From: Bacillus sp. V5-8f
GTDB lineage: Bacteria; Bacillota; Bacilli; Bacillales; DSM-1321
Direction of reading: 5' to 3'
NCBI RefSeq assembly: GCF_002863565.1
Contig: NZ_PGUW01000001.1
Span: 124,001-188,000, forward strand
DNA: 64,000 nucleotides
A program made the translations under genes and the position numbers. Below are positions 1-64,000 of the stretch, in pieces. The first letter of the stretch is position 1. Every line of letters begins with the position of its first letter. The notes below the pieces were generated by a model. The model saw only the letters and a program-made list of their open reading frames with translations. It searched no databases and was not told the DNA's origin.

Positions 1-1
1 A

Positions 2-547
2 AAGAAACGGAACCTATATCTCTCACTTGTAAAAGGGGAACTGGAGTCTGCAGAACGGGTCATTCAAGATTATTTAACCTTCTCGAAACCTTCCTTGCAT
101 ACACTGGAAAAATTAAATGTTTCAGAAGAACTTGCCCACGTCCTTACTATTTTACAGCCATTGACCAATCAGAATTCTGTTCTTGTTAACACAAAGTTTT
201 CATCAACTGGCTATATTAAGGGCGACCGGCAAAAATTTCATCAATGCTTCTTGAACATTATTAAAAATGCAATTGAATCCATGCCAAGCGGTGGGTGTTT
301 ATATATTGAAACAGCAGCAAATTCTACTCTTGTGACCATTCATATTAAAGATTCAGGAGTCGGCATGACCAGGGAACAAATCGAGCGGTTGGGTGAACCT
401 TATTATTCCACGAAGGAAGCTAAAGGCACTGGGCTTGGTATGATGGTGGTCTTTAGCATTGTTAAGGCAATGAAAGGAACAATACAGATAGAAAGTGAAC
501 CTGAAAAAGGAACGGTATTTCAAATTTCATTCCCCATACATAATTAA
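2..547 (+). CDS. Sensor histidine kinase, C-terminal part (cut by window edge)
   Basis: The reading frame is open from the first bases of the window, so the N-terminal sensor region and the phospho-accepting histidine lie upstream and are not visible. The visible start is the second helix of a HisKA dimerisation domain (ERVIQDYLTFSKP). A GHKL ATPase domain follows: N box NIIKNAIESMPSGG, G1 box DSGVGM, F-box region YYSTKEAKGTGLGM, and the end KGTVFQISFP. This is the architecture of KinB/KinC-type membrane sensor kinases that feed the sporulation phosphorelay, but the input domain that would settle this is missing. A half REP element begins 4 bases after the stop codon. Confidence 0.9.
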   Translation, partial: KKRNLYLSLVKGELESAERVIQDYLTFSKPSLHTLEKLNVSEELAHVLTILQPLTNQNSVLVNTKFSSTGYIKGDRQKFHQCFLNIIKNAIESMPSGGCLYIETAANSTLVTIHIKDSGVGMTREQIERLGEPYYSTKEAKGTGLGMMVVFSIVKAMKGTIQIESEPEKGTVFQISFPIHN

Positions 548-550
548 AAT

Positions 551-582
551 GGGGTCAGTCCCCCACTGCTTTAACGCAATGC
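551..582. repeat. REP-like element, left half only
   Basis: It starts with GGGGTCAGTCCCCC and continues with the usual TTAACGC spacer, but the complementary right arm is absent. It lies directly after the kinase gene. Confidence 0.8.
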
Positions 583-605
583 TTTACTTTTAGTAACCAA
601 TGTTA

Positions 606-631
606 AAGCCCTTCTGATTTTAGAAGGGCTT
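606..631 (-). terminator. Intrinsic terminator
   Basis: The hairpin AAGCCCTTCT/AGAAGGGCTT is followed on the minus strand by TTTAAC. It closes the transcript of the DnaB-like gene at 671-1000. Confidence 0.7.
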
Positions 632-670
632 GAAACTTACACTTTTTAAACAGCACCAAAACATCCTCGC

Positions 671-1000
671 TTAACTCTCTACACCATAGATTTGTAAGTA
701 TTTATGTTTAATTTGATCGTCCACCAGACACATTGCTTTCTTTGTTGTTTGAACCTTCTGTTTGGCCCAGGATGCCCCTACCTCTAGAACATGTTGTCTT
801 TCCAGTTTCCCGTGCAACTCTGCCACATATTGTAGCAATACATTGATAACGGAATCAGATAGCCCCTTATTCTGAAGAGGTTTGATGACTTCCATTTCCC
901 AAACGCTAACTTCTTTTCCCACAAATTGACGCCGTAGCATTTCTTCTGGTGTTGTTTCTCTAAACATCTTTTCTAACAAGGTTATAGTCAAATGGTCCAT
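671..1000 (-). CDS. Stand-alone DnaB/DnaD C-terminal (DDBH2) domain protein
   Basis: This 109-residue protein matches the C-terminal DnaD/DnaB homology 2 domain of the Firmicutes primosome proteins: a TPEEMLRRQFVGKEVS segment, then LSDSVINVLLQYV and a final WAKQKVQTTKKAM helix. In DnaB and DnaD this domain binds DNA and helps load the replicative helicase at oriC or restart sites. The usual YxxxIxxxW motif is present in altered form (HVLEVGASW). The chromosomal proteins are about 230 to 470 residues long and carry N-terminal winged-helix domains, which are absent here. The start has a clear AAAGGAG ribosome binding site. It could be a mobile-element-type primosome accessory or a remnant. The domain call is fairly secure; the role is inference. 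Confidence 0.75.
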   Translation of the reverse strand: MDHLTITLLEKMFRETTPEEMLRRQFVGKEVSVWEMEVIKPLQNKGLSDSVINVLLQYVAELHGKLERQHVLEVGASWAKQKVQTTKKAMCLVDDQIKHKYLQIYGVES

Positions 1001-1100
1001 ATACGGTCTCCTTTAGCACAGAGTGCAATGTTGCAGTAAATAATAAAATGGTAGGCAACGGTAAGGAATAAGTTTCAGAAACGAATTTCCAAAAGTGAAG

Positions 1101-1124
1101 AAGCCCTTCTCTTATAGAAGGGCG
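1101..1124 (-). terminator. Intrinsic terminator
   Basis: The hairpin GCCCTTCT/AGAAGGGC is followed on the minus strand by a moderately T-rich stretch. It ends the riboswitch-led gene 1147-1323. Confidence 0.6.
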
Positions 1125-1146
1125 TATTTAGATACATTCAGTTTTA

Positions 1147-1323
1147 TTACTTCCCCTTTTGCATTAACAAGATATCTAACTTTGTTTCTATTCTATTTAA
1201 AGTTTCCTCTAGGTTTACTAGTCGCTTGGATTCTGATTTACTAGGTTTCTTATCTAACTCGTGCAGTAGAGCCTGTCGCTGAACCAAATCTCGGTAAAAC
1301 TTACTATTGTCCTTTAAACTCAT
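1147..1323 (-). CDS. Small coiled-coil protein behind a c-di-GMP riboswitch
   Basis: This 58-residue, highly charged, cytoplasmic-looking protein has no signal peptide or membrane segment. Most of it (FYRDLVQRQALLHELD, then LVNLEETLNRIETKLDILL) has heptad-like leucine spacing and should form a helical hairpin or coiled coil. I start it at the ATG preceded by AGAGGGA. A TTG start 17 codons upstream has no ribosome binding site. A c-di-GMP-I aptamer lies about 110 bases upstream on the same strand, so its expression should follow c-di-GMP. I do not recognise the family. Confidence 0.65.
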   Translation of the reverse strand: MSLKDNSKFYRDLVQRQALLHELDKKPSKSESKRLVNLEETLNRIETKLDILLMQKGK

Positions 1324-1451
1324 ATTATAAATCCCTCTTTTCTTTCCACTTCTGACCCATTCACTAGGTAACAATGAATACTCGTGGTTTTGTATAAAAC
1401 AGGCGGCAAAGAATGGGATTTAATTTTCAAATGAAACAACTCCTTTGAAAA

Positions 1452-1533
1452 CAACCCGGAAGTCCAGCCATCATAGCGATAAGCTTTAGATCTGTGACTT
1501 TGCGTCCCTATCTTTCAATTAGGTTTGCCCTTT
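1452..1533 (-). promoter_or_regulatory. c-di-GMP-I (GEMM) riboswitch aptamer
   Basis: The minus strand shows the GEMM-I landmarks in order: GGGCAAACC, the GAAA tetraloop, GGGACGCAAAG, TCTAAAGC, and the closing GGCTGGACTTCC. It precedes the 58-residue coiled-coil gene. I see no convincing intrinsic terminator between aptamer and gene, so the mode of control is not clear. Confidence 0.85.
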
Positions 1534-1606
1534 ACTGATTGTGTAAGGCGTTAAGTGAGTAAATTGTTATGGGAATATTTTACCATATTTACCAACATGT
1601 AAATAG

Positions 1607-2413
1607 TTAATTTTTACATTTTTTTGTTCGAATGGACAAATTCTTAGTCTGAGAGGACAAAAGAGGGATATAGAATGGAGAGTTTTCAGTTTTAACACAA
1701 TTCACATTAGGCCATTATGGTTTGTTGAAGCGCTCCTTATTTTTACGATTCTTTATGGGTTGGGCCGTGCGCTTGTTCTAAAAAAGTTCTCAAAGCGTAA
1801 ATTTCCTTTTCCTACTACAAAAATTTTGATAGTTATGTCCATCCTTTTGGGCTTCACAGCTTTTTTTGTGAGATTGTTTTATCCTGTAGGCACAGGTCCC
1901 TTGGGGCTACAGTTTGGCTACTTCCCTTCTTATATATTTCTGTTTGTGTCGGGATTTATGGCTTTTCATCATGGATGGCTAGAGTATATCTCCGTGATGC
2001 CAGTAAAAAAATGGCTTCTGATTGCTATTTTAACAATCCCTATGCTGCCGATTGGACTAATTTTAACCGGAGCCCTTGAAGGGAACATGGCCTTTGAAGG
2101 TGGACTTACTCTCCAGGCTTTTATCTATGCGATGTGGGAACCATTCGTTGCATTTGGTCTGAATATCACATTACTAAGCTGGTTTAATGATAAACTCAAT
2201 CGGCCTTATCGCTTTGAAATCCACATGTCCCAAGCTGCTTATACCGTTTACATCATCCATCCTGCAATAATAGTAGGCCTAAGCTTATATTTTCATTTAT
2301 TCTCTATTCATCCGTTCATTAAATTTCTCATGGTGCGCTCTTTAGGAACGGTCTGTTGTTTTATTACAGCCCTGATTATTATTAGGCTTCCATATGCTAA
2401 AAGGGTTCTATAA
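1607..2413 (+). pseudogene. Acyltransferase-3 family membrane protein, 5' end lost
   Basis: The frame is open from 1607 (after a stop at 1604) to 2413, and it reads as a typical acyltransferase-3 C-terminal half only from about 1709 (RPLWFVEALLIFTILYGLGR). Hydrophobic helices follow (ILIVMSILLGFTAFF, IFLFVSGFMAF, WLLIAILTIPML, AYTVYIIHPAIIVGL). Family members run to about 330-400 residues and begin with an R..fD..RglA first helix with a catalytic His. That part is absent, and no in-frame ATG with a ribosome binding site exists upstream of the hydrophobic region. I read this as the decayed remainder of a membrane O-acyltransferase, not a working enzyme. Confidence 0.65.
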
Positions 2414-2565
2414 TAAGCTAATCCGGTAATCAACACTACTAAACTATTGGGATTATGAAAATTATTTTACCAGGATTCCCCTAAAATATTCTCATATATG
2501 TCGATAATAGTAATAAGACTTTCTAGTCTCTTAAAGATACATTTCTATTATATCGGGAGGACATC

Positions 2566-3276
2566 GTGAGAAAATTTTTCATAGTACTATTAATAGCCAT
2601 AGCATCATACGGTATGTTGGGAACAAGCGGAAATAAAACAGAGGCCGCACAAAAAGTAGTTTGTATTGATCCTGGACATCAAGGGAAGCAAAATTCCCAA
2701 AAGGAGCCTATTGCTCCTGGTTCAAAAACGATGAAAATGAAAACTACATCCGGAACGCAAGGGGTTGCAACAAGAAAACCGGAATATGTACTAAACCTGG
2801 AAGTTGCCCTAAAGCTACGGGATGCCTTACAGAAAAAAGGATATAAAGTGTATATGACCCGTACCACACATAATGTAAACATTAGTAATATCCAAAGAGC
2901 CAACTATTGCGATAATAAAAAAGCAAACTTAACCATTCGTATCCATGCTGATGGAAGTACAAACCGAAAAGCTGAAGGGATACAGGTTTTATACCCTTCC
3001 GCAAAGGTAACACAAAAAATAAATGCTACTAGCAAGCAAGCCGCCGTATACGTACTAACTGAAACAATAAAAACGACGAAAGCAAAAAAATCGGCAGGGG
3101 ACGGTCTAACTCCACGGACTGACCTCACTGGCTTTAACTGGTCTAAGACGCCGACCGTTCTGGTAGAGCTTGGGTTCATGTCGAACCCAACAGAAGACAG
3201 AAAAATGGCAACAAGCGCCTATCAGGCAAAACTTGTTCAAGGCATGGCCAATGGGATTAGCAAATATCTTAAATAG
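2566..3276 (+). CDS. Secreted N-acetylmuramoyl-L-alanine amidase (Amidase_3)
   Basis: This 236-residue zinc amidase cleaves the bond between N-acetylmuramic acid and L-alanine in peptidoglycan. A signal peptide (FFIVLLIAIASYGMLG) is followed by the Amidase_3 domain with the expected zinc ligands His38 (VCIDPGHQG), Glu79 (YVLNLEVA) and His127 (RIHADGS), and catalytic Glu201 (LVELGFMSNPTE). It has no cell-wall binding repeats, unlike LytC/CwlB. The GTG start is set by GGGAGG six bases upstream. A full REP element lies 32 bases after the stop codon. Confidence 0.93.
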   Translation: MRKFFIVLLIAIASYGMLGTSGNKTEAAQKVVCIDPGHQGKQNSQKEPIAPGSKTMKMKTTSGTQGVATRKPEYVLNLEVALKLRDALQKKGYKVYMTRTTHNVNISNIQRANYCDNKKANLTIRIHADGSTNRKAEGIQVLYPSAKVTQKINATSKQAAVYVLTETIKTTKAKKSAGDGLTPRTDLTGFNWSKTPTVLVELGFMSNPTEDRKMATSAYQAKLVQGMANGISKYLK

Positions 3277-3308
3277 AATTCAGAAGCAAAATATCTATAG
3301 CTTTTTCA

Positions 3309-3361
3309 GGGGTCAGTCCCCCAGTGCTGTAACGCGTTACAGCGGCGGGGGACTGACCCCC
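3309..3361. repeat. REP-like palindrome, complete
   Basis: This is the best-preserved copy. The 14-bp outer arms GGGGTCAGTCCCCC and GGGGGACTGACCCC enclose an inner perfect palindrome, GCTGTAACGCGTTACAGC. It lies between convergent genes, and the stop codon of the 3364-3780 gene begins 3 bases after it. Confidence 0.95.
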
Positions 3362-3363
3362 GC

Positions 3364-3780
3364 TTAAATTTTTTTATCTATGTCAGTTGTGTCTACCTGG
3401 TTGCCGAACCATTCTTCTAATTTGTGCCTTGCTTTGTTTTTTATATCGTCATCTATATACATGGCAACTTGAATTAGCGCAAGCCCCAGTGCCCCCAAGT
3501 CATCTGTATAGCCTATTCCTATAGCAAAGTCAGGAATTAAATCGGTTGGGAGAATAAAGTATCCTAACGCGCCAACAATCACTGCTTTTGTTTTTGTAGG
3601 CACTTCCGGTTTTTGAAGTGTGTAGTATAAAAGCAATACTGAATAAACAACCGAGGATCCGGCTTTAATCGCATACTTTTTCAGTTTAGCCCAAAACTTT
3701 GAATCAGAATAATGCTTGCCCGCTTCGTTCGCTTGCTCATTCGATTCTTGATCAAATCCTTGTTCGTTTTGATTCTCCAT
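3364..3780 (-). CDS. YkvA-like DUF1232 membrane protein
   Basis: This 138-residue protein has an acidic, hydrophilic N-terminus (about 30 residues) and then the DUF1232 core: VGALGYFILPTDLIPDFAIGIGYTDDLGALGLAL, here given as a landmark at roughly residues 73-106. The PxDLIPD motif is diagnostic of the family, which is membrane-associated and of unknown function. I use the ATG preceded by AAGGAGG (3780), not the upstream in-frame codons. The TAA stop abuts the REP element at 3309-3361. Confidence 0.85.
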   Translation of the reverse strand: MENQNEQGFDQESNEQANEAGKHYSDSKFWAKLKKYAIKAGSSVVYSVLLLYYTLQKPEVPTKTKAVIVGALGYFILPTDLIPDFAIGIGYTDDLGALGLALIQVAMYIDDDIKNKARHKLEEWFGNQVDTTDIDKKI

Positions 3781-3879
3781 CAAAATCCTCCTTTTCGACA
3801 CCGTGCTCTGCATCCATTTTAATAGACCTTGTCCAGGAATGTAAAATTTGAGCAAGGATCCATTCGCTAAAATAAAACA

Positions 3880-3907
3880 GCCCTAATTCCAAAATTGGAA
3901 TTAGGGC
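3880..3907 (-). terminator. Intrinsic terminator of the subtilase gene
   Basis: The near-perfect palindrome GCCCTAATTCCAA/TTGGAATTAGGGC is followed on the minus strand by TGTTTTATTTT. It ends the transcript of 3963-7448. Confidence 0.85.
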
Positions 3908-3925
3908 GCTATTCATGCACACATT

Positions 3926-3960
3926 AGGGGGACTCATCCCGAAGTGTTTGGCGTTTAAGT
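3926..3960. repeat. Degenerate REP-like fragment
   Basis: AGGGGGACTCATCCC, followed by a GTTTGGCGTTTAAG spacer, resembles one decayed arm of the REP family. It lies directly after the subtilase stop codon. Confidence 0.35.
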
Positions 3961-3962
3961 AG

Positions 3963-6900
3963 TCAGTTTCCGCTGACTGTTAACTGATATGGTTTGATAG
4001 TTGCGTTACCGTTTGTGTCCCTCACCTTGATATGGTAGGTACCCTTTTTAAGGGTTTTAAAGAGAGTTTCCGTATCTCCCTGCATGTAATTGTCCACTTT
4101 ACTTAACTGCTTTCCACTTTGATAGAGGAAGAGGACCATATCAGCTTCATTGCCTGATGACAGGTCAATTCGCAGCTTAGTGTCTTTTTTCAAGGTGAAC
4201 GTGTACCAATCTTCATCACCTAATGATTTGCCTGCGTTTAAGTATCCTGTAGCGCGTTGCGTACTAGAATTCACCGCTTTTAATGCGATTGGTTTGGACG
4301 GTTTGTTATTTTTCACAACGGATCCGGAATCCTCATCCACGGTTCTCGCGGCGGCGACAGTAAAGTGATATGGGTTAAGGCTTACATATTGACCACCATC
4401 TATGCTTCCTAGTATCACAATAAAATAGCCCTTCCCTTGCACAGCCTTAAAGGAACCGTATGTGTTTCCGCTTTCCGCACCATTTTGGAAGATAGTATAA
4501 CTGTCAAAGTCCGCTTGATCATATATCTGGTTGTTATTAACATCCTCTATTGCCACGATAGAACCGTATACAGGAGCAAACAATTCCGACGGCAGCTGGT
4601 TCACCAGCCTGCTGTCCGGTTTACCGCGCTCAAAGAGCGTAGTATAGAGCCCGCTTTTTCCTGCCTTAAAGTAAAAAGAATCTAAATCATTAGGAGCTGC
4701 AAAGTTTCCTGTGATTCTTGCCCCATCAGTGATTGGCTTTGCCTGATCTTTGAAAATATCATTTTCTTCATATTGGTCTGATTGATCCGCGAACACATAA
4801 TTTGAACTGATTTGATATGGTTGGAAGGAAAAATCGTTTTCAAATACGTTCGGGTTAACCGCCATAAAGTAGGTTTCATCCTGCTTTAGGGTAGTATAGA
4901 ATGATTCGGTTAGCGCTCCCCAGCCACTCCAATTGATGTTGGCCCCAGCTGATTGAAGCACTGGTACCGTCCGGCCGTCTTCCAACTTTTCGCTCGTAAG
5001 TTGCGCAATTTCAAGTAGGAAACCCTGTCCATTGGACTTTGGAATCTCGAATTTGTAGATGCCTGTTTTCTCAGGAGTAAACTTGAATAAATCGAAATCC
5101 TCCTGGCCCTGCAAATGTCCCTCTGCTTTTTCACCTACTGGATAAGGACGTGCATTTTCCTGATAGTTATTAATCATTTGTTCCAGTTGTTTATAATAAT
5201 CTTCTTCCGTGGTGACATCTTCTGTTTCTTCCTTGCCTTCTTGAGGGAACACATCCTCATCGTCCGGGACGATCTTGGAGTCCACTGTTATCGTATAAGG
5301 TACAATGGCCGACTCGGGTTCACTCTTACCGGATGAAAACATCAAGAAATCATTAAAGAACATGATTTCATCTTGGTATTCGGGTTTATTGGAAACCTTA
5401 ACTATATATTTCACCTGTGGCTCAGCCTTGAAGAATAAGGATTCTCCATCACTTATGCCTCCCCTGTTACTTACCGCTTCTGCAGGGGCCTCGCTGCTTT
5501 CCAGTACTTCTTTTAATAGATTGCGTTTTTCTTCCTCTGAAAGCTGTGGCTGTCCTTTTTCCTGAGGAGGAACAATTTGATCCTCTCGATAGACGATAAT
5601 CGAACTATCAACACCTGGAACACCGGTTAAATTGAAATGATAGAGTTTTGCTTCATTGGTTTTAAAGGTAAAAAAGTCGTTATCAACCTTGTCCCCGCTT
5701 GCAAATGTATGCTCACTGTTTGAATAAGGTACTGCTGAGACGTCCTGCATTTTATCAATTGTGGATGTATCTTCGGGAAGAGCTGTCTGTTTTATGACCT
5801 GAAGTGAATAGGAATCTCTTTTTTCTGAAGAACTATCATAGTTTCCATTCACATCCTTGACACCGATTGCAATCGTGCCATCAGATGGGGCCTTCATAAG
5901 CTTCCCTTCTGTACCTCCATTGCGTACGCTATTTACTTCTATTTGTTGCTTCTCTTTTTCAGAGAAAAACTGGATCATAAGTTTATGGTCATATTCCCCT
6001 GCGCTTTTCAGCACCGATTGAATATATTCGCCTTCTTTCACGTTAAACTTAATCCAGTGCTGTTCAAACGGTTTGGTAAATGACTGATTGATTTCAACCG
6101 GCTGGGAGGTTGGAACAACTGTTGCTTTTTCAAGTATTTCTTTTTCTGTCCAATCTTCCTTAACGAAGGCCGGGATTTTTTTAATATCAAAGGATAATGC
6201 AGCAACTGGATTCACTAGGCCGTTGCCAAACTTCGTGTCATAACCTGATGAGCCTAAATCACTAGCCGTTTTTTCCAGGATATATTCAACCTGCACTGGA
6301 GTAAGGGCCGGGTGTTTAGCCAACAACAGGGAGGCAACGCCCGCTACAACCGGTGAAGCCATTGAGGTACCGCTAAAAGATGTAAAAGTAGATTTTTTCT
6401 CATAATCATAGACAGTAGAATAAATCTCCTCTCCAGGGGCCGCAATATCAACCGTAGGACCAAAACTTGAATAAGAAGAGAGTTTTTTCTGGTTGTTGAT
6501 CGAGCTTACGCTAATTACCCCTTCAAAGGACGCCGGATAACTTGGCATATCCATAGCGATATTACCTGCTGCCGCAACGATTGTGATACCTTTCGAAACC
6601 GCCTTTTGGACAGCTTCTTCCAAGATTGGAGATGCCGCCATGGATCCAAGGCTCATATTTATAACTTTAGCGCCTTTTTCCATAGCCTCATAGATTGCTT
6701 GAGCTATTGTGTAATCATTTGTAAAATAAGATCTCCCGAAAACATCGATCGATAGCAGTTCGGCATTGGGATTCACTCCGTATCCGCCAATGCCATTATT
6801 TTTTTCAGCGGCGATGATTCCGGCGACATGGGTGCCGTGCTCATCAGACAGCCCGGGGTTAATGGGATTTAAAACATTGTAGCTGGAGATTACTTTCTTA

Positions 6901-7448
6901 CTCAATTCAGGGTGATTACGATCAATGCCTCCATCGATCACCGCTACCTTCACTTTCTTATTCCCGGCGAGCGCCTGTGCCTTACCGGTGTTCAGCATGG
7001 AATGATAATACTGCTTGTCCGCTTTTGGATCGACGTCGCCAAGCTTTTGATACAATGCGGAAGGGCTGGCTGAAACAACTTTGGAATTTTTCGAGTACAA
7101 TGTTAGCGCCTTCTCCTGGGCTTTCTTATTTTTTACTTTAACGATTACATATTGAAGGCTTGGGAGTAGCTTTACGACTGTTGCACCGGCTAGTTTATGT
7201 TCATTTGGTGTTAATGGCTTTTTGTACTTGATTAGGATTGTATCTTCGCTGTATGTTGGTTTCTGTTCATTGGCACCGGGCTTTTCCACCAGGCCAAATG
7301 GGTTTGCATTCTGGATGCCGGATTTTTGGACCCCGGAGAACGTAGTCCCGGTTTGTGAAATGGCTTTTGCTTGATTAATAGGAATACCAGGCAGCAATAA
7401 TCCTGTACATACTGCAAGCATGGCCGCTTTCTTTGCAAATCGCTTCAT
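3963..7448 (-). CDS. Large secreted subtilase (peptidase S8) with C-terminal PPC-type domains
   Basis: This 1161-residue extracellular serine protease carries a signal peptide (AAMLAVCTGLLLPGIPINQAKA) and an I9-like propeptide (about residues 66-125). The S8 domain has Asp172 (VAVIDGGID), His204 (DEHGTHVAG), oxyanion Asn296 (AAAGN) and Ser362 (SFSGTSMASP). Residues 470-1161 hold several repeats of the type found in bacterial pre-peptidase C-terminal domains (DWYTFTLKKDTKLRIDL, DLFKFTPEKTGIYKF). I start at the ATG with GAGGGGG before it. The frame runs on 34 codons upstream, but that stretch has no ribosome binding site and falls in a structured leader. A strong terminator follows the gene. 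Confidence 0.93.
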   Translation of the reverse strand: MKRFAKKAAMLAVCTGLLLPGIPINQAKAISQTGTTFSGVQKSGIQNANPFGLVEKPGANEQKPTYSEDTILIKYKKPLTPNEHKLAGATVVKLLPSLQYVIVKVKNKKAQEKALTLYSKNSKVVSASPSALYQKLGDVDPKADKQYYHSMLNTGKAQALAGNKKVKVAVIDGGIDRNHPELSKKVISSYNVLNPINPGLSDEHGTHVAGIIAAEKNNGIGGYGVNPNAELLSIDVFGRSYFTNDYTIAQAIYEAMEKGAKVINMSLGSMAASPILEEAVQKAVSKGITIVAAAGNIAMDMPSYPASFEGVISVSSINNQKKLSSYSSFGPTVDIAAPGEEIYSTVYDYEKKSTFTSFSGTSMASPVVAGVASLLLAKHPALTPVQVEYILEKTASDLGSSGYDTKFGNGLVNPVAALSFDIKKIPAFVKEDWTEKEILEKATVVPTSQPVEINQSFTKPFEQHWIKFNVKEGEYIQSVLKSAGEYDHKLMIQFFSEKEKQQIEVNSVRNGGTEGKLMKAPSDGTIAIGVKDVNGNYDSSSEKRDSYSLQVIKQTALPEDTSTIDKMQDVSAVPYSNSEHTFASGDKVDNDFFTFKTNEAKLYHFNLTGVPGVDSSIIVYREDQIVPPQEKGQPQLSEEEKRNLLKEVLESSEAPAEAVSNRGGISDGESLFFKAEPQVKYIVKVSNKPEYQDEIMFFNDFLMFSSGKSEPESAIVPYTITVDSKIVPDDEDVFPQEGKEETEDVTTEEDYYKQLEQMINNYQENARPYPVGEKAEGHLQGQEDFDLFKFTPEKTGIYKFEIPKSNGQGFLLEIAQLTSEKLEDGRTVPVLQSAGANINWSGWGALTESFYTTLKQDETYFMAVNPNVFENDFSFQPYQISSNYVFADQSDQYEENDIFKDQAKPITDGARITGNFAAPNDLDSFYFKAGKSGLYTTLFERGKPDSRLVNQLPSELFAPVYGSIVAIEDVNNNQIYDQADFDSYTIFQNGAESGNTYGSFKAVQGKGYFIVILGSIDGGQYVSLNPYHFTVAAARTVDEDSGSVVKNNKPSKPIALKAVNSSTQRATGYLNAGKSLGDEDWYTFTLKKDTKLRIDLSSGNEADMVLFLYQSGKQLSKVDNYMQGDTETLFKTLKKGTYHIKVRDTNGNATIKPYQLTVSGN

Positions 7449-7454
7449 ATATTT

Positions 7455-7550
7455 CCCCCTCGCGATGCCGTAAACAAGAAACCCAGGTAGGCAGCGGCCG
7501 ATGGTTTTAGATGGCCAAGTGACTGCGATGCACCTGTGTGACTTCTTCAT
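7455..7550 (-). promoter_or_regulatory. Structured leader, possibly a divergent c-di-GMP-I riboswitch
   Basis: The leader of the subtilase gene shows features that resemble the other GEMM aptamers in this window: CGCAGTCAC, CATCTAAAACC, and CTACCTGGGTTTC at the 3' side. The canonical GGCAAACC and the GAAA-capped stem are shortened or absent. It could be a degenerate aptamer or another RNA structure. Confidence 0.3.
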
Positions 7551-7718
7551 TAGATCGCTCGCTATTTTTGTAAAAACTATGAAAATACTTCATATATTTT
7601 AGGGTTTAAATCTGGAAGTTAAACCAAGTTTTTACAAATTAATAATAGCACTTTGCAAAAGGTATTTCTTTGTATTCTTTTCGACAAAAACCATTCGGAA
7701 CATAGGTATACTATCACT

Positions 7719-8042
7719 TTAAAAGGTAGAGGATTGATTCCGAGGCTTTTTCAACTGGTTCTGCAAGTTTTCCCGGGCTTTTTCGTAATCCATATGTAGT
7801 CCCGTTAAAAGCTCCAGATTAAAATCATACTTTGCCAGTTTTCGCATCATGAAAAATACGGTTGGTTTTTCATGTTTAATAATCGTCATAATTTCGATGG
7901 TTGGGAGATAGGATGAGGAGGGCTTCTGTCGTAAAAATAACCTAAGGAAACTGACAAAATAAGAAGCCGAATCAGCATTATCCGGATAGTCGACTAGCAT
8001 CTTATTGAACTTTTTTAGTAAAGCTTCTTGTTCGTTTGGCAA
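7719..8042 (-). CDS. Hypothetical protein, second gene of a c-di-GMP-controlled pair
   Basis: This 107-residue protein has no signal peptide and is rich in aromatic residues (SYFVSFLRLFLRQKP, IIKHEKPTVFFMMRKL). The TTG start is supported by GGAG seven bases upstream. It lies 51 bases after the stop of the 77-residue gene 8094-8327 on the same strand, so the two are probably co-transcribed and share the riboswitch upstream. No family was recognised. The composition suggests an all-helical cytoplasmic protein. Confidence 0.6.
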   Translation of the reverse strand: MPNEQEALLKKFNKMLVDYPDNADSASYFVSFLRLFLRQKPSSSYLPTIEIMTIIKHEKPTVFFMMRKLAKYDFNLELLTGLHMDYEKARENLQNQLKKPRNQSSTF

Positions 8043-8093
8043 ATCCAGGTCTCCTTGCTTTGTATATTATTTGTTTTTAATGCTTGGGAAACA

Positions 8094-8327
8094 TCAGCAG
8101 GCATCATTCAATTTCGTAGATGAATCAGCATTGTCCACAACGTTTTGATAGGCCACAGACAGGTTCTGTAGACATTCAACACGGATTTTTTCATCGCAAA
8201 CAAAATCATGTTTTAATTCTTTTTGAAATTTCGAATAAATATCTGACAAAAACTCGTCTTTTTTCGCATCAGTATTTTCAGCTAAATGGCGCATTTCACT
8301 CACAAAATATTCTACAGTTCCAAACAT
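8094..8327 (-). CDS. Hypothetical 77-residue protein behind a c-di-GMP riboswitch
   Basis: This is a small helical protein (MFGTVEYFVSEMRHLAENTD...) with two cysteines in VCDEKIRVECLQNL and an acidic C-terminus. Its ATG has AGAAGGGTGAT before it. The mRNA leader is unusually elaborate. From promoter to start codon it carries a c-di-GMP-I aptamer, an intrinsic terminator and a complete REP palindrome, and the REP ends 17 bases before the start codon. It is likely co-transcribed with 7719-8042. I do not recognise the family. The riboswitch suggests a role in the switch between motile and sessile life. Confidence 0.65.
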   Translation of the reverse strand: MFGTVEYFVSEMRHLAENTDAKKDEFLSDIYSKFQKELKHDFVCDEKIRVECLQNLSVAYQNVVDNADSSTKLNDAC

Positions 8328-8343
8328 ACTATCACCCTTCTCT

Positions 8344-8395
8344 GGGGTCAGTCCCCCATTGCGTTAACACGTTACCGCATCGGGGGACTGACCCC
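8344..8395. repeat. REP-like palindrome inside a riboswitch leader
   Basis: This complete copy (GGGGTCAGTCCCCC ... CGGGGGACTGACCCC) lies between the riboswitch terminator and the ribosome binding site of 8094-8327. When transcribed it would form a stable hairpin just upstream of the start codon. Confidence 0.93.
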
Positions 8396-8421
8396 GTAAT
8401 TTATATTTTCGTATAAAAAAA

Positions 8422-8447
8422 GGCCATTCTACAGAAATAGAATAGCC
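8422..8447 (-). terminator. Riboswitch expression-platform terminator
   Basis: On the minus strand, GGCTATTCTATTTCTGTAG AATGGCC forms a hairpin followed by seven T. It lies about 35 bases downstream of the c-di-GMP aptamer, the normal position for a transcriptional off or on switch. Confidence 0.8.
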
Positions 8448-8479
8448 AAAAATAAACCCACCTATTGAATAGTTGAACT

Positions 8480-8557
8480 TTTGGCAACCCGGCTGTCATG
8501 GCATAATGCTTTAGACCCGTGGCTTTGCGTCCCTATCTTTCAATAGGTTTGCCTTTT
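8480..8557 (-). promoter_or_regulatory. c-di-GMP-I (GEMM) riboswitch aptamer
   Basis: The minus strand reads AAGGCAAACC, a GAAA-capped stem, GGGACGCAAAGCCAC, GGTCTAAAGC, and CAGCCGGGTTGCC. This is a near-canonical c-di-GMP class I aptamer. With the terminator at 8422-8447 it forms a complete transcriptional riboswitch for the small gene pair 8094-8327 and 7719-8042. Confidence 0.92.
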
Positions 8558-8574
8558 TCATAATCATTACTATA

Positions 8575-8603
8575 ATTATAAATATTTTTTACCATTTATT
8601 CAA
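8575..8603 (-). promoter_or_regulatory. Sigma-A-type promoter of the riboswitch transcript
   Basis: On the minus strand, TTGAAT and TATAAT are separated by exactly 17 bases, and the start point falls just before the aptamer. Confidence 0.7.
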
Positions 8604-8694
8604 CAATTTTCATCCTTTTTCGCGGTTATATATGAGCTTAATTTCCCATGTTAATACAGCATCCTTGCTGGGAGGAAAAACTATTATTTTCTTG

Positions 8695-8714
8695 TTAATC
8701 AATCGTTTGATTAA
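8695..8714. repeat. Palindrome TTAATCAATCGTTTGATTAA, copy 1
   Basis: One of five copies of this 20-bp palindrome in the window. It resembles a TetR-type operator in size and symmetry. A weaker variant lies 67 bp away at 8762-8781. Confidence 0.7.
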
Positions 8715-8761
8715 ATTTATAATTCCAGTCCTAGCGCTTGTTGTCCCTACTTTTTATTTAT

Positions 8762-8781
8762 TTAATTAATCGTTTAATTAA
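8762..8781. repeat. Palindrome variant TTAATTAATCGTTTAATTAA, copy 2
   Basis: It has the same symmetry and TCGTTT core as copy 1, with two symmetric substitutions. The regularly spaced pair could be a double operator. Confidence 0.5.
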
Positions 8782-8832
8782 TTTCTGTCTATTTGTCGCG
8801 CTTCACCTAGTGCAGTTGTCTAAAACACAAAT

Positions 8833-8885
8833 GAGGGTCAGTCCCCCAGCGCTTTACCACTGTACCGCGCCGGGGGACTGACCCC
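8833..8885. repeat. REP-like palindrome, complete
   Basis: The left arm has one change (GAGGGTCAGTCCCCC); the right arm is GGGGGACTGACCCC. It lies 20 bases after the stop codon of the amidase gene 8905-10209. Confidence 0.92.
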
Positions 8886-8904
8886 ACCTTCCTTTTTGCT
8901 TGCA

Positions 8905-10209
8905 TTACTCCATAGAGTTTATATATTGATCTCTTACAATGTGAGTAATACCAATCTTATTAAGATAATTCACCGGGCATAGGAATGTTATTGTTGCTAC
9001 TCCCGGGTGTCTGCCAATTTCAATAGAGCCGGTAATAGTGGCTCGGTTCATGACTTCTGGAACGGAAATGCCAAGAACATCTGCCGCTCTTTTTAAACCG
9101 TTTTCTGTTGCGTCATTTAAGTTGGCTCCAGTACCGATAAATGAAATAGGGAGTGACTCCTCTAGCTTTTTGACGTCCCATTGTTGCGCTACACCTCTAG
9201 CTATTTCTTTTTCCTTTTTCGTAATGGGCTTTGCAAGGTAAGGAAGGTCTTCTTCGACAGGCAATAGAATTGGTCCATCAATATTTAGCCCTTTAATGAC
9301 CTTCACCTGCAGATTTACGATACCTGCTACATCAGCCGTATGCCCTGCTATTTCACCATCACCTTGCATGGCGTGCATGTCACCAAGGTAAATGCCGCCA
9401 CCCGGCACTTTTACAGGACAAATAAGAACAGCGCCTTCCCGTACCCGATTAATATCCATATGACCGTCAGTTCGATCCTCTAATTGTTCCTTTGTTAGTT
9501 TGTATTCATGCGGGGCTCCTAACAAGAATTGGCCAAAGTCCCCTGCATTGTGAGAGTCAGGAAACGGTCTGGAAGGCGTTGTTCCAAGCTGTCCTAAAAA
9601 CGGACGCAATCTCGCAACCGTTCCTACTAAGTCATGTGGTGCAATAGTTACGATAGGGTTCTGTATGGATTGTTCGGGTGTAGCCATGTATGAACGACCT
9701 TCTTTTGCAATTTCCTCAGCCGCTTCTTTGTGTAAGGTAACCCCTACATTGCGATTTGAATCAAAAGCTATCGTGTATCCATTCGTAAATACAAAAGGAA
9801 CTACATCTATGCCGCATTCTGCACATCGAATCGATTCCTTGCCTATTCCTTCAATAATAGTCTCAGGATTGATGGTACCGCACTCGGGACATTTTCCTGC
9901 AACAAACGGATCACCTAAATATCTTCCATCAACCGGTTCATCATTTCCAGATGCAGTCGCAGCAGAAGTAACTCTAATAGATTTGATTTTAATGGCAATC
10001 GCATCGCCCACTTCCGCTCCTTCTACAAATACAGGTTTGGTTACCTCGTGGCCCCCGCGAATTGCAGGTGTAATCATCGGTCCCCAGCAACCAGGAGCAG
10101 TATTAGCTACAATATGCCCGCCATCCTTTACAGGTCCCAGCATTTCATTGTTAGGATCTAAAATACCATTCGTGAACTCATTGACAAATACAGTTTGTTT
10201 CGCACTCAT
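8905..10209 (-). CDS. Acetamidase/formamidase family protein
   Basis: This 434-residue cytoplasmic amidohydrolase of the FmdA/AmdA family releases ammonia from formamide or short amides. Family features seen are the N-terminal APGCWGPM and the VFVEGAEVGDAIAIKI strands. A central CPECGT...CAECG cysteine pair is found in the longer members. The glycine- and acid-rich stretch GGGIYLGDMHAMQGDGEIAG sits near residue 280, and a VEVxxxVI-like core and HPGVATITFLCP follow near the C-terminus. The ATG has GGGGGAAG before it. It appears to be a single-gene unit with a REP at its 3' end. Confidence 0.88.
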   Translation of the reverse strand: MSAKQTVFVNEFTNGILDPNNEMLGPVKDGGHIVANTAPGCWGPMITPAIRGGHEVTKPVFVEGAEVGDAIAIKIKSIRVTSAATASGNDEPVDGRYLGDPFVAGKCPECGTINPETIIEGIGKESIRCAECGIDVVPFVFTNGYTIAFDSNRNVGVTLHKEAAEEIAKEGRSYMATPEQSIQNPIVTIAPHDLVGTVARLRPFLGQLGTTPSRPFPDSHNAGDFGQFLLGAPHEYKLTKEQLEDRTDGHMDINRVREGAVLICPVKVPGGGIYLGDMHAMQGDGEIAGHTADVAGIVNLQVKVIKGLNIDGPILLPVEEDLPYLAKPITKKEKEIARGVAQQWDVKKLEESLPISFIGTGANLNDATENGLKRAADVLGISVPEVMNRATITGSIEIGRHPGVATITFLCPVNYLNKIGITHIVRDQYINSME

Positions 10210-10353
10210 CTTTCTTCCCCCAACCCTTCTCTTTAAAATAGATTTTCTAGCTAATAACAGTATAGGATACTATGTTTGCGCTTTCAAAAGAACTGTTCTT
10301 AAGAAATTAATAAGTTTCTTAATCTGTATTACTATGTTTCTTTCTATACAAAT

Positions 10354-10410
10354 GAAGGTCAGTTCCCCGACCCGCTTTAGTACTTCACCGCACCGGGGGA
10401 CTGACCCCCC
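10354..10410. repeat. REP-like palindrome, slightly decayed
   Basis: The left arm is GAAGGTCAGTTCCCC with two changes; the right arm is GGGGGACTGACCCCC. It lies in the gap between the acetamidase start and the terminator of the TSP3 gene. Confidence 0.85.
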
Positions 10411-10421
10411 AAATGAAAAAA

Positions 10422-10455
10422 GCCAGCATATAATAATATAATAATATATGCTAGC
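10422..10455 (-). terminator. Intrinsic terminator
   Basis: The AT-rich hairpin GCTAGCATAT/ATATGCTGGC is followed on the minus strand by TTTTTTCATTT. It ends the gene 10463-11302. Confidence 0.75.
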
Positions 10456-10462
10456 TCCTTAC

Positions 10463-11302
10463 TTATTCCTGATCGTGGTCATCCTCATCATCATGGTCTT
10501 CATCATCAGATTCTTCTACTTGGTTTTTACCGGAATCCGCTTTGTCTTCTTCTTCTTTTTTGTCCTCAACTTTTACTTCTTTGTCAATTTCCACATGTTT
10601 GCCGCTTAAGTATTTAACTTTCGCATCAATTTTATATGTGTTGTCCAATTTGAAGAAAGCCTGGACCTTAGAGATGATATCTTCCTTTGTTAACGTAGAG
10701 GAAGCCTGCAGATCTTTCACCAAGGACTCTACCATTTCTTTAGTGACTGTACCTGTTTTATCTTTGACCTGTACGAATGTTTTATTTTTAAGGAGTTTAT
10801 ATTGAATTTGAATACTTTTCTTATGGGAAGTTTTCACATCTACCTTAAATTCTCTTATTTTTTGAGAAAGTTTAACCCCATCTTTGCCCTGCACTTCAGA
10901 GCCATCTTTAATTTTATCATTGTCGCTATCAGAGTTGTCAGGCTTTAATCCCAAATCAAGCTCAGCTCCGTTAGTAATTCCATCCTTGTCTGTATCTTCG
11001 TCACCATCAACAATTTTATCTTTATCTGTATCAGCTGAAGTAGGATTTAAATTTAACTTATACTCGATCACGTTGATGAGGCCGTCTTTGTCATTATCTT
11101 TATTTGCTATATCTTTGCCTGAACTGAGCTTATATTTTACTTCCCATTGATCAGCTATTCCATTTTTATTTTTGTCTGTTACCTTGGGTTTTTGCTCTTT
11201 CTTTGACTTGTCATTGCCTTTAGCATCAGCGTTGGACACTCCCTGTGATAGTAGAAGAGTTAATGCAAGTCCTCCAGCAAGTAATTTCTTCGTGTTTTTC
11301 AT
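10463..11302 (-). CDS. Secreted thrombospondin type 3 repeat / YusW-like protein under c-di-GMP control
   Basis: This 279-residue exported protein has a signal peptide (LLAGGLALTLLLSQGVSNADA). Next come four to five calcium-binding type 3 repeats (DKNKNGIADQWE, DNDKDGLINVIE, DTDKDKIVDGDEDTDKDGI, DSDNDKIKDGSE). After them, about residues 150-240 resemble a YusW-like domain (IQIQYKLLKNKTFVQVKD ... IISKVQAFFKLDNTYKID). The C-terminus is a strongly acidic tail (EESDDEDHDDEDDHDQE). No sortase motif or membrane anchor is seen. The ATG follows AAGGAG, only about 15 bases after a c-di-GMP aptamer. This suggests translational control of a surface or matrix protein. Function is inference; the domains are well supported. 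Confidence 0.85.
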   Translation of the reverse strand: MKNTKKLLAGGLALTLLLSQGVSNADAKGNDKSKKEQKPKVTDKNKNGIADQWEVKYKLSSGKDIANKDNDKDGLINVIEYKLNLNPTSADTDKDKIVDGDEDTDKDGITNGAELDLGLKPDNSDSDNDKIKDGSEVQGKDGVKLSQKIREFKVDVKTSHKKSIQIQYKLLKNKTFVQVKDKTGTVTKEMVESLVKDLQASSTLTKEDIISKVQAFFKLDNTYKIDAKVKYLSGKHVEIDKEVKVEDKKEEEDKADSGKNQVEESDDEDHDDEDDHDQE

Positions 11303-11329
11303 AGCAATCTTCTCCTTATTGATATAGTT

Positions 11330-11410
11330 TCGGCAGCTGGCTGGCATAGCAATATCATGCGTTAGCCCCTAAAGCTTTGCGTAACCACGTTTCCATAGCT
11401 TTGCCTTTTC
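11330..11410 (-). promoter_or_regulatory. c-di-GMP-I (GEMM) riboswitch aptamer
   Basis: The minus strand reads AAGGCAAAGC, TATGGAAACGTGG, TTACGCAAAGC, GGGGCTAACGCAT, and AUGCCAGCCAGCTGCCG. These are the class I landmarks, with a slightly altered first stem. The 3' strand lies about 15-20 bases from the ribosome binding site, which suggests sequestration control of 10463-11302. Confidence 0.83.
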
Positions 11411-11620
11411 GTTGTATATCTTTCAAAGCCTTACAACGATTACATTAAATATAATAGATTTTGAATCAATAGTAATAGGTAATTTAGCTTATTTTTGTTA
11501 ATTATAAAATATTAGTCATTCATATACTGCATGTGAATGGATCTCAAGGATACTCTAAAATTCTTATAGAATTACATCAATCACTTTGTTTATTCATACT
11601 TCAGGACCGTATAGAACGTA

Positions 11621-11658
11621 ACACTTTAACACACTAACGCACTGGGGGACTGACCCCC
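11621..11658. repeat. REP-like element, one half
   Basis: Only the spacer and the arm GGGGGACTGACCCCC are left. Its last C is the first base of the TAG stop codon (minus strand) of the chemoreceptor gene, so gene end and repeat overlap. Confidence 0.85.
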
Positions 11659-13628
11659 TAAACTTTAAATCTGCCAACTGCCTGATGGAGTTCATCGGCC
11701 ATATTGGATAGGGCATTTGCAGAGGCCGAGATTTCTTCCATTGATGCAAGTTGTTCCTGGGTTGCGGCAGAGACGTTTTGAGTGCCGGCGGCGGCTGCTT
11801 CTGCCACTTGGGAGATTCCCATGACCGACTCAACGACCTGTTCAGTCCCCGCTGTAATTTTGTGGACAGCTGATGAGATTTGCTCGATTTTCGTCCCCAT
11901 ATCGTTTATGGATTGTTGAATCTGGCTAAATGAATCGCCTGCTAAATCGACTATCCCAATCCCTTCATTCACTTCGTTTGTAGCATGTGCCATTGATTCA
12001 ATTGTCTTGCTTGTTTCCTCCTGAATGCTGGCGATTAATTGAGCAATTTGCTGTGAGGAGTGGGAGGATTGTTCGGCCAGTTTCCTTACTTCCTCAGCTA
12101 CTACCGCAAATCCTTTCCCATGTTCGCCTGCTCTTGCAGCCTCAATTGCTGCATTCAGTGCCAAAAGGTTCGTTTGAGATGCAATGCTTGTAATCACTTC
12201 AATGATTTGGTTAATTTCATTTGAACGGTCTCCTAGCATTTTGATGGAGGCTGAAAGATTGGCAAATGTGTTATTGATTGTGTTCATTTGATTGACGGCC
12301 AATTTGATGCTTCGTTCTCCTTCAGCCGCTTTTTCAGAAGTATCAATGGATGCTACATTTACACTATCGGCATTTTCTGAAATACGCTGTACCTCCTGTG
12401 CCAATTCAGCAATTCGGATCGAGCTTTCCTCTACACTTTCCATTTGTTTGTCTGTCCCTACTGCGACCTCTTGAATGGTTAACGCAATTTGTTCTGTTGC
12501 CTTGCTCGTTTGTTCTGCATTTGCTGTCAATTCCTCAGCAGAGGCTGCAACTTGTTCCGTATTGGTTCCAATTTGATCAATCAGTTCTCGCAGGTTTTTG
12601 GACATTTTGTTGAAACTTTTGCCGAGTTGACCCAGTTCATCATTAACGTGAACTTGTATTTCCTCCGTCAAATCTCCTTGTCCAATTTTTTCTGATGCAG
12701 TGACCAAAGAGCGCAGAGGTTTTGTAATAGAAGCAATGATAAAGAAAATAAGTACGAAGCCGACAATCAATGAAATACTCAACACAAGGATTGTTTTATT
12801 AGAAATCGGCTGGGCCGCTTTTGTTATTTCATCATTATAAAGAGTTCCTACAACCTTCCACCCGGTTAATTCATTAGTGGCAAAAACCATTTTTTTGTCT
12901 TGGTTGTCTATGGTGTATTCGAAACTACCCGTTTTTGATTGGTAAATCTTACCTACAAAATCTCCTTCTAATGGGTCTGTTGGTTTTGTTGTGGGATGAA
13001 CAATGACTTTTTTATCTTTATCAGCAAGGAATGCAAATCCTTCTTTTCCGATATGTGCTTTATTTACAATTGCAGAGATGGTCTCAAGCTTTACTTCTGC
13101 TGCTAAAACGCCAGATCCGTCCTTCAACACTTTCGCAACCCCAAATACAAAGTCCCCTGTCGTTTTAGACTCAAATGGGCTTGTGATGACAACTTTACCA
13201 TTTTGTTTCATGGCCTCCTGGTACCAGGGCCTTTCACGCGGGTCATATCCTTTAGGCATTTCTTTTGCTGGTGCATTAATAAACATTCCATCCTTACTTC
13301 CTACATAAATCGTCGAAACTTCTGGATGTTTGGATAGAAAAGGTGTAAGGATGCCTTGTTGCAAAACAGGATTCGAGCCTGTATAGTCCGCTGTGGTTAT
13401 TTCTTCAGACAAATAAGCAATATTCCTGATTTCCGGTTCGATGAATCGGTCAAGAGTTGAATTTAATAGTTTTGCGGACTCGGAAGCAGACATCGTAATC
13501 TGGTTCTCAACAGTTTCTTTTGCAGTTGAATACGATGTCCATCCGATAATTATGCCTGGAACTAACAGGACTAAGGCGAATGAAATGATCAGCCTGTTCC
13601 TGATTGATAAATTGAAAATTTTCTTCAT
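11658..13628 (-). CDS. Methyl-accepting chemotaxis protein with dCache sensor
   Basis: This 656-residue transmembrane chemoreceptor has TM1 near residues 12-31. An extracellular dCache domain includes [12 protein letters not shown] and [17 protein letters not shown], typical of amino-acid-binding McpB/TlpA-type receptors. TM2 is near 285-305 ([18 protein letters not shown]), followed by HAMP ([21 protein letters not shown]). The long signalling hairpin has its conserved tip at [23 protein letters not shown]. It ends in VGRFKV. No chemotaxis operon is nearby, as is usual for Bacillus mcp genes. The ATG has AAGGGG upstream. The stop codon overlaps a half REP element. Confidence 0.95.
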
Positions 13629-13696
13629 GGCTGGGTCCCCTTTTATCTGTTTCTATTAATATCGGAAAATTAAGAAATATATTTATTGAATTTATT

Positions 13697-13876
13697 TCAA
13701 AAGGGTTGCCACACTATAGATCGATAAAAAATACCCAATTGTTTATGAATGGGCACTATTCTCTTCAAACTCGTTGAAAAATTAAGATTCCTATTTTCTC
13801 CTTGCTTCTTTTGATAGGTCTTTTTTCCGTAACCCACAGGACCCTTCCCTGCAAATGTATGTGACTGCTCGTTCAT
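13697..13876 (-). CDS. Possible small basic protein (59 residues)
   Basis: A short frame starts at an ATG with AAGGG six bases upstream. The first 30 residues (MNEQSHTFAGKGPVGYGKKT...) are glycine- and lysine-rich, in the style of small spore proteins. The frame runs through a terminator-like hairpin at its 3' end, which argues against the C-terminal third being real coding sequence. I do not recognise it. Confidence 0.25.
   Translation of the reverse strand: MNEQSHTFAGKGPVGYGKKTYQKKQGENRNLNFSTSLKRIVPIHKQLGIFYRSIVWQPF
13733..13753 (-). terminator. Probable terminator
   Basis: On the minus strand, CCCATT...AATTGGG (one bulged T) is followed by TATTTTTT. No certain gene lies directly upstream. 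Confidence 0.4.
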
Positions 13877-14405
13877 CCATTTCCCTTCTTAGGACAAGCT
13901 TTCCTCATGCATCCATTTGTTTAGGACAATTCAGGCGTAGCCCCATTCCGCCGCAATACTGATCTTTATTATGGAATGGAGATAAACTTACGGAAACTCT
14001 GCGGCTAAATCTGAGGTTGTCCATATCCAAGTAGTAAATGGATCAGAAATGATATTCGATTGAGCATAATCCGCATGGATTCAATCAATGATTTACTCCA
14101 AAGACGAAATACATACCCTCCTCTATGTTAATTAAAGGATCAGAAAAAAAACAAACAAACCAAATGTTACAATTTTCTTACATTGGAAAAGTAACTGGTT
14201 TACATTCGATTCACCGGTGCTATAATAAGACAGTAGACTTCTAAAATTAAATCTGGTTCACAAGATGTCTTGTCCGTTCGGCATTTGTTCTCATAAATTT
14301 AACTCGCGATTCATATCGCTGTTGTTATAGTAGAACACTTGTCTCCCAATTTTCTTGTGGACTAATTTGGCGAAGAAAATGCTCCAACATTTTTTTCGCA
14401 TTGAA
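13877..14405. other. Intergenic region, no clear gene
   Basis: This AT-rich stretch has no frame with a credible ribosome binding site. TTGTCCTAA followed by an ATGGATG-like sequence occurs twice near 13880-13930, suggesting a small local duplication. Nothing else was identified. Confidence 0.4.
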
Positions 14406-14408
14406 AAA

Positions 14409-14433
14409 GGGAATTGCCTGGCGGGGCATTTCC
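14409..14433 (-). terminator. Terminator-like hairpin, both strands
   Basis: The hairpin GGGAATTGCC/GGGGCATTTCCC is flanked by A-rich and T-rich tracts on both sides. It is the nearest terminator downstream of the small membrane protein gene 14602-14874. Confidence 0.6.
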
Positions 14434-14601
14434 CTTTTCTTTGATTATTCAACTATCAGCAGCCGCTTTCCTATGCAAATACCCATCATCTTTTCGTTCG
14501 TTGGGTCGAAGGATTTGGTTTCCGGATCCTCCAAAAACCGGAAATCAAGCATATGGAAAACGTTTGCTTACCACATAGTCTTCAGGCTAATCAACAGCCT
14601 T

Positions 14602-14874
14602 TTAAAGAAACGGCGAAAACGATCCCACCAGTGTGTAGAAAAAATTTGAGTCAATCTTACCCATGCAGGTCAGGACAATGAAAATTACCGTCAGGACAAG
14701 CACAAATGTGGCTCTTGCAAAGTTCAGTACACTTTGGCTTAGCAAATGCGCATTGTTCATGTCCTTTTTTTTTCGTGCTGACTTTTTAGGTTTGCGTTCT
14801 GTTAACGATGATTTGTTTCGCGGGGCTTTAGCAACAGTGGACGTTGTAGACTTAAAATTAAATCGTAGTCTCAT
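14602..14874 (-). CDS. Small single-pass membrane protein
   Basis: This 90-residue protein has a strongly basic, Ser/Lys-rich N-terminal half (KAPRNKSSLTERKPKKSARKKK). One clear transmembrane helix (FARATFVLVLTVIFIVLTCMG) follows, then a short outside tail ending in YTLVGSFSPFL. The positive-inside rule puts the long N-terminus in the cytoplasm. I start at the ATG preceded by GGAGGGACAGAC, not the upstream in-frame codon. No family was recognised. Confidence 0.55.
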   Translation of the reverse strand: MRLRFNFKSTTSTVAKAPRNKSSLTERKPKKSARKKKDMNNAHLLSQSVLNFARATFVLVLTVIFIVLTCMGKIDSNFFYTLVGSFSPFL

Positions 14875-15172
14875 CTGTCTGTCCCTCCGCTTGTCCAAAT
14901 TTTTTCGAACGAAAAGACGGAGTATTTAACCCAACTACTACCATTATTTTACCATTCCATCACTATATTAGAATAAGCCATTCGTCCCTAATAATAAGGA
15001 AAATTCAGAAAATTTATTTTTCCACCACCACTTTTTATTTTAGTTTCCCACTCTATCATTTTTTCCTGGTTTACTAGCTAATTAGATTTTAAAAATAGGA
15101 AATTCAGTCTATTAATTTTTAATAGAGTATTGTAGAATGTTGTAGAAATAGATTGGAAAAGGTGGGAAAATT

Positions 15173-16954
15173 TTGAAAAGGTTTAAAATAGGAATCATTG
15201 CTTTTTTGTTTTTTATGCTGATGGGTTTCCTTTATACAGATAGAGCTTCAGCCCAGTCTTATATCGTGAATCCTAATAAAACATATACATACTCGCAAAT
15301 GATGTCGGACATTACAAAACTAAAAAATGCTTATCCTGATCTGATTACTGTAAGGGTCATCGGCAAATCGGAGTACGGCCGCAACTTATATGCCGTATCT
15401 TTAGGGAAAGGGCCATCGACTGTGTTCATCAACGGCTCTCACCATGCACGTGAATGGATGACAACCAATGTCAATATGAATATGATTGATAAATATGCGT
15501 ATGCCTACACAAAAAATCAGAAAATTAATAGCTACGACGTTAGAAAAATCCTAACCAATACCACAGTCTGGTTTGTCCCAATGGTTAACCCTGATGGCGT
15601 CACTCTCCAGCAATCCGGATTAAAAGCTTTCCCGGCAAGTGCACACGCAGGTTTAAAAAGGATGAACGGTGGCAGCACTAACTTTACAAGATGGAAGGCG
15701 AACGGAAAAGGTGTCGACTTAAACCGTCAGTATAATGTTAACTGGAAAAACCTAGGCGGAGCAAAATCGCCAAGCTATAAAAATTTTAACGGCACGGCCC
15801 CACATTCAGCTGCAGAGACAAAAGCGCTCTTAGCATTTGTTACATCAATCTCGCCAGAAATCGCGATCTCATACCATAGCAGCGGCCAGCTTATATTCTG
15901 GAATTACCATCAGACAGGAACCCGTTACACGGCAGATTATGCCATGGCTAAAGCGTTAAGCCGCATGACTGGTTACTCCTTGCAACCTGGCAAAAGTACA
16001 GGCGGTGGATTCAGCGATTGGTTCTCGCGAGTACAAAAAAAGCGGGCATATACATTAGAAATTGCCCCTTACGCAGGTGAAACAAATGTTCCGCTGAGCA
16101 GGATGTCGAGTGTTTGGCGACAAAATGCTGCGGTTGGTTTATTAACCGCCCAGGAAGGCGGGAAAATTTACGACACTCGTAAGCTAGGCGAAAGCCAGGC
16201 ATTGGAGAAAAAGATCAAAGCTTACGATGCAACAGCAAAGAAACTGCAAACCTATTATGAAGGTAAAGTCAAGACCGTGAACCATTTAGTGATCGAAACT
16301 GCGCACCAGGATTTATATAATAAGGTGAGCAATGAAGTTAAGAAAAATGAAGCAGCCATGACTAAGCTGCCAAGCAAATACCGTTCACGCCCGACAACTG
16401 CATTGACAACAGCCAAGTTACATAGAGACCGCTCTATTGCTTTCATCAATGCCGTAAAAGAAGGCGACAAGCTTAATGCAAGCAATAAGACACTTACAGG
16501 CTATTTTGCACGCGGAACTCTAAATGAAGCCACAGTAGCTCACTACCAGAACTTCGTAAAAACCATTCCTGCCGTTACTAGCAAGGTAGCGAAGATGTAT
16601 GGAACTTCGGTTAAGAACTTAGCTACGGCCAAATATCTTAACCCTGCCAATCTGTCCAGGGATAATTTCAAGTTTGAAATTTCAAGGTATCAGCTGATTG
16701 TCCAAATGGAACAGCAATTGACAGCGAAACAATTTGAGGCAGTGAAAGCGAATTTGGCTGAGTATGATAAGCTTACTGTTGAGTCAGCAGCATTTAAGGA
16801 ATCAAAAGGTTTAAAACCATACAGTGCAACCGAATCTATGTTAGCATCCAAAAAGGACGCAATTGCACTTGAGCTTTCAAAACAACAGGCTGAGCAACCA
16901 AACCAGCAGCCTGAAAATTCGCCAGTGGAAACAACTAATCCTATTACTAAATAA
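15173..16954 (+). CDS. Secreted M14 zinc carboxypeptidase
   Basis: This 593-residue exported metallopeptidase has a signal peptide (IGIIAFLFFMLMGFLYTDRASAQ, about residues 6-28). The M14 catalytic domain (about 36-330) has zinc ligands His91 and Glu94 (SHHAREW) and His235 (SYHSSGQ). The substrate-binding DLNRQYN motif and catalytic Glu296 (YTLEIAPYAGE) are also present. Residues 340-593 form a helical, lysine-rich extension that may bind the cell wall. It could be a carboxypeptidase T-like scavenging enzyme or a gamma-D-glutamyl-diamino acid peptidase acting on peptidoglycan; sequence alone does not decide. The TTG start is backed by GGTGG. Confidence 0.9.
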   Translation: MKRFKIGIIAFLFFMLMGFLYTDRASAQSYIVNPNKTYTYSQMMSDITKLKNAYPDLITVRVIGKSEYGRNLYAVSLGKGPSTVFINGSHHAREWMTTNVNMNMIDKYAYAYTKNQKINSYDVRKILTNTTVWFVPMVNPDGVTLQQSGLKAFPASAHAGLKRMNGGSTNFTRWKANGKGVDLNRQYNVNWKNLGGAKSPSYKNFNGTAPHSAAETKALLAFVTSISPEIAISYHSSGQLIFWNYHQTGTRYTADYAMAKALSRMTGYSLQPGKSTGGGFSDWFSRVQKKRAYTLEIAPYAGETNVPLSRMSSVWRQNAAVGLLTAQEGGKIYDTRKLGESQALEKKIKAYDATAKKLQTYYEGKVKTVNHLVIETAHQDLYNKVSNEVKKNEAAMTKLPSKYRSRPTTALTTAKLHRDRSIAFINAVKEGDKLNASNKTLTGYFARGTLNEATVAHYQNFVKTIPAVTSKVAKMYGTSVKNLATAKYLNPANLSRDNFKFEISRYQLIVQMEQQLTAKQFEAVKANLAEYDKLTVESAAFKESKGLKPYSATESMLASKKDAIALELSKQQAEQPNQQPENSPVETTNPITK

Positions 16955-16961
16955 GCAGTAA

Positions 16962-16997
16962 AAAAGCGAAGACATTGGCATAATGTCTTCGCTTTTT
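16962..16997. terminator. Bidirectional terminator
   Basis: The hairpin AAGCGAAGACATT/AATGTCTTCGCTT has A and T runs on both flanks. It separates the convergent M14 and M30 peptidase genes. Confidence 0.9.
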
Positions 16998-17005
16998 ATT
17001 ATCGT

Positions 17006-19108
17006 TTATTTAACTACAGCCGTTACGACCTTTTTATTTTTCGCCGAATCTGATGCATTTATCGTCAGTTTCGTCACCTTTTTCTGAGCTTTGATAGCGA
17101 CTTTATAATAGCCTTTGGAATCCGCATAAGCTTTTCCTAATAGGATAGAACCACTCTTCACTTCTACGAGGGCTCTTGCCTCGGTTTTCCCGTTTACGGT
17201 TTTGGTATTTCCATAGAGCGGGGATACTGACAAGGTGTTCGGCGGCGTTTTATCCTTCACGAACAATTCAGTAAAGCCGCCTTGATTGCCAGCGGGATCA
17301 ACTGCACATACAGCTATATACGTACTTGCCTTTTGGGTTTTCACTTTTACCGAGAAATTCCCGGTTGGTCCTGCCAGGGTACCATTATTCACCCAATCGT
17401 CCCCCACTTGGACCCAAACGTACGAACCTGGTTCAGCGTTTCCGCTTACAACGGTATCATTATCATCCACAGACACGACTGTTGGCTTAGCTGGTGGAGT
17501 TTCATCCACTACAGTTACCGTTGCACTTCTGCTTCCATTTCCTGTGTTCTCTTCAGCAGTAACCGTCAGCTTCGTCCCGCCCTTTTGCTTGGGAATCTTA
17601 ATCGTAAAGTCCCCAGCAGAATTAGCAAGACCACTTCCAATTGTTCCACTGCTTGTCTTAATGGAAATTTTAGCATTTGCTACTGTTTTACCTTTTAGGA
17701 ATGTATCCTTATCACTTACCTTATTAACAGAAAGAGACATTGGCACTGGTGAAGTAACAGGTCGGCTCGCATTGGAGCTAAAAAAGGTATACGAAATATT
17801 GGAACCTTTATCCACCGGATCGCTTGGCACCGACCCAACCTGCTTTACAATGGAGCCTCCCCCAAATAACAGAGGGTTGGATGCGCCGTTGTAGATTCTT
17901 GGCTTGATCTCATCAAATGCAGGATTCCCTTTAAAGCCAAACAGCCCCTTGTCTTCCTTTAACAACAAAGCCCCCCTGAAGCTGGTCATAAATTGTCCAA
18001 AATCCATGGATGGGTCAATATATTTTTTTACTACCTGTTCGACTGCACGGTAATCATTATCCTGGTTTTCTATGATTTCTTTAAAAATGCTGTTCCCTTG
18101 ACCGATTTGTACATTTAAATATTGTCCGAACAAATAAGATAAGGCGTAGTTGGACAAAATATCCCCATCATAATCCCAGTACAGTATGGAATGGCCGTTT
18201 TTATTCGATTCAGATTGATTATAATAGTCGATTCGGTCGGCTAATGCCTCACCTGTATACATTTGTTCAGCAGCCATCGACAAAGCTTCATCCAGCCATA
18301 CATCCATGCTTTCTCCACTATTCTCTATCAACACATTTCGGTTAAAATTCACCATATGCTGAAATTCATGTACCAGTGTTGTATAAGCCTTTGTAACATC
18401 TTTGTAAGCATTCAAGCCCATTAACGGATAAGTATCGATGTAAAAAACCTCTGACTGATTTGAATTACTTACATCAAATAAGTCTCTCGCATAAAAATAC
18501 CCGGCATAGAAGCCGCCTGTTCCATTAAATCCATCCTGAATGTCGTAGCATAAAATATCTACTTTTCCATTGCTGTCGACATCGGATTCAACTCCGAAAT
18601 TTTCTGTGACCATCTCATGGATTTTTGTATCAAATTCCTGTCCCAATTGTTCTGCTTGTTCTTTCGTAATCTGCTTGTTATGGACCCAGACATTTGTTTT
18701 TGAACCGCTATAATTCAATTCTGCTGTGAGTGAATAATCGCGTTCTGTTCTGAAATCTGTCACCCAAAAAAGCTTAGTGCTGCCCACTTTATAAACAGGC
18801 TTAATGGACGCCCGCTTTATACTCTTTTTTAACGCCGGTGTGATTGTATAAGGACGGTTCAAATCCATTTTATACGCTTGCGGCTTCAAACTTTTGTTCA
18901 TGGTTATCTCTTTATTGTAAGGAGTAAGATTCCCTATATCCTGAACGTTGTCTGCCACTACAGACTCATTGCTAATCAATAGATAGTTTTGCGAACCGCT
19001 GCTTTCTACCACTCTCACATTCTTCGTCGCTTGTCCCTCACCATAAGCATCAACCGGAAAACTAACCAACACGGAGACCATTGCCAACACCAAGATACGC
19101 TTAAGCAT
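17006..19108 (-). CDS. Secreted M30 (hyicolysin-like) metallopeptidase with bacterial Ig-like domains
   Basis: This 700-residue exported protein has a signal peptide (ILVLAMVSVLVSFPVDAYG). An M30-type metallopeptidase domain follows, with the zinc motif His247-Glu248-x-x-His251 (LVHEFQHMVNF) and a downstream Glu274 (WLDEALSMAAEQ) as third ligand. From about residue 440 come three consecutive Ig-like modules, each with a TVVDETPPAKP or KDKTPPNTL-type linker. Such modules usually space the enzyme from the cell wall. It converges with the M14 peptidase gene across a shared terminator. The ATG start gives a good signal peptide, though the ribosome binding site is only AGTAGGA. Confidence 0.85.
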   Translation of the reverse strand: MLKRILVLAMVSVLVSFPVDAYGEGQATKNVRVVESSGSQNYLLISNESVVADNVQDIGNLTPYNKEITMNKSLKPQAYKMDLNRPYTITPALKKSIKRASIKPVYKVGSTKLFWVTDFRTERDYSLTAELNYSGSKTNVWVHNKQITKEQAEQLGQEFDTKIHEMVTENFGVESDVDSNGKVDILCYDIQDGFNGTGGFYAGYFYARDLFDVSNSNQSEVFYIDTYPLMGLNAYKDVTKAYTTLVHEFQHMVNFNRNVLIENSGESMDVWLDEALSMAAEQMYTGEALADRIDYYNQSESNKNGHSILYWDYDGDILSNYALSYLFGQYLNVQIGQGNSIFKEIIENQDNDYRAVEQVVKKYIDPSMDFGQFMTSFRGALLLKEDKGLFGFKGNPAFDEIKPRIYNGASNPLLFGGGSIVKQVGSVPSDPVDKGSNISYTFFSSNASRPVTSPVPMSLSVNKVSDKDTFLKGKTVANAKISIKTSSGTIGSGLANSAGDFTIKIPKQKGGTKLTVTAEENTGNGSRSATVTVVDETPPAKPTVVSVDDNDTVVSGNAEPGSYVWVQVGDDWVNNGTLAGPTGNFSVKVKTQKASTYIAVCAVDPAGNQGGFTELFVKDKTPPNTLSVSPLYGNTKTVNGKTEARALVEVKSGSILLGKAYADSKGYYKVAIKAQKKVTKLTINASDSAKNKKVVTAVVK

Positions 19109-19194
19109 TCCTACTTAGACTCCCCCCGATTTAAATCTATTGACCTATCTTTTTTATCGCCAGAAAGAGTAAATAATTAAGGGGGTCTACGTAA

Positions 19195-19247
19195 GGGGGT
19201 CAGTCCCCCACTGCTGTAAAGCTTTAACGCAGCGGGGGACTGACCCC
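19195..19247. repeat. REP-like palindrome, complete
   Basis: GGGGTCAGTCCCCC ... GGGGGACTGACCCC around a CTGCTGTAAAGCTTTAACGCAG core. A second GGGGGTC lies 15 bases before it, as if part of an older copy. It lies between two divergent promoters. Confidence 0.93.
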
Positions 19248-19317
19248 TTCTTTTTAATGTCATAAAACTCTCTATTGATTTATAATGTCATAGAAGAAAT
19301 CGACCAGGAGAAACTCT

Positions 19318-19995
19318 ATGAAAAAACGGAAGCGGAAGAAAAAATCTAATAAGACCCTTTTTATGCTGCTAATCTGCCTTTTTGCTTTTATAGCCTTGTT
19401 GCAGGTTGTCGAGATTCCGATTCAACAGGACTCATCTTCCATCTCAAAAAGGGAATTCGGCGATCCTTTTGCAGATGCCAAGAAGTATACTTCTCTAATT
19501 AACAGCGAATTAGCAAAGTATCATCTTGAAGAATACACCATGGTTCTTGTGGCCTTAATGCAGCAGGAAAGCCGCGGTCTAGGCGGGGATCCAATGCAGG
19601 CTTCCGAATCAGCGGGGCTTGCTCCAAATTCTATCAAGGATCCGAAGCTAAGCATTCAGCAAGGAGTCAAACATTTTCATAAGGCAGTGGCTTACGGAAA
19701 ACGCAAAAATGTGGACTTTCCGACAGTTATCCAGGCCTACAACATGGGTATTGGGTATATAGATTATACCGCCCAGCATGGAGGGAAACATACTGAGGAG
19801 TTGGCCAAGAAATACTCCATGCTCCAAGTAAACAAAAAACCGAATACCTATAATTGCGGGGGGAACAAAAGCAATTTCCGTTACCCTTACTGCTACGGAG
19901 ATTTCACATACAGCACGAAGGTGGCAAAAAATATAGAATCGCTTTCTGACAGTGTTCCTGCTAACGCTGGGACTTCAACCTATGAATCTTTCTAA
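19318..19995 (+). CDS. Membrane-anchored lysozyme-like muramidase (CwlT N-domain type)
   Basis: This 225-residue protein has an extremely basic N-terminus (KKRKRKKKSNK), one membrane anchor (TLFMLLICLFAFIALLQV) and an extracytoplasmic lysozyme-like domain. The catalytic acid is most likely Glu84 in MQQESRGLG, with GDPMQASESAG and the AYNMGIGYIDY motif as in CwlT and related transglycosylases. It probably cuts the glycan strand during growth or remodelling. The gene stands alone after a REP element. The ATG has CAGGAG upstream. Confidence 0.88.
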   Translation: MKKRKRKKKSNKTLFMLLICLFAFIALLQVVEIPIQQDSSSISKREFGDPFADAKKYTSLINSELAKYHLEEYTMVLVALMQQESRGLGGDPMQASESAGLAPNSIKDPKLSIQQGVKHFHKAVAYGKRKNVDFPTVIQAYNMGIGYIDYTAQHGGKHTEELAKKYSMLQVNKKPNTYNCGGNKSNFRYPYCYGDFTYSTKVAKNIESLSDSVPANAGTSTYESF

Positions 19996-20257
19996 TCTAT
20001 TTGGGCACATAATAAATGCGGAAACATTGCTGATTGCAGGAGGTGTGAGATTTAACTCCACCTCTGATGCGGTTTTCGCCTTTCTCATCAATGTGATTTA
20101 TGGCATAAACAGGCCGCATGCATTTCTAGTCAGTATGGCCCTCACATCAATCCTCTGATAATGAAAATTAAAATCCAATGGACTTTACATAAACTCCATG
20201 ATTCGCCAGCACCATATGTAACGCTAAATATATGTTCAACCAGGTGGCATTTACTTT
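19996..20257. other. Intergenic region
   Basis: No gene was seen. A strong hairpin, GAGGTGTGAG/CTCCACCTC, lies near 20040-20066 but has no T tract. Confidence 0.4.
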
Positions 20258-20413
20258 ATGAAGGTCACTTTGCTTGCCTGCTCTTTGAATTTTATCCTTC
20301 ATGCCCTCAATGAAAGACACTTTGCTTGCGTGATATTATGATTTTGTCCTTCATATCCCCGATGAAAGACATTTTTCTTGCCTGATCTTTCGAATTTGTC
20401 CTTTATATCCCCG
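20258..20413. repeat. 52-bp tandem repeat, three units
   Basis: Units start at 20258, 20310 and 20362, an exact 52-bp period. Each opens with ATGAARG(A/T)CA, continues TTTGCTTGCCTGAT, and ends with TGTCCTTCATAYCCCC. The opening and closing decamers are mutually complementary, so each unit can fold back on itself. Related arrays lie at 37441 and 41241. Confidence 0.85.
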
Positions 20414-20483
20414 AGCGTCCATCTTAATGAAAAACAGCAGGCTTTTATGATGATTTTAAACAAAAAAATAAACAGAAACTCAT

Positions 20484-20503
20484 TTAATCAATCGTTTGAT
20501 TAA
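20484..20503. repeat. Palindrome TTAATCAATCGTTTGATTAA, copy 3
   Basis: This copy is identical to the one at 8695-8714. It lies 77 bases beyond the end of the XRE regulator gene 20580-20894. Confidence 0.7.
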
Positions 20504-20579
20504 ATGGCTATGCTGATTATTTTAGTTCTAATCTTCTATTTATTAATAGCACGAAAGTACAATCCACAATGAAATGGAT

Positions 20580-20894
20580 TTAACCGGTCTTTTTGATATT
20601 GGTGATAAAGTGAATAAGCATCTTTACATCTTCAGGCTGCAGCTGCTGTTCCTCAAACAAATTAATGACAGTTTTCCACTTGTTCAGCAGTTGATTTTCC
20701 GTAGTGAAGTAATTTGAAAAATCCATTTCCAATGCTTCCTCAATTGCTTTTAAATGCTTTTCACTGGGCGGCGTAAAACCGGTCTCGATTTTACAAATAA
20801 AGGTACTGGACACCCCAAGCTTCTCAGAAAGCTGATTCTGGGTCATGTTCAGTTCCTTTCTTCTTCGTTTAATGACATCACCAATAATCCTCAT
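20580..20894 (-). CDS. XRE-family transcriptional regulator (small)
   Basis: This 104-residue DNA-binding protein has a Cro/CI helix-turn-helix (about residues 4-58: IKRRRKELNMTQNQLSEKLGVSSTFICKIETG). A short helical tail (LLNKWKTVINLFEEQQLQPEDVKMLIHFI) could form the dimer interface. It is similar in size to SinR/Xre-type repressors. Target genes are not evident. The ribosome binding site is weak (GGGATAG). Confidence 0.85.
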   Translation of the reverse strand: MRIIGDVIKRRRKELNMTQNQLSEKLGVSSTFICKIETGFTPPSEKHLKAIEEALEMDFSNYFTTENQLLNKWKTVINLFEEQQLQPEDVKMLIHFITNIKKTG

Positions 20895-21249
20895 TTCTAT
20901 CCCAGCCTTTTTTATATTTATTTATATTTACGTAATTATACATGATAATCGCAGTGAATATTTACTTAACTTTGAAATTTTTGTTTTTTCTTACATTAAT
21001 TTTAAACATCATTCCGTAAACGGCAATATATTTTTTCAGTAAAACATTTTTTAAAGAAATTAAAAAGCGAAGAAAACCAAAACGCATATAAACAAACCTA
21101 TAAAATGAAGCGAGCTTATTCCACCTAATGTTATTTAAAGATAACAAAATATTGATAACCATCTGTTGTTTCTTGATAAGCACCCTTTTTTCCTCTATTG
21201 TAATGCAGTAAGGACGACTGATTCTTACCGCTTTAACCAATACTGCGAA

Positions 21250-21298
21250 GAGGGACTCCCCCCGCTTTAACGCGTTATCGTAGCGGGGGACTGACCCC
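21250..21298. repeat. REP-like palindrome, left arm shortened
   Basis: GAGGGACTCCCCCCGC, then the TTTAACGCGTTA core, then GGGGGACTGACCCC. The final C lies 13 bases before the stop codon of the LCP gene. Confidence 0.88.
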
Positions 21299-21311
21299 AT
21301 CATTCGCCCCT

Positions 21312-22262
21312 TCATTTTAAGAATTCTTTTAAGGCGGTTCGATTTTTTTCTATGTCCAATTCAAGGACGCTTCCTGCATGTTGGTATCTCCTGTTTTCAA
21401 ACGAGTGATCTACAGGGATTCTAAATGTTATGATTTCATTATTGTTTCGATTAAGGAAGTAAGGAGAGATGATCGATAGCATGGTGGTTTTCTTCATATT
21501 AGTAGAGATATATGGCTGGATCGTGCCGAGCATTCCTGGAATCTTGACTACCCCTTGAACAGTTAGGACTTCATCCGCTATGCTTTTTATCACTGCCTGC
21601 TGGCGTTCTACCCTGCCAAAATCGCTTTGGGCGTCCTTCCTGAATCTTACGTATGCCAGCAACTCTTGGCCATGGAGCTTCTGTCTTCCCGGGTTGAAGG
21701 TAATGCCAGTACCTCCATACATACTCTGAGGTACGTCAACGGTAATGCCTTCTGGAAAAGCGGTATCCACCATTGCAGCAAAACCATCAAAGTCGATAAG
21801 AGCATAGTATTGTAAATTAACATCGAAATTTTCTTTAATTGATTTTCTTAACAATTCCGTTCCGCCTATCGCATAGGCTGCGTTGATTTTATTTTTTCTG
21901 TGCCCTGGTATTGTTACATAAGAATCGCGCATAATCGAAACCAATTTTGACTCTTTCGTGTCAGGGTCATATTGGGCGATCATAATCGTATCTGTCCTTG
22001 AAGCTCTTCCGTCTCTTGAGTCCACACCGAGCAGCAATATATTTACCTTTCCGAATTCATCCTCCACTCCATTGAATTCAAATTCCTCATTGTTGAGGTT
22101 GGCCTCATCCTGGGCATTTTCCATTCCCTTTTTATACTCATAATAAAAATATGCTGCCATGCCTAAAAAAATTAAAAGCAACACCCAAAACAACAGAAAG
22201 AAAACCCTTCTCTTTCCCTTTCTCCGATTACGTATTCTTGTACTCCGTTCAGAATTCTCCAT
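21312..22262 (-). CDS. LytR-CpsA-Psr (LCP) family cell-wall glycopolymer ligase
   Basis: This 316-residue type II membrane protein transfers undecaprenyl-linked glycopolymers such as teichoic acid to peptidoglycan. It has a basic N-terminus (RIRNRRKGKRR), one membrane helix (VFFLLFWVLLLIFLGMAAYFY), then the LCP domain. Signature residues include NILLLGVDSRDGRASRTDTIMIAQ, SIMRDSYVTIPGH (phosphate-binding Arg), KINAAYAIGG and the LLAYVRFRKDAQSDFGRVERQQ region. I start at the ATG with AAAGGTG upstream. A frame extending 18 codons further lacks a ribosome binding site. Likely a TagU/TagV paralogue. Confidence 0.93.
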   Translation of the reverse strand: MENSERSTRIRNRRKGKRRVFFLLFWVLLLIFLGMAAYFYYEYKKGMENAQDEANLNNEEFEFNGVEDEFGKVNILLLGVDSRDGRASRTDTIMIAQYDPDTKESKLVSIMRDSYVTIPGHRKNKINAAYAIGGTELLRKSIKENFDVNLQYYALIDFDGFAAMVDTAFPEGITVDVPQSMYGGTGITFNPGRQKLHGQELLAYVRFRKDAQSDFGRVERQQAVIKSIADEVLTVQGVVKIPGMLGTIQPYISTNMKKTTMLSIISPYFLNRNNNEIITFRIPVDHSFENRRYQHAGSVLELDIEKNRTALKEFLK

Positions 22263-22360
22263 AAAGATACGCACCTTTACAATTTGTAATAACTCCTTTA
22301 ATTTAACAAACGGCAAATCGGATTACAATTTTTGTAAATTTATCCTTCAAGAATATCCTC

Positions 22361-22400
22361 CACCGCTTTAACGGTTTACAGCACTGGGGGTCTGACCCCG
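22361..22400. repeat. REP-like half that forms the 3' end of the gerB-like gene
   Basis: It consists of the spacer ACCGCTTTAACGGTTTAC and the variant arm GGGGGTCTGACCCC. Read on the minus strand, it encodes the last ten or so residues (RGQTPSAVNR) and the stop codon of the germination permease gene. Confidence 0.85.
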
Positions 22401-23498
22401 TGTTTTACTGATTTTTCTCCTTTTCATGAAGGCGATAATTAGCAGGAGCAGCGGGATGATTATTTGAAATGGAAGATGTAATAGTAATGGTACAATTCTT
22501 AGTCCTTCCTGCACGTGTTCCGGAAAGTTACTTGCGATTGAAACGGATAGAAATAAGATGACAATGCCAATGGGATAAGCGAGCTGCGATGATTGTTTCA
22601 CGTTAAATACGTTAGCAGTGCCTATTACGGCTGCATAGAAATAGATGCTTATTTTGAAGAAAATACCTATAATGGAGCCAAGCATGTAGTAAACATCCAG
22701 TCTTTCTAAAAAATTGGCGATCTGGATGGACTGTATCGTCGATAGAAGAGGAAAAGGAGAGCGCAAAACAAGGTCAACCCCAAGAACACTGATGTTAACA
22801 ACCGTTACAATCGTCAGAGCGGCCCCACTCAAGACCAGAGCCAATAAACCGGCGGACTTTGCCTTCTTTGGGTTGTTCAAGTAAGGAAAAATCATAGCAA
22901 ATACAACTACTTCGCCAAACGGTACATACAATGTCTCAGTTAATGCCACTCTCACTACTGGTTTAAAACCTTCTTCTAATATAGGCTTTAAATGATTAAG
23001 GTCGATTAATCCGGAAAAAATAATCAACAAAAGTCCGGTGTTCGAGAGCAATAAAATCATGGCAAAGAGCAACTCGCCCGTTCTCGCTAACACTTCGATT
23101 CCTTTGCGTACCGTATATACAACTACTAGCATCAATAAAGCATTAGCGAGAAACAATGGTGTTTCCATATAAGCAAATGACAAGAGCATCTCTCCGAAGT
23201 CCCTCAATACCCTTGCCGTAAGATATGAAAAGTAGAGGATATAAAGAAGGGACAGTACCCGGCCTAAAACCTTCCCGACTATTTTTTCCACGTATCCTGT
23301 CGGCAGCATGTTTGGATAGTACTGATATAGCCCGTAATAGATAAAAAAGGGAACAATCCCAACTATCATCCCAAGTAAAACGGCAAGCCAAGCGTCCTGT
23401 TTTGCTCCTACTGCAAGAGGAATCACAATGGCGCTGCCAAGCTGGAATAAAAACATTAGAACAAACAACTGGTATGTACTGATTTTTGCCTGCTCCAC
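22368..23498 (-). CDS. GerB-type spore germination permease (germinant receptor B subunit)
   Basis: This 376-residue integral membrane protein of the APC-like spore germination family (GerAB/GerKB) has about ten helices from STYQLFVLMFLFQLGSAIVI onward. In the inner spore membrane it binds the germinant and signals through the A and C subunits. It is the last gene of a gerA-gerC-gerB group on this strand, separated from gerC by a REP array. The final residues (TRGQTPSAVNR) are encoded by a REP half and are unlikely to be ancestral. The native protein should end near AFMKRRK. The GTG start has GGGAGGTGA. Confidence 0.92.
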   Translation of the reverse strand: MEQAKISTYQLFVLMFLFQLGSAIVIPLAVGAKQDAWLAVLLGMIVGIVPFFIYYGLYQYYPNMLPTGYVEKIVGKVLGRVLSLLYILYFSYLTARVLRDFGEMLLSFAYMETPLFLANALLMLVVVYTVRKGIEVLARTGELLFAMILLLSNTGLLLIIFSGLIDLNHLKPILEEGFKPVVRVALTETLYVPFGEVVVFAMIFPYLNNPKKAKSAGLLALVLSGAALTIVTVVNISVLGVDLVLRSPFPLLSTIQSIQIANFLERLDVYYMLGSIIGIFFKISIYFYAAVIGTANVFNVKQSSQLAYPIGIVILFLSVSIASNFPEHVQEGLRIVPLLLHLPFQIIIPLLLLIIAFMKRRKISKTRGQTPSAVNR

Positions 23499-23593
23499 AA
23501 ATCGTCACCTCCCTTTTGTTGGATAAGTCCACCTACGGTTAAATTTTTTCTTCATGGTAGGCTGACCTCTTATTTTGATTATCGCTTACCGTT

Positions 23594-23747
23594 TCGGGGG
23601 ACGAACTCCCTATGTTTCATTTAAAGCGTCACCGTGCTGAGGGTCAGACCCCCACCCCAGCACTTTAGTGCATTACCGCGTTGGGGGACTGACCCCCATC
23701 GCGATAGAGAATTACCGTGCTGAAGGAATTGGCCTTAACTTGACCCC
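23594..23747. repeat. Composite REP-like array between gerC-like and gerB-like genes
   Basis: At least three arms or copies are packed together: CGGGGGACGAACTCCC, GAGGGTCAGACCCCC, then a spacer with GCACTTTAGTGC and GGGGGACTGACCCCC. A last decayed piece includes TTGACCCCA inside the end of the gerC-like gene. The array fills nearly all of the gap between two genes that should be co-transcribed. Confidence 0.82.
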
Positions 23748-24952
23748 AAGTGGTAGGGTTTGTTTCTTAGGCCGGTGCGGCGTATATGAGCGTCCACTTT
23801 AATCTGTGCTCTTATTCGGGGAAAGTGATTGTCATCCCAATTGTTTTCTAGCTGTCTCCATGCTTTATGGTTGGATCGGTGCAGCGCCTCACCAAATCCA
23901 AAAATATCCGACTTATTTTTCTGAGCACTGGCAATTGCTTTATGTATCTCTGTTTCGATTTCTTTTTCCAATGCCTTTTCTATTTTTAACAATTCACGCG
24001 AATTGGCTAGATTGACAGGTACCTTTGTCTCGCCAATATCCCCTTCCGCCCTAACATTAATGGAAATGTCGGGCTGGCCGTTTTTCATACTGGCAGAGAC
24101 CTTTGTTTTTTGGCGAACCATCTTATAAACAATTGCTTCCTTCTTATTGCCCCAGTCTACACTTATACCTGTTGCTTTCAATTTATCAAGAATCCATAAT
24201 GTCCCCCTTGCATGTTCCCCTTGAAGCCAATCAACCAATTTGTCGTCTTTAAAGACGGCAATGCCATCCGCTTGGAGGACTGCATCCAGGGCGGTTTGTT
24301 GAATATTTTCCATCTTTTTACCCTGTCTGGCATTGCCAACCATGCGAAATCCAGTAACCACGGGTTCTTTTCCGGAAGATACTAGATCCTTCAACAATTC
24401 CTGGACGTTCATATTCACATGCTCGCCCCATCTTTTTTCTGTTAATTCCATCGTTTTAATCACTTTATTTGACGGAATCTTATCGACAGCCGTTAATGTT
24501 TTTACGATTTCTGCAGCGCTTGACTCACGGGCAATGACAACACGTGCTGTTGACCGGAACTCAGGATCGCGGTCAAGGGCATCCATCATATCTGACAGGC
24601 CTTCTTTTTTTGCCAGCTCATCACTGATGACTACCAGATTGGTATGGGCATAGTACAGCCGACGTGATATCTTGGTGGATGCACGGCGGCTTACTTCAAC
24701 CAAATTGTCGCCAGTCGAAGAATAAACGGATACCGCTGGTCCTTGTCCGCCTCCTCCTCCACCCTGCATGCCTCCTGCTACATTTCCAGGGTTAATGATC
24801 TGAAAAGTTCCTACATACCTGCCCTTTTCATTTTTATCAATGCCAAGGGCTGAAACTAATGAGATATCGGTTAACTCTTTCTTGCTCCAGCATCCGGACA
24901 CAAAACTGATACAGGCCAGCATCAAGAAAACAAATGCCCATTTACGAATCAT
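23735..24952 (-). CDS. Ger(x)C family lipoprotein (germinant receptor C subunit)
   Basis: This lipoprotein of about 405 residues has a signal sequence ending in the lipobox FVSGC, then the GerC fold (KKELTDISLVSALGIDK). An inserted glycine-rich loop (AGGMQGGGGGGQG) follows near residue 65. The later domain has GGHP-like RQGKKMENIQQTALDAVLQADGIAVFKDDKLVDWLQGEHARG, a well-known GerC signature. It overlaps the end of the gerA-like gene by 11 bases. I use the ATG with AAAAGGTG, not the GTG three codons earlier. The last residues (YHLGSS) abut REP-derived sequence. Confidence 0.92.
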   Translation of the reverse strand: MIRKWAFVFLMLACISFVSGCWSKKELTDISLVSALGIDKNEKGRYVGTFQIINPGNVAGGMQGGGGGGQGPAVSVYSSTGDNLVEVSRRASTKISRRLYYAHTNLVVISDELAKKEGLSDMMDALDRDPEFRSTARVVIARESSAAEIVKTLTAVDKIPSNKVIKTMELTEKRWGEHVNMNVQELLKDLVSSGKEPVVTGFRMVGNARQGKKMENIQQTALDAVLQADGIAVFKDDKLVDWLQGEHARGTLWILDKLKATGISVDWGNKKEAIVYKMVRQKTKVSASMKNGQPDISINVRAEGDIGETKVPVNLANSRELLKIEKALEKEIETEIHKAIASAQKNKSDIFGFGEALHRSNHKAWRQLENNWDDNHFPRIRAQIKVDAHIRRTGLRNKPYHLGSS

Positions 24953-26579
24953 TTCTGTCACCTTTTCCAGTGTTACTGGTCATAATTCCATTATTTTCAG
25001 GGGATTGAGGTCTCGTGTGCTCCCCTTGGCGTATATTGTTTTGCTTGCTGATCAATTTAGCTCTTGTACCCAAGTCCAGCCACGGAAGGCGAACAACCGT
25101 ATCAGCTACGTTAACTGGGATAAATGGGGCTAGCGGTGCCATATACGGAACACCAAGAGAACGTAAACTGCATAGATGGGCAAGCATCATAATGAACGCC
25201 AGAATGATCCCATAAAAGCCGAATGAGGCAGCGCTTAACATAAACAAAAATCGTATCAAACGTGCTGAAATTGCCATTGAAAAGGAAGGAGTTGCAAAAC
25301 TGGCAATCGCGGTGATCGATACGACAATAACCATGGCGGGTGACACAATCCCCGCCTGTACTGCGGCCTGCCCGATAACAAGGGCGCCAACAATGGAAAC
25401 CGCAGAACCAACAGCCCTTGGTAAACGTATACCGGCTTCCCGCAAAATTTCAAATGTTATTTCCATAATTAGTGCTTCGACAATGGCTGGGAAAGGCACT
25501 GCCTCCCGCTGCGCTGCAAGTGCAATTATCAGCTGGGTTGGAACCATCTCCTGGTGAAAGGTCGTGACCGCAACATATGCAGCGGGGGCAATCAGGGAGA
25601 TGATAAAGGTTGAGATCCGCAATAACCGCAATGCGGTAGCGATATCAAAGCGGTAATAATAATCGTCGGCCGTTTGAAAAAACTGAACGAATACAGCGGG
25701 CGCCAGCAGCACAAACGGAGTTCCATCTATAAAAATAGCAATCCTCCCTTCAAGGAGGTTTCCCGCAACCACATCTGGCCTTTCTGTGTTATAAATAGTA
25801 GGAAAAAAAGTAAACGTCTGGTCCTCAATAAGCTGTTCAATATATCCCGATTCAAGGATGCTGTCGATTTCTATTTTTCTCAAACGGCTTCGTACTTCCT
25901 CAACAATTTCCTTTTTAGCTATGCCATTGATATACATGATGGCAACATCTGTTTTCGTGACTTTCCCTATTTTCATGGATTCCATCCACAAGTTTGGATT
26001 CTTAATGATACGACGTACTAAAGCTGTATTTGTCCCGAGCGATTCTACAAAACCTGCCCTTGAACCACGAACTGAAACCTGGGTGCCTGGTTCTTCAATG
26101 GCACGTTTCTCCCCGCCTTCTGTCTTTACACTGAGAGCTTTGTCCAATCCATCGATAAGAATAATTGTTTCTCCCGACATCAAAGACAATAATAACTGGT
26201 TCCATTCCGATACCGATTTCACTTTACTGAGGGCAACCAAATCATCAGTAATGACTTCCGTCACATTTTCCAGCGTCAATTTTTCTTGTAAAAAATGATC
26301 CTTCATCAATGACTCAACTAAAAAATCATGGATAAATTGTTCATTGACAACACCATCAACATAAACAATGGCCGTTTTCAATTCAGAATTTAGCCCGATT
26401 CTTAAACGCCGGGTAACAATATCCGTGCTGTTTCCTGTTCTCTCTTTAATGGTGTCCAGGTTAACAGGCAATGAAAAATCGATTAACTCGGGCTTTTTTT
26501 CTGCGGACTGTTTTTGATTATTGGTTTTTTGAGTATTTCCGTTTTTCCTTACCTTCTTACCTCTAAAAAATGAAGGCAT
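24942..26579 (-). CDS. GerA-type germinant receptor A subunit
   Basis: This 545-residue protein has a large hydrophilic N-terminal domain (about residues 1-290, beginning with a Lys/Gln-rich segment). The membrane domain carries GRIAIFIDGTPFVLLAPAVF, FQTADDYYYRFDIATALR and PAAYVAVTTFHQEMVPTQLI, all diagnostic of GerAA/GerKA. The C-terminal tail is hydrophilic. With the C and B subunits it forms a germinant receptor in the spore inner membrane. The gene order is A-C-B, as in gerK. It is the first gene of the operon. TTGAATA upstream might be a sigma-G -35 element, but the -10 is not clear. Confidence 0.95.
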   Translation of the reverse strand: MPSFFRGKKVRKNGNTQKTNNQKQSAEKKPELIDFSLPVNLDTIKERTGNSTDIVTRRLRIGLNSELKTAIVYVDGVVNEQFIHDFLVESLMKDHFLQEKLTLENVTEVITDDLVALSKVKSVSEWNQLLLSLMSGETIILIDGLDKALSVKTEGGEKRAIEEPGTQVSVRGSRAGFVESLGTNTALVRRIIKNPNLWMESMKIGKVTKTDVAIMYINGIAKKEIVEEVRSRLRKIEIDSILESGYIEQLIEDQTFTFFPTIYNTERPDVVAGNLLEGRIAIFIDGTPFVLLAPAVFVQFFQTADDYYYRFDIATALRLLRISTFIISLIAPAAYVAVTTFHQEMVPTQLIIALAAQREAVPFPAIVEALIMEITFEILREAGIRLPRAVGSAVSIVGALVIGQAAVQAGIVSPAMVIVVSITAIASFATPSFSMAISARLIRFLFMLSAASFGFYGIILAFIMMLAHLCSLRSLGVPYMAPLAPFIPVNVADTVVRLPWLDLGTRAKLISKQNNIRQGEHTRPQSPENNGIMTSNTGKGDRNDS

Positions 26580-26706
26580 AACACAGTACCCTTCCTACTT
26601 TTATCTGTATTCTTTCCAGCGTCCAAACGATATATTCAATTTTTACCACTATACGCATATAAAGGATTTCAGCAAGAAAAACTAACTATGGAGAGTGGTG
26701 GAAAAA

Positions 26707-26928
26707 ATGAAAATTCTATTAATTGCTATTTTAATGCTCGGACTATTAATGGCTCTTTCTCTAGCTCTTGATATTCTTATGGGATTTGAAATAAGGCACG
26801 CCTGGCATAATGCTGTTAATCCTTTTCAAGTTATGGAAAGTGCTGAGTTAGGTGTACTTTATTTGTTGATTTTCCTATCCATTATCGTAACGCTGCTTCC
26901 CTACTATCAAAAAAAGAGAAAGAAATAA
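26707..26928 (+). CDS. Small two-helix membrane protein, possible germinant-receptor D subunit
   Basis: This 73-residue protein has two transmembrane helices (ILLIAILMLGLLMALSLALDILMGF and LGVLYLLIFLSIIVTLLPYY) joined by a short loop with WHNAVNPFQVMESAE. It ends in KKRKK. The size, topology and position, divergent from a ger operon, fit the small D-subunit proteins that tune some GerA-type receptors. This is inference, as no sequence signature is known to me. The ATG follows GGTGG. Confidence 0.7.
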   Translation: MKILLIAILMLGLLMALSLALDILMGFEIRHAWHNAVNPFQVMESAELGVLYLLIFLSIIVTLLPYYQKKRKK

Positions 26929-27343
26929 ACCTTCAAATATAACTTATTAACTATGCCACGAATTCAGCTAGTACGTTTGCCTGCTTTCTCAAGTTAAAAA
27001 AGTAGTCAAATGAAGGGGGAAATTGTAAAATTATTACTGTAAAAACACTAATTAACATAAAATAATGATGGGCAATTTATCCCTTTGATTGTAAAATATA
27101 ACCACGATACTCAAAAAAATCCGTATAGATTACACGCTGTTTAAGAAAACAGTTTTTTTATTAAGTTTATTTCAGTTTCGTTAAAAAATCAGTGCATAAA
27201 GTGGACCAATATCATATAATTGGAAATATCGAGTGCACAATGTGATGGTAGCTTGTGAACCGGGTAAAAGAGATAAGTAGTTTCTTAGAAAAAAAGTTAT
27301 GCAGACTGGGTTTGGGGAAATTTGACGTACGGGTGTGGAGAGC
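26929..27343. other. Intergenic region, AT-rich
   Basis: No frame or repeat could be supported. It presumably holds the promoter of the VanW-like gene, but I could not pick a convincing -35/-10 pair. Confidence 0.4.
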
Positions 27344-28279
27344 ATGAAAAAAGGAATATTATTGTTAATGTCTGGTGCAGTTGCTGGCGGTTTAGTTTTA
27401 TTGGGCAGTATCGGGGGAACAGCTACTGGTTCTGCGGAAGATGGACATCATGGAATCAAGCATTATAAAAAAGAACTTTCGCTCTCGGCAAAACAATTTA
27501 CCGAGCCAGAACTTGCCTTGATCGATTCTAGAAATGGCAAAGAGCTGCAAAAAATAAAGGCATCTTCTCTTAAAACAGCAGAGGATGCGGAAAAGATAGC
27601 TGAAGAATTTGAGGCGAAGTATGACCGCCCTATGATACCTGCCAAATTGGTAGGCGGCAGTCAACTGAAACCGGGGCAGTCCCGGATTGTTGTAAATTCT
27701 GAGGCGCTTACGAAAGAACTTGAATCCGTGAACGCCTTCCAGAGGTCAGTCGAAGTACCGATTAGTGAAGAGGTACCTAATATTTCGGCGGAAGCTGCTG
27801 CAGATGTAGATCAAGCTGTCTTGGGCAGATTTACCACAACGTTTAATTCTTCAGTTGCTGGAAGAACCACAAATATACGGCTTTCGGCAAATGAGATCAA
27901 CAACATTGTTTTGGGTCCTGGAGACAGGTTTTACTTCAATCTGGTAGTTGGTGAACGAACTGCTGCAAAAGGGTATCAAAAGGCTAAGGAAATTGTAAAC
28001 AAGGAATTTGTTGAAGGCATTGGCGGGGGTATTTGCCAGACTTCTACTACACTTTATAATGCCGTGGAAAAGGCTGGTCTTGGTATTATCGAGCTTCATC
28101 ACCATTCAAAGACTGTTGGTTACGTCCCTAAAGATCGGGATGCTACGGTTTCATGGGGCGGAAAAGACTTCAAGTTCCAGAATACAAAAAATCACCCTGT
28201 AATTATTAAGGCTATGGTACAAGGCGGCAGCATTACTGTTGAAATAAGGGCAGCTGCTAAGCATGTTCCCAATCATTAA
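27344..28279 (+). CDS. VanW family protein (exported)
   Basis: This 311-residue protein has an N-terminal signal or anchor (GILLLMSGAVAGGLVLLGSIGG) and a central domain of unknown type. The C-terminal VanW domain begins at about residue 165: TTTFNSSVAGRTTNIRLSANEINNIVLGPGDRFYFN here marks it, followed by EFVEGIGGGICQTSTTLYNAV and the LHHHSKTVGYVP stretch. VanW domains occur next to G5 or peptidoglycan-binding modules in Bacillus YoaR-like proteins. They are thought to act at the cell wall, but no activity is proven. I use the ATG after GGAG. A good terminator follows. Confidence 0.88.
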   Translation: MKKGILLLMSGAVAGGLVLLGSIGGTATGSAEDGHHGIKHYKKELSLSAKQFTEPELALIDSRNGKELQKIKASSLKTAEDAEKIAEEFEAKYDRPMIPAKLVGGSQLKPGQSRIVVNSEALTKELESVNAFQRSVEVPISEEVPNISAEAAADVDQAVLGRFTTTFNSSVAGRTTNIRLSANEINNIVLGPGDRFYFNLVVGERTAAKGYQKAKEIVNKEFVEGIGGGICQTSTTLYNAVEKAGLGIIELHHHSKTVGYVPKDRDATVSWGGKDFKFQNTKNHPVIIKAMVQGGSITVEIRAAAKHVPNH

Positions 28280-28283
28280 AAAA

Positions 28284-28306
28284 GGCGGAATTTCCGTCTT
28301 TTTTTA
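28284..28306 (+). terminator. Intrinsic terminator
   Basis: GGCGGAA/TTCCGTC followed by TTTTTTTATT, directly after the VanW gene. Confidence 0.85.
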
Positions 28307-28341
28307 TTGCTGTAATTAAATTATGCCATGTAAAGCGAGTC

Positions 28342-28554
28342 TCACTCATCCTCGCCACATTCCCCTTCCATCACCCGTACATAACGCAAATGAGATCTAC
28401 CATTGTTCTCCTCTGTACTTACTAAATCTTTTACTTGTAATAAATTATGTAAAATCTCCTGTTTAACCTCTTCTGGCTTAACACTTTGCTTCTTCTGTAT
28501 TTCCACGAATTTAATTTCCGAATCATACGTATAGCATACACGAAATTCTTTCAC
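28342..28554 (-). CDS. Hypothetical 70-residue protein
   Basis: This is a small cytoplasmic protein (VKEFRVCYTYDSEIKFVEIQ...EGECGEDE) predicted to have a beta-strand start, a central helix (PEEVKQEILHNLLQVKDLV) and an acidic end. The GTG start is set by AAAGGGG. No family was recognised. It looks like a free-standing gene. Confidence 0.6.
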   Translation of the reverse strand: MKEFRVCYTYDSEIKFVEIQKKQSVKPEEVKQEILHNLLQVKDLVSTEENNGRSHLRYVRVMEGECGEDE

Positions 28555-28671
28555 TACGGATAATCCCCTTTCTAAGGTTCTAAAGTTGGAAGACCCTAAT
28601 AGAAAATATATAAATCTATTAAGGTAAGAAAGCAAATTTTTTTGAGAGAACACTGTTTTTTAAAAAAGCCG

Positions 28672-28699
28672 TGTAATCATCCTGTCACGGTGATGTTAC
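28672..28699 (+). promoter_or_regulatory. Candidate WalR binding site, three half-sites
   Basis: TGTAAT, TGTCAC and TGTTAC are each separated by exactly 5 bases. The known WalR (YycF) site is two TGTWAH repeats with a 5-base gap, so two of the three hexamers fit fully and the middle one has one mismatch. It lies about 95 bases before a YocH-like autolysin gene. B. subtilis yocH is itself a WalR target. Confidence 0.65.
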
Positions 28700-28793
28700 T
28701 TTCGCAATTGAAATATTACCTGGCTGTTCAATATGTCGTCATTTTTCGTGCTATGATGAGAAGCATTACGGCGAGACAAGGAGGATTTACACG

Positions 28794-29480
28794 ATGAAAA
28801 AAATATTTTCATTATTCGCGATGGCTCTTCTATTGGGCTTCACCGGTAATACTACATATGCACAAACGGTTACCGTACAAAAAGGTGATACCCTTTGGGG
28901 AATATCAAATGCCCATAAGGTTTCAGTAGAGCAACTAAAAAACTGGAATCAATTAAGCTCAGATCTTATTTATCCTGATCAACACATAACAGTTTCACCA
29001 GAAACAAAACAATACATAGTAAAACAGGGTGATACACTTTTCAAAATTGCACATAAAAATGGTGTGACAGTTAAAAACATAAAAGATTGGAATCACTTGC
29101 AGACGGACGCCATTTTCCCGGGCCAAAAATTAGCATTTAACTCTACAGAAGGATCTAAAGAGTCTCTGGAACGTCAACAGCAAACGATTGGCAAAACGAT
29201 CACTGTAAGGGCAACGGCATACACAGCCTACTGTGAGGGTTGCTCTGGAATTACTAAAACTGGAGTTGACCTAAGGAATAATCCTGGTGAAAAGGTAATT
29301 GCGGTCGACCCGAATGTGATCCCGCTTGGTTCCAAAGTTCATGTTGAAGGTTATGGCTATGCTACGGCGGCTGACATTGGGGGCGCCATTAAAGGGAACG
29401 AAATAGATATCTTCTACCCTGAACAGCAAACAGCAGTGAACTATGGTGTAAAGAACATAAAAGTTACTATCATTAACTAG
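28794..29480 (+). CDS. yocH: YocH-like cell-wall protein, two LysM and a 3D domain
   Basis: This 228-residue exported cell-wall hydrolase has a signal peptide (IFSLFAMALLLGFTGNTTYAQ). Two LysM repeats follow (VTVQKGDTLWGISNAHKVSVEQLKNW and QYIVKQGDTLFKIAHKNGVTVKNIKDW regions). The C-terminal 3D (MltA/RlpA-like barrel) domain has RATAYTAYCEGCSG, VIAVDPNVIPLGSKVHVEGYG and the three-aspartate motif ADIGGAIKGNEIDIF. The order and length match B. subtilis YocH. AAGGAGG precedes the ATG. The triple WalR-type site upstream supports control by the essential WalKR wall-homeostasis system. Confidence 0.9.
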   Translation: MKKIFSLFAMALLLGFTGNTTYAQTVTVQKGDTLWGISNAHKVSVEQLKNWNQLSSDLIYPDQHITVSPETKQYIVKQGDTLFKIAHKNGVTVKNIKDWNHLQTDAIFPGQKLAFNSTEGSKESLERQQQTIGKTITVRATAYTAYCEGCSGITKTGVDLRNNPGEKVIAVDPNVIPLGSKVHVEGYGYATAADIGGAIKGNEIDIFYPEQQTAVNYGVKNIKVTIIN

Positions 29481-29534
29481 TGGTTTGAATGGTTCCAGCA
29501 TGAATATTCTCTCTCCTGGAGGGTACCTAATTCT

Positions 29535-29747
29535 ATGGAAAACGAAATTAATGAAACGATTAAATACATACTGGACCGATTTATCGAAGGAAAAGTTGAG
29601 CCCGGACAAATACTCGCTTTATCGAGGACAATGAAGGACGCTTTCGGAGTTGAATCGGAAGAAGCAGCAGAGAAAATGGCGAAAGACTATCTAGCAGAAA
29701 ATGGCTACCTATATAATGGGAATCATTTCACTTCTACTAACCTTTAA
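29535..29747 (+). CDS. Hypothetical 70-residue acidic protein
   Basis: This is a small helical protein (NETIKYILDRFIEGKVEPGQILALSRTMKDAF...) with a short hydrophilic end. A strong GGAGGG site precedes the ATG. It starts 54 bases after the yocH-like gene and is followed by a terminator, so it may share that transcript. No family was recognised. Confidence 0.6.
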   Translation: MENEINETIKYILDRFIEGKVEPGQILALSRTMKDAFGVESEEAAEKMAKDYLAENGYLYNGNHFTSTNL

Positions 29748-29784
29748 ATTTGCGGGACTCTTCTATAATACAACTGAAAAAAAA

Positions 29785-29812
29785 GGCCATCCCTAATTAT
29801 GGGGCACTGGCC
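29785..29812 (+). terminator. Intrinsic terminator
   Basis: AAAAGGCCA...TGGCCTTTT with eight T after the stem. Confidence 0.85.
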
Positions 29813-29823
29813 TTTTTTTTGCT

Positions 29824-29843
29824 TTAATCAAACGTTTGATTAA
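29824..29843. repeat. Palindrome TTAATCAAACGTTTGATTAA, copy 4 (perfect)
   Basis: This fully symmetric copy of the 20-bp palindrome starts 12 bases after the preceding terminator stem and 185 bases before the NlpC/P60 gene. It is well placed to be an operator for that gene. Confidence 0.72.
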
Positions 29844-30008
29844 TTTCTCCTATCTACTCTTTTAATATAATCAGAACATTTAGTATCATTTCATTCTGAC
29901 GTCAATTTGTATTAGTTTTTAATATTGCTGTTACTTAACTAAAACGGAATTGTCATTTTAGGATGGTAGTATTTGGGGTATATAAAAGAGTTGGGGGAAA
30001 TACAAAAC

Positions 30009-30941
30009 GTGAAAAAATTAGTAACATCCGTAGTGATGGCAGGTACCTTACTTGTCAGCAGTCCGTTGGTCAGCAGCGCAGCCTTGGGAGATCAAACGTT
30101 GAAAAGTGGCATGACTCACAGTGATGTTAAGCAATTGCAAGAGGTTCTTAAGAAAAAGGGTTACTTTAAGAACAGTAGAACAACGACTTATTTTGGAACA
30201 GTTACTAAGAGTGCTGTTGTGAATTTTCAAAAGAAAAACCGTCTATCACCTGATGGGATCGTCGGAAAAAATACATTAAAAGCATTAGGATTTGCGAAAG
30301 GTTCTTCTACAGTGAATAGCAGTTCCTTTGGCAAAAGAACCCTAAAAAGCGGTATGACACATAGCGATGTAAAACAATTACAAGAAATCCTTAAGAAAAA
30401 AGGATTCTTTAAAGGTAGCAGAACAACTGCTTATTTTGGCTCTATAACCAAAAGTGCCGTCATCAACTTCCAAAAAAGGCATGGCCTGACGCCTGATGGA
30501 ATCGTGGGCAAAAATACATTCAGAGCATTAGGGAGTTCAACGACTGCTGGCAGTTCAGTGGTCAAAGCAGCATATACTTCGCCGTCAACAACAAGCGTAG
30601 TTACAACTGCCAAAAAGTATATGGGTGTTCCATATGTTTGGGGCGGCAGTACGCCAAGCGGGTTTGATTGCAGCGGTTTCATCAAATATGTTTTTGAGAA
30701 GAGCGCCAATATCAGTCTGCCTAGAACAGTAGCAGAAATTTATAAAAAGGGAGTACGTGTCTCCACTCCACAGGTTGGCGATCTCGTATTCTTCGAAACC
30801 TATAAACCAGGTGCTTCCCATGCCGGCATATATATCGGCAACAGGCAGTTTATCCATGCCTCCTCTTCAAACGGAGTAAGTATTAGTTCTATGGACAACA
30901 GCTACTGGTCTCCTCGGTATCTTGGAGCAAAAAGAATATAA
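30009..30941 (+). CDS. Secreted NlpC/P60 endopeptidase with two peptidoglycan-binding domains
   Basis: This 310-residue cell-wall hydrolase has a signal peptide ([17 protein letters not shown]). Two nearly identical PG_binding_1 repeats (about residues 30-94 and 111-175, each with [15 protein letters not shown] and [10 protein letters not shown] or similar) and a C-terminal NlpC/P60 domain follow. The triad is Cys221 ([11 protein letters not shown]), His271 (SHAGIYIG) and His283. It should cut the D-Glu-diaminopimelate bond of stem peptides. The near identity of the repeats suggests a recent internal duplication. I prefer the GTG start; a TTG 12 codons earlier would spoil the signal peptide. 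Confidence 0.92.
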
Positions 30942-30949
30942 TTATTGAA

Positions 30950-30974
30950 AGACAGATCAGCTTATGATCTGTCT
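30950..30974 (+). terminator. Intrinsic terminator
   Basis: AGACAGATCA/TGATCTGTCT followed by TTTTTTT. Confidence 0.9.
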
Positions 30975-31053
30975 TTTTTTGCATTTAATGCATTTGCAAG
31001 CGGCTCCCGTGCAAAGTCAGGACATAAGAAAGAATATATTAGCTAAATCAGGC

Positions 31054-31086
31054 CGGGGTGCCTCCCCCGCTAATCTATTATTACCG
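31054..31086. repeat. Degenerate REP-like half
   Basis: CGGGGTGCCTCCCCCGCTAA with an ATTACCG end resembles a decayed left arm and spacer of the REP family. Confidence 0.35.
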
Positions 31087-31184
31087 AATCCAAATTTCCA
31101 TATATTCAAAATATTATTAATTTAGTCGATACTACTTAAAGAAAGTTTTTGCTTAAACTATGAACTTAAAGGGAGCTGCTTATT

Positions 31185-32003
31185 TTGGAAAAGAAGTTAG
31201 AACAGCTGTTGGCTAATTTGGAGATCATCCAAAGCATATTTCCTGAGGATTGCTGTCTTGTCATTGCGGATACGGAAAAGGTAATCGGGTATTTGCCTGG
31301 AAAAACGATTGATATAAAGATTCCTGTGGGTGCTCCCCTCGACGCCTTCAAAGGGACGTTAACCTATGAAGCTTACGAAACTGGTAAGATGCTTAAGGAA
31401 GAAAGAGATGCACAGCGTTTTGGCGTTGCCTATATATCAACGGCTTCACCGATCAAAGAAAATGGGAAAACTATAGGAGTCATCAGCTCAATTGTTTCAA
31501 ACCACAAACTGGATATACTTCGAACTGGAGCTGAAGAATTAACAGCTGTAAGTGAACAATTGTCAGCAACTTCTGAACAGATGACCAAAGTGGCGGACGT
31601 TGTTGCAAAAGACCTCCAGGATCTCGCAGAAGAATCGTTGCTACTGAAGGATGAAATCAAGCATATCGAACGCATCTTAGCCATGATAAAAGATACTGCT
31701 GTTCGATCACGCATTTTAGGTTTAAATGCTTCCATAGAAGCAGCACGTTCTGGAGAACATGGACGAGGCTTTGCCGTTGTGGCAAATGAGATAAAAAAAA
31801 TGGCAGACACCAGCAAGGAATCCGTAGAAACGGTTGAACCCCAGGTAAAAGAAATGATGCAAAACCTAGAAAAAATCATCTCCACTCTAGCAAGCATTTC
31901 TTCGAATTCAGAGGAACAGTCTGCCATGATCGAAGAATTCCATTCCTCTTTTGAACATATTGTAAATACGGCTTCTGAATTGAGCAATAAGGCCACTGTT
32001 TAG
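31185..32003 (+). CDS. Soluble methyl-accepting chemotaxis-like signalling protein (YfmS-like)
   Basis: This 272-residue cytoplasmic protein has no membrane helix. Residues 1-110 form an N-terminal sensory domain of unknown type ([23 protein letters not shown]). A short methyl-accepting signalling hairpin follows, with its conserved tip [33 protein letters not shown]. Size and layout match B. subtilis YfmS, a soluble chemoreceptor-like protein. The TTG start has AAAGGGAG. Confidence 0.88.
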
Positions 32004-32030
32004 TCAAATTGCTTTTTCGCCACTTTTCAT

Positions 32031-32050
32031 TTAATCAATCGTTTGATTAA
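32031..32050. repeat. Palindrome TTAATCAATCGTTTGATTAA, copy 5
   Basis: It is identical to copies 1 and 3, and lies between the convergent ends of the YfmS-like and sigma factor genes. Confidence 0.7.
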
Positions 32051-32138
32051 ATTAGCTTGGATATAGAAATTGCACCAAGGAAACAACGAATTCCCGGTGC
32101 AATCCAACAGGAAGAACCCTAGATCATGAAAATAGCAG

Positions 32139-32633
32139 TCAATCCCAGAATAACTCAGGATTCTTCCTTAGCTTTTTCAAGGCAGACTGACGCCATGATT
32201 TTACCGCTGCTACACTTACTCCTAATTTACTTGCAATTTCAGGCAGTGATTTTCCTTCTTGAAAGGTAAGCAGCAGCCAGTCAGCCTGATGTTTGGTTAA
32301 CCCATCGCAATATGTTTGCAGATTTTCCAATTGTAAGGGTTCATCCAACGTTATCATTCTGTTAATAACATCCCCCGTTTCCAAATCAAGTGGTGTATGC
32401 CGTGTTTCAAACCCATGTTCCTTTCTAAGCTCATTCAAAATCTTTCCCTTTACCGTTGAATAAGCATATGTAAAAAACTTCCCCATTTCAGGATTAAATT
32501 TAGCCTCTGCCTCCCATAATCCGATCAGCCCAATCTGAAAAAATTCCTCCTTGTTTTTGTAGATACCCAACGTTCTGATGATGCTATGAATCATTGGCGT
32601 ATACTGCTCTGCAAGCTTCGAAAACTCATCCAT
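32139..32633 (-). CDS. Small sigma-70 family RNA polymerase sigma factor
   Basis: This 164-residue protein has region 2 (FFQIGLIGLWEAEAKFNPEMGKFFTYAYSTVKGKILNELRKE) and region 4 (LTKHQADWLLLTFQEGKSLPEIASKLGVSVAAVKSWRQSALKKLR), joined by a short linker. It lacks regions 1 and 3, as in ECF and SigO/ComX-type factors. No anti-sigma partner gene lies next to it. The preceding region is AT-rich and its promoter was not identified. Targets are unknown. AAGGTG precedes the ATG. Confidence 0.88.
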   Translation of the reverse strand: MDEFSKLAEQYTPMIHSIIRTLGIYKNKEEFFQIGLIGLWEAEAKFNPEMGKFFTYAYSTVKGKILNELRKEHGFETRHTPLDLETGDVINRMITLDEPLQLENLQTYCDGLTKHQADWLLLTFQEGKSLPEIASKLGVSVAAVKSWRQSALKKLRKNPELFWD

Positions 32634-32841
32634 TCACTTTGCACCTTGGGAAAAGCGCGCTTTTCATTTATTCCCGGGTGCCTAAAATGTAGCTGAATTT
32701 TCCGATTGCAGCGAAAGTGAGAAATGAGCATTTGGAAGCGGAAATTTTATTTTTGATATCACATCATGTGTAAAAATCGCTTTTTTAGATGTAAAAACAT
32801 ACTTTTTAAACCAATTCAAACGAAGAAATCAAAAAAATAGA

Positions 32842-32862
32842 ACCTGGGAGGCTCCCCCAGGT
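32842..32862 (-). terminator. Intrinsic terminator
   Basis: ACCTGGGGGAGCCTCCCAGGT on the minus strand, then TCTATTTTTTT. It ends the PBP gene. Confidence 0.88.
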
Positions 32863-32877
32863 CCAACTATAACAACC

Positions 32878-34887
32878 TTATTTCAAATAACTTTTTAAAA
32901 CCGGCTTCATCTTCTCCACCACATACTTAGAACCGCCCTTGCCTTTGACGTCTTCCATCATCCAGGCCATCAGAAGCCGTGGGCTCTCTGTATTGTAAGT
33001 GACGAACCATCCATTTTCCTTCCCGTTCTGCCCTTTCGCACTCTTTAATTCCGCTGTTCCTGTTTTACCAGCGAGCGGGATACCCAGTTTGCTTGCCGAG
33101 TGCGGCGTTCCCTTAGGGTCTGAGATGACCTGTTTTAGCATATTTGTTACCTGCTTAGCATGTTCGGGTGAGACCGCTTTTTCCTTCCAAACTTTCTTTT
33201 CTGAGCTGTCGCCCATTATTAACGAAGGAGCAAGTACATTTCCTTCATTCAAGAAGGCCGTGTAGGAGACGGCAGCGTGGAGGGTGCTCATAAGTGTTTG
33301 CCCTTGTCCGTAACCACTGTCCGCCAGGCGGCCTTCACTGTCTAGATTGCCTATTTTAGATGTTTTGATTGGGTAGTCATAAGGCATTTTTTCTTCATAG
33401 CCAAATGCTTTTAGCCCGTTTGAAAATTTTCCTTTCCCTAGCTCAAGTGCCCTCTGTGCAAAATAGATATTATCAGAGTATATGAGCGCACCTGTCATAT
33501 CAATTGGTTTTCCCGGGTCGCTTACCCGTGTGATGGAATGATCCTTCCACCCCTTCTTACTCCATTGTTTTCCGGAAATGTTTAATGTCTTCTTAGGATC
33601 GATTCCGTTTTTCAGTGAAATCGCTGCTGTCAGTGGCTTCATCGTAGAACCTGGAGCATAAACGGAGGTAAAACGATTTAGCAGCGGTTTGCGTGGATCA
33701 TTTTCAAGCGCTTTTCGTTCTTGGCTTGAAATGCCAAGTACAAACTTATTTGGGTCAAATGACGGGCTGCTTACAAGCGCGAGCGTTTCACCGGTTAACG
33801 GATGGATTGCCGCGGCCGATCCGGTATCACTTTTGTATTGGTTGAAAATGGCCTTCTGTAACTCGGCGTCGATGGTCAAAGTGACCGTTTCTCCTTCTTT
33901 AGCTGGAGTTCCAGCGACAACCGTATCCTGTCCATTTTCTCCTTTGATAAAAATCTTCGCCCCAGCCTGTCCTTTGAGACGCTCCTCCAGTATTTGCTCG
34001 AGGCCTCGTTTCCCAATTTCATCATTGGCAGTGTAGCCTTTTCCTTTCAGTTTCTCCAATTCTTCTGCAGACACTGGTCCTATATAACCGATCAGATGGG
34101 CGGTTACTTCCTTATAAGGATACACACGTTCCTCAACTTCATTGATCGCAACGCCTGGAATGGAGCCAAGCTTTTCAAGCAGAGCAGTTTGCGCTGACTC
34201 TACCTTTTTGATCGGCACACTCATATTTGGCTGTACCCACGGCTGATCCAGCAGCTTGTTTATTTCTTCCCCACTCATATTCAACAAGCTTGATACCTGT
34301 AAGATAATGGATGCTTCTTTTCCTGCCATTTGTTCTGGAACAAGCGATACTTCAGCAACGGTTCCGTTCATCGCCAGACCGCGTTCATTCCGGTCGACAA
34401 TTTCTCCTCTAATTGCAGGTTGTGTTGAAATTCCAATTTTATCGTTTTCCTTCATTCCGGCGAAGATATGGCCCGGATTCCATTTGATGTACCAGTTTGT
34501 TTGATCGTCACGTTCTTCTTTTATAAGTGTTGCTTTCTGGTCAAATTGGACAGGTCCGGCCAACGTATCCATTTTTACCGAAAACGGCAGGCTCACCTGT
34601 TTCTTGTCATCGTGGTCCTTTGGTTCTTCTGGTTTATTATAGGTGACCTTTAGATTTTCAGTTTCGATATCTTTATAGATTTTTTCATAGCGGCCTGCGA
34701 AGTCTTTCTTACTGATTTTTTTCTTAACATCTGTGGAAAGATAATCGTACATCTGGTCGAACTTCTGCTCGTTCCAGAGCTTCGTATACGCGGCGAGGCG
34801 GTCCTCAGGCACAGGTTCTTTCTCACACCCGGCTAGCACAAGCAGTCCGGCCAATAAAATACTAAAAAGCAATAGCGGCTTTTTCAT
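32878..34887 (-). CDS. pbpC: Class B penicillin-binding protein, PBP3/MecA-like lipoprotein
   Basis: This 669-residue D,D-transpeptidase cross-links peptidoglycan. It has a lipoprotein signal (LLAGLLVLAGC, Cys21) and an NTF2-like MecA N-domain (about 27-145). The dimerisation domain follows, with RGEIVDRNERGLA. The transpeptidase domain has Ser414 (STMK), Ser471 (SDN) and Lys608 (KTGTAE). This order and size fit B. subtilis PbpC and staphylococcal MecA, which tolerate some beta-lactams. I start at the ATG with GAGGAGGGG, although the frame is open 66 codons further upstream. Confidence 0.94.
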   Translation of the reverse strand: MKKPLLLFSILLAGLLVLAGCEKEPVPEDRLAAYTKLWNEQKFDQMYDYLSTDVKKKISKKDFAGRYEKIYKDIETENLKVTYNKPEEPKDHDDKKQVSLPFSVKMDTLAGPVQFDQKATLIKEERDDQTNWYIKWNPGHIFAGMKENDKIGISTQPAIRGEIVDRNERGLAMNGTVAEVSLVPEQMAGKEASIILQVSSLLNMSGEEINKLLDQPWVQPNMSVPIKKVESAQTALLEKLGSIPGVAINEVEERVYPYKEVTAHLIGYIGPVSAEELEKLKGKGYTANDEIGKRGLEQILEERLKGQAGAKIFIKGENGQDTVVAGTPAKEGETVTLTIDAELQKAIFNQYKSDTGSAAAIHPLTGETLALVSSPSFDPNKFVLGISSQERKALENDPRKPLLNRFTSVYAPGSTMKPLTAAISLKNGIDPKKTLNISGKQWSKKGWKDHSITRVSDPGKPIDMTGALIYSDNIYFAQRALELGKGKFSNGLKAFGYEEKMPYDYPIKTSKIGNLDSEGRLADSGYGQGQTLMSTLHAAVSYTAFLNEGNVLAPSLIMGDSSEKKVWKEKAVSPEHAKQVTNMLKQVISDPKGTPHSASKLGIPLAGKTGTAELKSAKGQNGKENGWFVTYNTESPRLLMAWMMEDVKGKGGSKYVVEKMKPVLKSYLK

Positions 34888-35268
34888 ATTTCCCCTCCTC
34901 TTGTATTCTATTATTTTACCACGAAACAAGTGGCAAGATTGTAATAGGGCTATCAGAATAAGCCTTTTGGCTCTCTTTCCCATTATAAACAGCACAGGTA
35001 GAAAATGAAAATTTCTAGACCAACAAAGCATATGGAAACCGGAAGTTTCAGATCGCCATTTCGGTTTACCAAGTTTATCCTCCACATCTTACTTATTATA
35101 TAGTTAAATGGAACTATTAATTGGATGGTCCAATTTGGCTAACGCAGATATTCGCGCCGCCTCCATTTCCTCATGGCAACACCAGACTAAATTTACCTAA
35201 AAGAGTTCCTTTCACTTTACACAAAAAAAGCCAACAGATTCACTGTCGACCTTCATTGATTCTTATCT
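34888..35268. other. Intergenic region
   Basis: It lies between the PBP start and the end of the epimerase gene. No gene, repeat or convincing promoter was identified. Confidence 0.4.
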
Positions 35269-36177
35269 TTATATGGATTTTTTGGATAAAGCAAGTTGAT
35301 CCTCCGGTAGCGGCTTGGTGGAACCATCACTTTTTAGAACGTTGCGCCATGTATAACGTGGTTCATAACCAAGGATCTTCTTAGCCTTATCTATTGCCAT
35401 CAGGGTTTCATGTCCTTCTATGTTCTTCTTTAAAGTTACTTTCGGAAAAAATCTATCTACCAAATCCTTGCTAGGCTCAGGAAAAATAGTATCTGGGGCC
35501 GTTATATGGAATATTTCAAAGCCCAAATTATTTTTTTCAATTGCAAGCAGACAGGCCCGTGCGGCATCCCTGACATCACAATAAGCCCAAGCATTTTTCT
35601 TTTGGATTTCCCTCTGTCCTTCTTCACTCCAATGCATAATCGGAATTTTTTCATATTCATCAGGTTCATATATGTTGGCAAAGCGAAGTGCCACTACTTG
35701 TGTATTAGCTAGTTGGTTAAACATTTGTGAGAGGATTTCCGTCAACCGCTTTGCCATGGCATAGGACGACTTGACGATAGTTGGATGTTCCTCGTCTACT
35801 GGCAGGTAGCTAAGCTGTGCCGGATCAAAAGGATATCCTAAAACGGTCTCACTAGAGGCCCACACAAGCTTCGGAATTTTCAAATCCTTACAAGCTTCAA
35901 GGACATTAAAATTCACAAGCATATTATTCTCAAAAATAGCCTGCGATGTATTTCTCACATCTGTTGGAATATTCCCAAGGTGGACAACTGCGTCACAACC
36001 AGCGAAGAGCTGACATACTTGCCCATAGTCACGCAATTCAGCCTGAATGAATTTTTTCGAAGCAGATTCTTCCCTCAACTTTCTGTCTGACGCGATTACC
36101 TGATGACCAGCTTCCATGATCGTTCTTACAGTCCATCGGCCAATTTTACCAGCTGCACCTGTTACCACTACTTTCAA
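35269..36177 (-). CDS. NAD(P)-dependent epimerase/dehydratase (extended SDR)
   Basis: This 302-residue oxidoreductase has an N-terminal Rossmann motif (VTGAAGKIGRWTV), HLGNIPTD, the catalytic Ser and SYAMAKR (Tyr-x-x-x-Lys), and an extended-SDR C-terminal substrate domain. It resembles uronate dehydrogenase and UDP-glucose 4-epimerase-like proteins; the substrate is not predictable. The TTG start has AAAGGAG. It appears monocistronic. Confidence 0.88.
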   Translation of the reverse strand: MKVVVTGAAGKIGRWTVRTIMEAGHQVIASDRKLREESASKKFIQAELRDYGQVCQLFAGCDAVVHLGNIPTDVRNTSQAIFENNMLVNFNVLEACKDLKIPKLVWASSETVLGYPFDPAQLSYLPVDEEHPTIVKSSYAMAKRLTEILSQMFNQLANTQVVALRFANIYEPDEYEKIPIMHWSEEGQREIQKKNAWAYCDVRDAARACLLAIEKNNLGFEIFHITAPDTIFPEPSKDLVDRFFPKVTLKKNIEGHETLMAIDKAKKILGYEPRYTWRNVLKSDGSTKPLPEDQLALSKKSI

Positions 36178-36303
36178 AATTCCCGCTCCTTTTCATGTTT
36201 ACCGTTTTAGAAAACATAAAAAATCCTATGTTACAAGAGCAATATCACTTTAAATCCACACCTACTGAAACAATCATTAAAGTCAGCCTATGTCGTAAGA
36301 ACT

Positions 36304-36480
36304 TTATTCGTATGCGGTATCGCGTAACCCATCTGCTGGTACGTACCGAGGGTCATCTTTTCCAATTGCATTTTCATTCGAGGTTATTTCTACCTGTGCA
36401 GCGACATCTGGATTGCCAAGACCTGCTGCATCGGGATTTGCACCGCCTGCTTTTTGAACCTTGTTTTTTCCGTTTTCCAT
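36304..36480 (-). CDS. Small hydrophilic protein, spore-protein-like composition
   Basis: This 58-residue protein (MENGKNKVQKAGGANPDAAGLGN...) is rich in Asn, Ala, Gly and Asp and has no hydrophobic core. An excellent site, GGGAGGTGATC, precedes the ATG. The composition is like that of small acid-soluble spore proteins, but I find no alpha/beta or gamma SASP signature, so the role is open. Confidence 0.65.
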   Translation of the reverse strand: MENGKNKVQKAGGANPDAAGLGNPDVAAQVEITSNENAIGKDDPRYVPADGLRDTAYE

Positions 36481-36583
36481 GTTTGATCACCTCCCGATTT
36501 TTAATGTAACCTGCTACTGCATTTTTTATAAATGTAGGACATTAAATTTGAGTAGGGCCCCCTACTTGATAAAACGAAAAAAA

Positions 36584-36608
36584 GGCCAACATATTACTGA
36601 TGTTGACC
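36584..36608 (-). terminator. Intrinsic terminator
   Basis: GGTCAACAT/ATGTTGGCC on the minus strand followed by TTTTTTTCG. It ends the gene 36627-36794. Confidence 0.85.
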
Positions 36609-36626
36609 TGAGCATCTATTGTACTT

Positions 36627-36794
36627 TTAAACAGTTTTGGTTTTATTTGAATTGATAAATCTTTTCATTTTTTCTGCATCGGAAATAGATTCATCATTCT
36701 TGTTTTGTTCTTCTGTCTCAGCAGCAGCAGCTATACGCTCCTGCGCGTCAGCAATCCTTGTGAGTTGTTTGACAATTTCTTTTTCCTTTGACAT
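36627..36794 (-). CDS. Small helical, charged protein
   Basis: This 55-residue protein starts MSKEKEIVKQLTRIADAQER and has an alanine/glutamate-rich middle. It is helical throughout with no membrane segment. AAGGAGATAG precedes the ATG and a clean terminator follows. No family was recognised. Confidence 0.65.
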   Translation of the reverse strand: MSKEKEIVKQLTRIADAQERIAAAAETEEQNKNDESISDAEKMKRFINSNKTKTV

Positions 36795-36886
36795 GGTACT
36801 ATCTCCTTAACTTCCTTATTGCATAACAATTTACAGAGTTAACGTCTTTTCTTTTTACCCACTTTTTTTGAAAATGAAACCTCATC

Positions 36887-36940
36887 GGGGGGTCAGTCCC
36901 CCATTGCGCTAATGCGTTAAATCATTGGGGGACTGACCCC
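36887..36940. repeat. REP-like palindrome, complete
   Basis: GGGGTCAGTCCCCC and GGGGGACTGACCCC arms around ATTGCGCTAATGCGTTAAAT. It ends 7 bases before the stop codon of the Cys-rich gene 36947-37330. Confidence 0.93.
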
Positions 36941-36946
36941 TGAATC

Positions 36947-37330
36947 TTATATGATTCTAGTATTCCTGTTCAACAGGCCAGACTGGTTTCCATTGTGAAA
37001 GTGATTCACGGGATGAGTGCAGCTCCCGCAACGAATGAATTCATCTCGATATCTTACACCTCTTAATCGATCTTCATGCAGCCTCAAAAAATCCTCGAGA
37101 TCAAGAAATTGCCTAGTGATAATCTGGTTCGATCTACAACTCCTGCATCGCCTAAAGCGCTTATTAAAACCACTAATTTGGTGTCCATCACCAAGTCTTT
37201 TAAACTGGTCTTCATCAACGGCACATGCTTCATAGTCCCGACTTCTTCCAACATTAAACTTATTAAACTGATTCTCCGATAAGGATTTACACGGGCTTGT
37301 GTCCCTAAGGATAAAACATTTTGAACACAT
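36947..37330 (-). CDS. Cys-rich protein with repeated CxxC motifs
   Basis: This 127-residue protein begins MCSKCFILRDTSPC and has two further pairs, FRRCRSCRSNQ and FIRCGSCTHPVNH. The segments before them are similar (short Phe/Arg-rich stretches), so the protein may be built of two or three zinc-ribbon-like modules. It is very basic and rich in Asn and Arg, a composition seen in spore coat and DNA-binding proteins. GGGGGAAG precedes the ATG. The family is unknown to me, and zinc binding is inference. Confidence 0.6.
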   Translation of the reverse strand: MCSKCFILRDTSPCKSLSENQFNKFNVGRSRDYEACAVDEDQFKRLGDGHQISGFNKRFRRCRSCRSNQIITRQFLDLEDFLRLHEDRLRGVRYRDEFIRCGSCTHPVNHFHNGNQSGLLNRNTRII

Positions 37331-37440
37331 CTTTCTTCCCCCTAATTGTACCTTGTCCTACATACTACGCGGGTTGGAGGAAGACTGAAACGGCTAAATG
37401 TTTATGTCCGATAATGATTCGTTCGCGAGAGATATATTCC

Positions 37441-37545
37441 AATAGGGGATATTTTCTTGTCTGATTCTCGGATTTTGTCTTTTATACCATTGATGAAGGA
37501 TATTTCCCTTGACTATTCTCAGAGATTGTCTTTCATATCCAAACC
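37441..37545. repeat. 52-bp tandem repeat, two units
   Basis: Units begin at 37441 and 37493 (ATGAAGGATATTTCCCTTGA...TTGTCTTTCATATCC), with the same period and layout as the arrays at 20258 and 41241. Confidence 0.75.
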
Positions 37546-37783
37546 TTACATTATCCTAGAATATGAACAAAAATTGGATAAAAAAGTTAACACTGCATCA
37601 ATATACTTATTGATTATTTAGAAATTTCCCTATATTTTAGTATATGAGGATAATAAATAGAAAATAATGGAGAACTTTTTTATTTTTTTCAAAGAAAGGG
37701 GTCTGTTTATTATCTCACAACAAGAATGTTGGCGTTTCCAACGAATAGCGTTAACATCGGAACTACATAAGGAGGTTTTCTCA

Positions 37784-39097
37784 ATGTCTCAATCCATTGA
37801 TCGCGCTAATTCTCGGCGTATCACAGCAAACATCTTCAAAGGTTCGGTTGGAAATTTAATCGAATGGTATGACTGGTACGTTTATTCTGCCTTCGCCGTG
37901 TATTTCTCAGCTGAATTCTTCCCTCAGGGAGACCCGACCAGCCAATTGCTGAATACGGCTGCAATATTTGCAGTGGGCTTCCTGATGCGCCCTTTAGGCA
38001 GTATGCTGATGGGTCGCTACGCCGACCGCCATGGCCGCCGTGCCGCGCTGACGCTTTCCATCACCATCATGGCCGCTGGTTCTTTGATTATTGCCTGTAC
38101 ACCAGGTTATGAAAGCATTGGTATAGCAGCACCGATCATTCTTGTTCTCGCACGCCTGCTTCAAGGGTTGTCGCTTGGCGGGGAGTACGGTACCTCGGCT
38201 ACATACCTGTCTGAGATGGCTAGCAGCGGCCGTCGTGGCTTTTATTCTAGCTTCCAGTATGTCACACTTGTTGCCGGACAAATGGTAGCCCTCGGCGTCC
38301 AGATCATTCTCCAGCAAATACTCAGCGAATCCGAAATGCATTCATGGGGATGGCGCATTCCTTTCGTTATAGGAGCACTGGGAGCGTTAGCCGTTTTATG
38401 GCTGCGACGTACGATGGATGAATCAGAACAGTTCGAAAAAATGGGTTCAAAAAGCCGGAAAAATGCTGGAACCGTGCGCACTCTTATGCAACATCCGAAG
38501 GCGGTGCTTACGGTGGTCGGACTGACACTGGGTGGAACCGTTGCGTTCTATACTTACACGACGTATTTGCAGAAATTTATGGTAAATACCGTAGGCCTTG
38601 AAAAGGAAACTGTTAGCTGGATCAATTTTATCGCTCTTTTGATATTCGTTGTGCTTCAACCACTCGCCGGTTCACTGTCAGACAAAATTGGCCGCCGTCC
38701 ATTATTGATGGGCTTCGGTGTCCTTGGGACGTTGCTAACGGTGCCATTGTTCATGCTTTTGGAAAAAACAGATAGTGCTATTGTCGCTTTCTTGCTGATG
38801 ATGGGCGGACTTATTATTGTAACCGGGTATACTTCCATCAATGCGATTGTAAAAGCGGAACTCTTCCCGACTGAGATCCGTGCCCTCGGTGTGGGACTAC
38901 CGTACGCTCTTACGGTTGCAATATTCGGTGGGACCGCGGAATTTATCGCTTTATGGCTGAAAAACATAGGACATGAATCGCTCTTCTACTTCTACGTTGC
39001 TGGATGTATCGCCGTGAGCTTACTCGTATACTGGCGTATGGCTGAATCGTCGAAGGTTTCCCGAATCGAAGCAGAAGTAAATACCAAATCGTTCTAA
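37784..39097 (+). CDS. MFS metabolite:H+ symporter, KgtP-like
   Basis: This 437-residue, 12-helix transporter of the metabolite:proton symporter branch (alpha-ketoglutarate permease KgtP, ProP and relatives) has the family start FKGSVGNLIEWYDWYVYSAF. Loop 2-3 is GRYADRHGRRAALT, and LLQGLSLGGEYGTSATYLSE and SDKIGRRPLLMG are also seen. It should import a dicarboxylate such as 2-oxoglutarate or a compatible solute. I use the ATG with AAGGAGG. The upstream in-frame 39 codons lack a site. Confidence 0.9.
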   Translation: MSQSIDRANSRRITANIFKGSVGNLIEWYDWYVYSAFAVYFSAEFFPQGDPTSQLLNTAAIFAVGFLMRPLGSMLMGRYADRHGRRAALTLSITIMAAGSLIIACTPGYESIGIAAPIILVLARLLQGLSLGGEYGTSATYLSEMASSGRRGFYSSFQYVTLVAGQMVALGVQIILQQILSESEMHSWGWRIPFVIGALGALAVLWLRRTMDESEQFEKMGSKSRKNAGTVRTLMQHPKAVLTVVGLTLGGTVAFYTYTTYLQKFMVNTVGLEKETVSWINFIALLIFVVLQPLAGSLSDKIGRRPLLMGFGVLGTLLTVPLFMLLEKTDSAIVAFLLMMGGLIIVTGYTSINAIVKAELFPTEIRALGVGLPYALTVAIFGGTAEFIALWLKNIGHESLFYFYVAGCIAVSLLVYWRMAESSKVSRIEAEVNTKSF

Positions 39098-39150
39098 CTA
39101 TCTGGAATGTGATTAAAAAGCGTCCTAATACAATATTATTTTATTAAAAA

Positions 39151-39177
39151 GGAATGCTCTGTTTTTCAGGGCATTCT
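39151..39177 (+). terminator. Intrinsic terminator
   Basis: GGAATGCTCTG/CAGGGCATTC followed by TTTCTTT, after the MFS gene. Confidence 0.8.
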
Positions 39178-39351
39178 TTCTTTATGTATTTAGATATAAG
39201 CAATGGCATGTTGAAAAGCTTGGAAGATCATTGAATCCCATTTCCCACATGAATCGGGCTATAAAATATTATCCCATCCAAATATAAGGTATACACTATG
39301 TATGAATTTCCTTTTTTTGCATCAAACTATGTGGAAAAAGGAGGTTGAAAT

Positions 39352-39789
39352 ATGAAGAATATGACTGTTTTAATTGTTAAGTTTATTGCATGTGTTGTCG
39401 CGTTCGCGATTGCCCTGGATTTATTTTTTGATGCGGATTTTGCTGATATTCTTTCATTTAGTTTAATTGTTACCATTGTATCCTATGTAATAGGAGACCG
39501 GATGATTTTGCCCCGCCTTGGAAACAGGAACGCCCTTATCGCGGATTTTTTCCTGGCATACATAATGGTCTGGATTTTTGGCAACGTCCTTCTTCATAGC
39601 TATGAACAGATTGCCTGGGGAAGCATTATTTCTGCTAGCATTATCACCGGTGCCGAAGTCTTTGTTCATCGCTCCTTGCGAAGTGAAACCACTGCAGGCT
39701 CACCTGGGCGGCAGCAATCCGGCTATAACCGCAATCTTGCTTATGGCACAGAAATTGCAGAGGAACAGGATCCGCGGGAGAAGAAATAA
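39352..39789 (+). CDS. YndM-like DUF2512 membrane protein
   Basis: This 145-residue protein has four membrane helices in the first 105 residues (FIACVVAFAIALDLFF, LSFSLIVTIVSYVIGD, ALIADFFLAYIMVWIFG, GSIISASIITGAEVFVH) and a hydrophilic tail. RMILPRLGNRNALIADF is the family signature. Function is unknown; the family is found in spore formers. AAGGAGGTTG precedes the ATG. Confidence 0.88.
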   Translation: MKNMTVLIVKFIACVVAFAIALDLFFDADFADILSFSLIVTIVSYVIGDRMILPRLGNRNALIADFFLAYIMVWIFGNVLLHSYEQIAWGSIISASIITGAEVFVHRSLRSETTAGSPGRQQSGYNRNLAYGTEIAEEQDPREKK

Positions 39790-39825
39790 AACCATTGGAT
39801 TTTAGAATAAATCAATCACCTTAAT

Positions 39826-39849
39826 GCGATTCCATTCAACAGGAATCGC
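39826..39849 (+). terminator. Intrinsic terminator
   Basis: GCGATTCC/GGAATCGC followed by TTTTTTG. Confidence 0.88.
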
Positions 39850-40069
39850 TTTTTTGCGGCCCAAGTCCCCCTTTCAAAGTGAATGAAGGAAAGGTTTTTA
39901 TATCAAAAAAATTTTTCTCTTTCATAAATAAAATTACGACTCTTAATTATTCAATAAATCTAACAATAATTTACTAACCCAGTAGAAATGATTTAAAAGA
40001 AAAAGTTTGGGGAATATAGTAATAAAGCAATAGAGCAATAAAATCTTAGATTCATAGGAAGTGGCATAA

Positions 40070-41230
40070 ATGAGAAATAAAACAGTTTTATCGGCTTTAT
40101 TGATGATGTCCTTTACGATGTATTTGCTAGGCGGGCTGTCTAGTACAAAAGGACTCATACTGGATGAAGTAAAAAAGGATATAGGGCTTGATTTAAATGA
40201 GTTTGGGCTCGTCGTTTTTATTTTCCAGTGGGGCTTTACAATAGCTGGTGTAGTAGCTGGTTATCTGGTTGACAAAAAGGGATTAAAAATCATGACAATT
40301 GCCGGGTCGATCATCATGGCTGCAGGGCTTTTTGGAACCGGTTCTGCACATACGACCGTGTTTTTCCTTGGATTTTATTTGATTGTCGGCTTCGGCCTTG
40401 GTTCGATGACTGTCGCATCCAACGCAATTGTTCCTGCTGTATTTCCGAAGAAGCAAGGAATGATGTTTAATTTAACAATGGGCGTTTACGGCTTGGGAAT
40501 GTTTACGACACCACTCATTTTACGATGGATGTTTTCTTCCGGCGTTTCCTGGAGAGCTTTTTATATTGGAGTCGCATTATTGTTAATTGGTTTCATCGTA
40601 TATATTCTTTTTACAGAGGTACCTGTGGGAAAAGCAGAGCGTGCTAGCTTATCAGCGTTTAAAGAAATGATTAAGAATTCTCAGTTTGTCTTCATTATGC
40701 TGTTTTTGGTGTTCTATGTGGCATCAGAGGTATCCTTCATGAACTTCTTCCCAACCTTTTTGAAGACATTGGAATTAGGAGGAGCGACTACAGCGGAAAA
40801 GTCAACAATGGTCGCGACAATTCTTTCCGTATTTTCACTTCTATTTACGCTTGGACGTTTGGCTGGTGGATGGATTACACAAAAAATAGGAGAAAAAAAG
40901 ACGCTATTAATCTTTTCACTGTTTGCCTTGGTTATTGTAACAATCAGTAAATTTTTAGCAAACGAATGGGTGTATTTATTTGCTGCTGCCGGTTTGTTCT
41001 TTTCCGTGCTGTTTCCAACAGCAACTGCCATCGGAAGCAAGCTATCCAAAACAAGCGGATCTGCACTGGGCCTTGTCTATGTGGCATCGGGAATAGGCGG
41101 TGCGTTTGCCGGCTGGATTGTTGGTGCCGTCTCTGAAAAATATGGTCCGTCTACTGGTTTTAACCTTCCTATTATCTTTCTGGCCATACTCCTGCTTATT
41201 TCATTCCTCATTAAGGATGACCGTTCGTAA
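40070..41230 (+). CDS. MFS transporter (FucP/FHS-like)
   Basis: This 386-residue transporter has about 12 membrane helices. The start MRNKTVLSALLMMSFTMYLLGG and the conserved loop 2-3 VDKKGLKIMTIAG are seen, with GLGSMTVASNAIVPAVFPKKQG in helix 4-5. The symmetric loop GGWITQKIGEKKT lies between helices 8 and 9. It is nearest to sugar-type or uncharacterised FHS transporters; substrate unknown. GGAAGTGG precedes the ATG. No regulator or catabolic gene lies beside it. Confidence 0.82.
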   Translation: MRNKTVLSALLMMSFTMYLLGGLSSTKGLILDEVKKDIGLDLNEFGLVVFIFQWGFTIAGVVAGYLVDKKGLKIMTIAGSIIMAAGLFGTGSAHTTVFFLGFYLIVGFGLGSMTVASNAIVPAVFPKKQGMMFNLTMGVYGLGMFTTPLILRWMFSSGVSWRAFYIGVALLLIGFIVYILFTEVPVGKAERASLSAFKEMIKNSQFVFIMLFLVFYVASEVSFMNFFPTFLKTLELGGATTAEKSTMVATILSVFSLLFTLGRLAGGWITQKIGEKKTLLIFSLFALVIVTISKFLANEWVYLFAAAGLFFSVLFPTATAIGSKLSKTSGSALGLVYVASGIGGAFAGWIVGAVSEKYGPSTGFNLPIIFLAILLLISFLIKDDRS

Positions 41231-41240
41231 ACATGGATTG

Positions 41241-41358
41241 AATAGAAGGACATTTTGCTGGCCAGATTCTCAAAGTTTGTCTTTCACAGCTCCAATGAAC
41301 GAAATTTTGCTGGCCAGATTCTAAGAGTTTGTCTTTCATAGCCCCGATGAAAGTTTAT
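41241..41358. repeat. 52-bp tandem repeat, two full units and a partial third
   Basis: Units begin near 41242, 41295 and 41347. Each has GAAGGACATTTTGCTGGCCAGATTCT-type sequence (given as landmarks GAAGGACA and GCTGGCCAGATTCT) and ends TTTGTCTTTCAYAGC. This is the best conserved of the three loci between adjacent units. Confidence 0.8.
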
Positions 41359-41372
41359 ACAGCATATACAAA

Positions 41373-41393
41373 ACCGGGGGATATACCCCCGGA
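41373..41393. other. GC-rich hairpin without T tract
   Basis: CCGGGGGATATACCCCCGG is a strong perfect stem but is followed by AAATTAC, so it is not a classical terminator. Confidence 0.5.
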
Positions 41394-41504
41394 AATTACT
41401 TACAAAAATGATACTGGTATGGTGGATGCTAAATAAATCTAGTTTTCCTCAAGAACTGAAATCTACCTGTAAGGGTAAGGCACTGCTTATTATATACAAT
41501 AGAT

Positions 41505-41691
41505 CTATAAGATTCTTATATAGCCGCATTTAGTCTTTTCTTCCTTAAAAATGACTCCGCCCACAACATACTGCCCCAATTTTTCAATCATCCTATTCTC
41601 AAACAGCTTTTTAGACAAGCTCGTCCAGAACTCTTTGAAAAATACATGATCGCACAATAAATTTAATAGCTTCTGATAGGACTTTAGCCAT
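41505..41691 (-). pseudogene. Possible small frameshifted gene
   Basis: An ATG with AGGAAGGA begins a 26-codon frame (MAKVLSEAIKFIVRS...) that stops early. A second frame overlaps it and runs on to 41505 with coding-like sequence (FKEFWTSLSKKLFENRMIEK, then LGQYVVGGVIFKEEKTK). Together they look like one small protein of about 60 residues split by a frameshift. No homologue was recognised. Confidence 0.3.
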
Positions 41692-41752
41692 TTCCTTCCT
41701 TGCTCTCTTTACATATAAATAAAGTAGATCATGAAATAGGAGAGTTGATACC

Positions 41753-42064
41753 ATGCCAAGAAGACAAGAAAGAGGGTCGCCTAGATGCATTTTTCCTGGA
41801 TACAGGTATTGCGGGCCTGCTTGCAGTGGTCCGGGTGCACCAACCAATCCAGTTGATAACTGCTGCCGCAGGCATGACCGTTGCCTTGAGCAAGGGGTGT
41901 CGCCATGCCGCTGTGATACTGAGTTTATCAATTGCCTGCGTGCTTATATGAATCCTCATACTTTGATGGGCAGGCAGGCCGCTCTGATGTATAGGGTCAT
42001 GCAGGTGAGAAGAAGATGGACCTGCGGCCGTTCTCAATTAAAAGAAAACAGAAAGCCAAGCTGA
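41753..42064 (+). CDS. Bacterial phospholipase A2-like protein
   Basis: This 103-residue basic protein carries the phospholipase A2 core in residues 10-60. The calcium-loop-like YCGPACSGPGAPTNPVDNC leads into the catalytic helix CCRRHDRC, with the His-Asp pair, and further cysteines (PCRCDTEFINCL). The loop resembles the parvovirus VP1 and bacterial PLA2-like families (GPG...PTN..D). There is no signal peptide, so if active it would be intracellular or spore-associated. The C-terminus is Arg/Lys-rich. GGAGAG precedes the ATG. Confidence 0.82.
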   Translation: MPRRQERGSPRCIFPGYRYCGPACSGPGAPTNPVDNCCRRHDRCLEQGVSPCRCDTEFINCLRAYMNPHTLMGRQAALMYRVMQVRRRWTCGRSQLKENRKPS

Positions 42065-42154
42065 ATATGTATCTTTCGAAGGTAAAAGTTCTAGCCCCCA
42101 TCTACTATCTTTATAAACCTTTCTGTTCACCCAAATGGCAGATTAAAGGTTAAA

Positions 42155-42186
42155 AGCCCTTCTGACACTACACTATAGAAGGGTTT
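42155..42186 (-). terminator. Intrinsic terminator
   Basis: AAACCCTTCTATAG...CAGAAGGGCTTTT on the minus strand overlaps the stop codon of the DUF421 gene. Confidence 0.75.
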
Positions 42187-42622
42187 ACATATCAATTACA
42201 CTAATAGAACCGCTCGTTTCTAATAGGGCATAGTGTACATCCTTTAGCGAGAAAATACCCTTTTCGCGCAGCATGGCGCGAAGTTGTTCCACCTCGATAT
42301 GATTTTTTTCCAACTCTTTATGATTGAGCCGGCCATCCACAATAAGTTCGGATGGTTCGCCTTTCAAAGGTTTTTTTAGACTTCTGGACAAGAACTTCAA
42401 TAATATAGATAAGGACACCCACATTGCTAATCCAAATAGCATATGCAGGATGGATATTTTTTTACTGAAAAGTGATTCTTCAACAATTCCTCCAAGCAAC
42501 ATGGTATATATCAAATCAAAAGGTGTGATGGCAGACATTTCTTTCTTTCCCAACAGTCGCATGACAATAATTAGTGCGGCCAATCCGATGATAAGCTTTA
42601 ATGCGATAGTCCCATATAACAT
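42185..42622 (-). CDS. DUF421 (YetF-like) membrane protein, short form
   Basis: This 145-residue protein has three membrane helices at the start (LKLIIGLAALIIVMRLLGKK, LIYTMLLGGIVEESLF, LHMLFGLAMWVSLSILLKFL). The DUF421 soluble domain follows with PSELIVDGRLNHKELEKN. It ends abruptly after SGSISVIDM, right at a terminator. Typical YetF proteins continue about 60-80 residues more (SVLPK...), so this one lacks the distal part of the domain. It could be a natural short paralogue or truncated. GGGGGGAGG precedes the ATG. Confidence 0.85.
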   Translation of the reverse strand: MLYGTIALKLIIGLAALIIVMRLLGKKEMSAITPFDLIYTMLLGGIVEESLFSKKISILHMLFGLAMWVSLSILLKFLSRSLKKPLKGEPSELIVDGRLNHKELEKNHIEVEQLRAMLREKGIFSLKDVHYALLETSGSISVIDM

Positions 42623-42732
42623 ATCTGGCCTCCCCCCTAATTGATTGATTGTTTGTTTTCTATTCCCTTTAATCCAGCGCTACACTCCAAAAATTTTTCC
42701 CATACGAGAAAGCCTCAAATTATAAAAAAATA

Positions 42733-42762
42733 ACCCACCGATTCATTTAGAATCAAGTGAGT
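42733..42762 (-). terminator. Intrinsic terminator
   Basis: ACTCACTTGATTC/GAATCGGTGGGT on the minus strand, then TATTTTTTT. It ends the signal peptidase gene. Confidence 0.8.
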
Positions 42763-42783
42763 CATTTAGAAAATTCACATTGC

Positions 42784-43338
42784 CTAGTTGAAATTAACGG
42801 CAAGGTGGTTCAGGGGATAGAATTGAAATTTCGCTTCTCCAACCACTGAATCCATTGGGATAAAGCCAAAAATCCTGCTATCATTGCTGTATGGGCGATT
42901 ATCCCCCATTACGAAGAGCTTTCCTGCTGGAACTTTATATTCGCCGGTGTAATTTTTTAATGTAAAGTCTTCCGTTAAATTTGTCTCATGGGGAATTTTT
43001 GCTTTATTTTCCCTCAGGTACGGCTCTTCAAATTTCTTGCCGTTGATATACAAAATATCATTTTTCACTTTAATTGTATCTCCAGGCAGGCCAATCACGC
43101 GTTTAATATATTTTTCATCGGAATCCGGGGCATCAAAGACAATGATGTCAAAATGCTGGATTTTACTTATTTTACTTACGATCAGGCGATTATCATTTTG
43201 AAAGGTTGGCATCATCGATTCCCCTTGAACTTTTACTGGGGTAAATAGAAATGTATGACAGATAAAAGCAAACCCAACTGCACATACCAATGCTTTTAAC
43301 CAAGATATGACTTCTCTATTGAATTCTGAACTGGTCAC
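42784..43338 (-). CDS. Type I signal peptidase
   Basis: This 184-residue membrane protease removes signal peptides from secreted proteins. It has one N-terminal membrane helix (WLKALVCAVGFAFICHTFLF), nucleophile Ser41 (VQGESMMPTF), the general base Lys79 (KYIKRVIGLPGD) and box E GDNRPYSNDSR. It is of the SipS/SipT/SipU class. Many secreted proteins are encoded in this window, but the gene is not linked to any of them in an operon. Confidence 0.95.
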   Translation of the reverse strand: MTSSEFNREVISWLKALVCAVGFAFICHTFLFTPVKVQGESMMPTFQNDNRLIVSKISKIQHFDIIVFDAPDSDEKYIKRVIGLPGDTIKVKNDILYINGKKFEEPYLRENKAKIPHETNLTEDFTLKNYTGEYKVPAGKLFVMGDNRPYSNDSRIFGFIPMDSVVGEAKFQFYPLNHLAVNFN

Positions 43339-43496
43339 CCTGCATTTCCCCTCGTTATTTGATAAGAAAATTATACCATAATATGGCTCTCCAATTGAAT
43401 TCTCGTGTTTGGAGGATGCACTGAAATTGCCCGCTTTTAAGCTTTTATGTAAAAATAAACATACACATTTTTATAAGTTGGAAAGCTGGTGGTTGT

Positions 43497-44372
43497 TTGG
43501 ATTCTATTACACATACCTTGTTTGGACTTGGTATCTATAAAGCTGTAAATAAAGAAGAGATGGGAAAGAAAGAAAAATATGCACTTCTTTTTACCACCAT
43601 TGGTGCGAGCCAGATTCCGGACATTGATGTAATTTCGCAGCTCTGGGATACCGCTGGGCAGTATCAAATGTGGCATAGAGGCATTACCCATTCTGTTTTG
43701 CTTGTCCCAATTTGGGCCTTCTTATTTTATTTAATCAACCGGTTTATTTTTGGAATCAAAGGGTTCCGTTCTTTTTTTCTATCACTTTTGGCCGTCTTCA
43801 TCCATGATACGAGTGACGTGTTTAATGCATGGGGAACCGGCTATCTTGAACCGTTCTCATCCGCCCGGCTGACGTTCGGTACAATTTCCATTGTGGATTT
43901 TGTGATTTGGTTTATTTTTTTGATGGCATTTATTGTTTCAAAAATACGCCCGGCGATAAAGGATTTTTCGGTGTTCCGTTTCAGCTGGGTCATCATCGCA
44001 CTCCATGTAGTAATACAATCCGTTCAAGGCTATATTTTATATCAACAATATAAGCCGGCCTATGAACAAGTAGCCTTGTCGGCGCGAATGCTGCCGTGGC
44101 ATTATACGGTAATCGGCAAAAATGAAGGAACAATTGATATTATCAACGACTCTTTGTTAACAGAGGGAAGGTTTGTAGACAGGCTTAAGTCAGATGATGA
44201 TGCCAACCTTGATACCTTATTTGCAAAAAATCCGGAAGCCCGCACATTGTATGAATGGTCCCCTTTTGTGGTCATTGTGGATAACGATAAAAGGCTGGGC
44301 GTGTATGATCCTAGGTTTTACAGGAATGGACAGTCGTTTCTTTTTGAATATATTGAGAAGACTCAGAAATAG
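43497..44372 (+). CDS. YfhP/YdjM-like membrane-bound metal-dependent hydrolase
   Basis: This 291-residue protein starts MDSITHTLFGLGIYKAV, the diagnostic first segment of the DUF457 family with putative metal-binding His and Asp residues (ITHTLFG, IPDIDV, HRGITHSVLLVPIW, FIHDTSDVFNAWGT). Four to five membrane helices follow, then a soluble C-terminal domain. YfhP in B. subtilis belongs to the same family. Substrate unknown. The TTG start follows GGTGG. Confidence 0.87.
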   Translation: MDSITHTLFGLGIYKAVNKEEMGKKEKYALLFTTIGASQIPDIDVISQLWDTAGQYQMWHRGITHSVLLVPIWAFLFYLINRFIFGIKGFRSFFLSLLAVFIHDTSDVFNAWGTGYLEPFSSARLTFGTISIVDFVIWFIFLMAFIVSKIRPAIKDFSVFRFSWVIIALHVVIQSVQGYILYQQYKPAYEQVALSARMLPWHYTVIGKNEGTIDIINDSLLTEGRFVDRLKSDDDANLDTLFAKNPEARTLYEWSPFVVIVDNDKRLGVYDPRFYRNGQSFLFEYIEKTQK

Positions 44373-44405
44373 TGCATAATCTGAAAGTGAGATGCCAGTT
44401 TAGCA

Positions 44406-44440
44406 AAAACGTCAGGCTTTTAAGAGAAGCCTGACGTTTT
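44406..44440 (+). terminator. Intrinsic terminator
   Basis: AAAACGTCAGGCTT/AAGCCTGACGTTTTT, a very strong stem. Confidence 0.92.
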
Positions 44441-44593
44441 TGATTAGGAAATGGCAGCGGTGGTTTGGGCCAAGTGATAGCCCGCCTTACGTATAACTAC
44501 ATGAGCCAGGCAAAGCTGATACCGCCTTTTCATATATGATTGCACCACATTGTTTCGATTGAATTTCGTTGTGATTTCGCTGGACCTTAAGAG

Positions 44594-45118
44594 TTATTCA
44601 ATTGAGGTGGGTACGGCAAATCCATTCCTGACCTTCATATGGACAAGGATATCACCTGTCATTGCCCGTTTTTCCCACTCCTCGCCATGATTTTCTGGGA
44701 CGTAATACCGGTCCCAAGGAAGGGGAATGTTGTACGTATCAGCTTCTTCATTGTGCCATATATTTGTGAATTCGGCCTTCAGGTAGAGGGAATCGGATGG
44801 TTTTTCGAATGAAACCCTTGTTAAAGAACTTATGTTATTTTTCGGTTCAAGCCATAGATAAATAGCCTTATTAGCTGCTTCGGAATAATCCGCTGTTTTC
44901 ACTTCTTCGTCAACTATTTTGGCCGGAGCTTCCGAGATGTCATAACTAAGGATAAGATAGTCACCATAAAACAAGTCGGTCGGATCCACAGGTGCGGTGG
45001 ACAATATGATTTCTTCTCCAAAAAGTAGGGTTGTCACTGGTTTTACCGCAACAATGACTAGGCAAAGGAACGGAATGGCCAAGGCTGACCACAGCCATTT
45101 ACGATCTTGCTTCATCAT
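44594..45118 (-). CDS. GDYXXLXY domain protein
   Basis: This 174-residue protein has one N-terminal membrane helix (WLWSALAIPFLCLVIVAVKPV) and an extracytoplasmic domain with FYGDYLILSYDI, the namesake motif of the family. It overlaps the preceding DUF2157 gene by 20 bases, the usual pairing for these two families. I start at the first of two adjacent ATG codons, preceded by GGTGGGG. Function unknown. Confidence 0.9.
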   Translation of the reverse strand: MMKQDRKWLWSALAIPFLCLVIVAVKPVTTLLFGEEIILSTAPVDPTDLFYGDYLILSYDISEAPAKIVDEEVKTADYSEAANKAIYLWLEPKNNISSLTRVSFEKPSDSLYLKAEFTNIWHNEEADTYNIPLPWDRYYVPENHGEEWEKRAMTGDILVHMKVRNGFAVPTSIE

Positions 45119-46154
45119 GATTCCCCACCCTTCTCCGCCGCTCAAACCATAAACCAAATAAGAGCAGTAAAATGCCGCCTATTAAGAAAAATAAAGATTT
45201 GTCGAGGAAATCATACGCCAAGTCTATATAAAATCGAAGGATCAAGCCACAAAGAAGCAATATGGCGAAGATTGAACCTTTATTTAACTGGTATAAAGTA
45301 TAGAGGACAAAACAAACGGTCCATATTACCGACCATAATAAACTGGAATTCCAGGCATCGGGATGTGTAAGGATAAGCCCAAAAACTCCATATAAAATGC
45401 TGCCGGTAAACTTGGAACTCGTTTCGTACTGTTTAAAGGGGAAGTACGTTATACCAATGCCGATCAAGGTATAAAGAATATAAGGAAGCCAATACCAATC
45501 AAACCCAGGGAATAATTGGAGCAGATGCACAATGGTTTCTATACCCAATAGCACGGTTCCAATGAAAGCAGCTGTTGAGTGGTGCTCGCGGAGCCATGAT
45601 ACGATGAACAAAAAGCCGACTAAGACAAAGACTCCATCATTTCCGTCAAATAAGTTTGTTAGAGAATAATAATGCAGTAGGACCAGAGAAAAAAGGATTA
45701 CCCATTTGTCTTGCAGATAAAAGGCAAGAGGGATAAGGCCTAATCCCCACAACAGGAAGGCGGTTCCTCCGCCAGTCATATGGAACATTTGCCCGATTAA
45801 AAACAAGTCTGCACCAAAAATAATTGCAAATACATAATACAAGCTGCGGGATATATGTGGAAACTTATTTTCCGTGTAATACCCCCCCGCAAACGCTAAC
45901 AAAAATCCAAGCAAGAGCAGCATCAGTTTTACCGTCCGGCTCATTTCATCCCAGTTCCCCGCAACAAAACTCAAGATGCCCGCCCCAATCAGCACCGCTC
46001 CGGCAATCGTGATGCCTTGGAGAAAAGTAGGCCCCTTTTGTGAAGCCTCATACTGGGACAGTGCCTGCTCCTTATCTAGGATCCCCTTCGATTCCAGAAA
46101 AGAAAACTCATCCTCCAACAACCCAAACACCTTCTTCGAAACCTTTCTCTTCAA
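45099..46154 (-). CDS. DUF2157 multi-pass membrane protein
   Basis: This 351-residue protein has a short cytoplasmic N-terminus (LLEDEFSFLESKGILDKEQA) and about ten membrane helices beginning at ITIAGAVLIGAGILSFVAGNWDEMSR, the typical DUF2157 signature. It is translated together with the GDYXXLXY protein downstream. The TTG start follows GGGGGTGGGG. A REP element lies directly upstream in the leader. Confidence 0.9.
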   Translation of the reverse strand: MKRKVSKKVFGLLEDEFSFLESKGILDKEQALSQYEASQKGPTFLQGITIAGAVLIGAGILSFVAGNWDEMSRTVKLMLLLLGFLLAFAGGYYTENKFPHISRSLYYVFAIIFGADLFLIGQMFHMTGGGTAFLLWGLGLIPLAFYLQDKWVILFSLVLLHYYSLTNLFDGNDGVFVLVGFLFIVSWLREHHSTAAFIGTVLLGIETIVHLLQLFPGFDWYWLPYILYTLIGIGITYFPFKQYETSSKFTGSILYGVFGLILTHPDAWNSSLLWSVIWTVCFVLYTLYQLNKGSIFAILLLCGLILRFYIDLAYDFLDKSLFFLIGGILLLLFGLWFERRRRVGNHDEARS

Positions 46155-46172
46155 ATCCCCACCCCCTTCTTA

Positions 46173-46225
46173 GGGGGTCAGTCCCCCAGCACTTTAACGC
46201 TTCACTGTCCTGGGGGACTGACCCC
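46173..46225. repeat. REP-like palindrome, complete
   Basis: GGGGTCAGTCCCCC and GGGGGACTGACCCC arms, inner CAGCACTTTAACGCTTCACTG. It lies 18 bases upstream of the DUF2157 start codon, just before its ribosome binding site. Confidence 0.93.
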
Positions 46226-46488
46226 GTTTAACACCGTTTAACGTGTTTAACATGCATAATAACCTCTAACACAATTATACTATGGAAATTAGAGGAAAAT
46301 AACAGAGTTATAAGTTTCTATATATTCCTGATATTTACCGATAGGCAGGTTGTTATTGAGTCACCAAAAACGTCCTGAATGTTGCTTTGTTTCAGCAAAG
46401 CACTGGCTAATTGCGCCACACTGGGACCCATTCAGTGGCTCTGTCTTCGGCTTTATAGACCTTCCCCTCGCTAGTTTTTAATGGACTC
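46226..46488. other. Intergenic region with short coding-like frames
   Basis: On the minus strand a 37-codon frame (starting MGPSVAQLASALLKQSNIQD near 46430) has protein-like composition but no ribosome binding site. It might be a decayed gene end. No promoter or repeat was identified. Confidence 0.3.
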
Positions 46489-47043
46489 TTAACACATGCT
46501 AGGATTTGGAAGAGGTCCGGGTGGCGTATCATGTACATAGGGAGGTGCCGGGTTCAGGAATGGAGGTTCGCCGTAAGGTTGTGGTTGACGAACGTATTGG
46601 AACACGCCGCACCCATCCATGGACGGACCAGATGCCCAACGTCCCATACTGCTTTCGTCACCCCTGGACAGGTTGAAGAACGTGTAAGAGAATTCCCGCC
46701 TTTCTCTTTCTTGAGGAAAGGTTCCTGGAGCCACTTTCCCTTCTTTTGCTTCAATTTCTGCTATTGCTGCCATCTCTTGCTCCTTCATAGGGCTGCCATC
46801 CAGAAGGCGGGCTATTAACGTAGCGACAATTTCAACATGGGAAATTTCTTCTGTTCCGGTATCAAGCAATAAATCGCGGTATTTTTGTTCCGCGCGGCTA
46901 TTCCACCCTTGAAATAGGTATTGCATCATAACCGTCATTTCGCCAAATTTTCCACCTAATATTTCCTGCAGCTTTCTTGCAAACGCAGGATCAGGGCGCA
47001 TCGGTTTAGCTTGATATTGCAATTCCTTGATGTGAAAAAACAT
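46489..47043 (-). CDS. Manganese catalase (CotJC-like) with a large internal deletion
   Basis: This 184-residue protein begins MFFHIKELQYQAKPMRPDPA and has the first half of a di-manganese catalase bundle, with ligands in KFGEMTVMMQYLFQ and TGTEEISHVEIVATLIARLL. After LLDGSPM it jumps in frame to EQEMAAIAEIEAKEGKVAPG and the family's C-terminal tail (YTFFNLSRGDESSMGRWASGPS). Full-length proteins are about 270-290 residues. The missing 90-100 residues hold the third and fourth helices with the second Glu/His ligand set, so catalase activity is unlikely. It may have been retained as a structural spore or coat protein. The start is the family ATG; GGAAAG is weakly placed. Confidence 0.85.
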   Translation of the reverse strand: MFFHIKELQYQAKPMRPDPAFARKLQEILGGKFGEMTVMMQYLFQGWNSRAEQKYRDLLLDTGTEEISHVEIVATLIARLLDGSPMKEQEMAAIAEIEAKEGKVAPGTFPQERERREFSYTFFNLSRGDESSMGRWASGPSMDGCGVFQYVRQPQPYGEPPFLNPAPPYVHDTPPGPLPNPSMC

Positions 47044-47128
47044 ATTCAACACTTCTTTCCTTGAAACTGTGAATTTCACATGAACACATACTCATGTTAT
47101 GAGGAAAGTATGGTTATTGCTTATTAAA

Positions 47129-47181
47129 GGGGTCAGTCCCCCGGCGCTGTGCTGCTGTGAAGCGCCGGGGGACTGACCCCC
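47129..47181. repeat. REP-like palindrome, complete
   Basis: GGGGTCAGTCCCCC and GGGGGACTGACCCC arms, with an inner GGCGCTGTGCTGCTGTGAAGCGCC stem that differs from the common TTAACG core. It lies 3 bases beyond the stop codon of the CorA-like gene. Confidence 0.93.
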
Positions 47182-47184
47182 AAA

Positions 47185-48642
47185 TTAAAATATTCGATTT
47201 TGGCGGCTGCGTTTTTCCTTGAGCCAATTTTTTAGTGAGATGATTCCTAGAATGGCTGAAATGATAATGCCGGAGAGCGCTACGAACAAGGAGATGAGTT
47301 CAAAGAAGCTGTAGTCTGGGATTTTTGCCCAGCCGATTTTACCTTTCCAATCTTCAATCACGAGGTTCATGCCGTAAATTCCGGAAATCACAGTGTAGAT
47401 GGTGAGGATTTGGAGCAAATAATTATTCCTGTTTGTAGCCATTTGATCCTGGTTCTGATACAGGCTGGAGAGCGTTTTTTTTACGTCTTCATATAGCCGG
47501 TCCAGATCAAACACAGCTTTGACGATATGGAATATTTCTTTTCCCGACGTCGTACTATTCACTTCGGGGAAATGATACTTCGCAGAAAACTCCGTAATCA
47601 TCACAATCAGCAATTCCGTCTGATCCTGGTCCTTTTCTATATCAATCTTCGAATGTTCATGCGTCAGCTTCAGCAGAACGATTTTATAGTAAAAACACAA
47701 CAGAAGGCCGTAATAGTGCTGACCGAACATCTGGCTAACAAGCAGCTCTTCTAATTTATCCTTCGCACTTGTCACACAGAAAAAACTATATTCGCTCGCG
47801 ACATAATATGTCTCATCAGCCCAGCGGTCATATACATTTTTTCTGTAGTACCTTTCTATATAATCAGGGTTGGTGGCCCCGACAAACGGCTTTCCGCCAC
47901 GGTCATACCCATTTAATTGGCCCGCCCGGTGTAAATCGGCTTTAGAGACCTTGCTGCCTTCTGGCAAGGAGATATAACCGATCACATACATGCGCTCATC
48001 AATGAAAAACGGCAGGCTGCCAAAATAAGAAGAATCCGCTTTATGTTGGTCGATAAAATCCTTCATGACCGGCGTTAATTCATTGAAGATAAAATCCTTT
48101 ACCTTGCTATAGGAAGCATTTCCACTAGCAATGGTGGTGTTTTCCTCGTCTTCTACAATTGGCTCCATTACTCTGAAAGTGTCAGCAAAATACAAGGCAT
48201 CGGTATAACTTAGATCCTCGGGCAACGATACTCTTATATTCATAATGCCAATGTGGAACGGGCATAAGAAAATATCAAATGAATGAATCGTAAAGTCCGT
48301 ATGTAAACTAGGAGACCGAAAAGTAGACGTTAGTTCCACACTTTTTGTAAAACGCCGAATTCCCTGCTTGTCCTCCATGTTGGAGGGAAATAAAATCGGT
48401 TCTATATTCGGAAGGAAGTACTTTTCAAGCATTCGGTGGTTAACCTTGACGCCACCATAGAACTTATCCTGCTGATCCATATTCTTCAGTTGAAAAAAAG
48501 TGAAATGGTCCTTTACTAAACGATCCACAAATTTCTTTGTTTTGTTTTCCTCCAACATAAAAGGAAAAATAAACTGGAGCGTTGACCGTTTAGCCCTAAG
48601 CCCTTCCGTCATTTGATGGTTCTTTTCTTGAAAATCTCCCAT
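47185..48642 (-). CDS. CorA-like membrane protein with large soluble N-domain
   Basis: This 485-residue protein has about 410 residues of soluble domain, then two C-terminal membrane helices. The first ends in the ion-selectivity motif GIYGMNL, characteristic of CorA/ZntB divalent-cation channels; the second is FELISLFVALSGIIISAILGII. The N-domain is longer and diverged from classical CorA (about 310-350 residues). A pentameric Mg2+ or other divalent channel is the likely structure. I use the ATG with GGAGGAATTAA. The gene ends at a REP. Confidence 0.75.
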   Translation of the reverse strand: MGDFQEKNHQMTEGLRAKRSTLQFIFPFMLEENKTKKFVDRLVKDHFTFFQLKNMDQQDKFYGGVKVNHRMLEKYFLPNIEPILFPSNMEDKQGIRRFTKSVELTSTFRSPSLHTDFTIHSFDIFLCPFHIGIMNIRVSLPEDLSYTDALYFADTFRVMEPIVEDEENTTIASGNASYSKVKDFIFNELTPVMKDFIDQHKADSSYFGSLPFFIDERMYVIGYISLPEGSKVSKADLHRAGQLNGYDRGGKPFVGATNPDYIERYYRKNVYDRWADETYYVASEYSFFCVTSAKDKLEELLVSQMFGQHYYGLLLCFYYKIVLLKLTHEHSKIDIEKDQDQTELLIVMITEFSAKYHFPEVNSTTSGKEIFHIVKAVFDLDRLYEDVKKTLSSLYQNQDQMATNRNNYLLQILTIYTVISGIYGMNLVIEDWKGKIGWAKIPDYSFFELISLFVALSGIIISAILGIISLKNWLKEKRSRQNRIF

Positions 48643-49114
48643 ATTTAATTCCTCCGCGGCATGGGGATTGCCCCCGGTTAGGTCATCTTTACAATGGTAC
48701 CCATTCGAAAGATGGTTCAAACGGCGACATACTGGGCTTTTCTGAGTAAAATGATATGGTTATTGATAGTAAATAAGATGCTATCAAAGGCTAGTATTTA
48801 TTCTAAACATAAAAAATCCCGCAAGCATTCCGCCTGCGGGCTACGGCGGATGCATCCAAAAATGCTCCCGCCCAAATTGGGTACTAGAACTGAGGGTGTT
48901 CCCGAAGAGCAAGAAAAATTCGTTACTCTCCGACAAATTTGACTCATTACACTCCAAAAGTTATTAGGGAAGAGGAATACCCCTGCCAAATAACCGTTAC
49001 TAATATTTAATCATGAAGACCATTCTGTACAAAACCCGGTAAAATGCCCTATTTCCAGATTACGAAGATTTACACACTAATTTCCCTACCATAAGGTAGG
49101 CTATTTACAAAAAA
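48643..49114. other. Intergenic region
   Basis: It contains a terminator-like hairpin (48818-48840) and, next to it, coding-like minus-strand sequence without a start site, possibly the remnant of a lost gene. Nothing else was supported. Confidence 0.35.
48818..48840 (-). terminator. Terminator-like hairpin
   Basis: CCCGCAGGCGGAATGCTTGCGGG on the minus strand, then ATTTTTTATG. No intact gene lies upstream of it. Confidence 0.6.
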
Positions 49115-49131
49115 TATAACTATAGGAATAT
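49115..49131 (+). promoter_or_regulatory. RNPP-locus box 1 (TATAACTATAGGAATAT)
   Basis: This 17-bp sequence recurs at 50063, 50341 (minus) and 50457. Here it points toward the small gene 49292-49435. It contains a -10-like TATAAC(T) and a CTATAG centre. Confidence 0.6.
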
Positions 49132-49291
49132 TTTTAAATCCTTCCATTTAAATCATGGTATTGTGTAAAATAAACCGGAAAAATTTTTAATATTTTTTTA
49201 CAAAGTGGTTTTACTTTTTACATGGTTGGGTATTTACATTCATATAGAATCAGAAATTAACTTACAAGATTACTACAAAGGGGAGACAGCA

Positions 49292-49435
49292 TTGAGGCTA
49301 GAGAGATTTAAGCTCGATCGCCAGCTTGCCAAGAGTGATGGCAAAGCCTGGTTGGGAGCGAAAGCATCAGGAAATAATTCAAGGAAACAAATGAAGGATT
49401 TTTTGGATAAAATTAAGAAAAATAGATCACATTAA
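49292..49435 (+). CDS. Small basic protein near the quorum-sensing cassette
   Basis: This 47-residue protein (MRLERFKLDRQLAKSDGKAW...) is strongly basic and hydrophilic. The TTG start has AAAGGGGAG seven bases upstream; the frame is open further 5' but without another site. It follows RNPP-locus box 1 by about 160 bases and is closed by a terminator, so it may belong to the same regulon. No family was recognised. Confidence 0.55.
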   Translation: MRLERFKLDRQLAKSDGKAWLGAKASGNNSRKQMKDFLDKIKKNRSH

Positions 49436-49439
49436 AAGA

Positions 49440-49466
49440 CTCATATCGGGCTGTTGCTGATTTGGG
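49440..49466 (+). terminator. Intrinsic terminator
   Basis: CTCATATCGGG...CTGATTTGGG imperfect stem followed by TTTTTTT, after gene 49292-49435. Confidence 0.65.
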
Positions 49467-49588
49467 TTTTTTTGCGTTACGCACTTTCTTGGCTGGGTTA
49501 TTTTCAACATTAATATTTTCAGCACGATCAAGGTTTACAAAGGTAAATTCAAAAGAGGACCCTGCACCTTTTCTAATGTCCTTCTGTT

Positions 49589-49930
49589 TCATTTCGAAGT
49601 GATAGTTAAAGAACTGTACTCTGCTCTATTTACAAGTTTATATGCTGTGTTAGGGATGCATTTATTGATTCCAAGAATGCTTAGAAAATGTTTCATTTTT
49701 TCCATCGAGGCGTCCTTATATTCCTCCGTGATCTCGAGTTCTTTGACAAAAGCAATCTTTTCCCTGCATGGGCTATCGCTAAGCGTTGATGTAACCGATT
49801 TTTTATCCTCACAAGTGTATACGACCGCCTCTCCTACCGGGCCACTGGCAGAAACAAAAGAAAAGGAAAACACAATCGCACATTCTCCCTCATAAAAAGA
49901 AGGTCGGATTTTCATATTCACTTCAGCCAT
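49589..49930 (-). CDS. Hypothetical protein in the RNPP locus
   Basis: This 113-residue protein has no signal peptide (MAEVNMKIRPSFYEGECAIV...). The first half looks beta-rich and the second half contains a helix (KDASMEKMKHFLSILGINKC). It resembles no family known to me. Its upstream region contains RNPP-locus box 2, so it is a candidate target of the neighbouring regulator. The ATG has GAGGTG or AAGGG upstream. Confidence 0.55.
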   Translation of the reverse strand: MAEVNMKIRPSFYEGECAIVFSFSFVSASGPVGEAVVYTCEDKKSVTSTLSDSPCREKIAFVKELEITEEYKDASMEKMKHFLSILGINKCIPNTAYKLVNRAEYSSLTITSK

Positions 49931-50062
49931 TCCCTTACACCTCTCTCCATTTTATTATTTTCACTATACCAGAAATAAAACGGGCTGTTATCCCTATTTA
50001 CAAGCTAAAAAGCTAGGGAAATCGGAAATTAAGCAGGAAATCTTCTATCTTCCATAGTAAAA

Positions 50063-50079
50063 TATAATTATAGGAATAT
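50063..50079. promoter_or_regulatory. RNPP-locus box 2 (TATAATTATAGGAATAT)
   Basis: It differs from box 1 by one base. It lies between the pheromone-gene terminator and the start of 49589-49930, about 135 bases upstream of that gene. Confidence 0.6.
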
Positions 50080-50100
50080 CGTGAATATTGTCATAAAAAA

Positions 50101-50129
50101 AGATGTACCACCGGACTGGAAGTACATCT
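50101..50129 (-). terminator. Intrinsic terminator of the pheromone gene
   Basis: AGATGTACTTCC...GGTGGTACATCT on the minus strand followed by TTTTTTTATG, 35 bases after the peptide stop codon. Confidence 0.9.
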
Positions 50130-50164
50130 ACTGTGACGGAGCTATTTTGTTAAGAAACTAGTGC

Positions 50165-50293
50165 TTAGAACTGAGTTGGTAATTCCTTAGTGCCGACAGT
50201 ACTGAACTGTGTTGGTAGTTCTTTGGTTCCAATTAGTGTAAATCCAGCAACTAGAACAACGACCGCCAGTAATCCAGACAATTTCTTTTTCAT
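50165..50293 (-). CDS. PapR-like signalling pre-peptide with duplicated pheromone sequence
   Basis: This 42-residue pre-peptide begins MKKKLSGLLAVVVLVAGFTL, a Sec signal sequence, and ends in two copies of the same nonapeptide: GTKELPTQF, then a three-residue linker, then GTKELPTQF as the extreme C-terminus. In the PlcR/PapR system a C-terminal peptide of the form LPFEF is exported, trimmed and re-imported. LPTQF keeps the Leu-Pro-x-x-aromatic pattern. The gene has a perfect AAAAGGAGG site, its own terminator and a divergent RNPP regulator 200 bases away. A Phr/PapR role is inference from pattern and position, but a strong one. Confidence 0.85.
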   Translation of the reverse strand: MKKKLSGLLAVVVLVAGFTLIGTKELPTQFSTVGTKELPTQF

Positions 50294-50340
50294 GGGTAAA
50301 TCCTCCTTTTTTGTACATAAAATATTGAATTTAATTAAAA

Positions 50341-50358
50341 TATCATTCTATAGTTATA
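50341..50358 (-). promoter_or_regulatory. RNPP-locus box 3 (TATAACTATAGAATGATA)
   Basis: This is box 1 with a small change on its 3' side, oriented toward the pheromone gene whose ATG is 48 bases downstream. Confidence 0.55.
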
Positions 50359-50456
50359 TTTAACCATAATTTACCGGAACATTAATTTCCCACCTCGTGC
50401 GTTTAAACTCGTTTACCGGTAGATGAAACATGATTTCCTTATGTTTTTTTCAAAAT

Positions 50457-50473
50457 TATAACTTTAGGAATAT
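50457..50473 (+). promoter_or_regulatory. RNPP-locus box 4 (TATAACTTTAGGAATAT)
   Basis: One base differs from box 1. It ends 6 bases before the ribosome binding site of the regulator gene, which fits autoregulation. Confidence 0.6.
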
Positions 50474-50492
50474 TTTTTAAGGGGAAATGTTT

Positions 50493-51407
50493 ATGGACTT
50501 TTCCATAATCGGACAAAAAATTAAAGAGCTGCGCAAGCAAATCGGCCTTTCTCAGGGAGAACTGGCTAAAGGAATTTGCACCCAGGCACAGATCAGTAAG
50601 ATTGAAAAAGGTGATGTTTATCCTTATGCATCCACTCTTTATCTCATATCGCAACGTCTAGGTGTAGATGTGAACTATTTCTTTGATATTGGGATGACAC
50701 CAAGACTGGATTATGTCCAAGAGGTTGAGACTCAATTAAAAACCGCCCGCAAGAATATGAATTACCTGGAAATAGAGCAAATAGTTAAATCTGAAGAAAA
50801 CAATCCCCTCTTTAAGCAAAATAAACGAAATTACCAGCTATTGCTCTGGCACAAAGGGATTTATCAATATATGGTTTATAAAATGACCGGGCAAGCGATC
50901 CAAACCCTAGAAGGAGCGATTGCCCTGACCCAGCCAACCGAAAAGATTCATTCGGAACGAGAAATCGAAATCCTCCTTAGTATTGGTTCCATATATTTTG
51001 AGGAAAAAGACTATGGCAAAGCTATTGAAACATACAGTTCCTGCAATAATTATTTATCGTTACTTCCCTATCTATCCGATAGTACGGTAAAAACACATAT
51101 CTACTATAATATGGCCCGTACACTTACAAGGGTAAAAAGATATGCAGAATCCGTCCTGCGCTGTGAGGAAGCAATCAAATGGTGCATAGCTAAGAGCAGC
51201 CTCTTTTTACTGGGGGAGCTCCATTACCATATCGGTTATAATTTTGAGCTTTTAGGGGATTTCCACTCTGCCAAGGAGAATATGCTAAAAGCAAGGCTAA
51301 TCTTTGAGTTACAGAAGGATGACCGTTTTATCACGTTTATTAATAAAAAGCTGGAAAAGTGGACAACCGAAAACAAACTCTCTACTGACGAAACCATCCC
51401 TTCATAA
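50493..51407 (+). CDS. RNPP-family (PlcR-like) peptide-responsive transcription factor
   Basis: This 304-residue protein has an N-terminal HTH (about 5-60: IGQKIKELRKQIGLSQGELAKG, then QAQISKIEKGDVYPY) and, from about residue 70, five or six helical TPR repeats (YGKAIETYSSCNNY, YAESVLRCEEAIKWC). This is the layout of PlcR, NprR and PrgX, which bind a re-imported peptide in the TPR groove. The usual PlcR length is about 285 residues. I take the second ATG: it has AAGGGG eight bases upstream, while the first would leave only two. It is divergent from the pre-peptide gene. Confidence 0.9.
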   Translation: MDFSIIGQKIKELRKQIGLSQGELAKGICTQAQISKIEKGDVYPYASTLYLISQRLGVDVNYFFDIGMTPRLDYVQEVETQLKTARKNMNYLEIEQIVKSEENNPLFKQNKRNYQLLLWHKGIYQYMVYKMTGQAIQTLEGAIALTQPTEKIHSEREIEILLSIGSIYFEEKDYGKAIETYSSCNNYLSLLPYLSDSTVKTHIYYNMARTLTRVKRYAESVLRCEEAIKWCIAKSSLFLLGELHYHIGYNFELLGDFHSAKENMLKARLIFELQKDDRFITFINKKLEKWTTENKLSTDETIPS

Positions 51408-51517
51408 AGGGTTGGTTTCTTCTTTTATACTGCAAGCCTTCATCCCTGTTCATAAACCCTTACCGAACCATTCTAATTTTTTTCTAAAATGAAGTATAAT
51501 AAAAAGATATAGATATT

Positions 51518-51570
51518 GGGGGTCAGTCCCCCACTGGATTAACGCGTTACCATGCTGGGGGACTGACCCC
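51518..51570. repeat. REP-like palindrome, complete
   Basis: GGGGTCAGTCCCCC and GGGGGACTGACCCC arms, inner CACTGGATTAACGCGTTACCATG. It lies between the RNPP regulator and the ywqB-like gene. Confidence 0.93.
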
Positions 51571-51653
51571 AGATGTGAAGGTCTCCCACGTTTCCAATAT
51601 GGGTAAAATATTAAAGTCACCCGGTTTACCGGTTTTTTTAGGAGGTTCCAAGT

Positions 51654-53273
51654 ATGAGTACGGATTTGATGTTGTTTACCGACCAGCTCGAGGATTTATT
51701 AAATCCAAAAGTCCCGGAGGATCTTGCCGTTGTTCAAAAAGGGCTGGTTCTGTACCGCCAGGAGCTTGTGTCCGATAAAAAAGAAACAGATGATTTTATA
51801 TCCGCGAAGGTTCAGGATGTCGTTCCCGTCGAGGTCAAACTGGATAAGCACGAAGCTTCCTTAAGCATCTGCAGCTGCGGTTCTAAGTCCTTTTGCCGCC
51901 ACCGGATGGCCGTATTCTTTTTCGCCTTTTCCGAACTTGGGAGTGTTAGCGAATGGGTTCTTCGCTTTCGGGGACGCAACATTGCTGCTAATTCGAAAAA
52001 TCCTTTACCAATCCAGAGGGCCAGCGACATTTTGAAAACACAGACGAATGCCGCCCTAGAAAAAAACTACCAGGGCTGGAAGGAGTTTTTCACTTCCACG
52101 TTCAGGGAGGACATTGAAAGCAACCTTCAGCTCCCAGCTTACCTTCTGGATGATAAAATCCGGACGTATCTGCAAAAAATAAGGTCAAAAACGCCAATGG
52201 AGCGGGAATGGAAAAACCTTTATTCCTTTGTAGCCGACTTCATAACTTTATTGCTCGCTGTGGAACTCATTCAAAATAATATAGAAAAAACACAAGTGAT
52301 ACGCGCTTTCTATTCACTTGCGGACGATATGGCCGAGGATTTGCATGTATCCGTACAGCATGTAAGCCGACAGGCACGACCGTTTGCTTTTGATCCTTTT
52401 TTTGAAGGAATCCGGGATGATGTGGCAGGCCTACTCGATGGCAGGGAAGCATTAGAATATGAAAAAACAGATGTGTACCGTTCCATTTGGAGCTTTCTTT
52501 TGACTAATTCCTCCTGGAGGAAGGCAGAGCTGGAAAGAGTTCAGGAAAAACTCGCCGAGGGGTCGCTTCACCAGATTGAAGAAACGTCCTACAGGATTGC
52601 AGCCATTCATTTAAGCATGCTTTCCGGACACGACGAAAAGGCCGCCGCCCTCCTAAATAAGCTGGATCAAAACGCCTGCCCTTACCTTTACTATTGGCTA
52701 AAAAGGCTGTCTGATCTTGAGTCGGACCATCGTGCTGCCCCTTTCATTGAATTTCTTAATATGAATATCCGCAGCTTCTTAAAAGAATTGTCTGATTATT
52801 ACAAGGCCACAGATTTTGTGAGAACCTTCTCTGGTCCGGTGAGCACCTACTGCTACAAGATGAAACGAATGGATGTACTTGAGAAATTTTACCGGGAATG
52901 CCTGCCATACAGCTACTGGAATTATGCCAATTTCCTTTTTGAGCAGGAACAGTATAAAAAATGGGTGGAAATGCACATCTATTCAGATATAAGCATCGAT
53001 GTCATCGGTACCGAAAATCTAAAAAAAGTGGCTGCCCATGACCCGGCTCTTGTGCTGCCGCTATACTATCATGCCGTCCAGTATACAATCAGCCAAAAAA
53101 ATCGGTCTGCTTACAAACAGGCGGTACGCTATTTGAAACGGATGAGGACGTTATACAAGAAATTGAAAGAAGAAGAAACATTCCAGGAATATTTGGAGTA
53201 TATAAAAGAATCGACTAAACGGTTGCGCGCTTTCCAAGAAGAATTGCAAAGGGGTAAGCTGATCCATGATTAA
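51654..53273 (+). CDS. ywqB: SWIM zinc-finger protein (YwqB-like)
   Basis: This 539-residue protein has a SWIM zinc finger near its start (Cys73, Cys75, Cys81, His83 in SICSCGSKSFCRHRMAVFF). A long, mostly helical region of unknown type follows. In B. subtilis the gene ywqB lies beside the SNF2 helicase gene ywqA. Here the two overlap by 8 bases, so they should be translated together and probably act as one complex on DNA. AGGAGG precedes the ATG. Confidence 0.88.
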   Translation: MSTDLMLFTDQLEDLLNPKVPEDLAVVQKGLVLYRQELVSDKKETDDFISAKVQDVVPVEVKLDKHEASLSICSCGSKSFCRHRMAVFFFAFSELGSVSEWVLRFRGRNIAANSKNPLPIQRASDILKTQTNAALEKNYQGWKEFFTSTFREDIESNLQLPAYLLDDKIRTYLQKIRSKTPMEREWKNLYSFVADFITLLLAVELIQNNIEKTQVIRAFYSLADDMAEDLHVSVQHVSRQARPFAFDPFFEGIRDDVAGLLDGREALEYEKTDVYRSIWSFLLTNSSWRKAELERVQEKLAEGSLHQIEETSYRIAAIHLSMLSGHDEKAAALLNKLDQNACPYLYYWLKRLSDLESDHRAAPFIEFLNMNIRSFLKELSDYYKATDFVRTFSGPVSTYCYKMKRMDVLEKFYRECLPYSYWNYANFLFEQEQYKKWVEMHIYSDISIDVIGTENLKKVAAHDPALVLPLYYHAVQYTISQKNRSAYKQAVRYLKRMRTLYKKLKEEETFQEYLEYIKESTKRLRAFQEELQRGKLIHD

Positions 53274-56262
53274 TAAAGGATATCTTAAGGTCTACACCAC
53301 TGCACTCGAAGATGGAACCTATGCCATTGCAGTGTCAGATGAACAAAATCGCTATTTACATCCACAATCTGTCCACAAACAGCTTTTTACCTGGGATAAG
53401 GCTAGCTACTATGGGACACGGCTTGATATCGACACGGTCGATGGCGTTCCCATGTTCATTCTCGATGCCTGGGGCCTGCTAAACCTGTTTGCCACAGAAG
53501 GCTTTAATTCCTTTATCGAATGGGATTGGTCTGAGCTGTCCTCCCTTTGTTTATCGGCGGCACCTGTCCTTTATGAAACAATCATCGACGGCATGCCCGT
53601 ACCCGATTTTGAAAGCCTGCAACAAGGGAAAGTAGCCTGGAGAATTCCCAGCGAAGTTGAGGATGAATTTTCCCCTTCTTTTTGGGATGAGCGCATTGAG
53701 CAGACCAGTCCCATACAAGAAGAAGAACAAATTCAGGTTAGGGAATTTATCAACAGCTGGTACAATAATGCAGCCAGCGTGTTCCTTGAAACCTATTCAC
53801 CCATGAAGGAGAAGTGGCAACGCGCTCTTGGAGCATTAAAAGAGACTCGCCTTTCCCCAGACGAGCTTCAAGCGTTTTTCGACCGCGACAGCTGGCTTGC
53901 ATGGCTGGGGGTATCAGAAGATGCTAAGCCGTTTACGATTGGGCTTAAGCTTCAGGAGCCATTTAACGGGGAAGGTCCTTGGAAACTTAATGTGATCCTT
54001 CGTTCCAAAAAGGATGAAAGTGAAGTAGTGAGCCTTCCTGATAAAAAGCTGCCGCGCGGTTGGAAAAAATTTAGCGGTGAAATCGATGAAATGGTCCAGA
54101 GATGGCTAACGGTAGTTCCATGGCTTGAAGAAAACAATTCCTTTAAACAAGAACTTTCAGAATTTGAGGCATGGGAATTTTTAACCGAAGCTAGTGAAAA
54201 GCTGATGTTTCTAGGGGCAGAAATCCTGTTACCGTCGTGGTGGTTAGCCCTAAGGGAGTCGTCTCTGAAAATCAAAGCCCGGGTAAAGAGCCAGTCGACC
54301 CGCGGCCCTTCCTTTGTCGGCATGCAGGCATTGATGGATTTTGACTGGCGCTTCTCCCTCAATGGCGAGGATTTATCCGAAGCGGAGTTTCAACAGCTCG
54401 TGGAGGATAAAAGGAGACTTGTATACATTCGCGGCCAATGGGTCAAGCTGGATCCATCCTTAATCAAACAAATTCAAGAACTGATGGAAGAAGCCAATAA
54501 AAAGGGGCTGCAGCTGAACGATCTGCTTCATCAGGAATTCCTTTCCGAAGTTGACGAAGATGATGAAGATGAAGGCGCTGAAATGCTGAAAATCCAATTT
54601 GAACTGAACCGGGATTTGCGAAAGATGATAGGCAGGCTCCGGGAAACAAGGAATATTCCTATTCTGGAAACGCCGGAAGCCCTGCATGGGGAATTACGCC
54701 CCTATCAGTCATTAGGAATGAGCTGGCTTTCATTCTTGCGTGAAAACGGGTTTGGCGCCTGCTTGGCAGATGATATGGGTCTAGGGAAAACCGTTCAGAT
54801 TATTGCTTATCTATTGCATATAAAAGAGGAGCAGGAGCTTGATGGCGGTGAAATTGGCTTTGCTGAAAACCAGAACGCCCAGGAAGCCCACACGGTTATT
54901 GTTGAAGAGGAAGAGGACGGTTCTGACCAGCTTCCTAACGAGGAAGATACGGGTGAAGAATCCATTGCCGGCGGATACCTTGCCCATCCATTTGTGCCAG
55001 CCTCCCTCATTGTTTGTCCGACTTCCGTGCTTGGGAACTGGCAGCGGGAGCTTGAGCGCTTTGCACCGGATCTGAAGGTTCATCTCCATTACGGGTCAAG
55101 CCGGGCTAAAGGGGAAACATTTATAAGGAAAGCCTCGGGGTGCGATGTTGTGCTAACTTCATACGGTTTGACGCACCAGGATTTTGATGATCTGGCTTCC
55201 GTAAGATGGAACAGCATCATTCTAGATGAAGCGCAGAATATCAAAAATGCCCAGACCAAACAGTCGCGTGCCGTCAGAAAGCTGAAGGGCCGGCATCACG
55301 TAGCCCTTTCCGGCACACCGATGGAAAATCGTTTAAGTGAGTTGTGGGCCATTTTTGACTTTATCAATAAAGGGTATCTTGGAACGCTCGGGCAATTCCA
55401 GGAGAAATACGTTGCGAGTATTGAACGGGAAGAACAAAAAGGCAAAATAAAGGAATTACAAAGTTTAATACAGCCGTTCCTGCTTAGAAGGACGAAGCGT
55501 GACAAGGAAGTGGCGCTGAATTTGCCGGATAAACAGGAACAAAAGGAATTTGTCCCGTTAACCTCCGAACAAGCTTCCCTTTACGAACAGCTCATCCAGG
55601 ATACCTTTGCCGATATTGAACAGTTATCTGCATTTGAACGCAAAGGCATCATCTTGCAGATGCTTGGAAAGTTAAAACAGCTTTGCAATCATCCGGCCCT
55701 CTACCTTAAAGAGGAAGTACCGGATATCATGGACGCACCGAAACGTTCTGGCAAGCTTGAGAAGCTTGCAGAACTCGTTGATGCCGTCCAGGAGCAGGAT
55801 GAAAGCTGTCTTATATTCACCCAGTATATCGGGATGGGAAATATGATGAAGGAGTTGCTTGAAAAACGGTATGGATTTGTAGTTCCATTCTTGAATGGCA
55901 GCTCTGGTAAAAAGCAACGTGATGATATGATAGAAGGCTTCCAGAACGGAGAATTTCCGATTTTCATTCTATCACTGAAGGCAGGCGGAACAGGGCTTAA
56001 TTTAACAGCAGCAAACCATGTCATCCACTTTGACCGCTGGTGGAACCCTGCAGTCGAAAACCAGGCAACTGACCGAGCTTACCGGATCGGGCAAAAACGT
56101 TTTGTCCATGTCCATAAGCTGATCTGCACCGGCACGCTTGAAGAAAAAATCGATGCTATGCTTGACAAAAAGCAAGCCCTAAACGACGAAATCATCTCAA
56201 GCGACAACTGGATTACCGAACTTTCCACCAACGAAATCAAGGAACTCGTCGCCCTTCATTAA
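53266..56262 (+). CDS. ywqA: SNF2-family DNA-dependent ATPase/helicase (YwqA-like)
   Basis: This 998-residue protein has an N-terminal region of about 470 residues typical of bacterial SNF2 helicase-associated domains. The ATPase core follows with Walker A LADDMGLGKTVQ (about residue 504), DEAQ box LDEAQNIKNA (about 655), SGTPMENRLSELW and motif VI QATDRAYRIGQKR (about 933). An acidic, low-complexity insertion (about residues 525-575) follows the Walker A segment. It partners with the overlapping SWIM protein gene. Its role is presumably in DNA repair or chromatin-like remodelling. The stop codon is two bases from a REP array. Confidence 0.93.
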   Translation: MINKGYLKVYTTALEDGTYAIAVSDEQNRYLHPQSVHKQLFTWDKASYYGTRLDIDTVDGVPMFILDAWGLLNLFATEGFNSFIEWDWSELSSLCLSAAPVLYETIIDGMPVPDFESLQQGKVAWRIPSEVEDEFSPSFWDERIEQTSPIQEEEQIQVREFINSWYNNAASVFLETYSPMKEKWQRALGALKETRLSPDELQAFFDRDSWLAWLGVSEDAKPFTIGLKLQEPFNGEGPWKLNVILRSKKDESEVVSLPDKKLPRGWKKFSGEIDEMVQRWLTVVPWLEENNSFKQELSEFEAWEFLTEASEKLMFLGAEILLPSWWLALRESSLKIKARVKSQSTRGPSFVGMQALMDFDWRFSLNGEDLSEAEFQQLVEDKRRLVYIRGQWVKLDPSLIKQIQELMEEANKKGLQLNDLLHQEFLSEVDEDDEDEGAEMLKIQFELNRDLRKMIGRLRETRNIPILETPEALHGELRPYQSLGMSWLSFLRENGFGACLADDMGLGKTVQIIAYLLHIKEEQELDGGEIGFAENQNAQEAHTVIVEEEEDGSDQLPNEEDTGEESIAGGYLAHPFVPASLIVCPTSVLGNWQRELERFAPDLKVHLHYGSSRAKGETFIRKASGCDVVLTSYGLTHQDFDDLASVRWNSIILDEAQNIKNAQTKQSRAVRKLKGRHHVALSGTPMENRLSELWAIFDFINKGYLGTLGQFQEKYVASIEREEQKGKIKELQSLIQPFLLRRTKRDKEVALNLPDKQEQKEFVPLTSEQASLYEQLIQDTFADIEQLSAFERKGIILQMLGKLKQLCNHPALYLKEEVPDIMDAPKRSGKLEKLAELVDAVQEQDESCLIFTQYIGMGNMMKELLEKRYGFVVPFLNGSSGKKQRDDMIEGFQNGEFPIFILSLKAGGTGLNLTAANHVIHFDRWWNPAVENQATDRAYRIGQKRFVHVHKLICTGTLEEKIDAMLDKKQALNDEIISSDNWITELSTNEIKELVALH

Positions 56263-56263
56263 T

Positions 56264-56396
56264 GGGGTCAGACCCCCAGTACGGTGACGCTTTAAAGCAC
56301 GAGGGGTCTGACCCCCTACACGGTGATAAGTTAAAGCGGCGGGAGTTAGTCCCCCGCTGCAGTTGTGCGGTAAAGCGGCGGGGGATTGACCGCCGC
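56264..56396. repeat. Composite REP-like array, two to three copies
   Basis: The first unit has compensating changes in both arms (GGGGTCAGACCCCC and GGGGTCTGACCCC). It is followed by a shorter piece and a further unit with decayed arms (GGGAGTTAGTCCCCC and GGGGGATTGACC). Pairing is kept in the first unit although both arms differ from the consensus. Confidence 0.9.
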
Positions 56397-56807
56397 CTTT
56401 GTTTTTTTCCGTAATACGGTTAAAAATGATAGGTTATTACCTTTTATAATTCCAAAGTTTTGTAGTATATCCAGCAGGATGTAGTCTTTCTTGGCGGTTT
56501 GACCGTCTTCCTTTTGGATGATGAGTTTGTCCTGTTCTAAAGTAAAGTGGACTGTAATTGTCTCCATGCTGCATGGGGTACTGACTGTAAAGCTGATGTC
56601 TTTAACCAGGGTATATTCACGATAGTGCATTTTATTTGATGTACGGTTCTGTCTGGCTGGATCTGGGGTGTACTGCAGAATATCATAGAATGAGATAGGT
56701 GCCAGGCTTGTGGGTTGGGCGCCTTTTTGTAAAGCGCTTACAATTATGAATGGTTCTTGCCTCGTTGTCTCCCTCCCATTCATACATAACAAGATAAATT
56801 CTTTCAT
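56346..56807 (-). CDS. Hypothetical protein with REP-encoded C-terminus
   Basis: This 153-residue protein starts MKEFILLCMNGRETTRQEPF after a perfect GGAGGTAAC site. The body looks beta-rich and cytoplasmic (TITVHFTLEQDKLIIQKEDG). The last 16 residues (AAVNPPPLYRTTAAGD) and the stop codon come from the third REP unit, so the native end was probably near VLRKKT. No family was recognised. Confidence 0.6.
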   Translation of the reverse strand: MKEFILLCMNGRETTRQEPFIIVSALQKGAQPTSLAPISFYDILQYTPDPARQNRTSNKMHYREYTLVKDISFTVSTPCSMETITVHFTLEQDKLIIQKEDGQTAKKDYILLDILQNFGIIKGNNLSFLTVLRKKTKAAVNPPPLYRTTAAGD

Positions 56808-57133
56808 GTTACCTCCTTAAGCAAAATGGATGCCATTTCCGTTTTATATTCATTTTACAAAATTTCTGTCTTTTTATGTAACTGAATTTTTTGTGTCTTT
56901 CTCAATTTTGCCAGCATTTTGTCATATCTTGTTTTCTTCATTTCCATAGTAAAAATTTTTAAAAATTGAGGTTATCTTGCTTTCTTGCAGTAATTCCTAA
57001 AGCAGTGAACATTTTATCAATAAATTTTGTTCTAAATTAGAACATTATATTATGTTCATTTTTGTTTCATATCATTATTTTTCCCGTGTGTAGTTGTACG
57101 TTTAAGTAAATGTGAAAAAACGGGGAATCAGTG
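56808..57133. other. Intergenic region, very AT-rich
   Basis: Nothing with support was found apart from the ribosome binding site of the next gene. Confidence 0.4.
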
Positions 57134-57532
57134 ATGGAATTGGGCAATAAATTAAGGAATCTAAGGAAGGAGAAAGAGTGGACGCAGGAATATATCGGCG
57201 CTAAATTAAACATCAGCCGGGCGACCATCAGTAAGTTTGAAAACGGGCACCAGATTCCCAATATCGAAGTGCTTATCCGCTATGCCGAACTGTTCGATAT
57301 CGATTCAGATTATTTGATTTCAGAACTCACCGGTCCTGTCCAGAGCAAAGAGAAAAGATCCTCCTATCTAGTAAATAGCAAAGATCACGACTCACTTTTG
57401 TTGCAGGACTTATTAAAAAATAACCCACGGCTAAAAAAACTTCTTCTTGAAATAGACATGCTCCCTCCAAAAAAACAGCAGCAAATCAATGAAATGCTGG
57501 AAACCTTTATCCGGGGGATAAAAAAGAAATAG
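57134..57532 (+). CDS. XRE-family transcriptional regulator
   Basis: This 132-residue regulator has a Cro/CI-type helix-turn-helix (LRNLRKEKEWTQEYIGAKLNISRATISKFENGHQIP, about residues 5-60). A C-terminal helical region follows (LLQDLLKNNPRLKKLLLEI, LPPKKQQQINEMLETFIRG), often seen in ImmR/SinR-like regulators. I use the ATG following GGGGAATC; a GTG lies one codon earlier. No linked target gene. Confidence 0.88.
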   Translation: MELGNKLRNLRKEKEWTQEYIGAKLNISRATISKFENGHQIPNIEVLIRYAELFDIDSDYLISELTGPVQSKEKRSSYLVNSKDHDSLLLQDLLKNNPRLKKLLLEIDMLPPKKQQQINEMLETFIRGIKKK

Positions 57533-57563
57533 ATTACGATATTTAAATAAAGTAAATGAAAAA

Positions 57564-57588
57564 GCAGCTCCGAAACAACGGAAGCTGC
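57564..57588 (+). terminator. Intrinsic terminator
   Basis: GCAGCTCCG/CGGAAGCTGC followed by ATTTTTG. Confidence 0.85.
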
Positions 57589-57677
57589 ATTTTTGTTTAT
57601 CTTGTACCTCTACATGCTTTTATAAGCCACAGATAGAGCACTTAAATACAAATTAGACAAAAAGTATTTACAAAAGA

Positions 57678-57706
57678 ACCGCGCCAATCTTTTTGCATGG
57701 CACGGT
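57678..57706 (-). terminator. Intrinsic terminator of the appDFABC operon
   Basis: ACCGTGCCA...TTGGCGCGGT on the minus strand followed by TCTTTTG. Confidence 0.7.
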
Positions 57707-57750
57707 CATCAACGATCGTTCGTAAAGGTATGGTTATACCGTCTACCTAT

Positions 57751-58659
57751 CTAGTTTTTCATTCGTGGATCAAGCGCATCCCGCAGTCCATCTCCCATGA
57801 GGTTGAAACCAAGCACCGTAAGCATAATGGCGAGACCTGGGAATAGAACGGTCCATGGCGCCTCGATAATAAATTCACGAGAGTCTGCCAGCATTTTGCC
57901 CCATTCAGCTGTAGGTGGTTGTGCACCCATCCCTAGGAATCCGAGCGCGGCGCACTCAATAATCGCTGTGGCAATCGCGAGCGTCCCCTGGACAATGATT
58001 GGCGCCAGGCTGTTCGGCAGGATATGATGGAGCAATATCCTTGAATCCTTCATGCCTATCGCCTTTGCTGCTGTAATATATTCTTCCTCTTTCACACTTA
58101 GTACCCTTGATCGAAGCAGCCGCCCAAAGGTAGGCACGTTAATAATTGCAATTGCAATAAGAGCGTTTCTGAGTGACGGCCCTAAAGCTGCGACTACCGC
58201 TATGGCCAGTAAAATGCTTGGGAATGCGAGAATGATATCAAATATTCTCGAAATTACTGTATCCACCCATTTTCCGTAATAACCAGCAACAATGCCAAGT
58301 AATGAGCCCACAATGACAGAGCCTGCAACAGAGAGAAAACCAACCCAGATTGAAATCCTTGCTCCATAAATGATACGAGTAAGAATATCACGCCCGAATT
58401 CATCCGTTCCAAACCAATGTTCTCCTGAAGGCGGTAGATGTTTATCCGACAGTGTTACCTTATCATATTCGTACGGAGCGATTAGTGGTGCGCATATAGC
58501 AAGCAGGATAAAGAATAAAACAAGCACTAAACCAACGATTGCCAGCTTATTCTTTTTAAAGCTTTTCCACGCCTCTTTCCATGGGGAAACAGCTTTTTCC
58601 TCTGTTGCTTGTACCTGTCCAGGCAGTAATGGAGGTGTGTTATTTGCAATTTCAGTCAA
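57751..58659 (-). CDS. appC: Oligopeptide ABC transporter permease AppC
   Basis: This 302-residue inner-membrane permease has an N-terminal helix after a hydrophilic leader (KLAIVGLVLVLFFILLAICAPL), HWFGTDEFGRDILTRIIYGARISIWVG, and the EAA loop region EYITAAKAIGMKDSRILLHHILPN. It ends RDALDPRMKN. It pairs with AppB. It is last in the D-F-A-B-C order, 12 bases after appB. The TTG start follows GGAGGGG. Confidence 0.92.
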   Translation of the reverse strand: MTEIANNTPPLLPGQVQATEEKAVSPWKEAWKSFKKNKLAIVGLVLVLFFILLAICAPLIAPYEYDKVTLSDKHLPPSGEHWFGTDEFGRDILTRIIYGARISIWVGFLSVAGSVIVGSLLGIVAGYYGKWVDTVISRIFDIILAFPSILLAIAVVAALGPSLRNALIAIAIINVPTFGRLLRSRVLSVKEEEYITAAKAIGMKDSRILLHHILPNSLAPIIVQGTLAIATAIIECAALGFLGMGAQPPTAEWGKMLADSREFIIEAPWTVLFPGLAIMLTVLGFNLMGDGLRDALDPRMKN

Positions 58660-58671
58660 CTTTTTCCCCTC

Positions 58672-59676
58672 CTACTTATACTTAATTCTCGGATCGATAG
58701 CTGCATAGAGCAAGTCGACGACAAGATTAATCAGAACAAAGATTGTAGCAATAACAAGAATGCCGGATTGAATCACCGGATAATCCCGGTATCCAATTGC
58801 TTCATAAATATATGTCCCAATTCCCGGCCATCCAAAAATCGTTTCTGTCAAGATCGCACCGCCAAGTAAAAGTCCCGTTTGAAGTCCAATAACCGTTACA
58901 ACCGGGATAAGTGCATTTTTAAGAGAATGCTTGTACACAACCCAAAACATTTTCATTCCTTTTGCACGGGCTGTACGAATAAAGTCAGAACGCATAATCT
59001 CAAGCATTGACGAGCGCGTCATCCGCGCAATGATGGCCATCGGAATCGTACCAAGAGCAAATCCAGGCAGTATTAAATGCCTCAAGACTTCTATGAATTG
59101 ATCGATTCTACCCGCCATTAGAGTATCAATTAGATAGAGACCAGTAATCGCCTCAACCGGATCCCGGATATTATCCCGTCCAGTCGTCGGCAGCAAGTCC
59201 CACTGTATGGCTACAACGTATTGTTCCATCAGACCCAGCCAGAAGACCGGCATGGAAACTCCAATCAAGGCAAGAATCATGGCAATATAATCAAACCACG
59301 AATTTTGGAACCAGGCAGAGATAATCCCTGCATTTACACCGATTATTACCGCAAACAGCATCGCGACAAACGCCAGTTCAATCGTAGCAGAAAGATATGG
59401 CCAAATCTCTTCTGAAATTGGAGTTCCTGTTCTTAGTGAAACTCCAAGATCCCCTTTAAATATACCACCCAAATATGCAAAAAACTGTGTATACCAGGGC
59501 TTGTCCAAACCAAGCTCAGCCGTAAGCGCGGCAATGGCTTCCTTCGTTGCCTGCTGCCCTAAAATAAGCTGTGCTGGATTCCCCGGAATTGCCCGGATCA
59601 TCATGAATACGATGAATGTCATTCCAAGCAAAACAGGAATGAGTCCCCCTAGCCTGCGTAACGTATATGAAAACAT
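58672..59676 (-). CDS. appB: Oligopeptide ABC transporter permease AppB
   Basis: This 334-residue permease begins MFSYTLRRLGGLIPVLLGMTFIVFMMIRAIPGNPA (landmark), which is diagnostic for OppB/DppB. It carries the EAA loop DFIRTARAKGMKMFWVVYKHSLKN and ends AAIDPRIKYK. I start at the ATG with AAGTGGGTGA, not four codons earlier. Between it and appA lies a strong hairpin that should lower its expression. Confidence 0.93.
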   Translation of the reverse strand: MFSYTLRRLGGLIPVLLGMTFIVFMMIRAIPGNPAQLILGQQATKEAIAALTAELGLDKPWYTQFFAYLGGIFKGDLGVSLRTGTPISEEIWPYLSATIELAFVAMLFAVIIGVNAGIISAWFQNSWFDYIAMILALIGVSMPVFWLGLMEQYVVAIQWDLLPTTGRDNIRDPVEAITGLYLIDTLMAGRIDQFIEVLRHLILPGFALGTIPMAIIARMTRSSMLEIMRSDFIRTARAKGMKMFWVVYKHSLKNALIPVVTVIGLQTGLLLGGAILTETIFGWPGIGTYIYEAIGYRDYPVIQSGILVIATIFVLINLVVDLLYAAIDPRIKYK

Positions 59677-59866
59677 AGTGTCACCCACTTCCTATGCTAT
59701 TAATCTCTTGTTCTTTTCACTAGAACATTCAGCGGCTTACAGACCTTTTTAAACGCGAACACCAAAGGCGTTGATGAAGCCCAAAGAATAGGCGTTGCCA
59801 CATTACTTAGCACACTTACTTAGCCTGTGTTCCCGCGTTGCACACTAAACTTCCCTCTGCCAAAAA

Positions 59867-59902
59867 ACAGGGAAGTATGTAAAAAATCCATACTCCCCTG
59901 TT
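59867..59902 (-). terminator. Intercistronic hairpin between appA and appB
   Basis: ACAGGGGAGTATG...CATACTTCCCTGT with TTTTTTGG on the minus strand. Such partial terminators often follow the abundant binding-protein gene in peptide transporter operons. Confidence 0.8.
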
Positions 59903-59912
59903 TGTACTTTAA

Positions 59913-61511
59913 TTAGTTTAAAGTTGTTTCCGCGAAGGACTGTGTACCTTTTGGATGCGGAACGAACCCTTTAATTTTGCTAGAACCGGCTAATTGCGGT
60001 TTAGAGTGTACAAGCGGAACCCATGGTGCGTCTTCGTGAATGATCTGCTGCGCTTTTTTGTATAGTTCATTGCGTTTTGCTTCATCGGAAGTCGTTTGTG
60101 CTTCAATTAGTAGCGTATGGACTTCTTCATTGTTGTAACGTGAATAGTTGTTGGAACCGATTGAATCTTTATCAAGCAATGTGTAAAGGAAGTTATCGGC
60201 ATCTCCATTATCTCCAGTCCATCCTAGCATGTACATAGGTGCTTCCCCGGCCTGGACTTTTTCTAGGTATGGACCCCATTCATGGGTAACGATTTTTGCT
60301 TCAATGCCAACCTCTTTAAAGCTTGCCTGAAGTGCTTCAGCCACTTTTTGTCCGTTCGGCATGTAAGGACGCGGAACAGGCATAGCCCACAGTTCCATCT
60401 CAAATCCATTTTCGTATCCGGCTTTTTTCAGCAATTCTTTTGCTTTTTCCACATTGTACTCATATTCCGGAGTGCTGTCATCGTATCCGCCAATGGATGG
60501 AGGCATTGGGTTTTTCGCAGGTTCTGCTGTGCCTTCATAGAAATTGCTGATGATTTCTTCCTTGTTTACCAAGTGGTTGATCGCCTGGCGCACTTCTTTC
60601 TTATCAAATGGTGCTTTTTCTACGTTAAAGCCAACATAGCCAACGTTCATGGAAGGACGTTCAAATAGCTGTAGGTCGCCGTTTTCCTTCACCTTGCCCA
60701 TATCGCTTGGGTTCAAACCGTCCATAAGGTCGATTTCACCCTTGATTACTGCATTCAAACGTGCAGAGTTATCCTTGATAACCTTGAATGTAACACCATC
60801 AAGCTTTGGAAGTTCCTTGTTCCAATAGTCCTCATTCTTTACAACTTCGATTGTATCTCCTGCTTTCCAGGATTTGAACTTAAACGGACCGGTACCGACA
60901 GGGTTCTTCCCGAAATCCTTAGAATCAAACTTTGAAGGGCTTGCAATGGCAAACGGGCTCATCGCAAGGTTCTTTAGGAAAGGTGCCTGCGGACGCGCCA
61001 ATGTAAATTCAACTGTTTTGGCGTCAACAGCCTTTACCTCTTTGATAATATGTCCTTCGTCTCCTTCAAACCCGCCAAACATGGAAGCATAATAAGCAAA
61101 TTTTGCTTCATCCTTGCTCCTTGCCCAACGCTGGAAGTTCTTTACTACAGCGTCTGCATTGAAATCTTCACCATCATGGAATTTAACACCTTCACGTAAA
61201 TGGAATGTATATTTTAATCCATCAGGAGAAATATCCCACTTTTCTGCAAGGGCTGGTACAATTTCAGTGCTGTCTTTTTCAAAGTCTACAAGTGTTTCAA
61301 AAATTTGCTCTGTAACAATGAAAGACTCACCATCCGTTACGATTGCCGGATCAAGCGATACCGCATCTCCGCCTTTACCATAAATAAGTACTCCTCCACC
61401 ATCTTTGCCGCCATTGCCGCTGCTTCCTTTTTCGGAAGAGCCCGAACAACCGGCTAAAAACAGAGAAAGAACAAGTACACTGCTTAATAACAGCCATAAT
61501 GACTTCTTCAT
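59913..61511 (-). CDS. appA: Oligopeptide-binding lipoprotein AppA
   Basis: This 532-residue extracytoplasmic solute-binding protein of family 5 has a lipobox (SLFLAGCSGSSEKGSSG). DAVSLDPAIVTDGESF, KYTFHLREGVKFHDGEDF and SPFAIASPSKF follow, and the family's C-terminal segment is LVHSKPQLAGSSKIKGFVPHP. It delivers peptides to AppBC. TATTGGAGGTC precedes the ATG. Central gene of the operon. Confidence 0.93.
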   Translation of the reverse strand: MKKSLWLLLSSVLVLSLFLAGCSGSSEKGSSGNGGKDGGGVLIYGKGGDAVSLDPAIVTDGESFIVTEQIFETLVDFEKDSTEIVPALAEKWDISPDGLKYTFHLREGVKFHDGEDFNADAVVKNFQRWARSKDEAKFAYYASMFGGFEGDEGHIIKEVKAVDAKTVEFTLARPQAPFLKNLAMSPFAIASPSKFDSKDFGKNPVGTGPFKFKSWKAGDTIEVVKNEDYWNKELPKLDGVTFKVIKDNSARLNAVIKGEIDLMDGLNPSDMGKVKENGDLQLFERPSMNVGYVGFNVEKAPFDKKEVRQAINHLVNKEEIISNFYEGTAEPAKNPMPPSIGGYDDSTPEYEYNVEKAKELLKKAGYENGFEMELWAMPVPRPYMPNGQKVAEALQASFKEVGIEAKIVTHEWGPYLEKVQAGEAPMYMLGWTGDNGDADNFLYTLLDKDSIGSNNYSRYNNEEVHTLLIEAQTTSDEAKRNELYKKAQQIIHEDAPWVPLVHSKPQLAGSSKIKGFVPHPKGTQSFAETTLN

Positions 61512-61567
61512 GTTTTATGACCTCCAATATTTTGTTTAAAATTATGCCTATTTATTTGTACGCCCTA

Positions 61568-62536
61568 TCACTCATAAAGATGACAGGCTACGTAGTGGCC
61601 TTGTTCCATTTCTTTCAGTTGCGGCTTCACCGCTGCACAAGTATCCATTGCCTTCGGGCACCTTGTGTGAAAAGGGCAGCCTTTTGGCGGATTTGATGGG
61701 CTTGGCACATCACCTTGCAAAATGATCCTTTCCTGACGATGTTCTACATCAGGTATCGGCACCGCCGATAAAAGAGCCTGTGTATACGGATGCATTGGAT
61801 TTTCGTAGAGCTGTTCACTGTCGGAAAGCTCGACGATATTTCCAAGGTACATTACGCCAACACGGTCGCTTATATGGCGCACAACGCCAAGGTCATGAGC
61901 GATGAACAGATAGGTAAGCCCGTACTCTTTTTGCAGGTCCTGCATAAGGTTTAACACCTGCGATTGGATTGATACGTCCAGTGCAGAAACCGGTTCATCA
62001 GCAATAATCAGCTTCGGATTCACAGCAAGGGCCCGGGCGATGCCGATCCGCTGGCGCTGACCGCCGCTGAATTGGTGAGGGTATCGCTTAGCGTGCCAGC
62101 TGCTTAAGCCGACCACTTCAAGAAGTTCCTTTACCCGTTTTTTACGTTCTGCCTTGTTTTTGACGCCATGGACGATCAAAGGCTCCTCAAGGATTTTTTC
62201 AATCGTATGGCGCGGATTGAGCGAAGCGAACGGGTCCTGGAACACCATTTGCATCTCGCGGCGCATCTTTCTCATTTCATCGTTTGAGAGCGATGTTATA
62301 TCTTTTCCTTCGAAGTGAATTTTACCGTCGCTTGGCTCCAAAAGCCTTAGCAGCATTCGCCCCGTCGTTGATTTACCACAGCCGCTCTCACCGACAAGCC
62401 CTAATGTTTCCCCTTTATTGATAAAGAATGAAACACCATCCACGGCTTTAACCGATCCGACCGTTTTTCCGAGCAGGCCGCCTTTTATCGGAAAATGTTT
62501 TTTCAAATTTTCTACCTTGACCAATGGCTCTGTCAT
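61568..62536 (-). CDS. appF: Oligopeptide ABC transporter ATP-binding protein AppF
   Basis: This 322-residue ATPase has Walker [10 protein letters not shown], signature [16 protein letters not shown], Walker B LIIADEP and the peptide-transporter C-terminal Cys motif [14 protein letters not shown]. The start codon overlaps the appD stop (ATGA), showing translational coupling. Confidence 0.95.
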
Positions 62537-63522
62537 GCTTGTTTTCTCCTTTCCGGATCTTCATAGAGCCAGCATCTTACCTGCTGTCCATGATCGAAGG
62601 TGGAAAGGCCAGGGGTTTCGCTTAAACAGCGGTCCATAGCATGGGCACAGCGCGGGGCGAACTGGCAGCCAATTTGGAGTGATCCAGGCTTTGGCACGTT
62701 GCCCGGTATAGAGTATAAGCGTTCAACCTTTTTTCTCATGTCCGGTACGGATTGAATCAGGCCGATTGTATACGGATGCTTTGGGTTTTGGAAAATGGTT
62801 TTCACATCGCCTTCCTCCACCACTTTGCCCGCATACATGACAAGAACCCGCTCGCACATTTCTGCCACGACGCCAAGATCGTGCGTAATCATCATGATAG
62901 CGGTATCAGTCTCTTTATTTAGCTTCTTCATAAGCTCAAGGATTTGAGCCTGTATGGTTACATCCAGTGCCGTAGTCGGCTCGTCCGCAATCAACAGCTT
63001 CGGCTCGCAGATCATGGCCATCGCGATCATCACCCGCTGGCGCATTCCTCCCGAGAGCTGGTGCGGGTACTCCTTCACCAATTCCTCTGCCCGTGGTAGC
63101 CCCACAAGCTTCAGCATTTCCACAGCCCTTGCCATTGCGGTTTTTTTGTTCCATTTTCGATGGATTCTTAAGGATTCAATCAGCTGCTCTCCAATTGTAA
63201 AAACTGGATTCAAGCTTGTCATCGGTTCTTGAAAAATCATAGCTATGTCATTTCCGCGAATCTGCCGCATTCTAGCTTCAGTCGCATTCACAAGGTTTTC
63301 ACCTTTAAAAAGGATTTCTCCTTGTACTTTGCCTGTTGCAGTGGGTATAAGCCCCATGATCGATAGTGATGTAACACTCTTCCCGCATCCTGACTCCCCT
63401 ACGATTCCCAAAACTTCACCGGGTTTAATATGAAAGTCGATATGATTTACGACCGGTATTTGGCCGCCATCTGTCAGGAAGCTTGTCTCTAATCCCTTCA
63501 CATCAATAATTGGACTGCTCAT
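62533..63522 (-). CDS. appD: Oligopeptide ABC transporter ATP-binding protein AppD
   Basis: This 329-residue ATPase has Walker A GESGCGKS, signature [16 protein letters not shown], Walker [13 protein letters not shown] and the C-terminal [14 protein letters not shown]. It is first in the operon D-F-A-B-C, the order of B. subtilis app. I start at the ATG with AAGGAG eight bases upstream, not the GTG three codons before. Confidence 0.95.
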
Positions 63523-63570
63523 GGACCACACTCCTTTCTTGCTGGTAACTTTCTCTATAGGCCAACTTAG

Positions 63571-63599
63571 ATTATGCCATTTTCATCATATATTTACAA
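63571..63599 (-). promoter_or_regulatory. Sigma-A-type promoter of the app operon
   Basis: On the minus strand TTGTAA and CATAAT are separated by 17 bases, with an extended TGG before the -10. It lies about 50 bases upstream of the appD start. Confidence 0.7.
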
Positions 63600-63838
63600 C
63601 ATAATTTCTGAAAATTATATGAATAGAGAATCTTTTTTAAAGGGAGAACAGTCATAAAAAAAAGACCGCCGTGGGCAGCCAAAAGAGGAAATAGAGGTTA
63701 ATAACACTCTTCTCTGTTTATTGCGGAGGTTGTTGCGGGGAATATATAACGGGGTGCTTATTATTTTAAAGAGGCGTGTTTATATTTGGCTAAGCTAGCA
63801 TGATGCAGATATGAATAGGTTGAAAATAATTTTGTTGT

Positions 63839-64000
63839 TTAGAGTATCGGATGACCCTGCGCCCTTCCAGCAATAATGCATGTTTTTTGCCTTCGCTGGT
63901 CCATCCGCTTTTCCAGGCTGGCCATCCTTTTGAGGAGTGAGTCATTGTTTTTTTTGAGGTACTTGTATTGTGATTCCAGGCGGGCAAGAATAATCTCCAA
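63839..64000 (-). CDS. Coiled-coil protein, C-terminal part (cut by window edge)
   Basis: A minus-strand frame enters from the right edge and ends at 63839. Its 53 visible residues (LEIILARLESQYKYLKKNND..., then LLKRMASLEKRMDQRR) show heptad-spaced leucines and methionines, followed by a short basic end. The true start may lie beyond the window, although the first visible codon is a TTG. Family not recognised. Confidence 0.5.
   Translation of the reverse strand: MEIILARLESQYKYLKKNNDSLLKRMASLEKRMDQRRQKTCIIAGRAQGHPIL

Follow-up and report, generated by a model that had tools for sequence, protein, structure and literature searches.

A putative peptide quorum-sensing locus was analyzed in a 64,000-nt stretch of DNA from a soil relative of Bacillus (the window; all coordinates are positions in it). 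Its central gene (50493..51407, forward strand) encodes a PlcR-like RNPP receptor/transcription regulator of 304 aa with HTH and TPR-type helices, as had been claimed in the original prediction. The protein matched the Pfam families RNPP_C (3e-16) and HTH_3 (7e-12) as well as TPR, its closest solved structure by sequence was PlcR (2qfc, E 4.8e-16, residues 5-273), and the AlphaFold2 model is helical throughout (pLDDT 89). An in-frame ATG at 50487, two codons further 5', would give a 306-aa ORF; the relatives' proteins align from MDF. Matches of at least 60% identity were obtained in 32 of 36 genomes of the genus, the own genome included. The regulator has the length (approx. 250-500 aa) and the peptide-binding TPR domain of RNPP/RRNPPA receptors, here combined with an N-terminal HTH, and is predicted to bind and respond to a mature peptide.

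The partner expected of such receptors, an adjacent small gene with secretion signal and C-terminal pheromone, was found in divergent orientation (50165..50293, reverse strand). It encodes a propeptide of 42 aa, MKKKLSGLLAVVVLVAGFTLIGTKELPTQFSTVGTKELPTQF, with a secretion-type N terminus called from its KK start and hydrophobic stretch. The pheromone unit GTKELPTQF is present twice (copy 1, 50204..50230; copy 2, 50168..50194; both reverse strand), and the copies differ at 5 of 27 bases, each difference being synonymous; the repeat can thus be explained neither by an echo in sequencing nor by a recent duplication. A homologous ORF is present at 50 of 59 related loci, which were found via the regulator, and the window ORF is therefore not due to chance. 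The gene's own ribosome-binding site and terminator, both of which had been predicted along with the secretion-type start and the doubled LPxxF-type unit, were located as well. The former, AAGGAGGA, was read from the sequence (50301..50308, reverse strand), whereas the latter is a hairpin of nine plus two inner pairs followed by seven T (50094..50129, reverse strand). Folding of a 73-nt stretch yielded an MFE of -16.9 versus -10.1 +/- 2.4 for shuffles (z -2.8). This terminator was absent from the list of a simple terminator scan, probably because its stem is interrupted.

Further downstream, a conserved partner protein of 113 aa and unassigned family, p113, is encoded (49589..49930, reverse strand; present at 46 of the 59 relatives' loci). 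Of 249 genomes of the order, 20 carry p113, and in each of these the regulator lies within 3.6 kb. No family from Pfam, NCBIfam or PHROG could be assigned to p113 convincingly. A Pfam search that covered 39 of 47 members yielded only scattered weak matches, the best of them, in six members, to a TPR domain of IF140 (E 0.0002), and one member weakly matched DUF5717 (E 0.0015). A profile search of the PDB returned no match below E 0.4, PHROGs a single one at E 0.04, and a GNAT-like match was weak.

A candidate small RNA (48811..49002, reverse strand; 5' end inferred from its -10 element) comprises two covarying hairpins, the second of which is a terminator. Its core was recovered in the window and 18 relatives, and no Rfam family reached threshold (weak rli42 match, 19.8 bits versus a cut-off of 80). 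The element is probably a small RNA. That it instead represents an attenuating leader of the CorA-like gene (47185-48720) is a possible but doubtful reading: the gene lies on the same strand, its listed start follows the RNA terminator by 90 nt, and a CorA-like gene comes after the RNA core in the window and in all 18 relatives. However, the terminator is strong, a possible separate promoter (read by eye) follows it in the P. simplex group, and, as stated, Rfam gave no RNA family at threshold. Pairing of the RNA with the 5' ends of the propeptide, p113, regulator and CorA-like mRNAs was considered and dropped, as it is not general across species: for the propeptide, 2 of 200 simple shuffles were as low in the window, and among the 12 species tested, out of 18 available, only the window and one further locus (L021) showed pairing (2/100 each), the other ten being without.

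The box and its distance to promoters

Three copies of a 16-bp directional box with the consensus TATAAYTNTAGGMATA connect these features. Box 1, TATAACTTTAGGAATA (50457..50472, forward strand), stops 20 nt short of the regulator's start codon and reads reversed toward the propeptide gene. Box 2, TATAATTATAGGAATA (50063..50078, forward strand), is located 131 nt upstream of p113, and box 3, TATAACTATAGGAATA (49115..49130, forward strand), precedes the candidate RNA. The left border of the region named in the original prediction, 49115, coincides with the first base of box 3. Within 80 nt of the regulator start, 51 of 60 loci contained the box search pattern, which already fixes most positions of the matrix trained on it.

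Each box is followed at a set distance by an extended -10 element on the reverse strand: TGG TTAAAT for the propeptide gene (50358..50363, 109 bp from box 1), TGG TATAGT for p113 (49963..49968, 110 bp from box 2) and TGA TTAAAT for the RNA (49005..49010, 120 bp from box 3). The spacing was measured for the pattern TGnTW..DT over offsets 30-150 with no preset range. The pattern occurred at 109-111 in 50/50 propeptide promoters (27/27 after thinning at 60% spacer identity) and in 45/47 p113 promoters (21/23 thinned), and at 120 in 19/19 RNA promoters (8/8 thinned). Elsewhere, over 116 positions, 23, 8 and 3 matches were counted, respectively. Among ten divergent p113 promoters, the spacers are only 36% alike. 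Applying a simple score, the best -10 was at the expected place in 37/50 propeptide, 46/47 p113 and 16/19 RNA promoters; for the window propeptide promoter it was not, the best-scoring element there lying at offset 130 from box 1, where a rival candidate (TGA TATTTT) is present.

At the promoters of the propeptide gene, p113 and the RNA, the box is placed approx. 110-120 bp upstream of the -10 element at constant phase, an arrangement that fits an activator better than a factor blocking transcription. It argues against a receptor that acts as a repressor relieved by the peptide, a reading we regard as unlikely even though RNPP receptors of either sign have been described in the available text of PMC11343458 and box 1 occupies a repressor-like place: in 52 of 53 cases, only 16-23 nt separate its end from the start of the regulator. 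Since box 1 contains a -10-like TATAAC/TATAAT immediately before that start, a peptide-dependent activator may also limit its own transcription.

Pheromone copies in related propeptides

The search for short repeat-ended ORFs beside related regulators, suggested along with the original prediction, was carried out. Many loci of this comparison set are close relatives of each other. Including the window, 24 of 51 propeptides carry two to five pheromone copies, and 27 carry one. The predicted exact duplication holds for the window; the nearest relative (L002) has GTKELPTQF and GTYELPTQF, with identity confined to a six-residue core. Of the Leu-Pro-x-x-Phe pattern put forward, Leu-Pro is conserved, but in many relatives the final residue is Y, H or L instead of F, or an additional K/TKA follows. 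Throughout the multi-copy precursors the six-residue core is identical within a precursor and different between species.

In 17 distinct multi-copy genes, each pair of copies shares all six core residues while 1-7 of 18 bases differ. Between first and last copies of 11 lineages, the three codons after LP alone showed 25 base changes and no amino-acid change. Moreover, both copies change in parallel between species (TQF/TQF, TLF/TLF, PML/PML, GLY/GLY). Silent-only divergence of the core in 17/17 genes and this parallel change point to selection on each copy. They speak against the proposal that only the C-terminal copy signals, the inner one being a passive duplication relic freed by no protease. 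A single copy is evidently enough in 27 of the 51 propeptides, and one single-copy propeptide (L006) has an unrelated stretch at the copy-1 position; the proposal nevertheless appears quite improbable, also because in the Rap family, a family other than the present one, both production and activity have been reported for duplicated Phr pheromones (PMC11343458). Under selection on each copy, the copy number of one to five may have been tuned by evolution and the copies kept identical, as part of the subfamily reading given below. With precursors that hold from one to five identical signals, this single receptor family offers a natural series in which the effect of copy number, be it a larger amount of signal, a reduced affinity of the receptor or a shift in thresholds, becomes testable.

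At nine of the 59 relatives' loci, a readable propeptide was not found near the regulator: in L020 the ORF and its start are in different frames, and none was nearby at L042, L044, L053-L056, L058 and L059. Some receptors may thus lack a propeptide or receive their signal from elsewhere. Among the six closest receptors (L045-L050), across which the last peptide residue changes from Y to H, no groove-linked substitution was recognized.

Proposed circuit and its range

In the own genome (4.43 Mb), the exact box occurs three times, always at this locus, and the reversed control not at all; genus-wide, 85 matches were obtained versus six in the control. With one mismatch permitted, four matches versus six in the control were counted in the own genome, and weaker targets are therefore unrecognizable. 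Where p113 has been relocated (L040, L057), its box travels with it. Furthermore, 11 distal sites in genomes of the P. simplex/muralis group have the box in front of an ATPase gene of the peptide-importer type; at these opp promoters, an extended -10 was not found at 110 or 120 bp from the box. In two sister-genus genomes the box faces the other way and is followed, after 167 and 187 nt, by the ATG of an MFS transporter, so that orientation and spacing are not universal. Four other matches were not counted as targets: L093, with one mismatch, falls within two open frames that overlap each other, L152 is internal to an ORF of 824 aa, and L147 and L151 have no clear target gene. That a different conserved regulator binds the box, with the PlcR-like protein merely a neighbor, is very unlikely: a weaker box is kept before the RNA in two genomes without the cassette, and receptor-box binding is itself predicted, yet the exact box is present in 32/32 genus genomes holding the receptor at the above identity and in 0/4 others (partly trivially, as the box adjoins the gene), it resembles the 16-bp PlcR box in length and palindromic layout, and every exact own-genome box is at the regulator's locus.

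Based on these results, the locus likely represents a PlcR-like RNPP circuit for peptide quorum sensing that reinforces itself. The propeptide would leave the cell by means of its signal sequence and be processed extracellularly to two identical peptides ending in LPTQF, providing more signal per translation. Re-imported by an oligopeptide permease, the peptide would dock in the receptor's TPR groove, and the receptor so loaded would bind the directional box and activate extended -10 promoters from a fixed distance: at approx. 110 bp the propeptide gene (positive feedback) and p113, and at 120 bp, one helical turn more, the small RNA. The regulator would thereby offer an RNPP case with a compact box set and a strict distance rule, and p113 and the RNA are pointed to as putative quorum-controlled outputs.

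Held at even confidence is the broader reading of a distinct RNPP subfamily in Peribacillus, Cytobacillus, Rossellomorea and kin, defined by activation through the peptide-loaded receptor at a near-constant, helically phased distance of 110 or 120 bp via a new directional operator, with p113 as output, joined by the RNA in Peribacillus and the importer in one clade. If true, the core output of this subfamily would be a dedicated orphan protein, p113, and not a set of secreted enzymes, and the importer may carry its own signal.

Comparison with known systems

In the B. cereus group, papR lies downstream of plcR, whereas the gene order is divergent here. Both systems combine an HTH and TPR receptor, a small secreted propeptide with C-terminal LPxxF and a 16-bp imperfect palindromic operator. 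The available text of PMC2464732 further describes a propeptide gene under receptor control and an oligopeptide permease in the loop, as is proposed here. Few box-bearing targets at a near-constant 110/120-bp spacing are found here, as opposed to 45 genes with PlcR boxes 'at various distances', and the propeptides carry one to five pheromone copies. The present box has A4, C/T6 and G11, positions 4 and 6 being preset by the search pattern, while G4 and A6 are required in the PlcR box: according to Table 1 of PMC2464732, activity falls to 1% with A at position 4 and, at position 6, to 2% with C and 4% with T. The PlcR box TATGnAnnnnTnCATA itself was rejected as operator: its single match in the window overlaps the start codon of the regulator, and the present box departs from it at positions 4, 6 and 11. 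The box, akin to the PlcR box yet distinct from it and in its exact form confined to the locus, seems to be new and to link the pair to p113 and the probable small RNA. Among the peptide contacts of PlcR described in PMC6568020 (K89, Q237, Y275), the first two are replaced by M89 and E242 in the alignment, and Y275 is outside of it. The PlcR/PapR-like label hence holds insofar as the RNPP receptor is nearest to PlcR by sequence; PlcR proper, judged by the different box and these contacts, it is not. KELPTQF equals PapR7 (ADLPFEF, same source) in length and keeps L-P and the last F, with T and Q replacing F5 and E6.

The cores ELPTQF, ELPSVY, ELPGLY, ELPPVY and ELPSVH gave no paper in the open-licence PMC text searched, and ELPTIF gave only an unrelated one. 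In the same text, PlcR or RRNPP combined with Peribacillus, simplex, firmus or Cytobacillus gave no further relevant title among the matches listed. Several identical mature peptides per propeptide, as found here, are known from Rap-Phr systems (Even-Tov 2016, PMC5199041), and from AimR, NprR, PlcR and Rap propeptides, in which a single mature peptide is repeated as many as six times (Felipe-Ruiz 2022, PMC9765709); 'simplex' and 'firmus' were not found in the available text of either. In the latter study, as far as its available text indicates, repeats were sought in atypically large propeptides only, and the doubled ones of 42 and 37 aa seen here might escape by length. As PMC9765709 and PMC11343458 already describe repeats in systems of the PlcR and Rap types, the doubling is not new as originally supposed. 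The original prediction is thus retained in part: the pair and the doubled peptide stand, the novelty of the doubling falls, and p113 and the probable RNA had not been named in it. Tandem pheromones in one precursor, identical in Rap105-Phr105 and unlike in Rap3T-Phr3T, are reported as produced and active (PMC11343458); those systems comprise phage Rap receptors with protein targets, whereas the receptor here is chromosomal and carries a DNA-binding domain.

Receptor, propeptide and pheromone copies

Both genes of the original prediction, encoding a PlcR-like HTH-TPR receptor of 304 residues (50493-51407, + strand) and a divergent 42-residue propeptide with two GTKELPTQF copies (50165-50293, - strand), were found in place. 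The receptor is an RNPP protein: a Pfam scan returned RNPP_C (3e-16) and HTH_3, the best solved relative by sequence is PlcR (2qfc; E 4.8e-16, residues 5-273), and the AlphaFold2 model, built from 36 sequences, consists of helices throughout (mean pLDDT 89). A single match at E 0.001 was obtained in the receptor search of its own 4.43-Mb genome, and among named receptors the nearest come from Peribacillus glennii (88%) and P. cavernae (77%). The propeptide gene possesses a ribosome binding site and a terminator (z -2.8).

A non-exhaustive scan of 84,980 species genomes with six short peptide patterns yielded 59 loci with a related receptor. At 50 of these, an upstream divergent short ORF of secretion type carries a unit of the type [E/DP]LPxx[F/Y/H/L]. 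No readable propeptide was found at the remaining nine, that of L020 being out of frame; the receptors of the others (L042, L044, L053-L056, L058, L059) possibly listen to foreign signals or have their propeptide encoded elsewhere. Among 51 propeptides, including that of the window, one pheromone copy was counted in 27, two in 17, three in two, four in one and five in four. Repeated shifts in copy number are seen on the receptor tree, where six labels undergo 11 changes against a minimum of 5. The locus L006 may exemplify the appearance of a lost copy.

In the 17 distinct multi-copy genes, the six core residues (ELPTQF-type unit) are the same in every copy pair, while 1-7 of the 18 bases differ. 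Comparison of first and last copies in 11 lineages, confined to the three codons after LP, revealed 25 base differences and no amino-acid change. Under random change the probability of this outcome is near 10^-16, a rough figure, as the copy-finding motif admits only F/Y/H/L/M at the final position, and any copies lacking ELP/PLP would go uncounted. Beyond the core, copies can differ (GTK vs GTY in L002), and interspecies change hits both copies jointly (TQF, TLF, PML, SVF, SVY, GLY). Because a new duplication or gene conversion would leave the DNA alike too, the simplest reading of these sequences is that each copy is held by selection.

A 16-bp box and the genes it adjoins

A block directly before the receptor gene was common to the relatives' intergenic regions. 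The pattern derived from it was found within 80 nt before the receptor in 51 of 60 loci, and in 53 of 60 by the score of a matrix built from 26 distinct copies among the 51 pattern-matching loci. This predicted operator, TATAAYTNTAGGMATA, has exactly three exact matches in the whole genome, all inside 1.4 kb at the receptor locus, namely box 1 (50457-50472), box 2 (50063-50078) and box 3 (49115-49130; all + strand); its reversed control has none. Genus-wide, 85 matches compare with 6 in the reversed control. Of 36 genus genomes, 32 carry the exact box, and precisely these 32 encode a receptor of at least 60% identity; in the family, the box occurs in 35 of 43 genomes.

In 52 of 53 cases, 16-23 nt separate the end of box 1, which is reversed relative to the propeptide gene, from the receptor start. 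The regulator start codon is overlapped at 50492-50507 by an exact B. cereus-type PlcR box (TATGGACTTTTCCATA; chance expectation 0.11 in the window); in the relatives' regions inspected, its palindrome is apparently not kept, and the match is probably fortuitous, arising from the MDFS codons.

Box 2 lies 125-135 nt upstream of the gene for p113, a conserved 113-residue orphan protein (49589-49930, - strand), in 47/47 cases (the window and 46 of the 59 relatives' loci). The pairing is kept despite different neighbours, and box 2 relocates with p113 (L040, L057); weak copies occur in L026, L046 and L048. Within the order, p113 was present in 20 of 249 genomes, the receptor being at most 3.6 kb away in all 20; a receptor-family match at E 1e-60 was obtained in 97 of 249. 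p113 promoters, e.g., that of L045 (sites at -407 and -394 relative to the start of the receptor gene), often carry a second site 13 bp from box 2 that lengthens it into a larger palindrome (ATATTCCTATAAGAATATT), a hint of cooperative binding.

Among 21 listed box sites away from the receptor locus, 13 were read: 11, in the P. simplex/muralis group, lie upstream of a peptide-importer-type ATPase gene, and two (L151, L152) are of another kind. The one ATPase protein scanned (L105) exceeded the cut-offs of Pfam ABC_tran and oligo_HPY, and its hits to the dipeptide/OppD models of NCBIfam, although at E 1e-92 or better, stayed under those models' cut-offs. In two genomes of a sister genus (L146 scanned, L149 judged by eye), the box precedes, in opposite orientation, an MFS transporter of aromatic-acid/H+ symport type and then NAD synthase, which are possible clade-specific targets; the top-scoring boxes lie at 2061-2076 (L146) and 1657-1672 (L149).

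The conserved candidate RNA and box-to-promoter distance

Box 3 lies upstream of a candidate small RNA (48811-49002, - strand) with two hairpins of 20 pairs in total, 10 of which are changed on both sides among 17 sequences. The RNA core was present at 18 of the 59 relatives' loci, and the RNA model had one match each in 34 of 36 genus genomes; no significant match was obtained in the 31 of 41 other loci that were searched (L004 E 0.08).

Nearby, a small ORF (49205-49435, + strand) between box 3 and p113 has a basic C-terminal half (KQMK stretch) conserved in L002, L006 and L143; a search assigned it to no family. Syntenic with the RNA is a long protein (47185-48720, - strand) whose only match, a weak one of CorA-like type, lies in its C-terminal part (E 0.0016). 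A manganese catalase-like protein of just 196 residues (46489-47079, - strand), whose match to profiles of 268-284 positions is split into two stretches, looks internally shortened.

For each gene-oriented box, offsets 30-150 were scanned for an extended -10 (TGnTW..DT). The -10 was located at 109 (13), 110 (36) or 111 (1) in 50/50 propeptide promoters, at 109 (6), 110 (38) or 111 (1) in 45/47 p113 promoters, and at 120 in 19/19 RNA promoters, with 23, 8 and 3 pattern matches, respectively, at 116 positions elsewhere. After thinning at 60% spacer identity, 27/27, 21/23 and 8/8 remained. When -10 candidates were ranked by a simple score, the top one was at the expected place in 37/50, 46/47 and 16/19; the window's propeptide promoter has a higher-scoring rival at offset 130. 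Spacers of ten divergent p113 promoters are just 36% alike, and therefore length is kept, not sequence. Offsets 110 and 120 are one DNA turn apart. In the genomes L143 and L144, receptor orthologue, propeptide and p113 are absent from this locus, but the RNA is retained, preceded by a weaker box at offset 121. The distance rule is not obeyed by the ATPase-gene promoters or the sister-genus transporter case.

Comparison with known systems

As far as the accessible parts of these sources extend, repeated pheromones are known in Rap, AimR, NprR and PlcR propeptides (PMC9765709; PMC5199041), duplicated Phr pheromones were shown to be active (PMC11343458), RRNPP_detector handles PlcR as one cluster (PMC10075063), and PlcR and TprA are grouped among five-TPR receptors (PMC12700828). 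The main text of PMC10075063 contains none of the terms "simplex", "firmus" and "Rossellomorea", and the accessible part of PMC12700828 neither "Peribacillus" nor "Cytobacillus". No description of the box, p113 or the RNA was found in the open-licence literature searched. The system is an RNPP pair that would work like PlcR-PapR, but it is not PlcR proper. The 16-bp layout of the box resembles the PlcR box of B. cereus, in which its bases A4 and C/T6 leave 1-4% activity (PMC2464732, Table 1). Furthermore, PlcR boxes are described in the accessible part of that source as lying "at various distances", whereas the distance here is near-constant at 110 or 120 bp.
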